Source: Methylophilus sp. 14 (GTDB taxonomy: Bacteria; Pseudomonadota; Gammaproteobacteria; Burkholderiales; Methylophilaceae). Taken from it: DNA of 64,000 nucleotides. Positions 1-64,000 of this stretch are shown here, piece by piece. Positions within the stretch are counted from its first letter, which is position 1. Each line of letters begins with the position of its first letter. The notes beneath the pieces are model-generated. The model did no database searches, was not told the origin of the DNA, and saw nothing but the letters and a program-made list of their open reading frames with translations. The translations under genes and the position numbers were made by a program. The DNA is taken from the NCBI RefSeq assembly GCF_015354345.1, contig NZ_JADKYS010000004.1, positions 1 to 64,000 of the forward strand, in the 5' to 3' direction.

Positions 1-190
1 GTGACCGCTTGTTTTGGTGAGCAACGCAGGAATCAAGCGGAAGCTAGGGTGCATTTCTTTTGGTTACTTATTCTTTGGGCAAGCAAAGAAAAGTAACTCG
101 CTGAAAAAGCGAAAAGCAACCTAACAAACATCCTCAACCGCGTGGGCATTGATGCCCACCCTACGACTACCAATTAAAGAACAACCTTTT
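1..190. repeat. Palindromic intergenic repeat region
   Basis: This stretch holds no gene I can support. It contains two compact palindromes. An imperfect hairpin at 63-97 is built from GTTACTTATTCTTTG and CAAAGAAAAGTAAC around a short loop. A perfect 8-bp stem at 142-159 reads GTGGGCAT-TG-ATGCCCAC. Both resemble dispersed REP-like intergenic repeats that are common in beta- and gammaproteobacteria, which is recollection rather than a search result. The element lies beyond the 3' end of hemW, where it could also act as a transcript end. Confidence 0.45.
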
Positions 191-237
191 ATTACAATCA
201 CACCACGCCAGAATGACAACAAAAGAAGAGCTCATCC

Positions 238-1449
238 CTATTCCGGCAAAAACATCCCCAATAACTCATTCAAAAACCGCTGCCCCTGCAACGTCGGCGT
301 AATCACGCCACCCTGCTGCTGCAACAATCCCTTTTGTTGCGCTTCCAGCAACTGAGCCTGAATCGCGCGTAATGGCAAACCCGTACGTTGCTGAAACAAC
401 CCAGCCTCTACGCCATCCACCAACCGCAACGCATTCATCATAAACTCAAACGCCAAATCCTCACGGCCAATCTGCCACTCATTATCCACCGCCTGCCCCT
501 GCGGCACCGCCTCCAGATAACGTTTAGGATGCTTATGCCGACTCTGGCGAATAATTTTGTCGTGAAAACTCAGTTTGGAGTGCGCACCAGCGCCTATGCC
601 CAGATAATCCCCAAACGTCCAGTAATTCAGGTTGTGTTGGCATTGCTGACCAGGCTGGGCAAAGGCTGAGGTTTCATAGTGCTGATAGCCATGACTTGCG
701 AGGATTTTCTCAATTTCTTCCTGCATGGTGGCGCTGGTATCGTCATCCGGTAAACTCGGTGGCGTGCGGTGAAATGGCGTATTAGGTTCCAGCGTCAGGT
801 GGTAAAACGACAAGTGCGCCGGTTTGATCTGGCAGGCGGTTTCGGCATCTTTCAATGCATCTTCCAGGCTTTGTTCCGGCAAGGCATACATCACATCCAG
901 ATTCACCCGATCAAAGGTATTCAATGCCAATTCAGCTGCAGCCAATGCCTGTTCACGGTCATGAATACGTCCGAGAGATTTCAAATATTGCGGCTGGAAA
1001 CTCTGGATGCCAAGCGACACGCGGTTCACACCCGCCTGGCGATAACCCTTAAAGTTAGCGATATCGACCGTGCCCGGATTCGCTTCCAGCGTTACTTCTG
1101 CACCATACTCCAGCGGCGTCAGCATGCGCACATGACTCAAAATCTTATCAATCGCTTCCGCTGAGAAAATGCTGGGCGTACCGCCACCAAAGAAAATACT
1201 ACGTATCTTGCGCCCCCACACCAACGGCGTGGCTTGTTCGAGGTCGGCAATGAGCGCATCTACATAAGCTGCTTCCGGGATTTCTTGTCTTGCTTCATGC
1301 GAGTTAAAGTCGCAATACGGGCATTTGCGCACGCACCAGGGGATATGAATATACAGCGAAAGCGGCGGCGGATTGGTGAGGCCACTCAAGGTAATGTCGC
1401 CTTGCAAAGGCGCATATTTGAGACTGTTGGCTGGGTAGATTGGAATCAT
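238..1449 (-). CDS. hemW: Radical SAM protein HemW (HemN-like)
   Basis: This 403-residue protein belongs to the HemN/HemW radical SAM family. The CxxxCxxC iron-sulfur motif is present as CVRKCPYC about 38 residues in, preceded by the typical YIHIPWC entry, and GGGTPS follows. Family knowledge: HemW binds haem and is thought to be a haem chaperone; it is often misnamed coproporphyrinogen III oxidase. The length fits HemW (about 380-400 residues) better than true HemN (about 450). HemW commonly follows rdgB; here recQ and a small gene pair lie between them. No strong ribosome binding site precedes the ATG, so the start is the less certain end. Confidence 0.9.
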   Translation of the reverse strand: MIPIYPANSLKYAPLQGDITLSGLTNPPPLSLYIHIPWCVRKCPYCDFNSHEARQEIPEAAYVDALIADLEQATPLVWGRKIRSIFFGGGTPSIFSAEAIDKILSHVRMLTPLEYGAEVTLEANPGTVDIANFKGYRQAGVNRVSLGIQSFQPQYLKSLGRIHDREQALAAAELALNTFDRVNLDVMYALPEQSLEDALKDAETACQIKPAHLSFYHLTLEPNTPFHRTPPSLPDDDTSATMQEEIEKILASHGYQHYETSAFAQPGQQCQHNLNYWTFGDYLGIGAGAHSKLSFHDKIIRQSRHKHPKRYLEAVPQGQAVDNEWQIGREDLAFEFMMNALRLVDGVEAGLFQQRTGLPLRAIQAQLLEAQQKGLLQQQGGVITPTLQGQRFLNELLGMFLPE

Positions 1450-1610
1450 GGACGTTATTTTAGCGTGGAATGACTCCGGCTTTGATTTTCATCGTTACTA
1501 TCGCCTCTGGATCGTAAGTTAGCCATGTTGCAATCCCCCATATGGATGAAAGCAAGATTATTGCTGATGTTTTAAGAAATCCCCAGTACCATATTAACTT
1601 ATGTTAACAA

Positions 1611-1633
1611 TATAATAGTTGTCGATTGACAAC
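1611..1633 (+). promoter_or_regulatory. -10 box and operator-like inverted repeat
   Basis: A perfect TATAAT lies at 1611-1616. Immediately after it is a perfect inverted repeat GTTGTC-GATT-GACAAC at 1618-1633, just upstream of the HicA-like gene. A repressor bound here would cover the transcription start. No good -35 box is visible 17 bp upstream. The layout suggests autoregulation, most simply by the HTH protein of the same pair; this is inference. Confidence 0.5.
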
Positions 1634-1652
1634 AAATACCGACGGGGATAAT

Positions 1653-1931
1653 ATGGCGATTAAGCATCCCAATAAAGAGATTAACGCGGCCATTGAATAT
1701 GCCTTATCTGAGCAATGGAAAATCAAAGTGGGTGGTGGGCATTGTTGGGGAAAGATGTACTGCCCATTTAATGATGAAGAGTGTCGCTGTGGTGAGTTTT
1801 GTGTGACCAGTATTTGGAGCACACCCAGAAGCCCTGAAAATCATGCGAGAGCGTTACGTCGCGTTGTAGATAAATGCGTGGGAAAAATGGACGAGGACGT
1901 TACAAACACCATGCCCAAAGTTAAAAAATAG
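1653..1931 (+). CDS. HicA-like small Cys-rich protein (putative toxin)
   Basis: This 92-residue protein has a short stretch, KVGGGHCWGKMYCP (about residues 25-38), that resembles the Gly-His core of the HicA dsRNA-binding-like fold, in which the His is needed for RNA cleavage. A cysteine cluster follows (C37, C44, C46, C50), which could bind metal, and then a basic C-terminal helix. I chose the ATG at 1653 because GGGG lies 6-9 bases upstream; a TTG at 1626 is in frame but sits inside the inverted repeat. An HTH gene follows after 4 bases, as in toxin-antitoxin pairs. The toxin role is inference from similarity and context. Confidence 0.6.
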   Translation: MAIKHPNKEINAAIEYALSEQWKIKVGGGHCWGKMYCPFNDEECRCGEFCVTSIWSTPRSPENHARALRRVVDKCVGKMDEDVTNTMPKVKK

Positions 1932-1935
1932 GTGA

Positions 1936-2463
1936 ATGATGAAGGAATACGAGTTTATTTTGAAATATGCCCTAACCGATCAGAACGCAGACTCTTCCCA
2001 ATATTTGGATGCGTTATTTGAAGCGGGCTGCGATGATGCAATGATAGGGACAGGTAAAACAGGATTCATTGCGCTTGAGTTTGTGCGAGAGGCGGCCAGT
2101 GCTGATGAGGCTGTGTTAAGTGCGATTGCAGATGTGAAAAAGGCGATTCCTGATGCTGAACTGATTGAGGTTTCGCCTGACTTGGTAACCCCGACTGAAA
2201 TCGCCAGTGTGCTTGGTTGCTCTCGCCAGAATATTCAAAAAATTATCGCTAACCCCAAAAAACGTTTTCCTAATCCAATTCATCAAAGTTCTGCTGGTGG
2301 CATCTGGCATTTAGAACCGGTACTGCGCTGGTTTATGGAGGATGGCGTCTCTATTAATCAGAACTTGCTGGAGATTGCAGAAATCTCAATGACAGCCAAT
2401 TTGATTCATCAAAGTCAAAAGGTGAATCCACGAATTCAGTCGAAATTTCGGGATATTATTTAA
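1936..2463 (+). CDS. Helix-turn-helix protein (putative antitoxin/autorepressor)
   Basis: This 175-residue protein has an alpha/beta N-terminal part (about residues 1-80) resembling the HicB-like partner fold. A helix-turn-helix of the excisionase/MerR-like kind follows at about 84-110 (LVTPTEIASVLGCSRQNIQK), with a winged segment ending in WHLEPVLRW. It starts 4 bases after the HicA-like gene, so the two are co-transcribed. The inverted repeat at 1618-1633 is a likely binding site. Two adjacent ATG codons (1936, 1939) are possible starts. It converges on recQ with only 16 bases between the stops. Antitoxin function is inferred, not shown. Confidence 0.6.
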   Translation: MMKEYEFILKYALTDQNADSSQYLDALFEAGCDDAMIGTGKTGFIALEFVREAASADEAVLSAIADVKKAIPDAELIEVSPDLVTPTEIASVLGCSRQNIQKIIANPKKRFPNPIHQSSAGGIWHLEPVLRWFMEDGVSINQNLLEIAEISMTANLIHQSQKVNPRIQSKFRDII

Positions 2464-2479
2464 CGGCAAATCATAGGTT

Positions 2480-4306
2480 TTAAGCCATTTCTTCGAGCAC
2501 TTGCAAAAATGCATCCCCATATTTCTGCAATTTTACCTGTCCAATCCCGCTAATCTGGCCCATTTCATCTAACGTCTGCGGTTTGCGATTGTGGATTTCC
2601 AGCAAGGTACTGTCGTGAAAAATCACGTATGGCGGTACGCCCTGCTCTCTTGCTAGTTCCAAGCGTTTGGCTTTGAGTGCTTGCCAGAGCGGGTCATCAT
2701 TGGCCCCTTCAAACGCTTCTTTGGCGCGGGCGCTACGTTCGGCTTTGCTCATGCGTTTTTCGGGTTCGGCATCGCGGCGTAGCCAGACTTCCTGCTCGCC
2801 CTTGAGCACGGGCCGTGCGGCTTCAGTCAGTTTTAAACCGCCATAGGCGGACATGTCGGCTTCTAGCATGCCTGCGGCAATGAGCTGGCGGTAGACGCCG
2901 CTCCACTGGTTTTGATTGAGGATTTTGCCGATGCCAAAGGTACTGACTTTGTCGTGATTAAAGCGCTCAACTTGCGGGGTGGATTTACCCATGAGCACGT
3001 CGATTAAATGACCGACGCCGAATCTTTGGCCGGTGCGAAATACGCACGACAGTGCCATTTGCGCGACTTGAGTGGCTTGCCAGGTTTCTACCGGGTGCAG
3101 GCAGTTATCGCATTGCTCACAGGCGCCGGGATGGCTTTCGCCGAAATAGCGTAAGATGGTTTGGTGGCGGCAAGCGGTAGATTCGCAATAACCGAGCAAG
3201 GCATCCAGTTTTAAACGTTCCAGGCGCTTGCGTTCTTCTGAGGCTTCGCCGCTGTCTAGCATTTGCCGCATGGAGACCACATCGCCCATGCCGTAGACCA
3301 TCCAGGCATTGGCTTGCAGGCCATCACGCCCTGCTCTGCCGGTTTCCTGGTAATAGCCTTCCATACTTTTTGGCAGGTCGAGATGCGCGACAAAGCGCAC
3401 GTTGGGTTTGTCTATGCCCATGCCGAAAGCGATGGTCGCCACCATGATAATGCCTTCTTCACGTAGAAAGCGGCGCTGGTGGTGCTCTCGCAATTGCGCA
3501 GGTAACCCGGCGTGATAAGGCAAAGCCGACCAGCCTTTTTCGACCAGCCAGGCGGCGGTTTCTTCGACCTTTTTGCGCGACAGGCAGTAAATAATACCGG
3601 CATCGTTTGAATGCTCGCGCTCTAAAAAGCTTGCCAATTGCTGGCGCGCATTATTTTTGATGCCGACGTGGTAGCGGATATTCGGCCGGTCAAAACTGGA
3701 GACAAACTGGGCGGCGTTTTCTAAATTAAGCTGACTAATTATCTCGGCACGCGTAGGTGCATCAGCCGTGGCAGTCAGCGCGATACGAGGCACATCGGGG
3801 AAGCGGTTATGCAGCACGGTGAGCTGGCGATATTCTGGCCTAAAATCGTGCCCCCATTGCGACACGCAATGCGCTTCGTCGATAGCAAACAGCGCCAGGC
3901 CAACATGCTGTTGCACTTCATCAAGCAGGCTTAAAAAGCTACCGACCATGAGCCTTTCAGGCGCAACGTAAAGCAGCTTGATTTCACCAGCAATCACCTG
4001 ACGTGTGATGCGGCTGTTGTCTTCTGCACTTAAACTGGAATTTAAAAAAGCAGCATTGACGCCCAATTGTTGCAAGGCTTCAACCTGGTCTTGCATCAGC
4101 GCGATTAACGGCGAGACGACAATCGCCAAGCCTTCGCGTGCAAGAGCAGGAATCTGGTAGCACAGCGATTTGCCGCCGCCGGTGGGCATGAGCACCAGCG
4201 CATCTTGCCCGCTGATCACATGCTCAACGATGGCTTGTTGCTGGTGGCGGAACTGGTTGTAACCGAAGACGGTTTGGAGAATGGATTGCGGCGAAAGGCT
4301 TGCCAT
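2480..4306 (-). CDS. recQ: ATP-dependent DNA helicase RecQ
   Basis: This 608-residue protein is a RecQ-type 3'-5' DNA helicase acting in recombination and stalled-fork repair. Visible features in order are Walker A MPTGGGKS near residue 45, the DEAH box in [19 protein letters not shown], helicase motif [12 protein letters not shown], the zinc-binding cysteines of CRHQT...CEQCDNC, a winged helix, and a C-terminal HRDC domain. The length is nearly that of E. coli RecQ (609). I placed the start at ATG 4306 rather than the TTG at 4324, because MASLS gives the usual short N terminus. It is the last gene of the rph-rdgB run. Confidence 0.95.
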
Positions 4307-4326
4307 GCTTGAATAGCCCGGCAAAT

Positions 4327-4542
4327 TTAAATTTTGTTGTAGGGATTAACCAGTGTATCGACGAGCGCATGCAGCGCAGCACGCATCTGTTCTTCGCTGA
4401 CTTCCATCAGCAAGCCGTCTTCCATGGCATCCTGCGCAATTTGTTTGAGTTCATCAAAATTTTCGGCCATGACTTTGACCTTTTCGGTGCAGGACACCAC
4501 CGAACCGTCATCGCGTACCCATTTTGGCCATTCGTTTTTCAT
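4327..4542 (-). CDS. Small conserved-type hypothetical protein
   Basis: This 71-residue acidic protein has no motif I recognise. It starts MKNEWPKW and has a helical middle with [14 protein letters not shown]. Its ATG overlaps the rdgB stop as ATGA (4539-4542), which indicates translational coupling to rdgB, and recQ follows within about 20 bases. The tight fit between two housekeeping genes argues that it is a real gene. No signal peptide or membrane segment is visible. Function unknown. Confidence 0.65.
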
Positions 4543-5162
4543 ACACTTACTCTTTCCAAGGCTTGCAGCAATTTTACCAAAGCCTGACCGCGATGGCTCA
4601 TGCGGCTTTTCACTTCCAGCGGTAATTCGGCAACCGTTTTACGGCTTTCAAGGTCCATAAATAGCGGGTCATAGCCAAAGCCTTCACTGCCGCGAAACTC
4701 GCGCAGAATTTCCCCCAGCCAAAGGCCATCGACAATAATAGGCTGCGGGTCTTGCGGAGAACGCACCAGGACTAACACGCTGTAAAAATAGGCCCGGCGA
4801 TCACTCTCACGCGCCATCACTGTGAGTAACTTATCGTTGTTTCGTTCATCTTGCGTGAGCAGGCTATTGGCCGGTTGCGGGCCAGCATAGCGCGCCGAAA
4901 TCACCCCTGGTGCGCCTTGCAAAGCATTCACACACAAGCCGGAGTCATCTGCCAGCGCAGGCAAGCCGGTGTGCTGGCTGGCATGGCGTGCCTTGGCCAA
5001 GGCATTTTCAATAAAGGTGCCGTAGGGCTCTGGGCATTCCGGCACATTGAATTCAGATTGCGACACGATCTCGATATTCAGCGGCGCCAGCACATGCGCG
5101 ATTTCGCGGATTTTGCCTTTATTGCCTGAGGCGATGACCAGCTTGTTGAATGGCAAAGCCAT
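4539..5162 (-). CDS. rdgB: Non-canonical purine NTP pyrophosphatase RdgB
   Basis: This 207-residue protein hydrolyses dITP, ITP and XTP to monophosphates, keeping deaminated purines out of DNA and RNA. The N-terminal substrate loop ASGNKGKIREI, the segment FIENALAKARHAS, and the catalytic ADDSGLCVNAL (with the DDSG general base) are all present. The C-terminal MSHRGQAL motif is also seen. Length is normal. It sits 2 bases downstream of rph, as in many proteobacteria, and overlaps the following small gene by 4 bases. Confidence 0.95.
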   Translation of the reverse strand: MALPFNKLVIASGNKGKIREIAHVLAPLNIEIVSQSEFNVPECPEPYGTFIENALAKARHASQHTGLPALADDSGLCVNALQGAPGVISARYAGPQPANSLLTQDERNNDKLLTVMARESDRRAYFYSVLVLVRSPQDPQPIIVDGLWLGEILREFRGSEGFGYDPLFMDLESRKTVAELPLEVKSRMSHRGQALVKLLQALERVSV

Positions 5163-5164
5163 AC

Positions 5165-5887
5165 TTATCCTTGTGCCAGTGCCTGTTGCTGCAATTTGGA
5201 TAATTCCACAATGCCTTTAGCCGCCAGGTCCAGCATCTGGTTCATGGTGTCGCGACTAAATGGCTCGCCTTCGGCTGTGCCCTGAATCTCGACAAAACCG
5301 CCGTTACCGGTCATGACCACGTTCATGTCGGTATCGCAGTCAGAATCTTCGATGTAATCCAAATCCAAGACCGGTGTGCCTTGATAAACGCCCACAGAAA
5401 TCGCGCCCACAGAGTCCTTGATCGGGGTTTCTGTCAGCAGGCCTTTTTGCAGCAAGGTAGACACGGCATCCACCATAGCCACATAAGCGCCAGTGATGCT
5501 GGCAGTGCGGGTGCCACCATCGGCCTGAATCACGTCACAGTCAAAATGGATGGTGCGTTCACCCAGCTTTTGCAGGTCAATCACAGCGCGCAGGCTGCGG
5601 CCGATCAAGCGCTGGATTTCTTGTGTACGGCCGCTTTGCTTGCCACGCGCCGCTTCACGGTCCATGCGGGAGCCGGTGGAGCGCGGCAACATGCCGTACT
5701 CAGCCGTCACCCAACCCTGGCCTTTGCCTTTTAAAAAGCCAGGCACTTTTTCTTCTACGCTGGCAGTGCAAATCACGTGTGTATCACCAAACTTCACCAG
5801 CACAGAGCCTTCGGCGTGCTTGGTGTAATGGCGGATAATTTCGATGGCGCGCAATTGGTCATTGGCACGCTGGCTGGGTCTGATCAT
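5165..5887 (-). CDS. rph: Ribonuclease PH
   Basis: This 240-residue phosphorolytic exoribonuclease trims the 3' end of tRNA precursors. It starts [10 protein letters not shown] and carries the family signatures [31 protein letters not shown] and the phosphate-site region [19 protein letters not shown]. The intact C terminus contrasts with the frameshifted rph of E. coli K-12. It lies between the PP2C gene and rdgB on the same strand with short gaps, consistent with one operon. Confidence 0.96.
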
Positions 5888-5903
5888 GGTTTACAACTTT
5901 CTG

Positions 5904-6821
5904 CTATTTAATATGTTGCCGGGTCCTGCCCAGCGCTTCCTGTATTTCGGCAATCGCTTTTTCAATTTCGGCGTCAGTCAGGTCCAGCGCATATTGGCTG
6001 GGCGTTTCGGCGGCTTCGTTCATCATGGTGGTGGTGACGTCTACCGGCAAATCCAGCGTTGAGATCGTCAACGGGCTGATCACACGCTGCCCCCACTGCA
6101 AGGCAATGGCACTCATATTATCGCCGACGGTAATGCTGGCGGCATCGGCATCATCTAATAATCTGCTCACACCGTCGTTAATATCGGCTGCCAGCATATG
6201 CTGCGCCATACTCATGTCAGGCACCGCATTCCACACGCCATCCGAGCACAGCAAAATGACATCCCCTTCGCGCAGGGGGATAGGCACTGCCAAATCAACC
6301 TTGGGCGCACGCTCACCTCCCACGCAATTATAAATTTTATTGCGGTGCGGGTGATGATCTACCTCGTCAGCCGTAATTTTGCCTTCACGCAATAACGACT
6401 GCACCACCGAGTGATCTTCGGTCTGAAACTCTACCAGGCCGTTGCGGTAGAGATACGCGCGTGAATCGCCCACATGCGCACAAAACAGTTTGTTGTGTTG
6501 AATCAGCGCCACCACAATCGTCGTGCGCGGAGACTCCATCAGGCGCTTTTGCAAACGCACATTTTCAATCACCTCATGCGCCCGGGCAATTTGCTCGCGC
6601 AAAAACTGCGCAGGTTGGGTAATCATGGGCTGCGACTCACGCTGAAAGGCTTCTATCATGGTTTTCACCGCCACCTCGGCAGCCACATCGCCATGCTGAT
6701 GGCCGCCCATGCCGTCTGCCAGCACCAAAAAAATGGCGTTTCTATGGTATGAATACGCCAGCCTGTCCTGATTGTATGGCCGCGGCCCCTGGCGGCTGCC
6801 TTGTGCAATGGTGAACTTCAT
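5904..6821 (-). CDS. PP2C-family serine/threonine protein phosphatase
   Basis: This 305-residue soluble protein is a PPM/PP2C metal-dependent phosphatase. It shows the metal-binding ADGMGGH motif (Asp36), HVGDSRAYLYR, TEDHS, LLCSDGVWN and the late GDNMSAIAL, so the catalytic aspartates look complete. A C-terminal tail of about 60 residues follows the domain. Its start overlaps the kinase stop by 4 bases (6818-6821), so the pair is translationally coupled and probably acts on the same targets. The targets are not evident from the sequence. Confidence 0.92.
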   Translation of the reverse strand: MKFTIAQGSRQGPRPYNQDRLAYSYHRNAIFLVLADGMGGHQHGDVAAEVAVKTMIEAFQRESQPMITQPAQFLREQIARAHEVIENVRLQKRLMESPRTTIVVALIQHNKLFCAHVGDSRAYLYRNGLVEFQTEDHSVVQSLLREGKITADEVDHHPHRNKIYNCVGGERAPKVDLAVPIPLREGDVILLCSDGVWNAVPDMSMAQHMLAADINDGVSRLLDDADAASITVGDNMSAIALQWGQRVISPLTISTLDLPVDVTTTMMNEAAETPSQYALDLTDAEIEKAIAEIQEALGRTRQHIK

Positions 6822-7753
6822 AACGGTTTGTTCAGCACCTTGATGATTTTATCCACCAGCGAACCGCGCGGGTCTTCTACCACGCGGATGCCGATCATTT
6901 TTTTCTGTAATGAGAACACGCTTTGCGGCCGAGACAAATAATCCAGCTGCATGCATTCATCAATAATCGCCAGCAATTTCTCAGAGTATATCTGTTTACC
7001 GAGCTCAATCGCAGGCACCAGCGTATCATTTTTCAGGCGCAAATTGGCTGAGACGGGCGATGCGCGTTGCAAACAGGCATACATGCTGGCGCCTATGCTG
7101 TAAATATCACTCCATGGGCCCAGGTGTTTGCGGTCTATGTATTGCTCGGGCGGCGCAAACCCCGGCGTGTACGTCGGTGCCAATGTCACCTCAGACAAGG
7201 CCTGGCGCGCCGATCCGAAGTCCAGCAGCATGGGCGAACCATCGAGGCGGATATAAATATTGGCCGGTTTGATATCCAGGTGCAGCAGTTTGCGCGTATG
7301 CACCTCGCGCAAGCCATTGAGCAACTCGACAAACATGCGGATCAGGAAACTCTCAGGCACCGGCTGTGACAAGGCCATGATGTAATCTTGCAGCGACTTG
7401 CCGCGCTCATACTTCATCACCATGTAAACGGTATTGTTGGCGCGGAAGAAGTTTTTCACGCGCACAATGTTTTTGTGCTCAATATTGGCCAGCGCCAGGC
7501 CTTCTTCAAAAAAGCACTTCATGCCATGTTTGTAGGCGGCTTCATTTTTGCCGTTGGAACGAATATGCGTATGTTCATCACGTTCAGCCAGCGTCACCGG
7601 CATATATTCTTTAATGGCAACGGTGTTTTTTTGCGGATCTTGCGCCAGATAGACGAAACTAAACCCGCCCAGACTCAGCACCCGTGTAATGGTGTAGTCA
7701 TGTAGCGCAGTGCCTACCGGCAAGGCAAAATCGAATTTATTAGAAAGCTTCAC
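6818..7753 (-). CDS. Hanks-type serine/threonine protein kinase
   Basis: This 311-residue eukaryotic-like kinase has no visible membrane segment. Seen in order are a Gly-rich loop (SLGGFSFVY, about 27-35), the ATP-binding Lys48 in VAIKEY, the catalytic loop HLDIKPAN with Asp160 and Asn165, the DFG at about 178-180, and the activation-segment end TPGFAPPEQ. The catalytic loop reads HLD rather than HRD, marking a non-RD kinase, which usually does not need activation-loop phosphorylation (family knowledge). It is the first gene of the kinase-phosphatase-rph-rdgB run. Confidence 0.92.
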   Translation of the reverse strand: MKLSNKFDFALPVGTALHDYTITRVLSLGGFSFVYLAQDPQKNTVAIKEYMPVTLAERDEHTHIRSNGKNEAAYKHGMKCFFEEGLALANIEHKNIVRVKNFFRANNTVYMVMKYERGKSLQDYIMALSQPVPESFLIRMFVELLNGLREVHTRKLLHLDIKPANIYIRLDGSPMLLDFGSARQALSEVTLAPTYTPGFAPPEQYIDRKHLGPWSDIYSIGASMYACLQRASPVSANLRLKNDTLVPAIELGKQIYSEKLLAIIDECMQLDYLSRPQSVFSLQKKMIGIRVVEDPRGSLVDKIIKVLNKPL

Positions 7754-7922
7754 TAACGCTTTAACGTCACAATCATGGCTTTTTTAAGGGAAACCCTGCA
7801 TTCAATCACTTGCCATACCACCACAAGCGCGGGTTTCTTTTATCTGAGTGCTATTTTCGCATATCGATAGCGCATTTGATACAATCGCCCAGTTTGCCCG
7901 GAGACGCAAGGTAGCTACGAAA

Positions 7923-8810
7923 ATGACGACAAAAAAAACCAACAACCAACCTATTTTAAGCATGACCGGCTTTGCTGCAAGTGAAGCCCGTTTTCCTGGC
8001 GGCCTGCTGCTGATCGAACTGCGGGCAGTGAATCATCGCTACCTTGAGCTCAATGTCAAAATTGAAGACAGCCTGCGCCAGTTCGAAGCGCAAATTCGCG
8101 AACAATTACAGACAAGGCTCGGTCGCGGCAAAATCGAATGCCGCATGAGCCTCAAGAGTGACAACGCAGCCACGACACTGGCGCTCAACCCGGCCATGGT
8201 GGCGCAAATTGCACAAACGCTCAGCGAGCTGCAACAACATTTTCCGCAAGCGCAACCGATCAACCTGGTCGACGTGTTCAAACTGCCCGGCGTCTTGCAA
8301 ACCGAAGCAGTGGATGCCGAAGCCATGGCACAAGGTGTACAAACCGGCCTGTCACGCGGCATTGATGAACTGATTGCTGCACGAGCACGTGAAGGCGAAA
8401 AACTCAAACAGGTATTACTCGACCGCCTGCAAGGCGTGCGTGAGCAAATCAGCATTGTGAAACCCCTGCTACCCACGCTGGTGAGCCAATACCAGGAAAA
8501 ACTGACGGCCAAACTGCGCGAAGCCATGCAAGCCGATGACGACCGTGTGCGCCAGGAAATCGTACTCTACGCACAACGTATTGATGTAGACGAAGAGCTG
8601 GCACGCCTGCAATCTCATATCATTGAAATGGACCGCATCCTCAGTGCTGGGGGAGCTATGGGCAAAAAGCTGGACTTTTTAATGCAGGAAATGAACCGTG
8701 AAGCCAATACGCTGGGGTCAAAATCTGTCGCGATTGAAACCACGCAAGTCTCCATGCAGCTCAAAGTGCTGATCGAACAAATGCGCGAGCAGATCCAGAA
8801 CATTGAATAA
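7923..8810 (+). CDS. yicC: YicC/YloC family endoribonuclease
   Basis: This 295-residue protein has the YicC N-terminal signature SMTGFA followed by ELRAVNHRYLEL, and the conserved C-terminal half (GKKLDFLMQEMNREANTLGSKS). YicC-type proteins are reported as endoribonucleases involved in RNA turnover. The chosen ATG at 7923 gives a short leader before the SMTGFA core; an upstream in-frame ATG at 7848 would add 25 atypical residues. In many proteobacteria yicC sits beside gmk or rph; here it is divergent from the kinase-rph run and 4 kb before gmk. Confidence 0.9.
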   Translation: MTTKKTNNQPILSMTGFAASEARFPGGLLLIELRAVNHRYLELNVKIEDSLRQFEAQIREQLQTRLGRGKIECRMSLKSDNAATTLALNPAMVAQIAQTLSELQQHFPQAQPINLVDVFKLPGVLQTEAVDAEAMAQGVQTGLSRGIDELIAARAREGEKLKQVLLDRLQGVREQISIVKPLLPTLVSQYQEKLTAKLREAMQADDDRVRQEIVLYAQRIDVDEELARLQSHIIEMDRILSAGGAMGKKLDFLMQEMNREANTLGSKSVAIETTQVSMQLKVLIEQMREQIQNIE

Positions 8811-8840
8811 ACACCTCTCACTGCACCAAAATCGTGACGC

Positions 8841-8867
8841 CAAAACGCACCGTAATGGTGCGTTTTG
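8841..8867 (+). terminator. Hairpin terminator after yicC
   Basis: A perfect 11-bp stem, CAAAACGCACC paired with GGTGCGTTTTG around a GTAAT loop, ends in T-rich sequence 31 bases after the yicC stop. It separates yicC from the Anbu cluster. Confidence 0.75.
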
Positions 8868-8983
8868 CATTTGTAGCAACAGCTAAAAACCAATAACAAT
8901 ATGATTTAAAACAGTATTCTTTGCTGGCACACGGCTTGCTCTAATTTAATTGAATTTTACAAGTCAGGCAAAGGTCCAGCATC

Positions 8984-10477
8984 ATGACGCAATCGGCCAA
9001 ACAGTTTTTCGATGAAATGCAGGGCTATGGGGGCAATGTCCGCGCGATTTACCAGGCGTATAACCGCTGGTTAAGCGATGTACCCACACAACAGCTGGCA
9101 GCCAAGCGTGCCGAAGCTGAAGTATTGTTTCGCCGCGTGGGCATTACATTTAACGTCTATGGCGAAGAAGATGGCGCCGAACGGTTGATTCCGTTTGACG
9201 TGATTCCACGCATGATTTCTGCCAGTGAGTGGGCACACCTGGCCAAAGGCGCCGTGCAACGCGTGCGCGCACTCAATATGTTTCTGCATGATATTTATCA
9301 TGACCAGGAAATCATCAAGGCAGGCATCGTACCCAATAGCATTTTGAGTAATAGCCAGTACCGCCCCGAAATGGTCGGCGTGACTGTGCCTAACCAGGTC
9401 TATGCGCATGTGGCTGGGATTGACCTGGTGCGCACCAGCGAATCGCAGTTTTATGTGCTGGAAGATAATTTGCGCACGCCTTCCGGCGTCTCTTACATGC
9501 TGGAAGACCGCAAAATGATGATGCGGTTATTCCCGGATTTATTTAAAAAATATCCGATTGCACCGGTCGAGCATTATCCTCACGTGTTACTCAACAATTT
9601 GCGCTCGGTCGCGCAAACCGGTGTCACTGACCCGACCGTGGTCCTGCTTTCGCCGGGCGCTTATAACAGTGCCTACTTTGAACATGCCTTCCTCGCCCAG
9701 CAAATGGGCATCGAGCTGGTGGAAGGCCAAGATTTGTTTGTCCGTAATAACGCCGTCTACATGCGCACCACACAAGGCCCGCAAAGGGTGGATGTGATTT
9801 ACCGCCGCATCGACGACGACTTCCTTGACCCTCTGGTGTTCAAGCCCGACTCCCTGTTGGGCGTGCCAGGTCTGCTCTCCGTCTACCGCAATGGTGGCGT
9901 CACGTTAGCTAACGCCGTAGGCACCGGCGTGGCTGATGACAAGGCGACGTATGTCTACGTGCCGGAGATGATTAAGTTCTATCTGGGTGAGTCTCCCATC
10001 CTGCAGAACGTGCCTACGTATCAACTCAGCAAGGAAGATGATCTGGCCTATGTGCTGGATCATCTGCCCGAGCTGGTCGTGAAGGAAGTACAAGGCTCCG
10101 GCGGCTACGGCATGCTGGTTGGCCCGACGGCCAGCAAGCAGGAGATTGAAGAATTCAGGCTACGCATCGTCTCCAAACCGGCCAATTACATCGCTCAGCC
10201 TACGCTGGCGCTGTCTACCTGCCCAACGTTGGTCGACCAGGGCATTGCACCACGTCATGTCGACCTGCGCCCGTTTGTGCTGTCAGGCAAAACCGTCAGT
10301 GTGGTGCCCGGTGGCCTTTCGCGCGTGGCGCTTAAGGAAGGCTCATTAGTGGTTAACTCCTCACAAGGCGGCGGCACCAAAGATACCTGGGTGCTGGAAC
10401 GCGATGATGTCAGTGTAGAAACCCTGCAGTCGCAAATGGCTGCACAACATGCAACTCAAGAGGCCGTGATATGTTAA
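8984..10477 (+). CDS. Circularly permuted ATP-grasp protein of the Anbu cluster
   Basis: This 497-residue protein belongs to the circularly permuted type 2 ATP-grasp family (COG2308). Seen motifs are VLEDNLRTPSGVSYML, DVIYRRIDDDFLDP, VVKEVQGSGGYGM and the C-terminal DLRPFVL. Family knowledge predicts an ATP-dependent carboxylate-amine ligase; the product is not established. It begins the cluster ATP-grasp, alpha-E, transglutaminase-like, Anbu. The next gene overlaps it by 7 bases. AAGG lies about 10 bases before the ATG. Confidence 0.9.
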   Translation: MTQSAKQFFDEMQGYGGNVRAIYQAYNRWLSDVPTQQLAAKRAEAEVLFRRVGITFNVYGEEDGAERLIPFDVIPRMISASEWAHLAKGAVQRVRALNMFLHDIYHDQEIIKAGIVPNSILSNSQYRPEMVGVTVPNQVYAHVAGIDLVRTSESQFYVLEDNLRTPSGVSYMLEDRKMMMRLFPDLFKKYPIAPVEHYPHVLLNNLRSVAQTGVTDPTVVLLSPGAYNSAYFEHAFLAQQMGIELVEGQDLFVRNNAVYMRTTQGPQRVDVIYRRIDDDFLDPLVFKPDSLLGVPGLLSVYRNGGVTLANAVGTGVADDKATYVYVPEMIKFYLGESPILQNVPTYQLSKEDDLAYVLDHLPELVVKEVQGSGGYGMLVGPTASKQEIEEFRLRIVSKPANYIAQPTLALSTCPTLVDQGIAPRHVDLRPFVLSGKTVSVVPGGLSRVALKEGSLVVNSSQGGGTKDTWVLERDDVSVETLQSQMAAQHATQEAVIC

Positions 10478-11415
10478 GTCGCACTGCAGATCATTTATAT
10501 TGGATGGCACGTTATATTGAGCGCACCGAAAACGTGGCGCGCGTGCTGGATGTGACTTACAACATGTCGCTGCTGCCGTCAGACAGCAGCAATGAAGAAG
10601 AACTGTGGGACACCGTGCTGGAAATTGCCGGTATCCGCGATATTTATGACAAAACCTACAAAGAGCTCAATGCCGCCAATGTGATTAAACACCTGGTGAT
10701 GGATAGCCATAACCCGTCCAGCATTTACAGCTCGTTGCGTAGCGCACGTGAAAACGCGCGGGCCGTGCGCGTGGCCATGACCACCGAAACATGGGAAAAC
10801 ATGAATACGCTGTGGCTGGAGTTTGGCCAATATATCAAGCAGGACCTGACGCAGACTGGCTTAAGCGAGTTTTGTGAATGGGTCAAAAGCCGCTCGCATT
10901 TGTTCCGCGGCGTGTGCTTTGGCACCATGTTGCGCGATGAAGCTTTCAGCTTTGTGCGCCTGGGCACGTTTATGGAACGCGCCGACAACACCGCACGCCT
11001 GCTCGATGTGAAATACGAGTTTTTAATCCCCATGCAGGAGGCCAATGACGGCGCGGTGGATTATTACGAATGGAGCGCGGTATTGCGCTCGGTATCGGCT
11101 TTCCAGGCCTACCAAAAGGTTTACCGCGATGCGATTGAGCCGATGAAAGTGTCTGAGTTACTCATTTTGCGTGAAGATATGCCACGTTCGCTGCATGCCT
11201 GCTATGCCGAAATCATGCCGATTTTGCGCCAGGTGGCCGGTAGCCGCCAAACCGAGGCCGAGCGCCTGGCCGGACAAATGCATGCAAAACTGCACTACGG
11301 CCGCATGCTGGATATCGTCAAAGATGGCGTACACCACTTTTTGGATGAATTCATTCTGGCCAACCGCAAACTGGGCGAAGAAATACAACGCAATTTTTTA
11401 AGTGCGACGGCCTAA
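10471..11415 (+). CDS. Alpha-E domain protein (DUF403, COG2307)
   Basis: This 314-residue, mostly helical protein begins MLSRTADHLYWMARYIERTENVARVLDV, the hallmark opening of the alpha-E (DUF403) family. No catalytic motif is known for it. The start overlaps the ATP-grasp stop, and AGAGG precedes it, so the two are co-translated. The family almost always accompanies a COG2308 ATP-grasp and a transglutaminase-like gene, as here. Role inferred: partner of the ATP-grasp enzyme in a peptide-like modification linked to Anbu. Confidence 0.9.
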   Translation: MLSRTADHLYWMARYIERTENVARVLDVTYNMSLLPSDSSNEEELWDTVLEIAGIRDIYDKTYKELNAANVIKHLVMDSHNPSSIYSSLRSARENARAVRVAMTTETWENMNTLWLEFGQYIKQDLTQTGLSEFCEWVKSRSHLFRGVCFGTMLRDEAFSFVRLGTFMERADNTARLLDVKYEFLIPMQEANDGAVDYYEWSAVLRSVSAFQAYQKVYRDAIEPMKVSELLILREDMPRSLHACYAEIMPILRQVAGSRQTEAERLAGQMHAKLHYGRMLDIVKDGVHHFLDEFILANRKLGEEIQRNFLSATA

Positions 11416-11502
11416 CGTTACAACAATAGATTGCCATGAACCCCCTCATGCGCAGACTGTTAAAAACAGCGCTGCGCTTTTTTACTTTAGTACACACAAT
11501 GT

Positions 11503-12339
11503 ATGTTGCTTAATATTGAACACCAGACGCACTATGCGTTTAGCGAAATGGTGCAGTACACCATACAGCAGTTACGCCTGACGCCGCGCACTGGTGACGG
11601 GCAACAGGTCAACCACTGGCAGATCAAGGTCAACGGGCAACTGACAGCGTTTGAAGATGCCTTTGGTAATTTGGCGCATACACTGGTCATAGACCAGCTG
11701 CATGATGAATTAACCATCACCGCCTGTGGTGAAGTAGAAACCGGAGTGGAAACTGCCGTGCCTGAGCAGGCACTCCCCTTAGACATTTACCTGCGCGATA
11801 CACCGCTGACACAGGCCGATGCTGCCATGACCACGTTTGCGCAACAATTTGCAGGTGCGCCCCTGCTAGACATGATGCAGGCTTTGCGTGAACAGATGCA
11901 ATATATCCAAGGTGCAACCCAGGTTGACACGCCTGCCGCCACCGCCTTCCGGCTCGGCAAAGGCGTTTGCCAGGATCACGCCCATGCATTTATTGGCTGC
12001 TGCCGCAGCCTGGGCTTGCCCGCACGCTATGTCAGCGGTTACCTGTTCACCGAAGACGGTCACCTGATGCAAACGCATGCCTGGGTGGATGTCTGGCAGG
12101 CGGACCATTGGCTGGGCCTAGACGTCTCTAACGGTATATTGACCAACGAAACGCATATCAGGCTGGCGACAGGCCTGGACTATCGCAGTGCCAGCCCGGT
12201 CACCGGCTCGCGCATGGGCGGTGGTAGTGAAGGCATGGCAAGCATGGTCAACGTGAACCAGCATGGTCGCCTGACAGACAAACAGCGTGCGCAATATCAA
12301 CAGCAACTTCGGCAGCAAGTCCAGGCGGCGCAGCAGTAA
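11503..12339 (+). CDS. Transglutaminase-like cysteine peptidase of the Anbu cluster
   Basis: This 278-residue protein has a beta-rich N-terminal domain followed by a transglutaminase core. The triad can be read as Cys in GKGVCQDHAH, His in THAWVDVW and Asp in GLDVSNG. Such proteins (COG1305) act as cysteine peptidases or amide-forming enzymes. It follows the alpha-E gene after 87 bases and precedes Anbu by 53. No strong ribosome binding site precedes the ATG. Confidence 0.9.
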   Translation: MLLNIEHQTHYAFSEMVQYTIQQLRLTPRTGDGQQVNHWQIKVNGQLTAFEDAFGNLAHTLVIDQLHDELTITACGEVETGVETAVPEQALPLDIYLRDTPLTQADAAMTTFAQQFAGAPLLDMMQALREQMQYIQGATQVDTPAATAFRLGKGVCQDHAHAFIGCCRSLGLPARYVSGYLFTEDGHLMQTHAWVDVWQADHWLGLDVSNGILTNETHIRLATGLDYRSASPVTGSRMGGGSEGMASMVNVNQHGRLTDKQRAQYQQQLRQQVQAAQQ

Positions 12340-12392
12340 TCGCTGCGCATGCTATGATGATTTTTTAACCCCTCTTTTTCGCTCTTACGCTT

Positions 12393-13130
12393 ATGACTTA
12401 CTGTGTTGGTATTTTGCTGGAACAAGGCTTGGTGCTGGCGTCGGATACACGCACCAACGCCGGTGTCGATCAGGTGGCGATTGCCCCCAAAATGCATGTG
12501 TTTGAGGTGCCTGGCGAGCGCATGATCGTGCTGCTCACGGCAGGTAACCTGGCGATTACCCAATCGGTGGTTAACCTGTGCCGTGAACAACTCAAGTCCG
12601 CCGAGCCGCACGCCCATTTGCATAATGTGCAGTCGTTGTTTGAAGCCGCCAGTGTGGTTGGCGCCGCCATGCGAAGTGTGCATCAGCGCGATGGTAAAAC
12701 CCTGAAAGAGCATGGCATTGATTTCAGCGCGAGTATTCTGGTCGCCGGGCAAATCAAAGGCGAAAAGCCGCGCCTGTTTAATGTCTATGCCGCCGGTAAC
12801 TTTATTGAAGCCACCGCAGATACGCCTTATCTGCAAATCGGCGAGACCAAATATGGCAAACCGATTATCGACCGCGTGATCAAACATCAAACCAATGTCA
12901 CAGATGCGGTAAAATGCGTGCTGATTTCATTTGACTCCACCATCCGCAGCAATATTTCTGTGGCTTTACCGATTGACTTGATGATATACCGCACTGACAC
13001 CTTTAGCGCCGATTGCCGGCAACGCCTGACGGAAGATGATCCTTATTACGCCTGCATCCGCAAGGGTTGGGGCGAAGGCCTGAAATCCGTTTTTTCTTCA
13101 CTGCCTAACCCGGAATGGTGTGCCTCATGA
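12393..13130 (+). CDS. Anbu, HslV/20S-like proteasome-type protease
   Basis: This 245-residue protein is an Anbu-type (ancestral beta-subunit) Ntn-hydrolase. It starts MTYCVGILLEQGLVLASDTRT, so Thr2 would be the N-terminal nucleophile after Met removal; Asp18 and a downstream Lys complete the family pattern. Anbu is related to HslV and the 20S beta subunit, and published structures describe open helical rings. The three genes upstream are its usual partners (ATP-grasp, alpha-E, transglutaminase-like). Its stop overlaps the gmk start as ATGA, tying it to the gmk-rpoZ-spoT-recG genes. The substrate is unknown. Confidence 0.93.
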   Translation: MTYCVGILLEQGLVLASDTRTNAGVDQVAIAPKMHVFEVPGERMIVLLTAGNLAITQSVVNLCREQLKSAEPHAHLHNVQSLFEAASVVGAAMRSVHQRDGKTLKEHGIDFSASILVAGQIKGEKPRLFNVYAAGNFIEATADTPYLQIGETKYGKPIIDRVIKHQTNVTDAVKCVLISFDSTIRSNISVALPIDLMIYRTDTFSADCRQRLTEDDPYYACIRKGWGEGLKSVFSSLPNPEWCAS

Positions 13131-13738
13131 GCCATGGTCATTTATATGTGATTTCCGCTGCCTCTGGTGCTGGCAAAACCAGCCTGGTACGCGCCATGCT
13201 GGCGCAAGACCCGATTCTAAAACTGTCGGTATCGCACACCACTCGTACGCCGCGCCCGGGCGAAGAAGACGGCATCCACTACCATTTTGTCTCAGAAGCC
13301 GAGTTTTTGGGCATTCTGGATAACGGCGGCTTTCTCGAAAGCGCGCATGTGCACAGCGCCCGCTATGGCACAGCACAAAGCGAAGTGGAAAATGCACTGG
13401 CCTCCGGCCGCGATGTAATTCTTGAAATCGACTGGCAAGGCGCACAGCAGATACGCAAACTGTTCCCGCAAGTGACCTCCATCTTTATTTTGCCGCCCTC
13501 GATTGAAGCGCTGGCGCACCGCCTGAACAACCGTGGCCAGGACAGTGAAGCCGTGATTACGCAACGCCTGGCCGCCGCACGTGAGGAGATGCGTCACGTG
13601 CATGAGTTTGATTATGTTACAATTAATGATAATTTTGACGTGGCCTTGCAGGATCTGATGGCGATTGTTCGCGCCCAGCGCTTGCAGTTAAACCGCCAGG
13701 TTGCCTGCCACGCGTCATTGATTCAATCACTTACCTGA
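13127..13738 (+). CDS. gmk: Guanylate kinase
   Basis: This 203-residue enzyme phosphorylates GMP to GDP. The P-loop ASGAGKTSL is near the N terminus, followed by the GMP-binding segment SHTTRTPRPGEEDGIHYHF and EIDWQGAQQIR. I chose ATG 13127, which overlaps the Anbu stop as ATGA, over the in-frame ATG at 13115; this gives the usual N terminus and length. It is followed by rpoZ and spoT in the classic order. Confidence 0.96.
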   Translation: MSHGHLYVISAASGAGKTSLVRAMLAQDPILKLSVSHTTRTPRPGEEDGIHYHFVSEAEFLGILDNGGFLESAHVHSARYGTAQSEVENALASGRDVILEIDWQGAQQIRKLFPQVTSIFILPPSIEALAHRLNNRGQDSEAVITQRLAAAREEMRHVHEFDYVTINDNFDVALQDLMAIVRAQRLQLNRQVACHASLIQSLT

Positions 13739-13786
13739 CCCAGCGCGCCTGCTGCTGTGTGCAGGCTCATATATTAAGAGGTTTTT

Positions 13787-14002
13787 ATGGCTCGTATTAC
13801 TGTTGATGATTGCTTGGACAACATCTCTAACCGTTTTCAATTGACGTTGGTCGCCGCTTACCGCGCCAGACAATTGGCCAATGGCTCAGACCCATTAGTC
13901 AGCGGTTATTCACAAAAAGACAAGCCAACCGTGATTGCACTGCGTGAAATCGCCGCCGGTAAAGTAGGCGTAGAGCTGTTAGAGAAAAAGGGCCAAGCAT
14001 AA
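13787..14002 (+). CDS. rpoZ: RNA polymerase omega subunit
   Basis: This 71-residue protein is the omega subunit, which helps assemble beta-prime into RNA polymerase and forms part of a ppGpp site in proteobacteria. It starts [19 protein letters not shown] and includes VAAYRARQL, both diagnostic. AAGAGG lies before the ATG. It stands between gmk and spoT, the usual place. The gmk-rpoZ gap holds a possible hairpin GCCTGC (13747) with GCAGGC (13761). Confidence 0.97.
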
Positions 14003-14008
14003 ACAGCT

Positions 14009-16225
14009 ATGCCCCACACCCAAGGCGATTCTGCCCATCGCAAGTCCAGGTCTCCCCTGGAAGAAGTGGACTTGCTCCCTGCTGACCGTGAGGATTCCCC
14101 CCTTACCCAGCTGATCCGCAAGTATCTCAACGAAGAAGAAGTGCAACTGGTCTGGCAAGCGTATCGCTATGCCGAGCAGGCACATGCCGGTCAAACCCGC
14201 AAGACTGGCGAACCCTACATCACCCACCCGATTTCTGTGGCCTGCATCCTGGCCAAACTGCATCTCGATTTACCTACACTATTAGCCGCCTTGCTGCATG
14301 ATGTAGTGGAAGATACCGAAGTCGACAGTGCGGCGATTGCCGAACGCTTTGGCAAACAGGTGGCTGACCTGGTGGACGGACTGACCAAGCTGGACAAGGT
14401 TGAGCTGCAAACCGCCACCCAGGCACAAGCCGAAAATTTCCGCAAAATGCTGCTGGCCATGAGCCAGGATGTGCGCGTGATTTTGGTCAAGCTGGCCGAC
14501 CGCTTGCACAATATGCAAACGCTGGAGGCGATGCGCCCGGAAAAACAAAAACGCATCGCGCGCGAAACGCTGGAAATTTATGCGCCCATTGCCAACCGGC
14601 TGGGTCTGAACCCGATTTACCATGAGCTGGAAGACCTTAGCCTCAAGTATCTGTACCCCAATCGCCATCGTGTGATTGATAAGGCCATTCGCCTGGCGCG
14701 CGGCAACCGCAAAGAAGTCATCAGCAAAATCCAGGACGCCATTGAGACCCAGCTGACGCAATACCAGATTGAATATGATGTACAGGGCCGCGAAAAGCAC
14801 TTGTATAGCATTTATAAGAAGATGTCCGAAAAATCGATGAAATTGTCGCAAATTGGCGACATTTATGGTTTTCGGGTCATTGTTAAAGACACGGCCGCCT
14901 GCTATCTGGCGCTTGGCGCATTGCATGCCTTGTATAAGCCGATTCCAGGCCGCTTTAAAGACTATATTGCTATCCCCAAAGCCAACGGTTACCAATCGCT
15001 GCATACCACGCTGTTCGGCCCCTTCGGTACGCCCATCGAAGTGCAAATCCGTAGCCAGGAGATGCACAACATTGCCGATGCTGGCGTGGCGGCGCACTGG
15101 CTATATAAAACCACCGATGCACACCTGACCAAATTGCAACAGCAAACGCACCAGTGGCTGCAACGCCTGGTTGAAATCCAGACGGAAAGTGACGACAGCC
15201 ATGAGTTCCTGGAGAACTTTAAAGTCGACCTGTTCCCGGACGAAGTTTATGTGTTCACGCCTAAAGGCAACATCATGGCCTTGCCACGCGGCTCGACTGC
15301 GGTCGACTTTGCCTATGCCGTGCACTCCGATGTCGGCAACAGTTGCGTGGCGGTGAAAATCAATAATGAACTGGCCCCACTGCGCACCGAAATGCGCAAC
15401 GGGGATCATGTCGAGATCATCACGGCGCCACTGGCGAAACCCAATCCGGCCTGGCTTAACTATGTGGTCACCGGCAAGGCGCGCTCGCATATCCGCCATT
15501 ACCTCAAAACCGTGAAGGTAGAAGAGTCGGCACAGCTGGGCGAACGCATGCTAAATGTGGCTTTACGCGCCATGCATATCGAACCGGCAGAAATTACCGA
15601 CAAGCAGTGGCAAAAAGTCATGAATGACTATGGCAGTAAAACCCGCCAGGCCATTTTGACTGATATCGGCCTCGGCAAACGCAATAGCCTGATGGTGGCG
15701 CACCAGTTGCTGGCGCATCCGGCAGATGCGGAAGAGAAGTCCGGCAAAGTGCTGGATACCATTACCATCCGCGGCTCAGAAGGCATGGCCGTGCAGTTTG
15801 CACCTTGCTGCCGCCCGATCCCTGGCGATCCTATTCTGGGCTTTATTAATAAAGATAAAGGCCTGGTCATTCATACCCACGATTGCCCGGCCATCCGCAA
15901 GTTCAGGCTGGATCCAGAAAAATGGCTGGATGTGGAATGGGATGCCGACCCGAAAAAACTGTTCAGCGTCAACCTGCGCATTACGGTGGTGGACGAGCGC
16001 GGCATGCTGGCCAAAATTGCGGCGACCATCTCCAATGCAGATGCCAACATTGATAATGTCAGCGTCGAATCCAGCGATGGCAGCCAGTACTCCAATGTGA
16101 ACTTCACGGTGCAAGTGCATAACCGCGTGCACCTGGCGACCCTGATCCGCAACCTGCGCAAGATTCAGCAAATCGTGCGCATCAACCGGGTCAAAGGCAA
16201 CCAGCTGGAACAACGTATCCAGTAA
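14009..16225 (+). CDS. spoT: Bifunctional (p)ppGpp synthetase/hydrolase (SpoT-type)
   Basis: This 738-residue RelA/SpoT homologue makes and degrades (p)ppGpp. An intact hydrolase domain carries the HD motif in LLHDVVEDT. The synthetase domain contains GRFKDYIAIPKANGYQSLHTT; the RFKD form of the loop is typical of bifunctional enzymes rather than RelA. A TGS domain (VFTPKGNIMALPRGSTAVDFAY) and a C-terminal ACT domain follow. It starts 6 bases after rpoZ. The long N terminus before the RSH core is usual for betaproteobacterial members. Confidence 0.95.
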   Translation: MPHTQGDSAHRKSRSPLEEVDLLPADREDSPLTQLIRKYLNEEEVQLVWQAYRYAEQAHAGQTRKTGEPYITHPISVACILAKLHLDLPTLLAALLHDVVEDTEVDSAAIAERFGKQVADLVDGLTKLDKVELQTATQAQAENFRKMLLAMSQDVRVILVKLADRLHNMQTLEAMRPEKQKRIARETLEIYAPIANRLGLNPIYHELEDLSLKYLYPNRHRVIDKAIRLARGNRKEVISKIQDAIETQLTQYQIEYDVQGREKHLYSIYKKMSEKSMKLSQIGDIYGFRVIVKDTAACYLALGALHALYKPIPGRFKDYIAIPKANGYQSLHTTLFGPFGTPIEVQIRSQEMHNIADAGVAAHWLYKTTDAHLTKLQQQTHQWLQRLVEIQTESDDSHEFLENFKVDLFPDEVYVFTPKGNIMALPRGSTAVDFAYAVHSDVGNSCVAVKINNELAPLRTEMRNGDHVEIITAPLAKPNPAWLNYVVTGKARSHIRHYLKTVKVEESAQLGERMLNVALRAMHIEPAEITDKQWQKVMNDYGSKTRQAILTDIGLGKRNSLMVAHQLLAHPADAEEKSGKVLDTITIRGSEGMAVQFAPCCRPIPGDPILGFINKDKGLVIHTHDCPAIRKFRLDPEKWLDVEWDADPKKLFSVNLRITVVDERGMLAKIAATISNADANIDNVSVESSDGSQYSNVNFTVQVHNRVHLATLIRNLRKIQQIVRINRVKGNQLEQRIQ

Positions 16226-16243
16226 ACCAGCGGTGATGCCAGC

Positions 16244-18310
16244 ATGCGTCCCTTGAACGACATCAAAGGCTTCACACCCGCCGTGTGCAGCCAGCTGGCA
16301 AAACTGCATATTCATTCAGTGCAGGCCTTGTTGCTGCATCTGCCGCTGCGCTACCTCGATGAAACCCGCATCACGGCCATCCGCGATTTACGATTGGGTG
16401 AGCAAACGCAAATCGAAGGCGTGGTAGTACACAATGAAGTGGCCTATAAGCCACGCAAAATGCTCAATGTCAGGTTGCAGGATGATACCGGCATCATCAA
16501 CCTGCGCTTTCTGCACTTTTATCCCAGCCAGATAGCCGCCATGCAAACCGGCCAGCGTTTACGCGTGTTTGGTGAAGTGCGGCCGGGATTTTTCGGCTAT
16601 GAAATGGTGCATCCGACTCAACGTAAAGTCGGTGAAGATACCCCGGTCAGCACTGCGCTGACGCCCGTCTACCCGACTACCGCAGGCTTAAGCCAGTCCA
16701 CCATACGCAAAGCCGTGAACCGTGTATTGCAAACAGAGTATTTGCAAGAAACCCTGCCAGACTGGGTATACCAGTCCATGCACTTGCCCGACTTCGCCAG
16801 CAGCCTGCAGTTGCTGCACCAACCCCAATCCGAAACATCACTGGCGACTTTAGAGGACCACTCGCATCCGGCCTGGCAACGCCTGGCTTATGACGAACTG
16901 CTGGCACAACAGCTGTCCATGCGCCAGCATTACGCTCGCCGCAAACAATCGCGTGCACCTGCCATCTCAGCTTCACACACACTGGTTGCCCGTCTGCTGG
17001 CCAGCCTGCCGTTTACACTGACGGCCGCGCAGCAAAAAGTGGTGGCAGAAATTGAGCACGACCTGAGCCAGCCACACCCCATGCAACGCCTGCTGCAAGG
17101 TGATGTCGGCAGTGGTAAAACCATTGTCGCCTGCCTGGCAGCCTTGCAACTGATAGAACATGGCTGGCAAGTGGCCATGATGGCCCCCACTGAAATTCTG
17201 GCCGAACAGCATTACAAAAAACTCTGCGACTGGTTGCAACCATTAGGCATCACCATCGCCTGGGTCACTGGCAGCCAGCCGAAAAAAGAACGTGAGCAAT
17301 CACTGTCACGCATTGCCAGTGGAGAAGCCATGCTCGCCGTCGGCACCCATGCCCTGTTTCAGGATGAGGTGCAATTCAAACAATTAGGGTTGGCGATTGT
17401 CGATGAACAACACCGCTTTGGTGTCGGGCAGCGCCTGGCACTACGCAAAAAAGGCACGGCCAGCCAGGGCCGTGGTCAATTGCTGGAACCACACCAGCTC
17501 ATGATGTCGGCCACGCCGATTCCGCGTACCTTATCCATGAGCTATTACGCCGATCTCGACGTCTCCGTGATTGATGAGCTGCCCCCTGGCCGCACACCGA
17601 TTGTGACCAAACTGGTGGCTGATGACAGGCGCGATGAAATTTTGCAGCGCGTGCATGATGCCTGCGCCCAGGGCCATCAAGCCTACTGGGTGTGCCCGCT
17701 GATTGAAGAGTCAGAAGCACTACAGTTACAAACCGCCAATGACACCTTTGCCTATATGCAAGAGACATTCCCGGAACTCAAAGTCGGCCTGGTCCACGGC
17801 CGTATGAAATCGGCAGAAAAACAGGCGGTGATGCAGGCCTTTTCTGCCAATGAGATTCACCTGCTGGTGGCCACCACCGTGATTGAAGTCGGCGTCGACG
17901 TGCCGAATGCGAGTTTAATGGTGATTGAACATGCAGAACGCATGGGCCTGAGCCAGTTGCATCAGCTACGCGGCCGCGTAGGGCGTGGCGCGGCCAAGAG
18001 CACCTGCATTCTGCTTTATAGTAAACAGCAATGTTCGCAAATCGGCCGACAGCGTTTGAAGGTAATTTTTGAGAGTAATGATGGTTTTCAAATTGCCCAG
18101 GCCGATTTACATATCCGCGGCCCCGGCGAATTGCTGGGCACGCGCCAAAGTGGTGTCCCCATGCTAAAGATTGCCGATCTAGAGCGGGATATTGCCCTAC
18201 TGGACACCGCCAAAACCACCGCAGACCTGTTATTACAGCGTGACCCTGCCGCGGTAAAGGCCCATTTACAACGCTGGTTAAGTCAGGGCGAGGAATGGAT
18301 CAAAGTTTAA
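16244..18310 (+). CDS. recG: ATP-dependent DNA helicase RecG
   Basis: This 688-residue helicase reverses stalled forks and migrates Holliday junctions. It has an N-terminal OB-fold wedge domain, Walker A in LLQGDVGSGKT, the DEQH box in IVDEQHRFGVGQR, and the family region ATPIPRTL. The C-terminal QLRGRVGRG motif VI is intact. It follows spoT by 18 bases, completing the common gmk-rpoZ-spoT-recG order. Its stop overlaps by 4 bases with the stop of the convergent GGDEF/EAL gene. Confidence 0.96.
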   Translation: MRPLNDIKGFTPAVCSQLAKLHIHSVQALLLHLPLRYLDETRITAIRDLRLGEQTQIEGVVVHNEVAYKPRKMLNVRLQDDTGIINLRFLHFYPSQIAAMQTGQRLRVFGEVRPGFFGYEMVHPTQRKVGEDTPVSTALTPVYPTTAGLSQSTIRKAVNRVLQTEYLQETLPDWVYQSMHLPDFASSLQLLHQPQSETSLATLEDHSHPAWQRLAYDELLAQQLSMRQHYARRKQSRAPAISASHTLVARLLASLPFTLTAAQQKVVAEIEHDLSQPHPMQRLLQGDVGSGKTIVACLAALQLIEHGWQVAMMAPTEILAEQHYKKLCDWLQPLGITIAWVTGSQPKKEREQSLSRIASGEAMLAVGTHALFQDEVQFKQLGLAIVDEQHRFGVGQRLALRKKGTASQGRGQLLEPHQLMMSATPIPRTLSMSYYADLDVSVIDELPPGRTPIVTKLVADDRRDEILQRVHDACAQGHQAYWVCPLIEESEALQLQTANDTFAYMQETFPELKVGLVHGRMKSAEKQAVMQAFSANEIHLLVATTVIEVGVDVPNASLMVIEHAERMGLSQLHQLRGRVGRGAAKSTCILLYSKQQCSQIGRQRLKVIFESNDGFQIAQADLHIRGPGELLGTRQSGVPMLKIADLERDIALLDTAKTTADLLLQRDPAAVKAHLQRWLSQGEEWIKV

Positions 18311-20292
18311 TTGAGCCGACGATGCAACACCTTGCGCGCGCTGCTGGTTGAAGACGGCTTGTCATCGCCTGAGATGGCTGCCTGCAAACTGGCTTCAAAC
18401 TCTTGCAAAGGCAAAGGGCGGCTAAACAGGTAGCCCTGAAAAGAATGGCAACCCATGTTCTGCAACATGGCCATTTGCTGCTGCATCTCTACCCCTTCAG
18501 CAATCACGCTGTGGCTCAAGTTTTTGCCCATATTGATGATGGTTTGCACAATAAACGAGTCATAGTTGTTGTGCACAATATCTTTAATAAAGCTGCGGTC
18601 TATTTTTAACTCGTCGAGTGGCAATCGCTTTAATACCGATAACGAAGACTGGCCGATGCCAAAGTCATCCAGCGAAAAAGTGATGCCCAGCGCTTTCAGG
18701 GCATTAATCTTTTCAATCACCTCATCAATATTTTTCACGATCAGGCTTTCGGTCAGCTCTAAACGTAGGTATTTGGCGTCGCAACCACTGGCCAACACCG
18801 TCTCTTTCACCATCTGCACAAAGTCTGGCTGGCTAAACTGTATGGCACTGACATTGACTGACAATTTCAGCTTGGCCGTCGCAGCAGACTGCGACCAATG
18901 TTTAAGTTGTGCGCATGCCTGCGCCAGCACCCATTGCCCAATCGACACAATTTCACCGGTTTCTTCGGCAATCGGAATAAACTGGTCCGGCGGGATCATG
19001 CCCAGCGTCGGATGTTGCCAGCGTAATAATACTTCCGCGCCTGTAGGCTGCTGCAACTCATTGACTTGCACCTGGTAATACAACAGGAACTGCTTGCCCT
19101 GCAAGGCAAATGCCAGCTCATTTTCCAATGTGGCACGCATTTCCACTGCCGGGTGCACGGCCTCGTCATACATTTGGATACTGTTGAGATTATCCGATTT
19201 TTTAGCCTGATACATGGCAATATCAGCGCGCCGTAACACCTCATCCTCTTTCAACAAGTCGCCCAAAAACAGGCAAATACCAATGCTGGGGGCGGTACGA
19301 TATTTACTGTTTTGCAGCTCGAAAGGCTGCGAAAACACTGCCATCATTTTTTCGGCAGTGGTCTGCGCGGCGGTAATCGCTTCTGCCTTGTCGGTAGATA
19401 ACTCGTCGAGCACGGCAATAAATTCATCGCCGCCCATGCGGGCAATGGTGTCTTTTTTACGCAGGCATTGTTGCAGCCTAAAAGCGACCTGTTGCAACAA
19501 CTCATCCCCCGCCTGGTGCCCTTTGCTGTCGTTCAGGCCTTTGAAATTATTCAAGTCCAGGCACAACACGGCGCCATAGCTCTGGTGGCGCACACAGCGG
19601 GCAAATGCCTGATTCAAGCGGTCTGTCAGTAAACGCCGGTTTGGCAGGCCGGTTAAAAAGTCATAATAAGCCAGCTGGTGTACTTTTTTATTATCCAGGT
19701 TAGAGGCAATCCGCAACGAAATATTTTCACGCAAGCTGGTGGCCAGGCTGCGACCAGCCACAGTCACATAGAACACATACACCATAAACAACACGGCCAG
19801 TGCCAGTGAGACTGAGCTGCCATGAATCAAAAAGCGTGGAATCATGAATAACACGATGCCGCCACTAAACAGGTTGGTACTTAAGGTATCGACGGAGTAA
19901 ATAATGATGCCAGCCCCAGATACCCCTACCAGCGCGAAAATCAGAAACGCCTGATGCGCGGTGTCGGCTTCTGGGAAAAGGAGGATGCCGCCCAAGCCCC
20001 AGGCCAGGCCGCAAAAACAGGTGCTGGCGCGAAACCACTGTAGCCATTGGCGGCTATGCAGTTCACGTTGCTGGTCTTTTTCATATTGATACGTCAGGTA
20101 AGTACGTATGCCATAAGCCACCAGGAAAATGCTGGACCACACGGCGAGGATGGCATGGTCGATGAGGTGCCATTGCACGAGCAAAAGCGCAATCATGACC
20201 ACGATAGCAGCCATCAATGATCTTCGATTGTTTGCATACAGCATGCCGACAATTTCTGCGTGCAATGCCGATGATTCCGCCGTCGTGTTCAA
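18307..20292 (-). CDS. Membrane GGDEF-EAL cyclic-di-GMP protein
   Basis: This 661-residue protein has an N-terminal membrane domain (about residues 28-185, five to six hydrophobic segments), a GGDEF domain with intact GGDEF at about 287-291, and an EAL domain in which the motif reads EVL. The conserved LELTESL, SLDDFGIG and LKIDRSFI segments are present, so the phosphodiesterase domain may be active. It would turn a membrane signal into a change in cyclic-di-GMP. It is a single gene with its own upstream region, convergent with recG. Confidence 0.9.
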   Translation of the reverse strand: MNTTAESSALHAEIVGMLYANNRRSLMAAIVVMIALLLVQWHLIDHAILAVWSSIFLVAYGIRTYLTYQYEKDQQRELHSRQWLQWFRASTCFCGLAWGLGGILLFPEADTAHQAFLIFALVGVSGAGIIIYSVDTLSTNLFSGGIVLFMIPRFLIHGSSVSLALAVLFMVYVFYVTVAGRSLATSLRENISLRIASNLDNKKVHQLAYYDFLTGLPNRRLLTDRLNQAFARCVRHQSYGAVLCLDLNNFKGLNDSKGHQAGDELLQQVAFRLQQCLRKKDTIARMGGDEFIAVLDELSTDKAEAITAAQTTAEKMMAVFSQPFELQNSKYRTAPSIGICLFLGDLLKEDEVLRRADIAMYQAKKSDNLNSIQMYDEAVHPAVEMRATLENELAFALQGKQFLLYYQVQVNELQQPTGAEVLLRWQHPTLGMIPPDQFIPIAEETGEIVSIGQWVLAQACAQLKHWSQSAATAKLKLSVNVSAIQFSQPDFVQMVKETVLASGCDAKYLRLELTESLIVKNIDEVIEKINALKALGITFSLDDFGIGQSSLSVLKRLPLDELKIDRSFIKDIVHNNYDSFIVQTIINMGKNLSHSVIAEGVEMQQQMAMLQNMGCHSFQGYLFSRPLPLQEFEASLQAAISGDDKPSSTSSARKVLHRRLN

Positions 20293-20452
20293 CGCACGTA
20301 TCCCCTATGTATATGATTGTTATTCTCTTAACAACGGTTATGTCAGGCTGATACTTTAAGTTTACACACTTATCATGCGCTCAAAATTGAAAAAAAACAC
20401 TATCCAACGGCTTGTTTCTCATCGAAGAATGGCAAAAATAACCTTAGAAATG

Positions 20453-21028
20453 TCAGCGGTGCAACCAATGCCGCATGAGCTTGCTATAACGTGGCATGAC
20501 CACATACACCATCAGTGCCACTACCACGCCCGTCACAAAGAAGGTATGTAACACGCGTGATTGCGGGAGGCCACTGGCATTCAGCAGCGGTACCACCAGC
20601 AATGGCACCACACTCACCAACGGGAAAATCGCCGACCAGGTCAGCAAAAACTGCTTCCAGCGCACTGGCGGCTTGGCCGCGGGCAGATTGCTTTGGGCAA
20701 ACAGGAAATCCAGCCCGCTACTGATCTGGTATTCATCCTGCCCGGCCAGCAGATGGGCTGCTTTTGCGATTAAGGCTTTGCGCGCGGGTGAATCCAGCCA
20801 TTGTGTCAGATGCTGTTCTGTCTGATAGCGAATCATCACGGAGTAAGTGTCGGTGTAACCGGCAACAGGCCGGATGATGTGCCAATCAAGCAGGCCTTCG
20901 GATGCCCGGCATAAGGGGCCGATTTCCTCTAACCAGCGCTCATACTCCGCCTGCAAGGCCGGGCTGACGTGATGCGTAATCACCACGCTGGCGCCTTGTG
21001 GTGTTGGGGATAATGCCTGTTGAGTCAT
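20453..21028 (-). CDS. Antibiotic-biosynthesis-monooxygenase-fold membrane protein
   Basis: This 191-residue protein has an ABM-like ferredoxin-fold N-terminal domain (about residues 1-100, with VVITHHVSPALQAEYERWL). Two or three hydrophobic segments follow (FLLTWSAIFPLVSVVPLLVV and TFFVTGVVVALMVYVV). This ABM-plus-membrane arrangement is a known family of unknown function. The ATG at 21028 is preceded by GGAG about 9 bases away, which I prefer to the upstream in-frame start at 21082. It lies 43 bases after the LysR gene on the same strand. Confidence 0.75.
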   Translation of the reverse strand: MTQQALSPTPQGASVVITHHVSPALQAEYERWLEEIGPLCRASEGLLDWHIIRPVAGYTDTYSVMIRYQTEQHLTQWLDSPARKALIAKAAHLLAGQDEYQISSGLDFLFAQSNLPAAKPPVRWKQFLLTWSAIFPLVSVVPLLVVPLLNASGLPQSRVLHTFFVTGVVVALMVYVVMPRYSKLMRHWLHR

Positions 21029-21071
21029 GCCTGGGCTCCTGTCGGAAAGAAAATCATCATTGCACCTGCCA

Positions 21072-21986
21072 TTATGACGCACTGAATAAGGGTTTTAACT
21101 CAGCCACCGCCAGGTCAATAAAACCGCGCAGCTTGGGCGGCATAAAGCGCTGCTTGGGGTACACCAGATGTAGCGCATCCGCTTGCCCGCGCCATGCGGG
21201 CAACACCCGTTGCAAACCGCCAGCCTCTACCGTGGGTTGGCAGATAAAAGTCGGCAACAATGCCACACCTTGCCCGTTCTCAGCCATCGCCCGCACCACG
21301 CCAATACTGTTCACCAGCATGCGCCCATTGAGCGGCACTCGAATAGCGGTCGCTCCTTGCTGTAACTCCCAATGGTGACGGCCCATGGGCGTAAATTGCA
21401 CCATTTGATGCTGGCCAAGATCAACCGGCGCCTCAATCTGCCCGGCAGACTGCAAATAGTGCGGGCTGGCAAACAAGGCCCATTGTATGGTGCCCAATGA
21501 TTTGGCAATCAGGCTAGAGTCGCGCAACTCACCAGTCCTGATCGCCACATCCACACCTTCCGCGACCAGGTCCACATAGCGCTCGGTGAGCATCAACTCC
21601 AGTGACAATGCCGGATAAGTCAGCTTTGTCTGCGCCATCACGCCTCCCAGCAAGGCATCACCCAGGTCAGCAGGCGCCGTGACCTTGAGCACGCCTTGCG
21701 GTTGCTGGCGCGCTTCATCCAGCGCGGCCTCCGCCTCAAGTAAGTAGCCCAGGCCAGTAGAAGCATGCTCAAAATACATGGCGCCTGCCTCCGTCAGGTT
21801 TAAGCGCCGCGTGGTGCGTTGCAACAAGGTGACGCCCAGCCGCTGCTCCAATCTGGCCACACGTGTACTGATGGTAGACGTGGGTAAACCAAGCTGGCGC
21901 GCGGCAGCACTGAAACTGCCCGCCTGCACCACCTTCACAAACACTGCGGCTTCGTTAAAGTCCATGCTGAATGAATGATTATTCAT
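21072..21986 (-). CDS. LysR-family transcriptional regulator
   Basis: This 304-residue regulator has an N-terminal winged HTH (FVKVVQAGSFSAAARQLGLPTSTISTRVARLEQRLG) and a periplasmic-binding-like effector domain. It is divergent from the pirin gene and probably controls it. An in-frame ATG at 21965 could be the real start. The inverted repeat AATGAAT-GATT-ATTCATT (21970-21987) overlaps the first ATG and would then lie in the promoter. No clear ribosome binding site decides between the two. Confidence 0.9.
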   Translation of the reverse strand: MNNHSFSMDFNEAAVFVKVVQAGSFSAAARQLGLPTSTISTRVARLEQRLGVTLLQRTTRRLNLTEAGAMYFEHASTGLGYLLEAEAALDEARQQPQGVLKVTAPADLGDALLGGVMAQTKLTYPALSLELMLTERYVDLVAEGVDVAIRTGELRDSSLIAKSLGTIQWALFASPHYLQSAGQIEAPVDLGQHQMVQFTPMGRHHWELQQGATAIRVPLNGRMLVNSIGVVRAMAENGQGVALLPTFICQPTVEAGGLQRVLPAWRGQADALHLVYPKQRFMPPKLRGFIDLAVAELKPLFSAS

Positions 21987-21987
21987 T
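21970..21987. promoter_or_regulatory. Inverted repeat at LysR start
   Basis: A perfect 7-bp inverted repeat, AATGAAT and ATTCATT around GATT, lies at the start of the LysR gene and about 100 bp from the divergent pirin gene. LysR proteins often bind such dyads near their own promoter. Chance occurrence in AT-rich sequence is possible. Confidence 0.35.
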
Positions 21988-22090
21988 TAATTGAAAAGTG
22001 ATTTCACATTTAACCATCTAGTGCCTTAAAAGTCATCTGTTTATAGTGTGAACCATGCAAACACGCAAACATTTCTGAAAGGGAATCATC

Positions 22091-22951
22091 ATGAAAAAAC
22101 TGGCTTTTATCAAACGCAGCAACGGCAACCACTGGGTGGGTGATGGTTTTCCGGTACAAAGTATTTTTTCTTACCGTGACATTGCCAATGACATTTCACC
22201 TTTCCTGTTGATGGATTACGCCGGGCCTGCCAGCTTTGAGCCCACCACACACAGACGCGGCGTCGGCCAACACCCGCACCGTGGCTTTGAAACCGTGACC
22301 ATTGTTTATGATGGCCAGGTCTCACACCATGACTCCACCAATGCCGGTGGCACCATCGGCCCGGGTGAAGTGCAGTGGATGACTGCAGGCAAAGGCATTA
22401 TTCATGAGGAATATCACGGCGACGACTATGCACGCAGCGGTGGCCCATTTGAAATGATCCAGTTGTGGGTCAATCTGCCCGCCAAGGACAAAATGACCGC
22501 ACCTGGCTATCAGGGGATTACCCGTGCGCAGATTCCTGAGGTCGCGTTGCCAGAAGAGGCAGGTAAAGTGCGCGTGATTGCCGGTGAATATGCAGGCCAA
22601 AAAGGCCCGGCCAATACATTTAGCCCGATGAATGTGTGGGATGTGCGCCTGAATGCCGGTACACGCACCACCTTCACGCTGCCAGAAGGCCACACCACCG
22701 CCATTTTTGTGCTGCATGGCGCGGTGAAAACCGGTGAAGTGCATACCATCCGCCCGGCTGAACTGGCGGTGATGCAGCGCGAAGGCAATGAACTGGTATT
22801 GCAGGCACAGCAAGACTCCGTGTTGCTGTTACTCAACGGTGAGCCGCTGAATGAGCCTGTGGTGGGTCATGGCCCGTTTGTCATGAATAGCTGGGAAGAA
22901 ATTGACCAGGCCATTAATGACTTTAACCAGGGCCGTTTTGTCACCGCATAA
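22091..22951 (+). CDS. Pirin family protein
   Basis: This 286-residue bicupin protein carries the metal-site pattern in GQHPHRGFETVTIVYDGQVSHHDS, with a later HEE in GIIHEEYH. Bacterial pirins such as YhhW are iron-binding and some have quercetinase activity. GAAAGGGA lies about 10 bases upstream of the ATG. It is divergent from a LysR regulator and followed by an isochorismatase-like hydrolase, a common grouping. Whether it is an enzyme or a redox-sensing protein cannot be told from sequence. Confidence 0.92.
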   Translation: MKKLAFIKRSNGNHWVGDGFPVQSIFSYRDIANDISPFLLMDYAGPASFEPTTHRRGVGQHPHRGFETVTIVYDGQVSHHDSTNAGGTIGPGEVQWMTAGKGIIHEEYHGDDYARSGGPFEMIQLWVNLPAKDKMTAPGYQGITRAQIPEVALPEEAGKVRVIAGEYAGQKGPANTFSPMNVWDVRLNAGTRTTFTLPEGHTTAIFVLHGAVKTGEVHTIRPAELAVMQREGNELVLQAQQDSVLLLLNGEPLNEPVVGHGPFVMNSWEEIDQAINDFNQGRFVTA

Positions 22952-22989
22952 CGGCTTGTAAAGTAGTCCAACATTTTAAAAAAAGGAAA

Positions 22990-23028
22990 CACGGCCGTCA
23001 GTATCCACACTTTACGCGGACGGCCGTG
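22990..23028 (+). promoter_or_regulatory. Long-loop GC-rich hairpin between pirin and hydrolase
   Basis: A perfect 10-bp inverted repeat, CACGGCCGTC at 22990-22999 and GACGGCCGTG at 23019-23028, has a 19-base loop and no following T run. It lies in the 115-base gap between the pirin and isochorismatase-like genes. It could be an RNA structure modulating the second gene or a protein-binding dyad. Confidence 0.4.
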
Positions 23029-23066
23029 ATCTCCACCCGACTAAATCCATTGAGAGGATATTCACT

Positions 23067-23693
23067 ATGAACAACAAACCTTATGTACGCCTGGACCGTG
23101 ACAACGCTGTCGTTTTGCTGGTAGACCACCAGGCTGGCCTGTTATCGCTGGTACGCGACATTGAGCCAGACCGTTTTAAGAACAATGTTTTGGCCTTGGC
23201 CGATGCCGCCAAATTTTTCAACTTGCCGACTATTTTGACCACCAGCTTTGAAACCGGCCCCAATGGCCCACTGATGCCAGAATTAAAAGCACTTTTTCCG
23301 GATGCGCCTTATATTGCGCGCCCAGGCCAGATCAACGCCTGGGACAACGAAGACTTCGTCAAAGCCATTAAAGCCACAGGTAAAAAACAACTGATTATCG
23401 CTGGCGTCGTCACCGAGGTATGCGTCGCCTTCCCTGCCTTGTCTGCCATTGAAGAGGGCTTTGAAGTATTTGTGGTGGGCGATGCCTCAGGCACTTTTAA
23501 CGAACTGACGCGAGATGCCGCCTGGCGCCGCATGGAAGCGGCCGGTGCACAAATGATGACCTGGTTTGGCGTGGCCTGCGAGTTGCATCGCGACTGGCGC
23601 AACGATATCGAAGGCCTGGGTACCTTGTGCGCCAACCATATTCCTGACTACCGCAATTTGATGACTGCATTCAATGCGCAACAGGCCAGGTAA
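23067..23693 (+). CDS. Isochorismatase-like cysteine hydrolase (YcaC type)
   Basis: This 208-residue protein matches the YcaC branch of the isochorismatase superfamily. It shows LLVDHQAGL (catalytic Asp), a conserved Lys region and the nucleophile Cys in GVVTEVCVAFPALSA. YcaC's natural substrate is unknown. GAGAGGA precedes the ATG. It follows the pirin gene on the same strand, so the LysR regulator upstream may control both. Confidence 0.9.
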   Translation: MNNKPYVRLDRDNAVVLLVDHQAGLLSLVRDIEPDRFKNNVLALADAAKFFNLPTILTTSFETGPNGPLMPELKALFPDAPYIARPGQINAWDNEDFVKAIKATGKKQLIIAGVVTEVCVAFPALSAIEEGFEVFVVGDASGTFNELTRDAAWRRMEAAGAQMMTWFGVACELHRDWRNDIEGLGTLCANHIPDYRNLMTAFNAQQAR

Positions 23694-23909
23694 AAAATTG
23701 ACAAATTGCAGAACCATATGGAACTTTTTTTGGATACTTTTTGTCAAAAAGTTGCACGGCTTTTCTTTGTGCCGCAGCATCTAGCATTTCCTACACCATC
23801 ATAGGAAACCTGCTGATTAAGTATTCAGGTCAATTAGCGTAATCTGCAATTGTCGCGTTTGTTATGAAGTGTCGAATGCATTTCGAGTTTCATTCACACA
23901 CGACAACCA

Positions 23910-23930
23910 CGGCAGCCTTAGCGGCTGCCG
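23910..23930 (+). promoter_or_regulatory. Hairpin upstream of the 53-residue gene
   Basis: CGGCAGCC and GGCTGCCG form an 8-bp stem with a TTAGC loop, followed by TTT. It ends 30 bases before the ATG of the small gene. It could be a weak terminator for upstream transcription or a leader structure. The rest of the 267-base gap from 23694 shows no other clear signal. Confidence 0.4.
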
Positions 23931-23960
23931 TTTGTACTCAACGAATGAAGGAGTATGCAT

Positions 23961-24122
23961 ATGCCTAGAGGATCCAACCCGAAGCGCGAGCAAGAATACG
24001 CAACTCCCAAACACGCCTTCACAAAAGACCACTGTTACCCTGGCAGCGAAGAAGAAGTCGCTGCCCGTATCGTCAACAAGCAGCGCAAACAAGCCGGTGA
24101 AACCAAGGACAACTCATCCTGA
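23961..24122 (+). CDS. Small basic protein, MPRGSNPKRE family
   Basis: This 53-residue, strongly charged protein begins MPRGSNPKREQEY and has a C-terminal EEEVAARIVNKQRKQAGET. It matches a family of small proteins I recall as annotated plasmid-stabilisation or hypothetical; function not established. AAGGAG at 23948-23953, 7 bases before the ATG, is close to ideal and supports translation. It lies between the isochorismatase-like gene and the catalase-like gene, all on the plus strand. Confidence 0.75.
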   Translation: MPRGSNPKREQEYATPKHAFTKDHCYPGSEEEVAARIVNKQRKQAGETKDNSS

Positions 24123-24210
24123 ATCGCGCGGTTTTTACGTATCAACTCAGTGCCATGTTCAACCAATGTTCAAGAAGATCCATGCAGGTTTGATGGGGTC
24201 ACACTTATAA

Positions 24211-24243
24211 AACCCCCGCCAGACCTATTTAAAAATGGGGGTT
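24211..24243 (+). promoter_or_regulatory. Leader hairpin sequestering the catalase-like SD
   Basis: AACCCCC at 24211-24217 can pair with GGGGGTT at 24237-24243, with a 19-base AU-rich loop. The GGGGG is the likely Shine-Dalgarno of the catalase-like gene (ATG at 24247), so the fold would hide it. This suggests translational control; it is inference from pairing alone. Confidence 0.4.
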
Positions 24244-24246
24244 GTT

Positions 24247-25356
24247 ATGCAACAAACTGCTGATATTGGAATTTCACCACTCAACTACCAACCAGCCTAT
24301 GAGGTGTTGGCTGAAAGCGAAACCAACAGCCGCGAAAACCTGCAATATACGCTGCGCAAAATCTCCGAAATCACGGCCAGGCATGCCGCCTACAGTGCGC
24401 GTAGCGTGCATGTGAAAAGTCATGGCCTGATCTCTGCTGAAATGGAGATTTACGATAACCTCCCCCCGTCATTGGCCCAGGGCATGTTTGCCAAAGCGCA
24501 AACCTTGCCGTTGGTCATGCGCTTTTCAACGGTACCGGGTGATATTTTGCACGACAAAACCTGCACGCCTCGCAGCCTGGCGATCAAGGTACTGGGCGTC
24601 GATGGCGACCGGCTGCCGGGCAGCGAAAAAGCCATCACACAGGATTTTTTATTTGTGAACGGCGCCAGCTTCCTGTCATCCAGCGTACAGGTGTTTCTCT
24701 CCAACCTTAAACACATCGCCTCCACGCCGGAAACCAGCACTGAATTCAGGCATTTTTTGTCGCAAATTTTCCGCTCGACGGCCAAGCTGGTCGAATCGCT
24801 CAAAAGTGGCCAGCAAACCCTGATCAGAAACCTGCACCAGCCACAAGAAACCAATATCTTAGGTGAAACCTATTTTAGCCAGGACCCGATCTTATACGGC
24901 AACTACATGGCCAAAATCGCCTTTGTACCGATCTCCCCAGACCTGATCACCCTCACCAACAAACCGATTGATACCCTCGCCTCCGATGGACTCAGGAAGT
25001 CTATCGTCGATTACTTTATTGCCCACACCGCCGTCTGGGAGTTACGCGTGCAACTGTGCACGGATATCAAGCAAATGCCTATTGAGGACTCGACGGTGAT
25101 CTGGTCGGCAGATGTGTCACCTTATATCCCGATTGCCCGCATTACGGCCAAACCACAAATCGCCTGGAGTCCCTATCGTTCGCATGTTGTTGATGAAGGC
25201 ATGATGTTCTCGCCCTGGCATGGCATTCAATCACACCGGCCGCTAGGCTCGGTCATGCGACTGCGAAAAATGAGCTATGAAATGTCCAGAAACCTGAATG
25301 CGGCCCCCGTAGGCGCGCCGGTACATGAGCCGACCAGCCTGGATGATTTGTGCTAA
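24247..25356 (+). CDS. Catalase-like haem protein (y4iL-like)
   Basis: This 369-residue protein is a short catalase-superfamily member lacking the extra domains of classical catalases. The distal-side His is in RSVHVKSHGLI, a conserved Asn in FLFVNGASF, and the C-terminal RLRKMSYEMS fits the RxxxY proximal-haem motif with Tyr as ligand. Family members of this kind are haem proteins with uncertain peroxide or organic-peroxide activity. I took ATG 24247, which has GGGGG 5 bases upstream, over the in-frame ATG at 24235. It converges on mxaL. Confidence 0.85.
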   Translation: MQQTADIGISPLNYQPAYEVLAESETNSRENLQYTLRKISEITARHAAYSARSVHVKSHGLISAEMEIYDNLPPSLAQGMFAKAQTLPLVMRFSTVPGDILHDKTCTPRSLAIKVLGVDGDRLPGSEKAITQDFLFVNGASFLSSSVQVFLSNLKHIASTPETSTEFRHFLSQIFRSTAKLVESLKSGQQTLIRNLHQPQETNILGETYFSQDPILYGNYMAKIAFVPISPDLITLTNKPIDTLASDGLRKSIVDYFIAHTAVWELRVQLCTDIKQMPIEDSTVIWSADVSPYIPIARITAKPQIAWSPYRSHVVDEGMMFSPWHGIQSHRPLGSVMRLRKMSYEMSRNLNAAPVGAPVHEPTSLDDLC

Positions 25357-25381
25357 ACACACATCACCAGGCTGACACACC

Positions 25382-26347
25382 CTAGGCGGTCTGGCGATCA
25401 CGCAGGCGGTATGCCCATACATCCGGCAGGTAAGTCGCGATGACCATCAATGCCGCCAGGGTTAAAAACAGCCACTTCACCGAATAGCTGGTGACAAACT
25501 TGGCAGCGGGCGTTTGCGACTGCACAAACTGATAAAAAGCCGGTTCGTCTATGCCTTCGATATATTGGCCTTTGATTTCAGTCGCCATTTCTTTTAGATG
25601 GTCCACATCCTGGCTGGATAAATAGCGGTCAAACTCGGCATAAGCCACCGGTGGATCAGGATCATCTTTGCTGGCATCACTGTAATTGACGCCACCGCCC
25701 GCACTTTCAGCCGCCGCATCGGTGCCCCAATAGCCGACAAAGCGATTATTCGCATTAAAGCGCTTGATCGGTGCAGGCTCCTTACCGCCGACGCCCACAA
25801 AAATCACGTTTTTGCCTATGCGCACATCGCTGATATCCAGTTTGTTAATGCCGTTGGCTTTGGGCGCTTCGTCACCATCGGTAAAAAACAGCATTTGTGC
25901 CGGAATATTCAGGTAATCAAACGTGGCTTCGGCAGCTTTCACGCCAAACGTCATACGGCTGTTACCACTCCAGGCCATGCGCCATTCCAGGTGGTTAATG
26001 CTGTCATTAATAATGTCAAAGTTAGCGCACACTTCTAATGGCATAAACAATAACGCGACATTCTCCGCCGCAAATACGCCCACACTCACATACGTGCCGC
26101 ATGGCGATGTTTTCACCACTTGCCGCATCAGATGCTGTGTGTAAGCCAGGCGCGTCGCCGGTTTATTGGCAACCTGCATATCCTCGGCATTCATGCTTTG
26201 CGAAATATCTGCCAGCAACAAATAGTTATGCACTTCTTGTTTGAGTTGTATCTCCGGCTTCACCAGGGCCAGCACCAGAAACAGCATGGCGCCCAGCAGC
26301 AAGCTGGTTTCATAATGTGCTTTCAGCAGTGAAAAAAGGCGTTTCAT
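25382..26347 (-). CDS. mxaL: Methanol dehydrogenase maturation protein MxaL (vWA)
   Basis: This 321-residue protein has hydrophobic segments near both ends and a von Willebrand A domain between them, with a MIDAS-like DISQSMN and a later FFTDGDEAP. MxaL is needed for active calcium-dependent methanol dehydrogenase in the periplasm, probably with MxaA, MxaC and MxaK in metal insertion. It is the last gene of mxaRSACKL and overlaps mxaK by 4 bases. No mxaD follows; the next gene is the convergent catalase-like one. Confidence 0.82.
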   Translation of the reverse strand: MKRLFSLLKAHYETSLLLGAMLFLVLALVKPEIQLKQEVHNYLLLADISQSMNAEDMQVANKPATRLAYTQHLMRQVVKTSPCGTYVSVGVFAAENVALLFMPLEVCANFDIINDSINHLEWRMAWSGNSRMTFGVKAAEATFDYLNIPAQMLFFTDGDEAPKANGINKLDISDVRIGKNVIFVGVGGKEPAPIKRFNANNRFVGYWGTDAAAESAGGGVNYSDASKDDPDPPVAYAEFDRYLSSQDVDHLKEMATEIKGQYIEGIDEPAFYQFVQSQTPAAKFVTSYSVKWLFLTLAALMVIATYLPDVWAYRLRDRQTA

Positions 26348-26907
26348 GGCAACCCCTGTGGCAGATTACTAATCTCCATGCCAGAAGGATCCTGCGGCAC
26401 GGTTTTAATATGTTTGGGAATCACGCCATGCAATAAACTCAAATTGAATTTGGCTGCCTGGTTGCCAGGGTCGAGCTTGAGTGACTGCTCATACGCCGCA
26501 CGTGCCTGTAAATAATCAAACTTGGCTTGCTCCTGAATCGAGCCATCCGCCTCGACCAGGCGCTGCAAACCAGAACGGAACAAGTGATTGCCGATATTAA
26601 AATGAATCTGCGACTTTAATGCCTGGCTGGGTTCAAACACAGAGGCATCCTGCTGTTTAGGCGCCTCTAGCAATTGGCCAAAATTCTGTATTGCATGTTT
26701 GTAGTTACCGGTTTTGCCTTGCTGATAAGCATCGGCAAACTTCTGGTGAAAAGGAAACGGGTCTCCTGCCAACACTTCACCCGCCTGTAAAAGGCCGTTG
26801 GCCGCAGAGATGGTATGCAGCTGATAGCCTTCATACGCGCTCCCTAGCACGCCGACAATGAAGAGGAATCCCAGCACCTGGTTTTTGCGCGTTAAATGAT
26901 TTTTCAT
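26344..26907 (-). CDS. mxaK: Methanol dehydrogenase accessory protein MxaK
   Basis: This 187-residue protein has one N-terminal membrane anchor (VLGFLFIVGVLGSAYEGY) followed by a helical region with TPR-like repeats (RAAYEQSLKLDPGNQAAKFNL). It overlaps both neighbours by 4 bases (ATGA), so it is co-translated with mxaC and mxaL. MxaK is assigned mainly by position and size; its biochemical role in Ca insertion or MDH assembly is not defined. Confidence 0.78.
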   Translation of the reverse strand: MKNHLTRKNQVLGFLFIVGVLGSAYEGYQLHTISAANGLLQAGEVLAGDPFPFHQKFADAYQQGKTGNYKHAIQNFGQLLEAPKQQDASVFEPSQALKSQIHFNIGNHLFRSGLQRLVEADGSIQEQAKFDYLQARAAYEQSLKLDPGNQAAKFNLSLLHGVIPKHIKTVPQDPSGMEISNLPQGLP

Positions 26908-27872
26908 TCGTATACCCTTACATTTTTAATCACCAGAATCAGCAACACCAACACCAGCGCAGAGACCATAAACACCTTGGAATAGTCATAGCCGGCAATG
27001 GTCTCGTGGTATTTAATGGCCTTTTTCTCCCGCGAGTCGATATCGTTAATCGCCGACTGCAAGGTTTCAGGATCATCGGCTTCATAGGCTTTATATTTCA
27101 GGCCCAAGGATTGAAAATATTTGTGCAAGATAATCGAGTTAGGTGTGCGGTCTTCGCCGTATTCATCTTTGGAGAAAATGCTCGGCTCGCCAGGTTCACG
27201 CAGCATGATCCAGTAAATACTCAGCTTGCGGCTTTTCAGGCGCTCGCTAAGCAAATACTTCACGCGCGGGCTCAGTTTGCCAGCGCCATCCGAGAGCAGA
27301 ATCACCGCACGAGAGCCTGAGCTCTGGATATTATCGAACAAGCCAACCGCCTCGGTGAGCCCGGCACCGATATTGGTCTGGTTGAGCGAAGGACTGGTGG
27401 CGGCCAAAATCGCTGCATGAATGGCATCACGGTTAGTGGTGATTTTGATGCCGTACAACGCCGAGTTGGTAAACCCCACCACCCCCATCATGTCATTCGG
27501 ACGTGAGTCAATAAATTGCGTGATGATACGGCGCGCCGCGGCAGATTTGATTTCCGCCATATGCCCCCCCGTAGCATCCCCCGCAAACGGGTGGTCCATA
27601 CTTACGCTACGGTCTATCACCATCACCGTTTGGGCACCCTTGCCTACACGAGCTACTTGCTCGTCTGAACCTCGCGGGGCCGCCAGTGCAATCACAATGC
27701 TCAGCAACAGCAAAGACATAATGACCTTGACCGCCAGGTTGAGCCGGTCAGAAAACAGGTCTTCCGGCATCAGCTCCAGCCAGCTGTAATGCTGGCCCTG
27801 ATGGCCTTTTAACCAGAAAGGCAGCAGCGCGATGGGCAACAGGGCAAAGGCCCATGGATTTAAAATGATCAT
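26904..27872 (-). CDS. mxaC: Methanol dehydrogenase maturation protein MxaC (vWA)
   Basis: This 322-residue protein has two N-terminal hydrophobic segments, a vWA domain with MIDAS DRSVS in VMVIDRSVSMDHPF, the later ILLSDGAG, and a C-terminal membrane segment (VFMVSALVLVLLILVI). The layout matches the BatA/MxaC type: membrane-anchored with the vWA domain in the periplasm. It is a partner of the MxaR ATPase. It overlaps mxaA and mxaK by 4 bases each. Confidence 0.83.
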   Translation of the reverse strand: MIILNPWAFALLPIALLPFWLKGHQGQHYSWLELMPEDLFSDRLNLAVKVIMSLLLLSIVIALAAPRGSDEQVARVGKGAQTVMVIDRSVSMDHPFAGDATGGHMAEIKSAAARRIITQFIDSRPNDMMGVVGFTNSALYGIKITTNRDAIHAAILAATSPSLNQTNIGAGLTEAVGLFDNIQSSGSRAVILLSDGAGKLSPRVKYLLSERLKSRKLSIYWIMLREPGEPSIFSKDEYGEDRTPNSIILHKYFQSLGLKYKAYEADDPETLQSAINDIDSREKKAIKYHETIAGYDYSKVFMVSALVLVLLILVIKNVRVYE

Positions 27873-28798
27873 GACACGCCCCGCTCACAATCGCGCAAAC
27901 GCTTGCTGAGCTGCACCAGTTGCGCAATCACCTGGCGGCTGTCGCGGCTTTTCACATCGTATAACGATTGATTGGACGCCTCAAAAAATTGCGTAATCTC
28001 CTGCTGCAGGCCTTTAAAGCCTGGGCGCAAGCGCACAAACTCATCCACATCGCGGGCGAAAATATTCGCGCCATAATGCTGGTTGAAGGCCTGATGCAAA
28101 TAAACCAGCGCTTTTTTCTCTTCTGCCGCGGTTTTTGGTTTGGCGGATTTTGCCAGTCGCTTGAGTTGCCTGTGCGCCCGTGCAAACGCCCCGCCCATGA
28201 ATGGCAGCCATTGACCATCGGCATTGATATACAGCAAGGCGAGCAAGCTGATCACCGTGATGCTCAGACTGACCACCAACCCTTGCTGATGCACATGACT
28301 GTCAATCAGGGGTGTTTTCACTTCGGGCAAGATATTCTTCCTGGCGGTGGTCGTCCCGCCCGTCACCAGTGGTGAAAACCAGAATCCCCAGGCGGGAATA
28401 TCCACTGTAGTGGCTGCGACGGTCAGTTTTTCTGCGGGCAAATACATCACGCTGGGCGTGGCACTAGCCGCAAACACCTGATAATCAAATTGCACGGTAT
28501 AGCGGGTATGCCCTGACTGCGCCTGGCTTTGTACGGCGACGCCAACCAGCTCGATGCCATTCTGTTTGCGGCCCTTTTTAGGCAAGGTGTTTTTTGCCAG
28601 TATGTCTCCGCCGGAGTCAACCACTAGGGTTCTGGTCAGCACATCCCCAATATGCACCCCATAAGTCGAGGGTGGGTTCACCACACTTAAAGTAGGAGCT
28701 GCTGCTTGGCTGCTAGTGGCCGTGAGCAGTACGCTGACAGCCAGTAACAGGCATTGCATGCCCCTGCGAACGGTTATGTTTGAAATCTGTTTTAGCAT
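27869..28798 (-). CDS. mxaA: Methanol dehydrogenase maturation protein MxaA
   Basis: This 309-residue protein has an N-terminal signal peptide (LLLAVSVLLTATSSQAAA), a beta-rich periplasmic part, one membrane segment near the middle (VVSLSITVISLLALLYI) and a cytoplasmic helical tail. MxaA is required for calcium insertion into methanol dehydrogenase. I used ATG 28798; the in-frame TTG at 28831 would overlap the mxaS end and push the signal peptide inward. Assignment rests on position between mxaS and mxaC plus this topology. Confidence 0.78.
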   Translation of the reverse strand: MLKQISNITVRRGMQCLLLAVSVLLTATSSQAAAPTLSVVNPPSTYGVHIGDVLTRTLVVDSGGDILAKNTLPKKGRKQNGIELVGVAVQSQAQSGHTRYTVQFDYQVFAASATPSVMYLPAEKLTVAATTVDIPAWGFWFSPLVTGGTTTARKNILPEVKTPLIDSHVHQQGLVVSLSITVISLLALLYINADGQWLPFMGGAFARAHRQLKRLAKSAKPKTAAEEKKALVYLHQAFNQHYGANIFARDVDEFVRLRPGFKGLQQEITQFFEASNQSLYDVKSRDSRQVIAQLVQLSKRLRDCERGVS

Positions 28799-28814
28799 GA
28801 TTGTTTTTTCACCA

Positions 28815-29732
28815 TCACATTGCTTGTTCAAAATAATGCGTCATCAGCTCAGGCCGGTAGTCGCCGTGCATAAACAGCGCCGGACTCTCAAAACGCATGA
28901 ATAAGGCTTCTAATGCCTGCCTGCGCGCATGAAAGGCGTGAATGAACTTGGCCTTGACTTCGCTACGGAAAAACAGGGTGCGATTGCGCCCGGTTTCCAG
29001 GTCTATCATGGTGCCAAAGCCAAACTTGGGCAGTTTTTTGTATTCCTCATCGTCCCACAGCACAATCGGCACCACCTTATGGGCAGACATCGCCAACAAG
29101 GTTTTCTCAATCACCTGCAAGGGCATATGAAAATCCGAAATCCAGAACACCAGGGCGCGCGTCTGCCCCAGAAAGTTAGGCATGTCGGTGACACCCTCCA
29201 TGCCAATACGCAGCGAGTGATACTCATGCAGCAAGGCGATGGTCTGTTTGCTCTGGTGATAATTGCGGCTCAGCGGCAAGGTGAAATCCTCAAGCACCTG
29301 CTGGTTGTAGCCAATAAAACCGAACAAATCGCCCATGTTATAAGCCGAATTCGCCACCGCCGTGGCGATTTCTACCGCAGTATCCAGCTTGCGCTGGCGC
29401 CCCCTGAACTGCATGGATCCGGATAAATCACACACGGCATAAATCGGCGTCGTACTGTCCTGGTTAAACTGTCGCACCTGCACCTGCTCAAACGGATCGC
29501 GTATGGTCTGCCGCAAATCCATACGCCTGGCATCCGGGTAATCCACCAGGTTGATGGTGCCGCGGTAGTCAGAGCCTATTCCGCGCTGTGTGCCTGGATG
29601 ATCACCGAGCTGGATGCTGTCAGACTTCCAGCCAACCACATATTCAAAGGGCCGCGCGTAACCGGCCTCTTCGTCATGCAGCGGTGTTTTCTGCTCGGCT
29701 TTTTTCCAGGCGTTTTTGAGTGTGGCGCGCAT
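28815..29732 (-). CDS. mxaS: MxaS, DUF58 protein with vWA-like domain
   Basis: This 305-residue cytoplasmic protein carries the DUF58 region followed by a vWA-like fold with MIDAS DLSGSM in AVCDLSGSMQFRG. DUF58 proteins pair with MoxR ATPases, here the gene directly upstream with only 2 bases between. In methylotrophs this pair is named MxaS and MxaR and is part of the methanol dehydrogenase maturation set. Confidence 0.85.
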   Translation of the reverse strand: MRATLKNAWKKAEQKTPLHDEEAGYARPFEYVVGWKSDSIQLGDHPGTQRGIGSDYRGTINLVDYPDARRMDLRQTIRDPFEQVQVRQFNQDSTTPIYAVCDLSGSMQFRGRQRKLDTAVEIATAVANSAYNMGDLFGFIGYNQQVLEDFTLPLSRNYHQSKQTIALLHEYHSLRIGMEGVTDMPNFLGQTRALVFWISDFHMPLQVIEKTLLAMSAHKVVPIVLWDDEEYKKLPKFGFGTMIDLETGRNRTLFFRSEVKAKFIHAFHARRQALEALFMRFESPALFMHGDYRPELMTHYFEQAM

Positions 29733-29734
29733 GC

Positions 29735-30784
29735 TTAAGCCGCTTTGCTAAATGACAGGCTAGGCACCGCCACCGTGCGGATAATATTGCTCGTCAGTTC
29801 CCGGGCCAGGGCTGTCCTGCGGTTTTCATAAGCCGCGTTAAACACCAGGCGGTGCGAAATCACCTCGTGGAACACGGCATGAATATCTTCCGGGTAGAGA
29901 CTATCGCGGCCGTTCAACCAGGCATTCACACGGGCGGCTTTCATCAACATGCCCATGCCGCGCGGGCTGGCGCCAGTCTGGATCACGCGACTCACATCCA
30001 CACTTTCCATGGTCACGCCAAACTTCTCCGGATGCTGCGTGGCCTCCCACAAATCCATGGTGTATTCCTCCAGCACATCACTGGATTGAATATGATTTTG
30101 CAGACGGTCAGAAAACGCATTTAACTGGTCAAACTTCAAAATGCTGCTATCCACCTGTTGCGTGAGCTTTTCGGCGTGCTGGAACTTGGTATTGAACACC
30201 AGCGATTTTTTCAACTCACGGTCCGCCGGAATATCAATCGGTATCTCCATCATGAAGCGGTCACGCGCCGCGGAGGGGATTTCAAACGTTTCGTTTTTCT
30301 CCACCTGGTTGCGGTCAGCAAACACAATCATGTGCGGCATGCGGTATTCTTTTTTAAACGCACTGATATGGCGTTCCGCCATCACCCGCAGCATCAGCGC
30401 ATGCACCTGTGGCCGCGCACGGTTGATCTCGTTAAAAAAGAACACGGATAAATCTTCCCCGGCGCGCAACAACGGCCCCTCATCAATTTGCGGCCTGCCA
30501 TCTGGCCCCAAAAAGGTGTGGTAAATGAGGTCGTTCGGCATCAGGTCTACCGTGCCTTCAATCCGCTCATACGCGCCACCAATGCCGCGCGCAATCGATT
30601 GCAGCAAGGTGGTTTTGCCCACACCGACGCCACCATCCAGCAACACATGGCCACGGGCAAAAATGGCAATATTCATCAAGCGGATGGCTTTGCTCTGCCC
30701 GACAATCACCTGGTTCACCTGCTTTTCAAGTTCCAGCGCATGATGGCGCCAATCTGTCAGTTGGATATCTAATGGAGGTGACAT
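29735..30784 (-). CDS. mxaR: MoxR-type AAA+ ATPase MxaR
   Basis: This 349-residue AAA+ protein has Walker A GGVGVGKTT, Walker B FFFNEINRA, sensor and arginine-finger regions (SAARDRF) and a C-terminal lid. MoxR ATPases act as chaperones that activate or insert cofactors; MxaR serves methanol dehydrogenase. It is the first gene of mxaRSACKL. The structural genes mxaFJGI, usually upstream in methylotroph mxa operons, are absent here; a MocR-like regulator is divergent instead. Confidence 0.88.
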   Translation of the reverse strand: MSPPLDIQLTDWRHHALELEKQVNQVIVGQSKAIRLMNIAIFARGHVLLDGGVGVGKTTLLQSIARGIGGAYERIEGTVDLMPNDLIYHTFLGPDGRPQIDEGPLLRAGEDLSVFFFNEINRARPQVHALMLRVMAERHISAFKKEYRMPHMIVFADRNQVEKNETFEIPSAARDRFMMEIPIDIPADRELKKSLVFNTKFQHAEKLTQQVDSSILKFDQLNAFSDRLQNHIQSSDVLEEYTMDLWEATQHPEKFGVTMESVDVSRVIQTGASPRGMGMLMKAARVNAWLNGRDSLYPEDIHAVFHEVISHRLVFNAAYENRRTALARELTSNIIRTVAVPSLSFSKAA

Positions 30785-30886
30785 GACTCTTCCTTTCTAA
30801 CCACGGTTAAAAATACGCCCATGGAGAAGGTCTCCACTAGCGATTTATCTCAATGTACAAAATGTTTCAAAAATGTAACAGAGTGG

Positions 30887-30948
30887 CACTAGTCCACAAT
30901 CCTCCAGTTTTGAGAACTTCACTGGTCCAGTTATTTTTGCGATATAGT
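30887..30948 (+). promoter_or_regulatory. MocR-type direct repeats and promoter
   Basis: Two near-identical 10-mers, CACTAGTCCA at 30887-30896 and CACTGGTCCA at 30920-30929, lie 33 bp apart, about three helical turns. The second overlaps the -35 position of a promoter whose -10 is TATAGT at 30943-30948. MocR-family regulators bind direct repeats of this spacing type next to their own promoter. The repeats sit between mxaR and the MocR-like gene, so either could be controlled. Confidence 0.55.
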
Positions 30949-31045
30949 GCCGATTGAGTCATCCAGATTTCCCGCAAAAGAAAGGGATTTATTCCTGACA
31001 TAACATGTTTTGGTGTGACTATTGGTGTGATTAATGGAGAGCGCA

Positions 31046-32509
31046 ATGCTACGTTCGTGGAGTCTTAAACTCACAATTACCGACACCTCAGGTTTGCCGG
31101 TCTACCTGCAAATTGCCCAGCAAATCATGGAGGAAATCCAGCGTGGCCGCCTGGCGCCTTCTACCGCCATGCCTGGGACGCGTGAGCTTGCCGAGAAACT
31201 CAACGTCAACCGCAAAACCGTGATCCTGGCTTATGACGAACTCATCGCGCAGGGCTGGCTGGTGTCTGAGCAACGCCGAGGCTCGTTTGTCTCGGCCAAC
31301 CTGCCCAACTTTAGTACGCAGGCGCAAACCGCTAAAAGTAGCCATCAACCCGCCAATGTGGTGGAAGGCCCGACGCACCCGCTACTCAATTATCAATCGC
31401 CAGTCGATGGCGTGATTGATTTTAATGACGGCATTCCCGATGCACGGCTGATCCCGTTCAACATCCTGTCGCGGGCATTCCGCCATGCGCTCATCGGCTC
31501 CAGCAAAGGCAAAAGCCTGGGCTATGGTGACCCGCGCGGCACCCTGGCGTTACGGCAGTCCATCGCCACCATGCTCAATATGGAAAGAGGCCTGAGTGTG
31601 GATATAGGCCAGATTTGTATTGCGCGCGGCAGCCAGATGGGCATTTTTTTAGCCGCACGCGTATTGACCCGCCCGGGCGACAATATCGTCGTCGAGCAGC
31701 TCAGCTACCCCGCCGCCAAAGAAGCCTTCAGGTCTTGCGGTGCCAACATTCTCACCGTCAAACAAGACAAACACGGCATTGATGTGGTCGCACTGGAAAA
31801 ACTCTGCAAACAACAGCCTATCCGCGCCATTTATGTCACGCCGCATCACCAGTTCCCCACCACCGTTATCATGACCGCCGAGCGGCGCTTAAAATTGCTG
31901 ATGCTGGCCGAGCAATATGACTTCACCATTGTCGAAGACGATTACGACCACGAGTTTCACTTTTCGCATCACCCGGTGTTTCCACTCGCCAGCACTAACC
32001 ACGCCGGGCGCGTCATCTATGTCGGCTCGCTCTCCAAAGTGCTCGCGCCTGGCTTGCGCGTGGGCTACCTGGTCGCCACCCCCAGCCTCATAGACCGCTG
32101 TGCGCAAGAAGTCATGCTCATAGACCGCCAGGGCAATGCCATCACCGAACTCGCCGTGGCCGAACTCATGCACTCCGGCGAAATAAAACGCCATATCCGC
32201 CGTACGTTCAAGGTGTATAGCGAACGCAGAAACCTGCTGATTGCGCTGATTAAAAAAGAGCTCAAAGAATACGTCACCTTTGACGCCCCCGATGGCGGGC
32301 TCGCCATCTGGTTACGTTTAAAAGAAGGTTACGACGTAGAACAGGTTGCCACACAGGCGTTGAAACATCATGTGCGCATTTTGCCTGGCACCTTGTTTTC
32401 AGAATCCGAACAAAGCGTGCATGCCATACGCTTGGGGTTTGGTAGCCTGACTACCGCCGAGTTAGAGAAAGGTGTGCTCGCCTTAAAAGCCGCTTTTATG
32501 GGCAGCTAG
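31046..32509 (+). CDS. MocR/PdxR-type PLP-dependent transcriptional regulator
   Basis: This 487-residue protein joins an N-terminal GntR-type winged HTH (PVYLQIAQQIMEEIQRG, then GTRELAEKLNVNRKTV) to a class I aminotransferase-like domain. The PLP-binding Lys is in GSLSKVLAPG. MocR proteins sense PLP or amino compounds and bind paired repeats. The ATG at 31046 has GGAGAG upstream and is preferred to the one at 31034. It is divergent from mxaR; its target could be itself, the mxa genes, or genes elsewhere. Confidence 0.9.
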   Translation: MLRSWSLKLTITDTSGLPVYLQIAQQIMEEIQRGRLAPSTAMPGTRELAEKLNVNRKTVILAYDELIAQGWLVSEQRRGSFVSANLPNFSTQAQTAKSSHQPANVVEGPTHPLLNYQSPVDGVIDFNDGIPDARLIPFNILSRAFRHALIGSSKGKSLGYGDPRGTLALRQSIATMLNMERGLSVDIGQICIARGSQMGIFLAARVLTRPGDNIVVEQLSYPAAKEAFRSCGANILTVKQDKHGIDVVALEKLCKQQPIRAIYVTPHHQFPTTVIMTAERRLKLLMLAEQYDFTIVEDDYDHEFHFSHHPVFPLASTNHAGRVIYVGSLSKVLAPGLRVGYLVATPSLIDRCAQEVMLIDRQGNAITELAVAELMHSGEIKRHIRRTFKVYSERRNLLIALIKKELKEYVTFDAPDGGLAIWLRLKEGYDVEQVATQALKHHVRILPGTLFSESEQSVHAIRLGFGSLTTAELEKGVLALKAAFMGS

Positions 32510-32623
32510 GTATTTAATATTTAAGAAAATTTAAATATTACCGAAAACAATTTATTACAATGTAAGTTAATTTTATTGTGGGAAGCGTCAGATAAATCAA
32601 TATTAGAAATATTCGTTCATGTC

Positions 32624-34681
32624 ATGAAAAATATTAACAACCAGAATATTGAGAGTAATCAATACATTCAGACCCTCATTGATAACTTTCCATTCATGGT
32701 CTGGCTCAAGGATGTAAACAGCCGGATCCTGGTGGCGAATAGCGCCTATGCCAATATGGTGGGCGTCGCCTCCAGTCATGAGTTGATTGGCAAAACTGAT
32801 TTTGATTTTTTCCCGCCAGAGTTGGCGCAAGAGTATGTCGATGGCGATAAACGCGCCATGCTTAGCACCTCACCGAGCGCCGTCACGGTGCCGATTAAAA
32901 ACGCTGAAGGCGAGTATTACTGGATAGAGTCATACAAATCGTCGGTCGTCGTAGACGGCCAGGTGGTCGGTTCGCTGGGCTATGCCAGGGATATCACCGA
33001 AGATATCCAGAAACAAAACGAATACAAATCCATTGTCGAAAACTCCTCCAATTGCATCGCCAAATTCAATCGTAACTGTGAACGCATTTTTCTCAATAAA
33101 GCCAATTCATCGTTTTATGAGGTGGATTCCTCCAGCCTGTTCGGCAAAACACCCTCGCAACACCCCGGTGGCGCCTCTGGCAAAGCGCTTGAGAAAAGCA
33201 TACGTGAGGTGTTCCAAAACGGCAAAAATCAGCATGTCGCATTCAAGCTCACCATCCGCAATGGCAAGCACAAAATCATGGATACCGTGTTGACGCCAGA
33301 ATTCAATGCCATCAACGAAGTCATTGCCGTCATCGCCATTGGCCAGGATATGACGCAATCATACGAAAACCTGGACCGTATCCATCACCTGGCTTATTTT
33401 GACTCCATCACCCAACTGCCCAATCGCATTTCACTGCTGGAAGTGTTGGAGCAATCCCTTAAAAAATCTCATCAGACAGACTGTTCGTTTGCTTTTTTAA
33501 TGCTGGATTTAGATGGCTTCAAGGCTGTCAATGATTTACTCGGCCACGCTGAAGGTGACTTGCTGCTTTATGAAATGGCCAGGCGTATTGAACGCGCGGT
33601 AAGACCCACCGATACCGTGGCCCGCCTCGGGGGCGACGAGTTTGCCATCGTGCTATCAGACGTGAAAGATCCTAAAAATGCGGGCTTGGTCGCCAAAAAA
33701 GTGCTGGAGGCGATCAAGCAGCCTATCCTGATCCGCGGCACCGAGCTGTTTATTTCTGCCAGCATAGGCATCGTCATTTGCCCGGACCAAAGCTGCGATG
33801 TCAGCGATATTGTGAAGTATTCAGATATCGCCATGTACAAGGCCAAAAAACAAGGCCGCAACAACTACCAGTTTTATTCCGCCGACTTATCGCAAACCAC
33901 CATCGAGCGCATAGACATCGAGCACTCCCTACGCCGGGCACTGCAAAACGAGGAGTTCTTGCTGCACTATCAACCGCAAGTGAATATGAAAACCGACAAA
34001 GTTGTCGGCGTAGAAGCCCTCATCAGATGGCACCGCAACCATAACGAAATGATCCCGCCCAACCGCTTTATCGGCATCGCCGAAGACTCAGGCTTTATTA
34101 TCGAGATTGGCGAGTGGATCATGCAAACCGCCTTTAAAGATGCCGTCCGCTGGAACACTGGCCGCCAAGACCCCATCACCGTCGCCATCAACTTATCGAG
34201 CCGGCAATTTATTCATAACAACCTGCTCAACGCCATCAACCACTTACTCAAAAAAACCAAATGTGACCCGGCCTGGATCACGCTGGAAATCACCGAAAGC
34301 CTGCTGCTCAGCGACAGCCAGCACATCACCAAAACCTTAAAAGCCCTGGATAAAATGGGCTTCAGAATCTCCCTAGACGACTTCGGCACCGGCTATTCCG
34401 CCCTCAGTTATTTAAGTAAATTCCCGGTGAGCGAAATCAAAATTGACCAATCATTCGTGCAAGGCATTGCCGACAATAATGACCACAAACTGATAGTGCA
34501 GGCGATTATTTCAATGGCAAAAAGCTTAAAAAAAGAACTGGTCGCAGAAGGCGTAGAGACAGCTGAACAAGCCAAGTATTTGCAAGATTGCGACTGCAAC
34601 GTGGTGCAAGGTTATTTGTTTAGCAAACCCAAACCATTTGATGAAATTGATATGCAAGCTTCGTGGAAAGCTGCTGTTTAA
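32624..34681 (+). CDS. PAS-PAS-GGDEF-EAL cyclic-di-GMP protein
   Basis: This protein of about 685 residues has two N-terminal PAS sensor domains (the first around LIDNFPFMVWLKD, the second around SIVENSSNCIAKF), a GGDEF domain with intact RLGGDEFAIVL and an EAL domain with intact GVEALIRW, ITLEITESL and SLDDFGTGYSAL. No membrane segment is seen, so it would be cytosolic. The start is uncertain: ATG 32624 and TTG 32576 both lack a clear ribosome binding site. A degraded copy of its C-terminal EAL region lies at about 36526-36645. Confidence 0.88.
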   Translation: MKNINNQNIESNQYIQTLIDNFPFMVWLKDVNSRILVANSAYANMVGVASSHELIGKTDFDFFPPELAQEYVDGDKRAMLSTSPSAVTVPIKNAEGEYYWIESYKSSVVVDGQVVGSLGYARDITEDIQKQNEYKSIVENSSNCIAKFNRNCERIFLNKANSSFYEVDSSSLFGKTPSQHPGGASGKALEKSIREVFQNGKNQHVAFKLTIRNGKHKIMDTVLTPEFNAINEVIAVIAIGQDMTQSYENLDRIHHLAYFDSITQLPNRISLLEVLEQSLKKSHQTDCSFAFLMLDLDGFKAVNDLLGHAEGDLLLYEMARRIERAVRPTDTVARLGGDEFAIVLSDVKDPKNAGLVAKKVLEAIKQPILIRGTELFISASIGIVICPDQSCDVSDIVKYSDIAMYKAKKQGRNNYQFYSADLSQTTIERIDIEHSLRRALQNEEFLLHYQPQVNMKTDKVVGVEALIRWHRNHNEMIPPNRFIGIAEDSGFIIEIGEWIMQTAFKDAVRWNTGRQDPITVAINLSSRQFIHNNLLNAINHLLKKTKCDPAWITLEITESLLLSDSQHITKTLKALDKMGFRISLDDFGTGYSALSYLSKFPVSEIKIDQSFVQGIADNNDHKLIVQAIISMAKSLKKELVAEGVETAEQAKYLQDCDCNVVQGYLFSKPKPFDEIDMQASWKAAV

Positions 34682-34691
34682 CAGTTGCCTG

Positions 34692-35000
34692 TTAGGCTGC
34701 AATCAACGCTAGCCCAGACTTCAATTCAGCCGCGTCAATTTCCCTGACTAAACGCCTAAGCTCAACACCATCTTTCAAAAAAATCAGCGTCGGCCATAGT
34801 TTCACGTGGAACGACCGCCCTAGCCTGCGGCCTTTGCCATCTTCAATTTTAATGTGACGGATATTTGGGAAATGGCTCAATTCAGAAGTAATCGTAGGTT
34901 GTGCAGCCTTGCAGTATCCACACCAAGTGGCACCGAACTCCAACATGGTGGAACCTTTGAGGGTGTTTATTTCTTCGCGGGTGGGTTCTAGTTTTTCCAT
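34692..35000 (-). CDS. Thioredoxin-family protein
   Basis: This 102-residue protein is a thioredoxin-fold protein with the active site WCGYC in FGATWCGYCKAAQP and the cis-Pro region LWPTLIFLKDG. The dipeptide GY differs from thioredoxin GP, so its redox potential probably differs. No signal peptide is visible, so it is probably cytoplasmic. I used the ATG at 35000, since the longer form would start with TTG. It is convergent with the PAS-GGDEF-EAL gene. Confidence 0.88.
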   Translation of the reverse strand: MEKLEPTREEINTLKGSTMLEFGATWCGYCKAAQPTITSELSHFPNIRHIKIEDGKGRRLGRSFHVKLWPTLIFLKDGVELRRLVREIDAAELKSGLALIAA

Positions 35001-35124
35001 GTTGGTGACCAATATTCTCTCATCTCTGATATCTGGTTAACCTTTGCTATCTAAGCGAGTAGTCAAGGATTTCTTGACGACTGAACTCTCATCCAACGAT
35101 GGCTTTTAATTTGGACGTATTAAA

Positions 35125-36267
35125 TTAGTTATCAAAAATATCCAGATAAGGTGCAAAAACAAATACCCTGTTACGTGTTTGGCCTGTCACCTCATGCAAA
35201 ATCTCGTGTTTGCTCATCAAGCCAATCAAATCGTTAGCTGCTTTATAACTCAAATCACAAATCCTTGAAGCATCTTCTACACTTGTCGCTGGCTGCTCAA
35301 ACAATGAATTTAACAAGAGTTGCGCACTAGCATTTCTTCGCCCAAAACTTTGTTGCAGTTCTTTCTCTAGGCGGGCTTTTAATTTCAATATCTCTGATAG
35401 CGTATGCACTGCCAAGGAAGCAGTTTGCTCTATCCCTACCAAGAAATATTTCAGCCACTGCAACATATCGCTGTGAGTGCGCACCCGCATCAAATTGTCG
35501 TAGTACAAGCCTTTATTCTTTTCAAAATAGCTCGAAAGATATAACAGTGGCTTGTCTAAAATACCCGCATTGACCAAAAACAAGGTAATCAACAAACGTC
35601 CAATCCGTCCATTACCATCTAAAAATGGATGTATCGTCTCAAACTGATAATGTGCAATTGCAACTCTTATCAATGCGGGGACATGTACATCATCATTATG
35701 TAAAAATCGCTCCAAATCACTCATCAAATCATTCACATATTGATGATGTGGCGGAATGAACGTAGCATCAGACAAACTATTGCCGCCAATCCAGTTTTGG
35801 CTAATGCGAAATTCTCCAGGCAACTTATGCTCACCACGGACATTGCTTAGCAAAATAGCATGCGTCTCCTTAAGCAATCGTGATGATAGAGGTAACGTTT
35901 GCAGTGTTGTAATTGCTTGATTTAAAGCCTCAATGTAATTTTGTACTTCACGCCAATCATTACGATGTTCAGGTGAAATTTCTGCCTCAGAAAGCACTGC
36001 CTGCTGCATATTTGTTTGAGTGCCCTCAATCCGACTAGAAACAACAGCCTCTTTGGTCACATGCAGCTGAATGAATAAATCAATATTAGGGACTAATCTT
36101 GCAAACGAATTAAGTTCACCAAGCTTAATGGCAGCTTTTTCGAGTAATGCATTTACCTGTGGGTTTTGCCAAATCCACTCATCGTTTATATTTGTAGGCA
36201 AAAAAAAGCGATACTCATAGCCTTTTTCAAACTGCCCGGCTCGAAATTGTTCTAGCTGAATGGTCAT
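35125..36267 (-). CDS. Fic-domain protein (AMPylator type, class II)
   Basis: This 380-residue protein has an intact Fic motif HPFLDGNGRIGR at 213-224, which catalyses transfer of AMP (or another nucleotide part) to protein. An inhibitory helix motif SSRIEG at 77-82 precedes it, marking an auto-inhibited class II Fic. A C-terminal winged-helix-like region (SVEDASRICDLSYKAANDLIGLM) is typical of this subfamily. The gene is more AT-rich than its left neighbours and lies beside the restriction-like island, so it may belong to the same acquired segment. Target unknown. Confidence 0.9.
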   Translation of the reverse strand: MTIQLEQFRAGQFEKGYEYRFFLPTNINDEWIWQNPQVNALLEKAAIKLGELNSFARLVPNIDLFIQLHVTKEAVVSSRIEGTQTNMQQAVLSEAEISPEHRNDWREVQNYIEALNQAITTLQTLPLSSRLLKETHAILLSNVRGEHKLPGEFRISQNWIGGNSLSDATFIPPHHQYVNDLMSDLERFLHNDDVHVPALIRVAIAHYQFETIHPFLDGNGRIGRLLITLFLVNAGILDKPLLYLSSYFEKNKGLYYDNLMRVRTHSDMLQWLKYFLVGIEQTASLAVHTLSEILKLKARLEKELQQSFGRRNASAQLLLNSLFEQPATSVEDASRICDLSYKAANDLIGLMSKHEILHEVTGQTRNRVFVFAPYLDIFDN

Positions 36268-36844
36268 AAATCAAAAGGCCAAAAAGTAAAATACATTCCC
36301 CAATATATTACTTTTAATAGCAAAAGTAAAATAACAATATTTGTATTTTAGTTTTAAACCCGCCTTATTCTAGAATGACATTTCAAGCTGTGTGAGCCAC
36401 ACAGTATGGCCATCTGCGCGCAATTGAATACGGCTTATATAAAAATCTTAGCATTGCTGAGAGTTTTATAAAGCATAAATATTGGCGCTCATATTACGCT
36501 GCATTGTTTCTGGGATTATTAAACGCTCAGTTACTGGTAAATTACCCGTGAGTAAAATCAAAACTGATTAGTCTTTTGCACAAGGGAGTCCAGATAACAG
36601 TAACCACCAGTCGATTATTAGTGCAATTATTTCAATAGCTAAAATTTGCGCTTCGGTAATTCATAAATTCTATTTTCTTTTTCACGCCTAAAAACACCTT
36701 GCTATTAACTCTATAAGTTGTAAATGGCTTGAATTCGCGGCAATTAGTTAAAGTAATCCCCGTATGAATTAATTTCAGCAACAACTAGCAAAATGATATG
36801 ATTTACGGTAAAGATAAGATTGATATAAAAATAGGTAGAACATA
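36268..36844. other. Gene-poor AT-rich gap before the methyltransferase island
   Basis: No intact gene is visible in this 577-base gap. Its right part contains the EAL remnant described separately. The rest is AT-rich sequence between the divergent Fic and methyltransferase genes and must hold their promoters; I cannot assign -35 and -10 boxes with confidence. Confidence 0.6.
36526..36645 (+). pseudogene. Decayed EAL-domain fragment
   Basis: About 120 bases match the DNA near 34399-34520 in the PAS-GGDEF-EAL gene. In one frame it reads KLPVSKIKTD-stop-SFAQG...DNSNHQSIISAIISIAK, against KFPVSEIKIDQSFVQG...DNNDHKLIVQAIISMAK in the intact gene. The in-frame stop and many substitutions show decay. 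It marks either a duplication or the worn end of a second EAL gene cut by insertion of the neighbouring island. Confidence 0.75.
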
Positions 36845-38581
36845 GTGGGAGATACTAAACAACTAACTGTAGTGGATTTCTTTTGTGGTGCCGGTGGTTT
36901 CTCCGAAGGATTTAGACAACAGGGATTTAGAATCATCCAAGGTTACGATAACTGGCGTCCTGCCATCGACACCTTTAATCATAACTTCGGCACTAACTCA
37001 GAATGTTATGACATTCTTAACTTCAACAACTCAATTGAAGAAATAAATAAAGTACCCAATACCGATGTGATTATTGGGAGTCCACCTTGCGTATCATTCT
37101 CGAGCTCCAATAACTCTGGTAAAGCTGATAAGACCAAAGGTCTGCTTCTTATAAAAGCCTTCTTAAGGATTGTCGTAATAAAAAAGTTTCAGAAGGACTC
37201 TATTCTTAAAGCCTGGTACATGGAAAACGTACCGAACTCAAAAAAATACTTGCCCGCGTCATTCAATTTCGAGGATCTAGAACTCACTGAATGGGCAGAG
37301 GAAAATGGACTTAATCCTCAGGCCCTAGCAATTACACTTGAGGGTAATCAGCCGGTCATCAATGCGGCTGACTATGGCTCATACCAATCAAGAAAAAGAG
37401 TTATTTCTGGTGAGATAATCGCTGCAAAAAAACTGATTGTTCCAGCCCCAACCCATTCAAATGTTGATCAGTGTTTACCTAAGTGGAGAAGTCTTAAAGA
37501 GCTTCTCCAATTAATGCCGTCCCCCATACTTAAAGATGAAAGCATTATTGTGGATCCTATATATCCCACAATAACGTTATCCTCAAAACTACTAACAGAT
37601 CATTTTTATGACAGTGGTATCTATCAGTCCAAATGGTCACAAGCCAAACGCCTCAAAACAAATCACCCGTACATGGGAGTTATGTCATTCCCCGAAAATC
37701 TTGAAAAACCAAGCCGAACGGTTCTTGCCACTATAAGTGCAAGCACTAGAGAGGCTCACATATATCAATCTGAATATAATCGTAAAGGTGATGGTGAATA
37801 TAGGTCCCCTACTGTCCGAGAGGCAGCCACAATCATGGGATTTCCATATACCTACCAATTTCTAGGAAGTGCGAATCCTAAGTGGAGATTAGTCGGAAAT
37901 GCAGTCTGTCCTTCTGTGAGCCGTGCTTTCGCAGGAGAGCTTTTAAAACATTTGAATCTTGAAATCCCTAGCTCGCTAAAAGTCACACTTCAGCCAAAAC
38001 TAGAGGGTGTTATTAATTTAAATAACCCTAATCCGATTAATTTCTCAGAGGCTTCAGTCAAGATAAAAAACTCAAGGTTTAGAGGTCATCCGTTAAAAGT
38101 TGGCAATCTTACAGTCACACTTTCCAATTACGACATTGCAACGCGTGGCGACGTGGGAGGAGCTTGGATGACAAGCATACAATATGGGACAGGAAGTGGA
38201 TTTCCAATACAAAAAGTCGATGATTATTACTATGAACAAATTGAAGAAACCATTAAGAAATTTCCAGCTGGAGAAAGCTTCATCAACCGCGTCAATAATG
38301 GCTTCTCAGACAAAATTGGAACGGCAAAGCAACTACAAATGATGTACGAACAGTGCAGGTCAACTGATTTGTTAACGGAACCGACATTGCTTATTGAAAA
38401 ACTTAAGCAGTTGATTGATGAGGCTGGCATAGCTGACTTGATGTATAAACAAGAACAAATTAAGTTTTTCTCATATAAAGCAGTTGTACCAGTCAGTCAG
38501 CTTTTTGCTTTATACGCTGTTAATAAAATTTCAACGATAGCCAACGGGGAATACAATGGATCAAAAAACGAGAATCAGTAA
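36845..38581 (+). CDS. C5-cytosine DNA methyltransferase with C-terminal extension
   Basis: This 578-residue protein has the C5-MTase motifs in order: I (VVDFFCGAGGFSEGF), IV with catalytic Cys82 in GSPPCVSFS, VI ENVP at 127-130, VIII YQSRKR near 180-185, IX (TVREAATIMGFP) and X (RLVGNAVCPSVSRA). About 190 further residues follow motif X, which is unusual and may bind a partner or DNA. It starts at GTG 36845 with AGG upstream. It overlaps the next gene by 26 bases. Its base composition is AT-rich compared with the housekeeping genes. Confidence 0.9.
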   Translation: MGDTKQLTVVDFFCGAGGFSEGFRQQGFRIIQGYDNWRPAIDTFNHNFGTNSECYDILNFNNSIEEINKVPNTDVIIGSPPCVSFSSSNNSGKADKTKGLLLIKAFLRIVVIKKFQKDSILKAWYMENVPNSKKYLPASFNFEDLELTEWAEENGLNPQALAITLEGNQPVINAADYGSYQSRKRVISGEIIAAKKLIVPAPTHSNVDQCLPKWRSLKELLQLMPSPILKDESIIVDPIYPTITLSSKLLTDHFYDSGIYQSKWSQAKRLKTNHPYMGVMSFPENLEKPSRTVLATISASTREAHIYQSEYNRKGDGEYRSPTVREAATIMGFPYTYQFLGSANPKWRLVGNAVCPSVSRAFAGELLKHLNLEIPSSLKVTLQPKLEGVINLNNPNPINFSEASVKIKNSRFRGHPLKVGNLTVTLSNYDIATRGDVGGAWMTSIQYGTGSGFPIQKVDDYYYEQIEETIKKFPAGESFINRVNNGFSDKIGTAKQLQMMYEQCRSTDLLTEPTLLIEKLKQLIDEAGIADLMYKQEQIKFFSYKAVVPVSQLFALYAVNKISTIANGEYNGSKNENQ

Positions 38582-39956
38582 AATCCAAGAAATTATCGAT
38601 CGGGATGAGAAAAATCCTTTCGGGGTCCAGGAAATTGCCTGGGAGGACAGTCTTAAATCGATGAATGTTTACAAAATCCCGTTAGCATATCTAGTTTACA
38701 ACAAATATAACGGTCGAATTTTGAGTAGGACCAAATCTTTAGAAAAACAGAATCATAGTATCGACGTCGAAACTCCCGAGGGGAAAAAGCAGATAGAGCG
38801 GCTCCTATGGGATTCAAAAGAGGATAGAAACAAGACAACTCAAGCAGACCTGGCAATCTCCGGTCAAAAGAAAGTAGGGATAATTACCCGTGACGGGATA
38901 ATTATCGATGGCAACAGGCGAGCCATGCTTCTGAATCGTTTGGGTAAGGATGATTACTTCAAAGCAGTTGTACTACCAGTAACTCTTGAAGAAAATCCTA
39001 TCGAAATAAAAAAACTCGAAACATCTTTTCAGATGGGGGAGGACGAAAAGTTAGGCTACAACCCTATTGAGAAATATTTGAAGGCAAAGGATCTTTATAC
39101 CGACCTATCGGCCTCTTTTGAAGAAGAAATTACCATAGCCAAAATTGCTGATTGGATGGGTGAGCAAAAATCTGCAATCAAAGATTATTTGGCTGTAATG
39201 GACATCATGGATGAATACCTAAGCGAACTAGGTTATGACGGCATATATACCCAATTGGATGGACGGGAAGATCAGTTTATAAGCTTGACGAAATGGATGG
39301 AGAATTTCTATGGAGAGACAAGCAGTAAAGCATTTGATGGATACAAAGATAATGACGTAGATGACTTAAAGATTATTTCATTTGATTACATACGGGACAA
39401 GTATGAGGGCAAGGAATTTCGAAATCTCGCTTATGGTCTAAAGACAAATCATTTCTTCGGTACAAAAGAAATATGGACGAGCTTTCGTGACTCACATTTC
39501 GAGGCGACTAAAGGAATAGAGGAGCCAGCAATAGATTTCAACTCAATGAATCTAAAAAGTCATTTGGACGATAGAGATCAAAAATTCCATGACAAAATCC
39601 ACGACCGAATCAAAGATAACCTTGAGGTACATTACGAAAAACTCAGGAACTTACAGTCTGGTAAAGAGCCTGAGAAACTGATTAAGAGAAGTATTGACTC
39701 CTTTGATGCAATCCAAAAAAATAATAAGGCTTTTAAAAATCCTGCCATTCAGCAATTAGTAGTCGAATTGGCAGATAAAGCTTTTAGATCAGTAACTGAG
39801 CATGCACCGTTAGAAATTTTTCCCAAAATAATTTCCTTATTAGAATCAATCGAAGTAGAAAAGATTGGTGAGGGTGATGTTGAAAAGGCTGAACAATTCG
39901 CAACCGATATACAACGCCTTTCTTACAAACTGACTAAAAAACTTTCTCAACTATGA
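38556..39956 (+). CDS. ParB/Srx-fold protein with DGNRR motif
   Basis: This 466-residue protein has an N-terminal ParB/sulfiredoxin-like domain, seen in KVGIITRDGIIIDGNRRAMLLNRLG with DGNRR at 118-122. This resembles DGQxR motifs of ParB-like NTP-binding domains in phosphorothioate-linked defence proteins such as SspE and DndB. The following 300 residues are helical, charged and unfamiliar. It is embedded between the methyltransferase and an SNF2 helicase with overlapping ends (the helicase start overlaps by 4 bases), so it is surely part of the same system. A sensing or NTP-switch role is inferred. Confidence 0.75.
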   Translation: MDQKTRISKIQEIIDRDEKNPFGVQEIAWEDSLKSMNVYKIPLAYLVYNKYNGRILSRTKSLEKQNHSIDVETPEGKKQIERLLWDSKEDRNKTTQADLAISGQKKVGIITRDGIIIDGNRRAMLLNRLGKDDYFKAVVLPVTLEENPIEIKKLETSFQMGEDEKLGYNPIEKYLKAKDLYTDLSASFEEEITIAKIADWMGEQKSAIKDYLAVMDIMDEYLSELGYDGIYTQLDGREDQFISLTKWMENFYGETSSKAFDGYKDNDVDDLKIISFDYIRDKYEGKEFRNLAYGLKTNHFFGTKEIWTSFRDSHFEATKGIEEPAIDFNSMNLKSHLDDRDQKFHDKIHDRIKDNLEVHYEKLRNLQSGKEPEKLIKRSIDSFDAIQKNNKAFKNPAIQQLVVELADKAFRSVTEHAPLEIFPKIISLLESIEVEKIGEGDVEKAEQFATDIQRLSYKLTKKLSQL

Positions 39957-41935
39957 TATTGATAGATATTGAGGAAAGCGATTCATCACCGAAGTTTTCC
40001 CTATCTGGAGAGATAGAGGCTATATCAAGCAACAGGAGGTTCATGACATCCCTAAAACGTCTTGAATCTGAGTTCACGTCCCATAAGATTTACGTTCCGT
40101 TCACTGATAAGAGCCAGATTACGATACTGCAGAGTCTGCGCGATTTGTTAGAAAAATTTGATTTACCTTACAGGCAGTCGAATTCAATCAATAATGAATT
40201 GAGATCATATTCTAATGAGCTGCAACAGTTTGAAGCATTCTCGACACTTGCCAAGCAGATTAGGAATAATGAGTTCAATGACAATGTTGACCTCGTAAAT
40301 CACTTTGACAATTTCCAGGCGGTTCTTTCGAAATCGTTAGTCAGAAAGTTGTATCCTCTTCAGTTACTGTCTGCTTTCCATCTAGCCTTTTCTCAGAACG
40401 CTTGCAATTTTGCAGTTCCTGGAGCGGGGAAGACATCCATAGTTTATGGCGCTTACGCTTATCTAAAAAGTTTGGATCAAAATAACAGCTGTCATGTAGA
40501 TAAGTTAATGGTCATAGGGCCTTTATCGTCTTTCGCTCCTTGGGAAAAAGAATATAAGGAATGTTTTGGACAATTCGCTTCTGTACAGCGGATGTCTGGT
40601 GACTTAACCATCTCGAAAGAAAAAAAGCTTCAGCATCTTTATGCTGCGACACCTCATGAGGTTTCACTTATATCTCATGCAGGTGTAGACATTCTATTGA
40701 ATGACATCATCGAATTCTTGAAACGTAATAAAACTATGCTTGTGGTAGACGAGGCGCATAGAATCAAAAATCCAGACGGTATCTGGGGTAAAAGCATTAC
40801 CGAGATATCTAAATATGCTACAGCCAGAGTTATCCTTACCGGCACCCCTGTACCGAATGGCTTTCAGGATATCTATAACTTAATGAAGTTCATCTACCCC
40901 TTCAAACATAAAGAAGTAATAGGATTCCATTATCAAAATCTAGTGGATATGACGAATGAAACAGATCTTGAATCTCCACGTATCCAACAATTGAAGAGAA
41001 ACCTTTCACCTTACTTCATCAGGATTAAAAAGGATGACCTTCAATTACCTCCAGTTACTGAAAACAATGTATTTGTAAATATGAATCCTATCCAGAGGCA
41101 GTTATATGACCAGATAGAATCAAAATACATAAAATCCTTCAAGAAAGATTCGTCTGCCACATTCATGGACATGGTGAATAAAGCCAAATTAATTAGATTA
41201 CGTCAGGCCTCCTCTAACCCCTTGTTACTGGCAAAACCACTAATAGGTGCCTTGGAAGAGAACGATTTAAATGGGGATATTGATCCAAATACCCGTTATA
41301 CGAAAAACAATGAAATTTTTATTGATGATGCGGAGTTTCTACGAAACATATTAAATTATTACACTCTTGAAACTCCGGTCAAATTCCAAAAGACCCTAGA
41401 GATTCTGTTAGGAAAAATCATACCAAACAAAGAAAAATGTATCGTCTGGACGATATTCATACAGAATGCTAAAGACCTACAAACATATTTGTTGACAAAT
41501 GAAATTAATGCAAAACTATTGATTGGAGAGGTGGAACAAAAAGAAAGAGAAATAATAATAGATTCATTCAATGACCCCAAGAATCTTGATTTCCAGGTTG
41601 TTATTGCCAATCCGTTTGCCGTAGCTGAGTCGATTTCACTTCACAAAGGGTGCCACAATGCCATTTACCTAGAAAGAGACTATAACTGTTCTAATTTCCT
41701 CCAATCAAAGGACCGAATACACCGTGTCGGACTAGAAAAAGACCAGGTAACGAACTACTACTACCTCATCTCTCGTGATTCCATAGATGAGGTAATTACG
41801 CAGAAACTTCAAATAAAAATCAATCAGATGAATGAAATCATCAACGACGATATTCCATTATTTAGCCGGATAGATGAAAGTGATGAGACAGATATCATCA
41901 CGGCTCTTTTAGATAATTATGCTGCAAGAGTTTAG
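39953..41935 (+). CDS. SNF2-type DNA-dependent ATPase/helicase
   Basis: This 660-residue protein is a superfamily 2 SNF2-like motor. It has about 150 N-terminal residues of unknown fold, Walker A VPGAGKTS at 155-162, the DEAH box at 266-269 (VVDEAHRIKNP), motif III ILTGTPVPNG, and a C-terminal RecA lobe ending with DRIHRVGLEKDQV. SNF2 motors in restriction and DISARM-like systems translocate on DNA. It overlaps the next gene by 17 bases. The AT-rich composition matches the rest of the island. Confidence 0.9.
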   Translation: MILIDIEESDSSPKFSLSGEIEAISSNRRFMTSLKRLESEFTSHKIYVPFTDKSQITILQSLRDLLEKFDLPYRQSNSINNELRSYSNELQQFEAFSTLAKQIRNNEFNDNVDLVNHFDNFQAVLSKSLVRKLYPLQLLSAFHLAFSQNACNFAVPGAGKTSIVYGAYAYLKSLDQNNSCHVDKLMVIGPLSSFAPWEKEYKECFGQFASVQRMSGDLTISKEKKLQHLYAATPHEVSLISHAGVDILLNDIIEFLKRNKTMLVVDEAHRIKNPDGIWGKSITEISKYATARVILTGTPVPNGFQDIYNLMKFIYPFKHKEVIGFHYQNLVDMTNETDLESPRIQQLKRNLSPYFIRIKKDDLQLPPVTENNVFVNMNPIQRQLYDQIESKYIKSFKKDSSATFMDMVNKAKLIRLRQASSNPLLLAKPLIGALEENDLNGDIDPNTRYTKNNEIFIDDAEFLRNILNYYTLETPVKFQKTLEILLGKIIPNKEKCIVWTIFIQNAKDLQTYLLTNEINAKLLIGEVEQKEREIIIDSFNDPKNLDFQVVIANPFAVAESISLHKGCHNAIYLERDYNCSNFLQSKDRIHRVGLEKDQVTNYYYLISRDSIDEVITQKLQIKINQMNEIINDDIPLFSRIDESDETDIITALLDNYAARV

Positions 41936-42902
41936 CCAATATACGAACTTAGGCACTCCCAAATTTTACAAAGAGCTAGTTGGGGTTATACATAAATCTT
42001 CGAAGCCCTGGTCAAAAGCCGACCTAAAGAAATTATTTTTCAATAGATCCATTGACGGCAGAAGCAGATTTGAGGGGTGTTTTGAGCTAGCTATTACTTT
42101 AGGCATATTGGATTTAGCACCCAACGAAACGCTGACTTTAAATACATCTTTCTTGAATCACATTGAGGATGAAGGATTACTTTGTCGCCGCATTGTTAAA
42201 AGCCTCTTTGAGTTACTCAAGTCGGACGTAATAAGTGCCAGGATTTTCTCAGAGGCTAATTTGTCTACTGATTTAGTTTTGAAGACTATAAGAATCACGA
42301 ATGAAGCTTTTGGTTTTAAGCATACTAACTTCAAACAACTACTAATTGATTTCGAAGTTTTAAAATATATTTCAACGGAAGTATCAAGCTATTACGTAAT
42401 CAATCCTGAGTATCAGGATCTTTTCAAAAAAGAAGTTCTTCGAAGTTATAGATCGAAGTCATTATCACCTGAACAACTTCAAAGAATCCTGCAACTACAA
42501 ACACAATATGGTACCGAAGCTGAGTTGTATGTTTTGGAATTTGAAAAAAGACGACTTAATAATCAATGCACTGTCTTGTGGGTAGCCGAATACTCTACTT
42601 CTGATGGCTATGATATAGCTTCGTTTGAAGATGTAGACTCAAGGACCTATGATCGATTCATAGAGGTCAAATCGTATAGTGGCTCACAACCTTACTTTCA
42701 TTGGTCTAGGAATGAGATTGATATAGCATTTGAAAAAGGGCAAACTTATTTTTTATATCTGATTGATAGGAGCAAGATTAATGATGTGTCCTATTCTCCA
42801 ATAATTATTCAAAACCCATTCAAGACAGTCTTCGAATGTGAAGAGTGGGAAAAAAATCCCGAGAATTATTTGATTACCAAAAAGAAAATAAACAGAGCTT
42901 AA
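41919..42902 (+). CDS. DUF3883 (NO VEIN C-terminal) nuclease-like protein
   Basis: This 327-residue protein has a C-terminal DUF3883 domain, seen as LYVLEFEKRRL near 203, GYDIASFED at 230-238 and RFIEVKSYSG at 246-255. The Asp232 and Glu249-x-Lys251 arrangement fits a PD-(D/E)xK nuclease core. The N-terminal 190 residues are helical and may recognise DNA or a partner. It is the last gene of the four-gene island and probably its effector nuclease. Catalysis is inferred from the motif. Confidence 0.8.
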   Translation: MLQEFSQYTNLGTPKFYKELVGVIHKSSKPWSKADLKKLFFNRSIDGRSRFEGCFELAITLGILDLAPNETLTLNTSFLNHIEDEGLLCRRIVKSLFELLKSDVISARIFSEANLSTDLVLKTIRITNEAFGFKHTNFKQLLIDFEVLKYISTEVSSYYVINPEYQDLFKKEVLRSYRSKSLSPEQLQRILQLQTQYGTEAELYVLEFEKRRLNNQCTVLWVAEYSTSDGYDIASFEDVDSRTYDRFIEVKSYSGSQPYFHWSRNEIDIAFEKGQTYFLYLIDRSKINDVSYSPIIIQNPFKTVFECEEWEKNPENYLITKKKINRA

Positions 42903-42912
42903 TCTAACTATG

Positions 42913-42954
42913 CTGTCGTAAGTGAATCTCATGCAATAGATTCACTTACGACAG
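42913..42954. terminator. 17-bp perfect inverted repeat after the island
   Basis: CTGTCGTAAGTGAATCT at 42913-42929 pairs perfectly with its complement at 42938-42954 around an 8-base loop. It begins 11 bases after the last island stop. There is no T run, so it is either a strong transcript-ending hairpin or a recombination or integration-related palindrome. The remaining bases up to 43143 show nothing else I can assign. Confidence 0.6.
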
Positions 42955-43143
42955 ATAAAATATCCAAACTTTATACAATTAAATTTAGGTCCAGGATATA
43001 AGGGGAAATAGCGAGCTCTAACTCAAACTTAGAAAGGCGCTTTAGACTACTCATGTTTGGTTTTCGAGATGAGTTTAAACAGAGTTTCTTCAAGAGTTTT
43101 TCGAGGCTTATGTCACTTCCTTTTTCTCAAATAAGGTTTCGTT

Positions 43144-44058
43144 CTAACTGGTTTTCTGCAGTAAGCGGCATTCCGAAAACAACTCCGCCACCCACTCAAT
43201 AAACGCCCGCACCTTCGATGATAAATGCCGGTTTTGCGGATAAAGCGCATTAATCGGCAAACTCCCTGCCCCATAATCACCCAGCACTTTTTCTAACTTA
43301 CCCTCGGTTAAATAGCCTTGCACCATAAAGCTGGGCAGTTGGCAGATGCCTATGCCTGCCAGCGCAGCGGCGACGATGGCATCGCCATTATTAATGGCCA
43401 GTTTGCGTATGGTGGGGATTTCTTGTTGAGCGCCTTCGTGCTCGAGAATGAAGTTGCGCACTTTGCCGGTTTTGGATGAAAAGAAGTGCACGGCCTGGTG
43501 GCGTTGCAGGTCGTCTGGGAGTTGTGGTGTGCCGTAGGTTTTTAAATAGTCAGGCGAGGCGACCAGCATAAATTGCATGGTGCCTACGCGGCGCGCGACC
43601 AGGCTGCTATCTAACAAATTACCGATACGGATGACGCAGTCGACGCCTTCTTCTAGCAGGTCAATCGGCCTGTCATCGCAGCCGATTTCGAGTTGTATCT
43701 CGGGGTAGCGGTTAAAAAAGTCTGGCAGTGACGGAATAATCACCAAACGCCCTAACGGCGTGGGTACATCTACCCGCAAGCGCCCTTTTGCGCTAACTGT
43801 GGCCTGGTTGAGGGCGGCTTCGGTTTCTTCTAGCTCGTTTAATAACCTGATCGCGCGCTCGTAATAGGCGGCACCGTCCGTCGTCACGCTGATGCGCCGG
43901 GTGGTGCGGTGCAATAACTTCACACGTAAACGTTTTTCCAGTGCCAGCACCTGGGCCGAGACGGTGGTTTTTGGCAGGTTGAGTGATAGTGCGGCTTTGG
44001 TAAAGCTCTCCAGCTCTACCACGCGCGTGAACGCCAGCATGGTGTCGAATCTATCCAT
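43144..44058 (-). CDS. LysR-family transcriptional regulator
   Basis: This 304-residue regulator has an N-terminal HTH (FTRVVELESFTKAALSLNLPKTTVSAQVLALEKRL) and a LysR substrate-binding domain. It resembles the DsdC/AaeR-like group often placed beside SDR genes. I took ATG 44058, which has GAGGGG upstream, over a TTG at 44088. It is divergent from the SDR-GST-hydrolase-like operon with about 140 bases between and probably regulates it. Confidence 0.9.
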   Translation of the reverse strand: MDRFDTMLAFTRVVELESFTKAALSLNLPKTTVSAQVLALEKRLRVKLLHRTTRRISVTTDGAAYYERAIRLLNELEETEAALNQATVSAKGRLRVDVPTPLGRLVIIPSLPDFFNRYPEIQLEIGCDDRPIDLLEEGVDCVIRIGNLLDSSLVARRVGTMQFMLVASPDYLKTYGTPQLPDDLQRHQAVHFFSSKTGKVRNFILEHEGAQQEIPTIRKLAINNGDAIVAAALAGIGICQLPSFMVQGYLTEGKLEKVLGDYGAGSLPINALYPQNRHLSSKVRAFIEWVAELFSECRLLQKTS

Positions 44059-44197
44059 AAGCCCCTCTAAGCTCTCTTGATTGTCCAATAAATTAGCACA
44101 GTGATTGCATATTTAGGTGATTTATCTGTTTTTTTATTTATTTATAGTGGTCACCAGTTTCAAACAACTTCATTACTTTTTAATTAGGAGATTTATT

Positions 44198-44947
44198 ATG
44201 AGCAAGAAACTTGAAGGTAAAGTCGCAGTCGTCACAGGTGCCTCTAAAGGTATTGGTGCTGAAATCGCCAGACGTTTTGCCCGTGATGGCGCAGCGGTGG
44301 TGGTGAATTATTTGTCTAGCAAAGCGGGTGCGGACAAAGTGGTGGCTGACATTACTGCCGCGGGCGGCAAGGCCGTGGCGGTGGGTGGCAATGTGAGTGA
44401 AGCGGCAGATGCACAGGCGATTATTGAAGCGGCGATTAGCAACTATGGCAAGCTGGATATTCTGGTGAATAATTCCGGCATTTATGAATTTGCCAGCATC
44501 GAAGAAATCACTCCTGAACACTTTCACAAACAATTCAATATCAACGTGCTGGGCTTGTTGTTGACAACCCAGGCCGCAGTGAAATATCTGCCTGAAGGCG
44601 GCAGCATTATCAACATTGGCTCTGTGGTCAGCCGCTTAACGCCGCCGGGTGCTGCGGTGTACACCGCGACCAAAGGCGCAGTGGATGCCATCACTGGTTC
44701 GTTATCCAAAGAACTAGGCCCTCGCAAGATTCGCGTCAATGCTTTAAACCCTGGCCTGGTCGCCACCGAAGGCACACAAACCGCGGGCGTGATTGGCTCA
44801 GAAATGGAAAGTGGCTATGTAGCACAAACCCCATTGGGCCGCACCGGCCAACCGAATGATATTGCCTCAGTAGCGGCATTCTTGGCTTCAGAGGATTCTT
44901 ACTGGTTAACCGGCGAGCAATTGCTGGTGGGTGGCGGTTTACGTTAA
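44198..44947 (+). CDS. Short-chain dehydrogenase/reductase
   Basis: This 249-residue NAD(P)-dependent oxidoreductase has the cofactor motif TGASKGIGAEI, NNSG, and the catalytic Ser and YxxxK in YTATKGAVD. It resembles FabG-like 3-ketoacyl or glucose dehydrogenase-type SDRs; the substrate cannot be told. AGGAG precedes the ATG at 44198 by 7 bases, which fixes the start. First gene of the operon with the GST and alpha/beta hydrolase-like genes. Confidence 0.92.
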   Translation: MSKKLEGKVAVVTGASKGIGAEIARRFARDGAAVVVNYLSSKAGADKVVADITAAGGKAVAVGGNVSEAADAQAIIEAAISNYGKLDILVNNSGIYEFASIEEITPEHFHKQFNINVLGLLLTTQAAVKYLPEGGSIINIGSVVSRLTPPGAAVYTATKGAVDAITGSLSKELGPRKIRVNALNPGLVATEGTQTAGVIGSEMESGYVAQTPLGRTGQPNDIASVAAFLASEDSYWLTGEQLLVGGGLR

Positions 44948-44966
44948 TTTTTTAAAGGCAACAAGA

Positions 44967-45605
44967 ATGATCAACTTATACACATGGGCAACACCGAATG
45001 GTCGAAAGATCTCCATCATGCTGGAAGAGCTGGGGCTGGACTATGCGGTGAGCCCGGTTGATCTGGGCAAGCAGGAGCAGTTCTCTGCCCATTTCAGCGC
45101 GATTTCGCCTAATCACAAGATTCCGGCGATTGTCGACACGGAGCCAGGAGATAGTGAACCTATGGTGATTTTTGAAAGTGGCGCCATTTTGACCTACCTG
45201 GCTGAGAAATATGGCCAGTTTTTAGCCCCCCACAGGCAAGCCCGTTATAGCGCACTGGAGTGGTTGCACTGGCAAACCAGTGCGCTGGGGCCCATGCTCG
45301 GCCAACTTGGTTTTTTCGCCGTGCGCAGCCAGGAAAAATCGCCTTTGGCCATTACGCGGTTTACTGAAGAAGTGGATAGATTGTTCTCCGTGATGGAAAA
45401 GCAGTTAAGCAGCCATGCTTATCTGGCCGGGGAAGAATACTCTATCGCCGATATCGCCTGTTACCCATGGGTGCAGGCGGCCACGGTGTATTTTAAACAG
45501 GCATTAAACAATACCTTTAACGATAAACCGGCGTTGCAACGCTGGCTGCACACCATCGCTGACCGCCCTGCGGTGCAACTGGGCATGGCTGTGCCCAAAC
45601 TTTAA
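44967..45605 (+). CDS. Glutathione S-transferase family protein
   Basis: This 212-residue protein has a thioredoxin-fold N-terminal domain (INLYTWATPNGRKISIMLEELGLDY) and a helical C-terminal domain with YSIADIACYPWV. The N-terminal TPNG resembles the YfcG/Ure2-like (Nu) class, which has disulfide-reductase activity. It starts 19 bases after the SDR gene and ends 3 bases before the next gene, so all three are co-transcribed. Confidence 0.9.
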   Translation: MINLYTWATPNGRKISIMLEELGLDYAVSPVDLGKQEQFSAHFSAISPNHKIPAIVDTEPGDSEPMVIFESGAILTYLAEKYGQFLAPHRQARYSALEWLHWQTSALGPMLGQLGFFAVRSQEKSPLAITRFTEEVDRLFSVMEKQLSSHAYLAGEEYSIADIACYPWVQAATVYFKQALNNTFNDKPALQRWLHTIADRPAVQLGMAVPKL

Positions 45606-45608
45606 GCC

Positions 45609-46370
45609 ATGTGGACAACACACTTTACCTATTCAACCACCGCAACGCCGATTACTTTGCAGGTATTTGGCAACGGCGATGCTAAAAGCAAACAACCTGC
45701 CCTGATTTATTTTCATGGCGGGTTGTTTAACTGCGGCAGTATTGAAACGGCTTATGACATTGCCAATGCGCTGTCTGAGCATATGGTGGTGGTCTGTGTG
45801 GCTTATCCATTAGCACCAACCATGCAGTTCCCAGACACCATAGAAGTCGCTTACCAAGCACTGGCATGGGTAAGTACGCATGCGAAAAAGATAGGCGCTG
45901 ACCCAAAAAAACTCTTTGTGGCCGGGGAACAGGCCGGCGGCAATCTGGCGGCCGTGGTTGCCATGTTGTTTCGCGACCGTGGCCTGGCTTGCCAGCACAC
46001 CCTGCAAGGGCAAATATTGATCATCCCCATGCTGGATGCGTTACAAACCTCAAGGTCTCTGGCGGCTGAAGTAGATAGCCCTTGCCGACGCGCCTGGGCC
46101 GACTATACGCAAGTGGCCAGCAATGCCTTGCACCCTTATGTGTCTCCAGTAAACTCTTGCCGATTGGCGGGGCTGGTGCCTGCCATGGTGATCAGCACGC
46201 AGGCCAACCCGTTACGCGATGAAGCTGAGGCTTACGCCACCAAGCTATTGCAAGCTGGTGTGCCGGTGCAGGTACAACGACTGGAAGACAGCACATACAC
46301 TTTAAGCGCTGGCGCACACCCGGCTTTTAACACGCTGTGCCAGTTAATCAGGCAGTTTATTATGCAATAG
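45609..46370 (+). CDS. Alpha/beta hydrolase-fold protein lacking the catalytic Ser
   Basis: This 253-residue protein has the hormone-sensitive-lipase-like fold, with the oxyanion HGG at 36-38 and the nucleophile elbow region. The elbow, normally GDSAGG, reads GEQAGG at 106-111, so Gln108 stands where the Ser should be. The later acid position reads ANPLRDE instead of the usual DPLRDE. His237 (GAHPAF) remains. It is therefore either a pseudoenzyme or a subfamily with changed chemistry. It lies 3 bases after the GST gene and is co-transcribed with it. Confidence 0.85.
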   Translation: MWTTHFTYSTTATPITLQVFGNGDAKSKQPALIYFHGGLFNCGSIETAYDIANALSEHMVVVCVAYPLAPTMQFPDTIEVAYQALAWVSTHAKKIGADPKKLFVAGEQAGGNLAAVVAMLFRDRGLACQHTLQGQILIIPMLDALQTSRSLAAEVDSPCRRAWADYTQVASNALHPYVSPVNSCRLAGLVPAMVISTQANPLRDEAEAYATKLLQAGVPVQVQRLEDSTYTLSAGAHPAFNTLCQLIRQFIMQ

Positions 46371-47143
46371 TTATTTGCTGGCGCGACCACTCAGCAATGA
46401 ACCTAGCGTCACCAGGCCCACGCCGTAGATAAACCCGGCATCTGGTTTAACGCCTAACCACACGCAGGCTAGCAACGCAGATAACACAGGCGTGAAATAC
46501 GACATCGTCGCCAGCACCGCCAGGTTACCGTGCTGGATGCTGTAGTTCCAGCAGGAGTAGGCCGTGGCCATCAGTGCGCCCATAACAGCTACCTGAAGGA
46601 ATCCGGCCAGATTGAATGTTAACGCGGCTTGGTCGCTGAATACATAAGCCAGCCACAACACCCCTACCGTGATGACGAGGAATAACGGTACGCCATTCAC
46701 ACCGTTGCCAAAGCGACGGGTAAAGACCGAATACACTGCCCAGGTGATGGCGGCAAAAAATGCCATGCCATAGCCTGTTGGGTTGCGCTGGATATTGTTC
46801 CAGAAAATAGCGACTGACCAGGCACCCTCGCCTTGCATCACGCAAACGATCCCCAGTTCAAGTGCCTGCCCTCTGTCAGTCGCAGAACCGATAGAAAGCG
46901 CCAGCATGACCTCGTAGAGCACGAACAGGCCGATAGGTATAGCCTGGGGAATGTTTGAAGCTTAGGCGCGCCGATAATCATATTGGCAAATAATCCGGCA
47001 ACGCTAAAAATCATGGCCGCACCGGCAATCGGGCCAAAAATTTCAGCCACACTCCTGAACAGGCCTACCTTGACGCTCCACATCAGTACGGCGCTTAGGC
47101 CTATCAGCGTTGCCTGATTGAATCGCGGGTTTGTCTCTCGCAT
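46371..47143 (-). pseudogene. Frameshifted DMT/EamA transporter (YddG-like)
   Basis: The first about 70 codons from 47143 encode the normal start of an EamA/DMT exporter (MRETNPRFNQATLIGLSAVLMWS). Near 46945 the reading frame shifts and continues as LFVLYEVMLALSIGSATDRGQALELGIV. A further stretch of roughly 40 residues seems missing before CVMQGEGAWSVAIFW. The 3' part is still well preserved. Intact relatives have about 290 residues, so frameshift and internal loss make this a recent pseudogene. Confidence 0.8.
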
Positions 47144-47170
47144 GTTTTTAAGCTTTAAAAAGTGAGTAAT

Positions 47171-47196
47171 AAAAAAGCGCCCGCAGGCGCTTTTTT
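47171..47196 (-). terminator. gyrB terminator, bidirectional
   Basis: A perfect 11-bp stem, AAAAAAGCGCC and GGCGCTTTTTT with a CGCA loop, lies 24 bases past the gyrB stop. A/T runs on both sides allow it to end transcription in either direction. Confidence 0.85.
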
Positions 47197-47219
47197 AATG
47201 CAGATGAAAACAGACTTCG

Positions 47220-49655
<2,436 letters not shown>

Positions 49656-49666
49656 TCACTGCAGCG

Positions 49667-49682
49667 TGTTTCACGTGAAACA
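49667..49682. other. parS site (dnaN-gyrB gap)
   Basis: A perfect 16-bp match to the parS consensus, TGTTTCACGTGAAACA, lies 42 bases upstream of gyrB. It would be bound by ParB (61128-61988) for origin segregation. It is the only one of the three sites here outside a coding region. Confidence 0.9.
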
Positions 49683-49694
49683 CGGGTGCAGGCA

Positions 49695-50798
49695 TTATAT
49701 GCGCATTGGCATCACAACGTATTTATAGTTGGCATCACTGGCAGCAGTAATCAGGCAACTGCTGTTGGCATCGGCAAACGCAAACTCAATTTGCTCGTCA
49801 CCCAGGTTATTGAGCACATCAATCAGGTAGGTGACATTAAAGCCAATATCCAGCGCAACCTGGCTGTAATCAATTTCCAGTTCTTCTTCTGCTTCTTCTT
49901 GCTCAGTGTTGGTACTGATCAGTTTGAGTTGTCCCTGCGTAATCACCATGCGGATACTACGGTATTTTTCGTTGGACAAAATAGAAGCCCGTTGCAAGGC
50001 ACTCAAAATCGCCACGCGGTTGACCATAAATGTGTTCTGGTGGCCGGTTGGAATCACGCGGTTGTAATCGGGGAATTTGCCGTCAATCACTTTGCTGATC
50101 AGTTGAATATCACCGAATTCAAAACTGACCTGGCCATTGAGCACATCAATCACCACTGGCGCATCAGATTGTTCATCCAGCAACTTGGTCAGCTCCAGCA
50201 CGGTTTTACGTGGCAGGATCACTTCAGTTTTATCAAAACTCTGGTCCAATGTTGTGTTGGTGTAACTCAGGCGGTGACCATCAGTGCCCACCACATGCAA
50301 CTGGTTGCCATTCACTTCTAACAACAAGCCGTTGAGGTAGTAACGGATATCTTGCTGGGCCATCGCAAACTCAACTTGTTTAAGCAAGCGCTTCAGTTCT
50401 GACTGCGCGAGACTAAAACTAATGTTCTGGCCGCTGGCTTTACTCATTAAAGGGTAATCCGCTGCAGGCAGGGTTTGCAGGTTAAACCGACTCTTGCCTG
50501 CTTTGAGCGTGATGCGGTTATCCTGGTTGTTCATTTCTATGGTCGTACTGTCCGGCAGTGAGCGACAAATATCCAGCAGTTTTTTAGCTGAAATCGTAGT
50601 ACTTAATTCACCTTCTATCCCGCCATGTACTTTGAGCGAAATCTGCATTTCCAGATCGGTCGCAGTCAAATGCATTTCTTGCTGTTTGATATTGACCAAC
50701 AGGTTGGAAAGAATAGGCAGTGTGTGTCTACGCTCTACGATACCAGTGACACTATTAAGGGGTTTAAGCAAAACCTCACGGTTGATTTTGATTTGCAT
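49695..50798 (-). CDS. dnaN: DNA polymerase III beta clamp
   Basis: This 367-residue protein is the sliding clamp. It starts MQIKINREVLLKPL and shows LPILSNLLV, TDLEMQISL, TDGHRLSY and the C-terminal YVVMPMRI, where the hydrophobic peptide-binding pocket lies. Length is standard. It lies between dnaA and gyrB on the same strand. Confidence 0.97.
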   Translation of the reverse strand: MQIKINREVLLKPLNSVTGIVERRHTLPILSNLLVNIKQQEMHLTATDLEMQISLKVHGGIEGELSTTISAKKLLDICRSLPDSTTIEMNNQDNRITLKAGKSRFNLQTLPAADYPLMSKASGQNISFSLAQSELKRLLKQVEFAMAQQDIRYYLNGLLLEVNGNQLHVVGTDGHRLSYTNTTLDQSFDKTEVILPRKTVLELTKLLDEQSDAPVVIDVLNGQVSFEFGDIQLISKVIDGKFPDYNRVIPTGHQNTFMVNRVAILSALQRASILSNEKYRSIRMVITQGQLKLISTNTEQEEAEEELEIDYSQVALDIGFNVTYLIDVLNNLGDEQIEFAFADANSSCLITAASDANYKYVVMPMRI

Positions 50799-51054
50799 GG
50801 CCTGACCTGATTAATAACTTTATTTCAATATATAAAAGATAAGACTAATAGTAATGTGCAACTTTTTTGTGGGTAACTCTAAAAACCAATTTAATTCAAT
50901 GAGTTATAACCAAATTAGCTTGTGTATAAATTGCGGTTTAAACATGCATGATTTGTGGCTGATATTGTAAACCGATTTTATCCTGTCTATACGCAATATT
51001 TAAACACACGTCATTCTCAACTTATCCACAGCTTATTTTGTTAAATTTTTTTTG
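50799..51054. other. Candidate origin segment dnaN-dnaA gap
   Basis: This 256-base AT-rich gap holds a perfect DnaA box TTATCCACA at 51022-51030, a TTATACACA (reverse strand) at 50921-50929 that fits the looser consensus, and a one-off TTACCCACA (reverse) at 50869-50877. A T-rich run follows the perfect box and could melt. It may be part of oriC; the dnaN promoter must also lie here. Confidence 0.55.
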
Positions 51055-52476
51055 CTAATCACGAATGACCTGCGTTAACAAACCAATATCGCGCGCCAAT
51101 GTCTGGTCATTTAAGCGTAATTGTTCAATTTCTTCACAGGCATGCATCACGGTGGTGTGATGACGTCCGCCAAAGGCTTCGCCAATCTCCGGGAAGCTAT
51201 GATTGGTGAGTTCACGCGCCAAAGACATCGCGACTTGGCGCGGCCTGGCCACATTGCGTGAGCGTTTTTTGCTAAACATGTCACTGACTTTAATCTTATA
51301 GTAGTCAGCCACGGTTTTCTGGATATTTTCAATCGTAATCTGGCGGCCACGCACGGCAATCAGGTCGCGTAAAGCGTCTTTGGCCAGATGCACGTCAATG
51401 GCATGACCGGTAAAGTTGGCCATGGCGATAATACGGTTCAATGCGCCTTCAAGCTCACGCACGCTGGAGCGGATCTGCTTGGCAACAAAAAAGGCTACAT
51501 CTTCATGCAGGTTGATTTTGAGGTTTTCGGCTTTCTTGCGCAGAATCGCTACCCGCATCTCTAATTCTGGTGGTTCAACCGCAACGGTCAGGCCCCAGCT
51601 AAAACGGGTGCGTAGACGCTCGTCCATGTCTGCGATCTCTTTAGGATAGGTATCGCAGGTGATGACGATTTGTTTTTTTTCTTCAATCAGCGTGTTAAAG
51701 GCGTAGAAAAACTCTTCCTGGGTGCGGGTTTTTTTGGCAAAGAACTGAATATCATCAATCAATAATAAGTCGAGTGAGTGATATTGCTGCTTGAACTCAT
51801 CAAATGCTTTGTTTTCATAAGCCTTCACCACGTCAGAGACATAACGCTCGGCATGCAGGTAACGTATATTGGCGTCAGGCTTGGCTTTTTTCAGTTCGTT
51901 GCCTATCGCTTGCAGCAAATGTGTCTTGCCCAAGCCCACCCCGCCATAAATAAAGAGTGGGTTATAAGCCTGGCCGGGATTGCCTGCGACTTGAATCGCG
52001 GCAGCACGGGCTAACTGGTTGGCGCGGCCGGTAACATAGTTATCAAACAGGAAGCTGTCATTCAGGCCGCTGCTTTTTTCTGACTTGAGATGTTTGGCCG
52101 GTGCGCGGTTGCTCACTGGTTTTTTATCAATTACCCGGGCGGTTTGGGCTTGTGTGGCAGCTGCAACAACGGCCTCTACGGGTGATTGTGGTGCTGGCGC
52201 GGTTTTTGTCGGCGTTGCACTTGGTGCTGGTGCGGCTTGCTCACTGGCATCTACAATCAGTTCAACCACCGCGCTGGGGGATAATTCGGTGGCGATGGTG
52301 GCAATGCGGCTAAAAAATTTGCTTTTTACCCACTGCATGACAAATTTATTAGGCGCAACAATCTGCACCGCCTCGCCATTGACGCGTGCTTTCAGGGGTT
52401 TAATCCAGGTGTTGTATTGTTGTGCAGAAAGTTCTTTTTCGAACTTGAGCAAACAATAGGCCCAAAAATTTTCCAT
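51055..52476 (-). CDS. dnaA: Chromosomal replication initiator DnaA
   Basis: This 473-residue initiator has domain I (ENFWAYCLLKFEKELSAQQYNTWIKPL), a proline/alanine-rich linker, the AAA+ domain with Walker A GGVGLGKTH and DIQFFAKK, and the C-terminal DNA-binding domain ending in GGRHHTTVMHA. I took ATG 52476, preceded by GGAG, over a start at 52506. It is divergent from rpmH, with the likely origin on either side. Confidence 0.97.
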   Translation of the reverse strand: MENFWAYCLLKFEKELSAQQYNTWIKPLKARVNGEAVQIVAPNKFVMQWVKSKFFSRIATIATELSPSAVVELIVDASEQAAPAPSATPTKTAPAPQSPVEAVVAAATQAQTARVIDKKPVSNRAPAKHLKSEKSSGLNDSFLFDNYVTGRANQLARAAAIQVAGNPGQAYNPLFIYGGVGLGKTHLLQAIGNELKKAKPDANIRYLHAERYVSDVVKAYENKAFDEFKQQYHSLDLLLIDDIQFFAKKTRTQEEFFYAFNTLIEEKKQIVITCDTYPKEIADMDERLRTRFSWGLTVAVEPPELEMRVAILRKKAENLKINLHEDVAFFVAKQIRSSVRELEGALNRIIAMANFTGHAIDVHLAKDALRDLIAVRGRQITIENIQKTVADYYKIKVSDMFSKKRSRNVARPRQVAMSLARELTNHSFPEIGEAFGGRHHTTVMHACEEIEQLRLNDQTLARDIGLLTQVIRD

Positions 52477-52801
52477 TGCTCCAGTGCTTTTTAAAAGTGT
52501 CAGCAAAAAGTCAGCCTGTTTCCGTGTTTCAGGCGCTGTTTACGTTTATTCGTTATAATTGCCGGGAAGAGTGGCAGAAGACGTGGTCGAGTGGCGAATG
52601 TCACCTTGACCTGTTGCTGACATTCTAAACGTTTTGACCTGAGTTATCCACAGCCACGGTCTATAAAAAAATAAAAAAAATCATTGACATAAGATCTCAA
52701 TTTGCTGTTTAATTAAGGGTTTTTGAAATCGGCAAATATTTACTGTTAAATCAGCGTTGCCGGATTAGAGTTTAATTGCCATTTTTGGCAGGAGTTTAAT
52801 A
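52477..52801. other. Candidate origin segment dnaA-rpmH gap
   Basis: This 325-base gap holds one perfect DnaA box, TTATCCACA at 52644-52652, followed by a run of A-rich sequence (52664-52680) that could be a melting element. The rpmH promoter lies to its right and the dnaA promoter to its left. With only one perfect box it is a weaker origin candidate than a full cluster, but origins beside dnaA are usual. Confidence 0.5.
52684..52713 (+). promoter_or_regulatory. rpmH promoter
   Basis: A perfect -35 TTGACA at 52684-52689 is followed after 18 bp by TTTAAT (52708-52713), five of six to the -10 consensus. It lies about 90 bases before rpmH and probably drives rpmH-rnpA-yidD-yidC. Confidence 0.65.
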
Positions 52802-52936
52802 ATGAAACGTACCTATCAACCATCCAAAACCCGTCGTGCACGTACCCATGGCTTTCTGGTACGCATGAAAACCAAAGGTGGCCGTGCAGTGATTGCTGCT
52901 CGTCGCGCTAAAGGTCGTAAACGTCTGGGTCTGTAA
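52802..52936 (+). CDS. rpmH: 50S ribosomal protein L34
   Basis: This 44-residue highly basic protein begins [18 protein letters not shown] and ends [11 protein letters not shown], the invariant L34 sequence pattern. AGGAG lies 8 bases before the ATG. It is the first gene after the origin on the plus strand, followed by rnpA as in nearly all bacteria. Confidence 0.98.
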
Positions 52937-52968
52937 TCCCTGACGATGCATTGCTTGAAACTCAATGC

Positions 52969-53313
52969 ATGACATTGTACAAGCTAAAAAAAACGGATGA
53001 ATTTTCATCCGTTTTTAGTTTCAGGAAACGGTTTTATGGTGAATGGCTGTTTGCCAACATCATGCCTAACCAGCAAGACCATCATCGTTATGGCCTTGTT
53101 GTGTCGAAAAAAGTCGCCAAACTGGCGGTGAAGCGCAATTACATGAAGCGTGTCTTGCGTGAGTTATTGCGTGCTCAACCTTCTCTCGCCAGCACTGGGT
53201 TTGATGTGGTGCTACAAGTGCGCAAGGCTTTTCAGCATGATGATTTTCCGGCCATACAGCGTGATTTGTCACAATTGCTGGCTAGACTGAAAAAACACAC
53301 GCCCGTTTCCTAA
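52969..53313 (+). CDS. rnpA: Ribonuclease P protein component
   Basis: This 114-residue basic protein binds RNase P RNA and helps process tRNA 5' ends. The signature KLAVKRNYMKRVLRE (RNR motif region) and GLVVSKKV are present. I took ATG 52969 over a TTG at 52951; neither has a strong ribosome binding site. It follows rpmH by 32 bases and precedes yidD by 8. Confidence 0.93.
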   Translation: MTLYKLKKTDEFSSVFSFRKRFYGEWLFANIMPNQQDHHRYGLVVSKKVAKLAVKRNYMKRVLRELLRAQPSLASTGFDVVLQVRKAFQHDDFPAIQRDLSQLLARLKKHTPVS

Positions 53314-53321
53314 CAATTCTG

Positions 53322-53531
53322 ATGAAAACGATACTGATTACATTAGTAAAATGTTACCAGTGGGGCTTAAGCCCCTGGCTGGGGCGTCAGTGTCGTTTTC
53401 ACCCTACCTGTTCACACTACGCCATTGAAGCTTTGCAGCGCTACGGTGCCTGGCATGGTAGCCTGTTGGCTTTGCGCCGCATTGGCCGCTGCCATCCGTG
53501 GCATCCCGGTGGTGTGGATCCCCTTCTTTAG
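53322..53531 (+). CDS. yidD: Membrane protein insertion efficiency factor YidD
   Basis: This 69-residue protein has the YidD signature CRFHPTCSHYAIEAL and ends GRCHPWHPGGVDPL. It is membrane-associated and helps YidC-dependent insertion. It lies between rnpA and yidC in the universal order. Confidence 0.96.
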   Translation: MKTILITLVKCYQWGLSPWLGRQCRFHPTCSHYAIEALQRYGAWHGSLLALRRIGRCHPWHPGGVDPLL

Positions 53532-53551
53532 ACTTGTAAAAACGAAACCTT

Positions 53552-55150
53552 ATGGATACTCGCCGTTTAATTCTGTTCGTGATCTTTTCCTTTTCGATTA
53601 TGTTGCTGTGGGACGCCTGGCAGCAGCAACATGCGCCTGCGCCGGTTGCACAACAAGGGGCTGCGCAAACCTCCCCTGCGGATAAGCCGCAAGAAAATGG
53701 CTTTAAATTAAGCAAGGGGACACGTATTGCGGTGAAAACAGACCGTTATTCGGCAGTGATTGATACGGTTGGCGGTGATCTGCGCCAATTGTCCTTGCTG
53801 GAACATAAGGCCGACGATAATTCTGGTCCTTATGAGCTGATGAGTGATGCTAGTGCCGATAAATTGTATGTGGCACAAACCGGCTTAAAAGGTGATGGTT
53901 TGCCTACCCATTATGTGACGTTTACTGCGGCTGAGACCAACTACAGCTTGCAAGATGGCCAGGACACATTAGAAGTGCGTTTAACCGCGCCAGAAACCAA
54001 TGGCGTCGCTGTGGATAAGGTGTATCGCTTTCACCGCGGTCAATACTTGATTGATGTGCAATACGAAATCAAAAACAATAGCGATAAAGCGATTTCGCCT
54101 TCTGTGTATTACCAGATTATTCATGATAACGAGTCCAATCAGGGCTCTAAAATGATGCCTACTTTCACTGGTGGCGCTTATTTCACCGAAGCGGACAAAT
54201 ATAACAAGGTCAAATTCGATGAAATGGCCAAGAAAGATGTGTCGATTAATGCCAAAGATGGCTGGGTAGGTTTGGTACAACACTATTTTGTCAGTGCCTG
54301 GGTGCCGCAATCGACTGCTGAACGTAAGTTCTACACCACCAAGCTGAGCGAACATGACTTTTCTATCGGTACGATTTTGCCTGTAGGTGAGATTGCCGCA
54401 GGTAGCAGCAAAACCGTAGATGCCAAGCTGTTCAGTGGCCCGCAAGCGCAAGAGGATCTGGAGGCAGCTGCACCAGGCCTGGAATACGTGGTGGATTACG
54501 GCATTCTGACCGTGATTGCCAAGCCATTGATGTGGTTGTTGACCCATATTCACGAGCTGGTGAAAAACTGGGGTATTGCCATTATTGTATTGACCATTCT
54601 GATCAAGGCTGCATTCTTCAAATTATCCGCCTCTGGTTACCGCAATATGGCGCATCTGCGTGAAATTGCACCACGCATGCAAGCGCTGAAAGACAAATTT
54701 GGCGATGACAAGCAGAAGCTGCAGCAAGCTATGATGGAAATGTACCGCACCGAGAAGATCAACCCGATGGGCGGCTGCTTACCTATCCTGGTGCAGATTC
54801 CAGTGTTCATTTCATTGTATTGGGTTTTGCTGGGCTCGGTTGAGTTGCGCCATGCGCCCTTTTTTGGCTGGATTCAGGACTTGTCAGCGACGGATCCTTA
54901 CTTTGTCTTGCCAGTGCTCATGGGTGCAACCATGATTATTCAAACCTTTTTGAATCCTCCACCAACGGATCCGATTCAAGCTAAAGTGATGAAAATCATG
55001 CCGGTGGCATTCAGTATTTTCTTTTTCTTCTTCCCGGCGGGCCTGGTGCTGTACTGGTTGGTGAACAATATCCTGTCTATCTGGCAGCAATGGGCCATCA
55101 ACCGTATGATTCATGCTGAAGCTGTGGCAAAAAAAGGGCATGGCAAATAA
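53552..55150 (+). CDS. yidC: Membrane protein insertase YidC
   Basis: This 532-residue inner-membrane insertase has an N-terminal membrane segment ([18 protein letters not shown]), a large periplasmic domain to about residue 320, and the conserved five-segment C-terminal core including [18 protein letters not shown] and [13 protein letters not shown]. It works alone or with SecYEG. Its 3' end overlaps mnmE by 11 bases. Confidence 0.97.
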
Positions 55151-56495
55151 TCAGGTTTTAAGCATAGACACTATTGCCGCCATTGCGACCGCCCCTGGTG
55201 CTGGCGGCATTGGCGTAGTCAGGGTGTCTGGCCCGTTGGCGGCCAATATCGCAACACAGATTTTAGGCCACTGCCCTGCCCCGCGCCATGCGGCCTATCT
55301 GCCTTTTTTACAAGCCGATACCACGTTAATCGACCGTGGTATCGCTATCTACTTCCCTAATCCACACTCCTACACCGGCGAAGATGTGCTTGAGCTACAA
55401 GGGCATGGCGGCACGGCGCTGATGCAAATTTTGCTGGCGCGTTGCATAGAGTGCGGTGCGCGTCATGCACAAGCGGGTGAATTTACCCAGCGTGCGTATT
55501 TAAATGACAAGCTTGATCTGGCGCAGGCAGAAGCTGTGGCTGACCTGATTAATGCCGCGACGGTAGAAGCCGCACGCAGTGCTGTGCGATCGCTTTCAGG
55601 CGAGTTTTCACAAGCGATACAGACCTTATTGCAACAATTGGTCGATTTGCGCATGTATGTTGAAGCGTGCCTGGATTTTCCTGAAGAAGAGATTGATTTC
55701 ATCACTCAAGGTCGAGTACTTGAGAAATTGCAGGCCAACCAAGCCGCTTTGCAGCATATTTTTCACCAGGCCAGGCAAGGTGTCTTGTTGCGCGAAGGCA
55801 TTAATGTCGTATTAATTGGGCAGCCTAATGTGGGCAAGTCCAGTTTGCTCAACGCCCTGTCTGGCGAAGAAGTGGCGATTGTGACGCCAATTGCCGGTAC
55901 CACGCGCGATACGATCAAAAGCGTGGTCCAGATTGAAGGCGTGCCGCTGCATGTGATTGATACCGCTGGTTTGCGTGAAACTGAAGATACGGTTGAACAA
56001 GTGGGCATTGCACGCACCTGGAAGGCGATAGAAACTGCGCATGTGGCGTTGCTGCTGGTGGATAGCAAGCATGGCATAGGTGCGCAGGAAAAGGCTATTT
56101 TGCACAAACTGCCGCCGGAAGTGAAAAAAGTTTGGGTGCATAACAAGATAGATGTTTCACGTGAAACATCGCGCATTGAAAAACACGAAAATGAGCAACA
56201 CGTGTTTTTATCGGCCAAGACAGGCGATGGTATTGCCAGCCTGCAAAAAACGCTTCTGGAGATTGTGGGTTATCAGCCTGGTGGCGAAGGTGTATTTATG
56301 GCCAGGGCGCGTCATTTACAAGCGCTACAAGAGGTTGAGCAACATCTGGATCAGGCCATGTTGCAAATGCATGCGGCTGAGTTGGTGGCAGAAGAGTTGC
56401 GTTGTGCGCAAGAGGCGCTGGGAACCATTACAGGTGAGTTCACCCCCGACGATTTACTGGGGGAAATTTTCAGCCGTTTTTGTATCGGCAAATAA
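55140..56495 (+). CDS. mnmE: tRNA modification GTPase MnmE
   Basis: This 451-residue GTPase works with MnmG to form the 5-carboxymethylaminomethyl group on wobble U34. The N-terminal folate-binding domain opens with [22 protein letters not shown]. The G1 motif [15 protein letters not shown]3 [10 protein letters not shown] and G4 NKID are intact, and it ends with FCIGK. ATG 55140 overlaps yidC by 11 bases. A perfect parS site lies inside it at 56153-56168, coding for VSRET. Confidence 0.96.
56153..56168. other. parS site inside mnmE
   Basis: A perfect TGTTTCACGTGAAACA is embedded in mnmE, read as part of Asp-Val-Ser-Arg-Glu-Thr just after the G4 motif NKI. It is a likely ParB nucleation site 3.6 kb from dnaA. 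Confidence 0.88.
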
Positions 56496-56520
56496 AAACC
56501 CGCATTAGCGGGTTTTTTTT
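56494..56520. terminator. Bidirectional terminator mnmE / cytochrome b
   Basis: AAAAACCCGC and GCGGGTTTTT form a perfect 10-bp stem with an ATTA loop followed by a run of T. It overlaps the stop of mnmE and the stop of the convergent cytochrome b gene, so both genes end in the same hairpin. Confidence 0.85.
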
Positions 56521-57089
56521 CTTGGGAACGGCGTATTGCGCTCATTAAAGCGCTCATCAATACTGCACACACGCTTGCAGCCGGTAATCATGGCCCAGAT
56601 CAGGTTGTCGTGATTGATAAAACTTTCAAAAATCACCCCGAACACATGCACCACCACCACTGCCAGCCAGGTCCAGGTGGCATAGTGATGTAGTACCTGG
56701 CTCATCTCGTCATCAATGATGCCCCAGCCATTGTTGTAAACGATACAACCCGAGCCAACAGTGATGATACCAAGGCCTAGCATGGCGTAAATGGCAATTG
56801 ACCCGGTTGGGTTGTGGCCAATGTAGTGCCTGGCTGTGCCTTTGAGTAGCTTAAATAGGTGTTTAACTGCCCATACCGGATTCAGTGGAAAGCTGCGAAA
56901 GCTGGCGTAGCCGGTTGCAAGCAATCCCCAGATAATACGCGCGACAATCAGTGTCCCAGCGACATACCCTGCATAAGCATGATGTAGGCGGTCCCACATG
57001 GAGGCGTGGGTATAAAATGCATACCCAAACGCCGCCACTAAAGACCAGTGGAAGATCCTGATGAAAGGATCCCAGACATACCGTAGCAT
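56505..57089 (-). CDS. Cytochrome b561-type membrane protein
   Basis: This 194-residue protein has four hydrophobic segments and the b-type haem pattern of the Ni/Fe-hydrogenase b-subunit/b561 family: FHW near residue 13, RLHHAYAGYVAG, LHHYATWTWLAVVVVHVFG. It would carry electrons between quinol and a periplasmic partner. The SHP-type cytochrome c gene lies 5 bases upstream on the same strand, so the two form a redox pair, as in Rhodobacter where SHP is linked with a b561. Confidence 0.88.
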   Translation of the reverse strand: MLRYVWDPFIRIFHWSLVAAFGYAFYTHASMWDRLHHAYAGYVAGTLIVARIIWGLLATGYASFRSFPLNPVWAVKHLFKLLKGTARHYIGHNPTGSIAIYAMLGLGIITVGSGCIVYNNGWGIIDDEMSQVLHHYATWTWLAVVVVHVFGVIFESFINHDNLIWAMITGCKRVCSIDERFNERNTPFPRKKTR

Positions 57090-57094
57090 TTAGA

Positions 57095-57529
57095 TTATTT
57101 GCTAGGTTTGGTTTCTGTTAACAGATAAGCGATAAAGTTGGCTTTTTCTGAAGGTGAGCAATCTGCACCCAGAATGTCGTTGCAGTGCTTGGTGAACTCA
57201 TCTTCCACTTTATCAATGTCAGTAAAGCGCTTGGTGTTAACACGTGGTGCCAATGGTGGAATTTCTTTGTTGGTCACAATGTTTTTGCCTACGTTGGCTG
57301 GGTTGTTGGTGTGGCAGGATGCACAAGCTGCTTCTTTACCGCTAGGTGTTTTGAACTTGCGGTTGAAGAAAATTTTACCGTCTGTAATAGAAGGTGCTTC
57401 ATACATAGGGTTGGCGGAGTGTGCAATGTTGGTGTACTTATATACCAGCTTTTCAGCATTGGTTACATCAGCCATTGCGTGTACAGAAAACAAGACCCCG
57501 AATGTAGCAATAATTGTTTTGATTTTCAT
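57095..57529 (-). CDS. SHP-type monohaem cytochrome c (DUF1924)
   Basis: This 144-residue protein has a signal peptide (IIATFGVLFSVHAMA) and one haem c motif CASCH at 69-73. The segment NNPANVGKN and the C-terminal KHCNDILGADCSPSEKANF match the sphaeroides haem protein family (DUF1924). SHP binds oxygen or NO through loss of an Asn ligand, and the two C-terminal Cys probably form a disulfide. AAGGAG precedes the ATG. Three direct repeats lie upstream (57605-57656). Confidence 0.87.
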   Translation of the reverse strand: MKIKTIIATFGVLFSVHAMADVTNAEKLVYKYTNIAHSANPMYEAPSITDGKIFFNRKFKTPSGKEAACASCHTNNPANVGKNIVTNKEIPPLAPRVNTKRFTDIDKVEDEFTKHCNDILGADCSPSEKANFIAYLLTETKPSK

Positions 57530-57604
57530 GGTAAGAGCTCCTTGGTTGTTTTGAAAAAATTCTATTCTTTTTATGTTAAGTAAATATGGCCTGCTTGTAA
57601 TTGA

Positions 57605-57656
57605 TTTGTATTAAACCGTAATAATTTTGTATTAAGACCGTATCAATTCATATTAA
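57605..57656. promoter_or_regulatory. Three 21-bp-spaced direct repeats
   Basis: TTTGTATTAA occurs at 57605 and 57626, and TTCATATTAA at 57647, each exactly 21 bp from the last. The first two also share ACCGTA downstream. Two-turn spacing places all copies on one face of the DNA, as for a dimeric regulator. They lie about 75 bases upstream of the SHP gene start and before mnmG. Confidence 0.6.
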
Positions 57657-57756
57657 AACATGGAACAAGTGTATCAAAGCAGCGAATTAAATGACCATTT
57701 GGTTAGTTTACGCTAAAATCACAATTCTTTTTAAATCAAACAGTTCAAGATTCTTT

Positions 57757-59691
57757 ATGATGGACTTTCCTGATCGATTCGATGTCATTGTGGTGGGTGG
57801 CGGCCATGCCGGTACCGAGGCTGCGCTGGCGGCCGCTCGTATGGGGCAGAAAACGCTGTTGTTAAGCCACAACATTGAAACATTGGGGCAAATGTCCTGT
57901 AACCCTTCTATTGGTGGCATAGGCAAAGGTCACCTAGTGAAAGAGGTTGATGCGCTTGGCGGTGCCATGGCAGCGGCCACTGATGAGGGTGGCATACAGT
58001 TCCGTATCTTGAACTCCAGCAAAGGCCCGGCGGTGCGTGCGACGCGTGCGCAGGCTGATCGTATCCTGTATAAGGCCGCTATTCGTCACCGCCTGGAAAA
58101 CCAGCCTAACCTGTGGCTGTTCCAGCAAGCGGTAGATGACATTATTCTGGAAGGCGACAAGGCTGCTGGTGTTGTCACTCAAATCGGCTTGCGTTTTTAC
58201 GCAACATCTGTGGTGTTGACTGCTGGTACTTTCTTGGGTGGTTTGGTGCATGTTGGTTTGCAAAACTATAGCGCTGGTCGCGCCGGAGATCCGCCAGCCA
58301 TCTCGCTTGCTGCGCGCCTGCGTGAAATTGGCCTCCCGGCTGGGCGCTTGAAAACCGGCACCCCTCCCCGCATTGATGGCCGTTCAATTGATTATAGTGT
58401 GATGACTGAGCAGCCTGGTGATACGCCAGTACCGGTGTTTTCGTTTTTAGGCAATGCAGCACAACACCCGCAGCAATTACCTTGCTGGATTACCCATACC
58501 AATCAACAAACCCATGACATTATCCGCAGCGGTCTGGACCGCTCGCCCATGTACACTGGCGTCATTGAGGGTGTGGGGCCGCGTTATTGTCCTTCGGTAG
58601 AAGATAAGATTCACCGCTTTGCAGATAAGGAATCGCACCAGGTGTTTCTGGAGCCTGAAGGTTTAACCACGCACGAAATTTATCCTAACGGTATTTCTAC
58701 CAGTCTGCCGTTTGATATTCAGCTGGCGCTGGTGCGTTCTATTCGTGGGTTGGAGCATGCGCACATCCTGCGCCCCGGATATGCCATTGAATACGACTAC
58801 TATGATCCTCGCGGTTTAAAATCGACTCTTGAAACCAAGACGGTTCGCGGCCTGTTTTTTGCGGGTCAAATCAATGGTACTACTGGTTATGAAGAGGCGG
58901 CGGCCCAAGGGTTGCTGGCGGGTGCAAATGCGGCATTGTTTGCGCAGGACAAAGAAGGCTGGTGCCCTTCCCGTGAGCAGGCCTACCTAGGTGTGTTGGT
59001 GGATGATCTGATTACTACGGGTGTTAATGAGCCCTACCGCATGTTTACCAGTCGCGCTGAGTACCGCCTGCAGTTGCGTGAGGATAATGCCGATATGCGC
59101 TTGACTGAAAAGGGTCGCGAGCTGGGGTTGGTGGATGATGTGCGTTGGGAGGCTTTCTGTAAAAAACAGGAAGCGGTGGCGCGTGAGCAAGCCAGGTTGA
59201 AGCGTACTTTTTTGCAGCCAGATAACGGTCAACCCGCAGGTCAGCATACCATTGTTTCACGTGAAACACAGCTAGCCGTTTTTGGTAAGCCTTTGGATCA
59301 TGAGTATTCCTTGTTCGAATTATTGCGTCGGCCAGAAATTGCTTATCAGTCACTGTTGGACTTGGTGCCTGCCCCAGAAGTGTTGGCTGGGGATGTCTTG
59401 GAGCAAGTGGAAATCGCAGCCAAGTATCAAGGGTATATTGATAGGCAGAATGAAGAAATCTCGCGCCAGAAAAATAGTGAGAACATTAAACTAGGGGATG
59501 CGATCGATTACAACGATGTGCATGGCCTGAGTAATGAGGCGCGCCAGAAATTGTTAGCACAAAAACCGGAAACGATAGGTCAGGCCAGTCGCATACAAGG
59601 CATTACCCCGGCGACGATTTCACTGTTGCTGGTTTATCTCAAGCGTAAACATAAAAAGCAAAGCCAGTCTGGCGATATTGCAGCCGCATGA
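57757..59691 (+). CDS. mnmG: tRNA modification enzyme MnmG (GidA)
   Basis: This 644-residue FAD enzyme partners MnmE in U34 modification. It has the FAD dinucleotide motif [35 protein letters not shown], and the C-terminal [23 protein letters not shown] used the ATG at 57757; the next codon is also ATG. No strong ribosome binding site is visible. It overlaps rsmG by 4 bases. A perfect parS lies inside at 59253-59268. Confidence 0.95.
59253..59268. other. parS site inside mnmG
   Basis: A perfect TGTTTCACGTGAAACA lies in mnmG, read as part of Ile-Val-Ser-Arg-Glu-Thr. It is the third parS in the window, about 1.9 kb from parB. Confidence 0.88.
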
Positions 59692-60317
59692 TGGATGATT
59701 TGTTGCCGCAATTAGCCGCCGGAGTAGAGGCGCTTGGTTTACAATCTATTGTGACGCCGGAAAAGCAGTTGCAGTGTCTCGCTTATCTGGCGTTGCTGCA
59801 AAAGTGGAATAAAGTCTACAACCTGACAGCCGTGCGCGATCCGCAAGAAATGCTGGTATTGCATTTGCTGGATAGTTTGAGTGTGTTGCCTTATATTCAG
59901 TCGGGAAATTTGCTGGATGTGGGTAGTGGTGGTGGTTTACCTGGGTTGGTGGTGGCGATTACGCGACCGGATGTAGAGGTGACTACCATCGATACCGTGC
60001 AGAAAAAAGCGATTTTCATGCGTCAGGTAAAGGCTGAGTTAGGTTTGTCGAATGCGCAGGTGGTGCATGGTCGGGTGGAGGCTTATCAACCACCCTCGCC
60101 TTTTACGCAGATTGTCTCGCGTGCTTTTTCCGATATTGCTTTGTTTAAGCAGTTGACGACGCATTTGATCGCGCCGCATGGCCGTTGGTTGGCGATGAAG
60201 GGGGTGGTGCCAACCGATGAGCTGCAACAGGCTGCGGTGTTGCCCACGGAGGTCATCCGTTTGCAGGTGCCAAACCTGCAGGCAGAACGACATTTAATTG
60301 TGTTTGAGAATACATAA
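59688..60317 (+). CDS. rsmG: 16S rRNA m7G527 methyltransferase RsmG
   Basis: This 209-residue enzyme methylates G527 of 16S rRNA. It has the SAM-binding motif [13 protein letters not shown] and the N-terminal [15 protein letters not shown] overlap with mnmG at 59688-59691 suggests coupling; an ATG at 59691 is also in frame. Its stop overlaps the parA start by one base (TAATG). Confidence 0.95.
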
Positions 60318-61078
60318 TGAAAATAATCGCAATCACCAACCAAAAAGGTGGCGTTGGTAAAACGACCACTTGCGTCAATCTGGCAGCTAGCCTGGCCGAA
60401 CACGGCAAAAAAGTGTTGTTGGTTGATTTGGATCCGCAAGGCAATGCCAGTACGGGCAGTGGCGTTGATAAAACGCATTTAAAGGACAGTATTTACCAGG
60501 TACTCATCGGCAATAAAACCATGCAAGAGGTGATTGTGCATGCGGAGGCGGCCAAGTTTGATGTTGCGCCGTCTAACCGTGACCTGGCAGGGGCTGAGGT
60601 TGAGTTGGTGAATGAAATGGCGCGTGAAACACGTTTGAAAAATGCCATCCTTAAACTGGGCGATGATGCTTATGATTATGTATTGCTCGATTGCCCGCCG
60701 TCGCTGAATTTGGTGACGGTGAATGCTTTAACTGCCGCGCATTCAGTGATGATCCCGATGCAGTGCGAATACTACGCATTGGAAGGGTTGTCAGACCTGG
60801 TCAACACTGTCAAGAAAGTGCGTGCTCACTTAAACCCAGTGCTTGAGATAGAAGGTTTGTTGCGGACCATGTTCGATAACCGCAATATGCTGGCACAGCA
60901 AGTATCGGCACAACTGGTCAGCCACTTTGGCAAAAAGGTATATCAAACCATCGTGCCGCGAAATGTGCGGCTGGCAGAGGCGCCCAGTTATGGCATGCCG
61001 GTATTGCTGTATGATCGCTCCTCCAAAGGTGCGCAGGCCTACCTGGAGCTGGCGCAGGAAATCATCCAGAAGAATTAA
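60317..61078 (+). CDS. parA: Chromosome partitioning ATPase ParA (Soj)
   Basis: This 253-residue protein has the deviant Walker A KGGVGKTTT and DLDPQGNAST. It forms the ATP-dependent gradient that moves the ParB-parS complex. It overlaps rsmG by one base and is followed after 49 bases by parB. Confidence 0.97.
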   Translation: MKIIAITNQKGGVGKTTTCVNLAASLAEHGKKVLLVDLDPQGNASTGSGVDKTHLKDSIYQVLIGNKTMQEVIVHAEAAKFDVAPSNRDLAGAEVELVNEMARETRLKNAILKLGDDAYDYVLLDCPPSLNLVTVNALTAAHSVMIPMQCEYYALEGLSDLVNTVKKVRAHLNPVLEIEGLLRTMFDNRNMLAQQVSAQLVSHFGKKVYQTIVPRNVRLAEAPSYGMPVLLYDRSSKGAQAYLELAQEIIQKN

Positions 61079-61127
61079 TTGTCGATCGGCGACATTTTTA
61101 GAGACTCATTAAAGAGGAAGTAGCAGT

Positions 61128-61988
61128 ATGGTGAAGCCCAAAGGACTTGGACGCGGACTCGACGCATTGTTGTCAGGTGATACGGAAACGATCGCCCAGT
61201 CGGATACTTTGCGTACCCTCCCCCTTGGTCAGTTGCAGCCGGGTAAGTATCAACCGCGTTCTTATATGAACGAGGACGCATTGCAAACACTGGCGGACTC
61301 AATCGCGGCACAAGGCATCATGCAGCCTATTCTGGTGCGCGAAATTGCATCCGAGAAATTTGAAATTATTGCTGGTGAGCGTCGCTGGCGTGCCTCCCAA
61401 AAAGCTGGGCTCACTGAAGTGCCGGTGTTGGTGCGTGAGATTGCTGACGAAGCTGCCCTAGCGATGGCGTTGATCGAAAACATCCAGCGTGAAGACCTTA
61501 ATCCCCTGGAGGAAGCCATGGGGATCAAGCGTCTGATTGATGAATTTGATATGACGCATGAAAAGGCAGCAGAGGCTGTGGGCCGTTCACGTGTAGCAGT
61601 TTCTAATTTACTGCGCCTGCTCACATTGACGCCTATGGTGCAGGACATGCTGCTGGATAACCAGATTGATATGGGTCATGCGCGTGCGCTAGTGGGTAGT
61701 GAGCCAGCACAGCAGATTTTACTGGCTAATAAAGTGGTGCAGGATGGTTTGTCTGTGCGTGAAGTTGAGCGCTTGATCCAAGCTGAGCCAGCCAGCGGTA
61801 AAAAAGCAAAGCCCGCGGTGCATCCCGATGTGGCTTCCTTGCAAAATCAACTCAGTGAGCAATTGGGTGCCGAGGTGGCGATTAGCAGTAAAGCCAGCGG
61901 TGCTGGGGTGTTAAAGCTGAGCTTTTCAAACCTCGATCAATTAGATGATTGGATAGCGAAACTGACCGATAATCGCCTGAAATCATAA
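61128..61988 (+). CDS. parB: Chromosome partitioning protein ParB (Spo0J)
   Basis: This 286-residue CTPase opens with KGLGRGLDALLSG and has the CTP-binding motifs GERRWRASQKAG and ENIQREDLNPLEEA, the HTH region with GRSRVAVSNLLRLL, and a C-terminal dimer domain. GAGGAAG precedes the ATG. It would nucleate at the three parS sites in this window and spread. Confidence 0.97.
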   Translation: MVKPKGLGRGLDALLSGDTETIAQSDTLRTLPLGQLQPGKYQPRSYMNEDALQTLADSIAAQGIMQPILVREIASEKFEIIAGERRWRASQKAGLTEVPVLVREIADEAALAMALIENIQREDLNPLEEAMGIKRLIDEFDMTHEKAAEAVGRSRVAVSNLLRLLTLTPMVQDMLLDNQIDMGHARALVGSEPAQQILLANKVVQDGLSVREVERLIQAEPASGKKAKPAVHPDVASLQNQLSEQLGAEVAISSKASGAGVLKLSFSNLDQLDDWIAKLTDNRLKS

Positions 61989-62060
61989 GTTAAATCACTG
62001 ATTAGGTGCTCTGAGGCAGATTTTTCCCAAACATTCAGACAGTTAAGTCCTGTTTGGTGC

Positions 62061-62089
62061 TTGACTTCGGCGAGTGAATAATTCAAAAT
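62061..62089 (+). promoter_or_regulatory. Possible atp operon promoter
   Basis: TTGACT at 62061-62066 and CAAAAT at 62084-62089 are 17 bp apart, about 50 bases before atpI. Agreement with consensus is moderate (five and four of six). Confidence 0.4.
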
Positions 62090-62136
62090 CTCGCGTCTTT
62101 GTAGTATTTTGCCTTGAATTTTAGCGGTCTAACCCC

Positions 62137-62529
62137 ATGAGTGGTCAACAAAACACTGCGGCTGGCATGTCGCTTTATAGCAATATGCTGCGCTGGCAGG
62201 TCATGGCGACGACGGCTGTCACATTGATTGCCTATGCTGTGGGTGGTTTACCGGCAGCATTATCCGCTTTTATGGGCGGTGTTTCTGTGGTGATTGGTGC
62301 CTGGTTTGCAGCGAGAATCGCAGAAAAAGGTCGTTTAAAAACAGACCCGACAGCAGTATTGCTCAATTTACTCAAGGCAGAAGCAGTAAAAATAGTAATC
62401 ATCGCGATTATCCTGTTTGTGGTTTTCAAGCTGTATCAGGCATTGGTGCCTTTCGCACTGATTGCTGGCTTGGCGGCAGCAGCGCTTTTTTCAGGCGCAG
62501 CACTGGCAAAATCACAAGTAGATGTGTAG
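62137..62529 (+). CDS. atpI: ATP synthase protein I
   Basis: This 130-residue protein has four hydrophobic segments with a charged loop (ARIAEKGRLKTDP) and stands at the head of the atp operon, as AtpI does in proteobacteria. AtpI helps assemble the c ring. It is recognised mainly by position and topology. Confidence 0.85.
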   Translation: MSGQQNTAAGMSLYSNMLRWQVMATTAVTLIAYAVGGLPAALSAFMGGVSVVIGAWFAARIAEKGRLKTDPTAVLLNLLKAEAVKIVIIAIILFVVFKLYQALVPFALIAGLAAAALFSGAALAKSQVDV

Positions 62530-62558
62530 ACACGTTAATTTAAAAATAGTTTGAAGAT

Positions 62559-63395
62559 ATGACAACTGAACACGCACAAAACGTAGAACTCACTCCTTCT
62601 GAATATATCGCGCACCATTTGAGCTTTAATGCTCAAGGTGTCAACGGCAATACTGCCTCTGAAGGCTTCTGGGTGTTGCACTACGACACCTTGTTGACTT
62701 CTGTTGTACTGGGCTTGCTGGTCATGGGCTTGATCTGGTGGGTGGCACGTGGTGCCACCGCTGGCGTGCCAACCAAGCGTCAAGCTTTTGTTGAGTTGGT
62801 GTTTGGTTTTGTTGATGATCAAGTCAAAAACATTTTCCACGGTGATCGTCATTCATTTATTGCCCCAACGGCCCTGACCGTGTTTATCTGGGTGCTGGCC
62901 ATGAACTCCATGGACTTCCTGCCAGTCGACTGGGTGGCTGCTATCGTGTCATTCTTTGGTGGCGAGCACGCAAAATGGCGTATCGTCCCGACTTCGGATA
63001 TCAACACCACCTTTGCTCTGGCACTGGCTGTGTGGTTCCTGATGATTTTCTTCTCCATCAAAGCCAAGGGCTTGGGTGGCTGGATTCACGAACTGTTCTG
63101 TGCGCCATTTGGCAGCAATCCGCTGGTATGGCCTGCCAACTTCCTGTTCAACCTGATTGAATACGTTTCAAAACCACTTTCTCACTCATTGCGTTTGTTC
63201 GGTAACATGTACGCCGGTGAAATCATTTTCTTGCTGTTGGGTATGTGGGCTGCCACAGGCCTGAGCGGAACCGTGTTTGGTGCCATTCTGGGAGCTGGCT
63301 GGTCTATCTTCCACATCCTGATTGTGGCATTGCAAGCGTTTATTTTCATGATGCTGACTGTGGTCTACTTGGCCATGGCGCATGAGTCACACTAG
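62559..63395 (+). CDS. atpB: ATP synthase F0 subunit a
   Basis: This 278-residue membrane subunit carries the essential Arg in [15 protein letters not shown] and five to six membrane segments. It forms the proton half-channels facing the c ring. It follows atpI by 29 bases and precedes atpE by 48. Confidence 0.96.
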
Positions 63396-63443
63396 TTTTT
63401 AACTTTGTAGTTGTTTTTAATTCTTTATAAGAGAGGGTATTAA

Positions 63444-63710
<267 letters not shown>

Positions 63711-63736
63711 TTTTTACTCGGTAATCTCCGCCCGGT

Positions 63737-63762
63737 AGGGTTTAAGTGTGACTTAAACCTTT
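63737..63762 (+). promoter_or_regulatory. Stem-loop between atpE and atpF
   Basis: AGGGTTTAAGT pairs with ACTTAAACCTTT (one GU pair) around GTG, in the 78-base atpE-atpF gap. It could protect the upstream atpE message or slow transcription, fitting the higher need for subunit c. Confidence 0.45.
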
Positions 63763-63788
63763 CAACCAATCAGTATGATGGATCCAAA

Positions 63789-64000
63789 ATGAATATTAAT
63801 TTCACACTCATCGCGCAAGCTATCGCATTTGCAGTGTTGATCTGGTTCACGGTGAAATTCGTTTGGCCGCCGCTGTTAACAGCGATCGAAACGCGCCAAA
63901 AGGAAATCGCAGATGGTTTGGCTGCTGCCCAAGAAGGCAAAAGTGCCTTAGAAGTGGCTGCCAAAAAGTCTGAAGCAACGCTGAACGAGGCCAAACAAAA
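63789..64000 (+). CDS. atpF: ATP synthase F0 subunit b (partial)
   Basis: The first 70 codons are present: [20 protein letters not shown] forms the membrane anchor, followed by [18 protein letters not shown] and the start of the long coiled-coil stator arm. The window ends inside the gene. Confidence 0.95.

Follow-up and report, generated by a model that had tools for sequence, protein, structure and literature searches.

A helically phased direct-repeat array upstream of a Methylophilus cytochrome c''-type gene is probably an operator laid out like OmpR/PhoB-family sites

The window analysed here, a 64,000-nucleotide stretch of the 3.0-Mb genome of the methanol-consuming bacterium Methylophilus sp. 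14, carries, to judge from its open reading frames, the gene order gyrB-dnaN-dnaA ... rnpA-yidC-mnmE, a cytochrome b gene and an SHP-family gene (both on the minus strand), and mnmG-rsmG-parA-parB. The SHP-family protein matched the cytochrome c'' of M. methylotrophus (PDB 1e8e_A; E = 4.2e-81, residues 20–143, a 124-residue match) and the R. sphaeroides structure 1dw0 (E = 4.7e-14); by sequence, the product is an ortholog of M. methylotrophus cytochrome c'', a member of the SHP (sphaeroides haem protein) family. The cytochrome b561-type gene directly downstream probably belongs to the same operon. The region also contains three perfect parS sites (TGTTTCACGTGAAACA), at 49667–49682 between gyrB and dnaN, at 56153–56168 in mnmE and at 59253–59268 in mnmG.

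The 228-bp, 28% GC gap separating the SHP-family gene from mnmG contains TATTAA on the plus strand at 57609, 57630 and 57651, that is, in two exact 21-bp steps, confirming the three copies phased at exactly 21 bp that an initial annotation of this DNA had reported. As to its argument that such exact spacing is not due to chance, any 6-mer was present three times at one equal spacing (15–60 bp) in 0.7% of 3,000 dinucleotide shuffles of the intergenic region. For TATTAA-N15-TATTAA, a post hoc pattern, the window has two occurrences where 0.02 would be expected. Beyond TATTAA itself the copies agree only in part: identity between the first two 21-mers is 76%, the third copy has a different flank (ATATTAA versus GTATTAA), and TATCAA occurs additionally at 57641 and 57672 in the same gap. 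TATYAA pairs with 15–16 bp between them matched 11 times in the same genome, with overlapping matches only at these repeats.

On the minus strand, we found nine half-sites spaced 10–11 bp, extending over 57574–57676 and running into a conserved promoter element (Table 1). The mean step between half-sites is 10.7 bp, the turn at 57660 is degenerate, and the two most promoter-proximal half-sites only loosely resemble those upstream. A 10.5-bp period was detected in the window sequence with a scan-corrected shuffle p of 0.0005, and across six single sequences the scan-corrected p was 0.0005–0.033 in five and 0.15 in the sixth. The basic repeat unit is about 10.5 bp, not 21 bp. The array shares two features of OmpR/PhoB-family operator layout: at least two direct repeats at 10–11 bp on one helix face, and a proximal half-site some 10 nt ahead of the -10 box, here in the form CTTAACA-N9-TAnnAT.

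Table 1. Features of the cytochrome locus and its upstream region in the window; the lower coordinate of each half-site is taken as its start.
Feature	Position	Coordinates	Strand	Remarks
Cytochrome b561-type gene		56505..57089	-	directly downstream of the SHP-family gene; PF01292, E = 1.7e-19
SHP-family monohaem cytochrome, 144 aa		57095..57529	-	PF09086 (DUF1924), E = 5.2e-34
-10 box TAGAAT (ATTCTA on the plus strand), putative cytochrome promoter		57559..57564	-	29 nt before start codon
Promoter-proximal half-site CTTAACA		57574..57580	-	9 nt upstream of -10 box
Half-site GGCCATA	-11	57585..57591	-	counterpart of xGAAATA / GTCATA / GACACA in other loci
Half-site AATTACA	-22	57596..57602	-	AATTACA or AATAACA in 11 aligned same-genus loci
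Half-site TAATACA	-33	57607..57613	-	first TATTAA repeat
Half-site TATTACG	-43	57617..57623	-	from the sequence and the same-genus alignment
Half-site TAATACA	-54	57628..57634	-	second TATTAA repeat
Half-site TGATACG	-64	57639..57645	-	inside lineage-specific expansion
Half-site TAATATG	-75	57649..57655	-	third TATTAA repeat
Outlying half-site TGATACA	-96	57670..57676	-	beyond degenerate turn
mnmG promoter-like pair ATGACC-N17-TAAAAT		57691..57719	+	consensus scan (2 found, 1.6 expected by chance); outside the array

A search of 101 related genomes matched the protein 63 times, in 52 genomes. We read 51 of the matched genes, 39 being of a Methylophilaceae type, at 38 loci (L009–L046), and 12 of another type (L047–L058), six of these also within Methylophilaceae. 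Locus L044 carries two SHP-family genes, and at L026, L027, L028, L032, L039, L041, L043, L044 and L046 no cytochrome b561 gene was detected alongside the SHP-family gene in the stretch retrieved. The conserved element lies next to the cytochrome gene, at 57559–57602 in the window, and its coding-strand consensus reads G-N2-A-Y-A-ATTT-nTTAACA-N9-TAnnAT. Its core, CTTAACA-N9-TAnnAT, was present upstream of 30 of the 39 Methylophilaceae-type genes, comprising 17/17 within the genus and 13/22 outside it, over nine genera; all nine genes at which it was not detected are outside the genus. It was absent at the 12 other-type loci, where a single chance-level match, in L055, lay away from the gene.

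We replaced a by-eye promoter alignment (ATTACAAGCAGGCCATATTTA) with an anchor picked by score and backed by columns -10 and -7 as well as by two new loci. Columns outside the anchoring are conserved too, with G at -10 in 12/15 divergent and 14/14 close loci and A at -7 in 29/29 loci. The -10 box has A at both +17 and +20 and T at +21 in 29/29 aligned loci, and CTTAACA is found in 14/14 close same-genus loci, although both belong to the anchoring reference. The 15 divergent rows include two same-genus members, L024 and L025, the latter anchored by hand. The reference for the helical-phase analysis was built from the loci tested, so that the 27 of 39 reaching p < 0.05 is a circular count; against the same reference, two of 11 other-type rows reached p < 0.05 (one row with masked bases was dropped). 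L023 fails the reference test only through a misplaced start codon, and the same contig, as L234, matches at E = 3.2e-7. By eye, TGGCA-N-GC, spaced like a sigma-54 promoter as judged from the consensus for that class, overlaps the element in L028, L029, L031, L032, L034, L037 and L042, loci that belong to several other genera. We set this sigma-54 reading of the seven loci aside, since loci without TGGCA-N-GC retain the TAnnAT box.

A sequence-only profile of the promoter (19 rows) gave a single strong match in the window's own genome (E = 1.3e-6; next 0.139), and a regulon reading based on it was abandoned because the genome holds no second strong site. Among genomes with an SHP-family gene, 12/12 matched at the gene (E = 2.8e-4 or better), ten of them belonging to the training set of the profile and two being same-genus. 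Four loci were new to the profile: L238 (E = 4.7e-8) and L239 (E = 9.6e-7) matched it, and L237 and L241 (Rhodospirillaceae) did not. No match below E = 0.10 was found in six of eight genomes without the gene; in the other two, G034 (E = 3.4e-4) and G042 (E = 0.0011), the element occurs once per genome, before other, apparently secreted, proteins (L134 1501–1545 and L135 1501–1534). A separate spaced-repeat match with one mismatch, about 240–270 bp upstream of a gene that we take to be eptA, was dropped, as the reversed pattern, run as a control, matched more often (31 times) than the pattern itself (19).

TATTAA recurs at 21 bp in 13 of the 17 same-genus loci; the second copy has one mismatch in L019, the spacing is 32 rather than 21 bp in L022 (G002, Methylophilus sp. 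Leaf416), with an apparent 11-bp insertion, and no TATTAA pair is present in L024 or L025. The third copy, together with a 21-bp longer region, was found only in the window and in L010 (Methylophilus sp. QUAN), 2/17 same-genus loci, and this distribution identifies it as a recent lineage-specific 21-bp duplication. The initial expectation that relatives with the same operon would keep the repeats thus holds for the two-copy form and almost entirely fails for the third copy.

This pattern raises the alternative that function is confined to the promoter element beside the cytochrome gene, the TATTAA repeats upstream being a neutral AT-rich tandem duplication. The restriction of the third copy and longer region to two genomes and the missing pair in L024 and L025 would fit it, as would the divergent loci, which have the element but show at most weak upstream autocorrelation at 11 and 21 bp (0.32–0.33 versus 0.24–0.32 at other lags). 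We nevertheless consider neutral duplication quite improbable, given how widely the two-copy form is retained in the genus. Columns -54 to +6 are also less variable than columns -100 to -55 (p = 0.014) in an alignment of 11 of the 17 same-genus loci, from which those with length changes, a duplicate and two divergent ones were excluded, and differences in length amount to whole helical turns (+21 bp in two genomes, 32 versus 21 bp spacing in G002). In the same 11 loci, the lower variability of half-sites relative to linkers reached only p = 0.068, and sliding the mask by half a turn reversed the sign.

The array lies between divergent genes, near dnaA, parAB and the three parS sites, and stops 14 bp short of the -35-like box of mnmG, so that it might instead serve mnmG or origin-region functions such as mnmG promoter activation, ParB loading or replication initiation. 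Five same-genus genomes lack the cytochrome gene, and three of them (G005, G011 and G016) yielded an mnmG locus; G015 and G018 gave no usable one. Some of the gene-less genomes are drafts, G005 being 88% complete. In 330 bp upstream of mnmG in G005, G011 and G016, we found neither TATTAA-N15-TATTAA nor a profile match, yet all three retain a similar mnmG promoter (ATGACG or GTGACG, 17–18 nt, TAAAAT; by eye). As the array is missing from these cytochrome-less genomes, it goes with the cytochrome, upholding the association with the SHP and cytochrome b genes that had been proposed at the outset. The element, moreover, faces the cytochrome gene, and it is present at L029, with mnmG on a different contig, and at L030, roughly 3 kb from mnmG; of the 30 loci L009–L038, 26 had mnmG within the stretch retrieved. 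The parS sequence is a separate one. A role for the array in mnmG expression or at the origin therefore appears highly unlikely. Boxes like the mnmG promoter pair were also seen by eye in other genera, and parS sites lie upstream of mnmG in G005, G011 and G016.

With the array assigned to the cytochrome, we consider it probable, from the sequence comparisons, that the repeats belong to an operator of the cytochrome whose layout resembles that of an OmpR/PhoB-family response-regulator site. According to parts of PMC2909971, SHP operons mostly carry sensor-regulator genes, one kind being QseC-like, and PrrBA, a two-component pair, accounts for part of the regulation of the R. sphaeroides SHP; by analogy, both points would favour a response regulator. 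The same parts of that source state that reduced SHP binds NO, cite an NO dioxygenase activity of the SHP of R. sphaeroides, and describe Methylophilaceae as apparently without the diheme cytochrome. The initial suggestion of oxygen sensing in front of an oxygen-binding cytochrome found no support, as the product matches cytochrome c'' (1E8E), and this M. methylotrophus homolog does not bind oxygen according to the same parts of PMC2909971. A regulator and a kinase were nearby in 11/12 other-type loci (about 5 kb each side where the contig allowed), and no response-regulator gene was seen beside the Methylophilaceae-type genes (about 1.5 kb each side for 30/38 loci).

Ten OmpR-family regulators are encoded in the window's own genome. 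Seven were put to NCBIfam, two of them trimmed at the start, and three reached an equivalog cut-off: PhoB, OmpR and CreB. In the small element-bearing genomes G056 and G024 (96% complete), that Pfam family comprises only the orthologs of PhoB (79% identity) and OmpR (76–78%), so these two remain as candidates if the regulator is a conserved OmpR-family protein. Neither of their site models fits the sequences well. A local PhoB model reached p < 0.05 at 1/15 divergent and 0/5 close loci, TGTCAT half-sites of the Pho-box kind being largely missing, though the 15 divergent loci combined gave a Fisher p of 0.007 (0.35 for the five close ones); the model recovers 27/27 phoB promoters, which are its own source. 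An E. coli OmpR model, built from ten half-sites of that distant species, reached p < 0.05 at 1/15 divergent and 1/5 close loci (Fisher p = 0.18 and 0.38), and it is not empty of power, since it finds 13/27 phoB promoters. In 27 phoB loci (99 kb), eight of nine weak profile matches fell within about 190 bp upstream of phoB on the coding strand, in 7/27 loci (best E = 0.026), the ninth (L188) being on the opposite strand; 29 PstS-family loci, 22 of them below the cut-off of the family, gave no profile match. By eye, many phoB promoters of the family (L162–L188) combine their Pho box with an upstream pair of GTTACA type, spaced about 10 bp, and with a GGCAAT motif, which may represent a site for a second regulator.

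The poor fit of both response-regulator models leaves some room for an operator of the cytochrome gene bound by another regulator family, an activator or repressor that, like BldC, assembles head to tail into filaments on AT-rich direct repeats. Half-site number here varies by lineage and the letters are degenerate, as described for BldC in parts of PMC5859096. The BldC repeats reported there are spaced 9 bp, against 10–11 bp in this array, and the N9 distance to the -10 box and the match to the phoB promoter layout would not be expected of such a protein, which makes this explanation unlikely.

For an operator of the OmpR/PhoB type, the repeats would form the upstream part of the regulatory region of the cytochrome c''/cytochrome b promoter on the minus strand, directed away from mnmG. 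A response regulator of this family bound at CTTAACA, 9 nt upstream of the -10 box, would replace a -35 box and could activate transcription, with one head-to-tail dimer for every two half-sites (about 21 bp). As a dimer would span about 21 bp, the 21-bp duplication in the window's lineage would add one dimer site. The cooperative response regulator envisaged by the initial annotation is plausible in modified form: a phased array does precede the SHP-family and cytochrome b genes and is absent from three cytochrome-less genomes, but the basic repeat is about 10.5 bp and the three-copy state is recent. It is possible, though doubtful, that operator strength has been tuned in evolution by gain or loss of whole turns, either 11 bp (a single half-site) or 21 bp (a dimer site), with related Methylophilus species differing in operator length and the regulator gene having moved away from the operon.

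Probably, judging from these comparisons, the locus carries a conserved array of operator sites that has recently gained one unit, an ordinary operator and a further case of an established type. A limited search of the open-access literature aimed at this gene or genus yielded no description of the array. Structures of Methylophilus cytochrome c'' have been solved, and the open-access literature examined gave no role for it; a conserved operator, together with just two candidate regulators should the regulator be a conserved member of the OmpR family, would offer a direct route to the inducing signal and hence to the role of the cytochrome.

Among known systems close to the array in layout are the Pho-box promoters of phoB in Methylophilaceae, in which direct repeats likewise recur at 11 bp and the proximal half-site is separated from the -10 box by 9 nt (TGTCATA-N9-TATAGT); some of them give the weak profile matches described above, in phase (7/27 loci); the half-sites differ, however (TGTCAT versus TTAACA/GAAATA/TAATACA), and the PstS-family loci are without a match. 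The OmpR operators of E. coli ompF and ompC consist, according to parts of PMC7380067, of tandem 20-bp dimer sites with two 10-bp half-sites each, and E. coli half-sites such as TTTACA and GAAACA resemble those found here, but the spacing there is 10 bp, the genes are porin genes, and the E. coli model did not rise above shuffles at our loci. ArcA sites, with two to five direct repeats 11 bp apart centre to centre (parts of PMC3798270), are similar in design, although no ArcA equivalog was found among the seven regulators scanned of ten. Finally, TTAAG-N6-TTAAG, presumably the QseB/PmrA box, is present upstream of 6/12 other-type SHP loci and in 0/39 Methylophilaceae-type upstream regions; at L106 it also stands, by eye, before a -10-like box upstream of a QseB/TctD-like regulator gene (7656–8354, minus strand), suggesting autoregulation. 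In four of the six other-type loci it lies N10 before TATnCT/TAATCT, so that SHP operons with QseBC-type regulators share with the array a direct-repeat box at a similar distance from a -10-like box (4/12 loci), but differ from it in the box itself and in carrying the regulator genes within the gene cluster.
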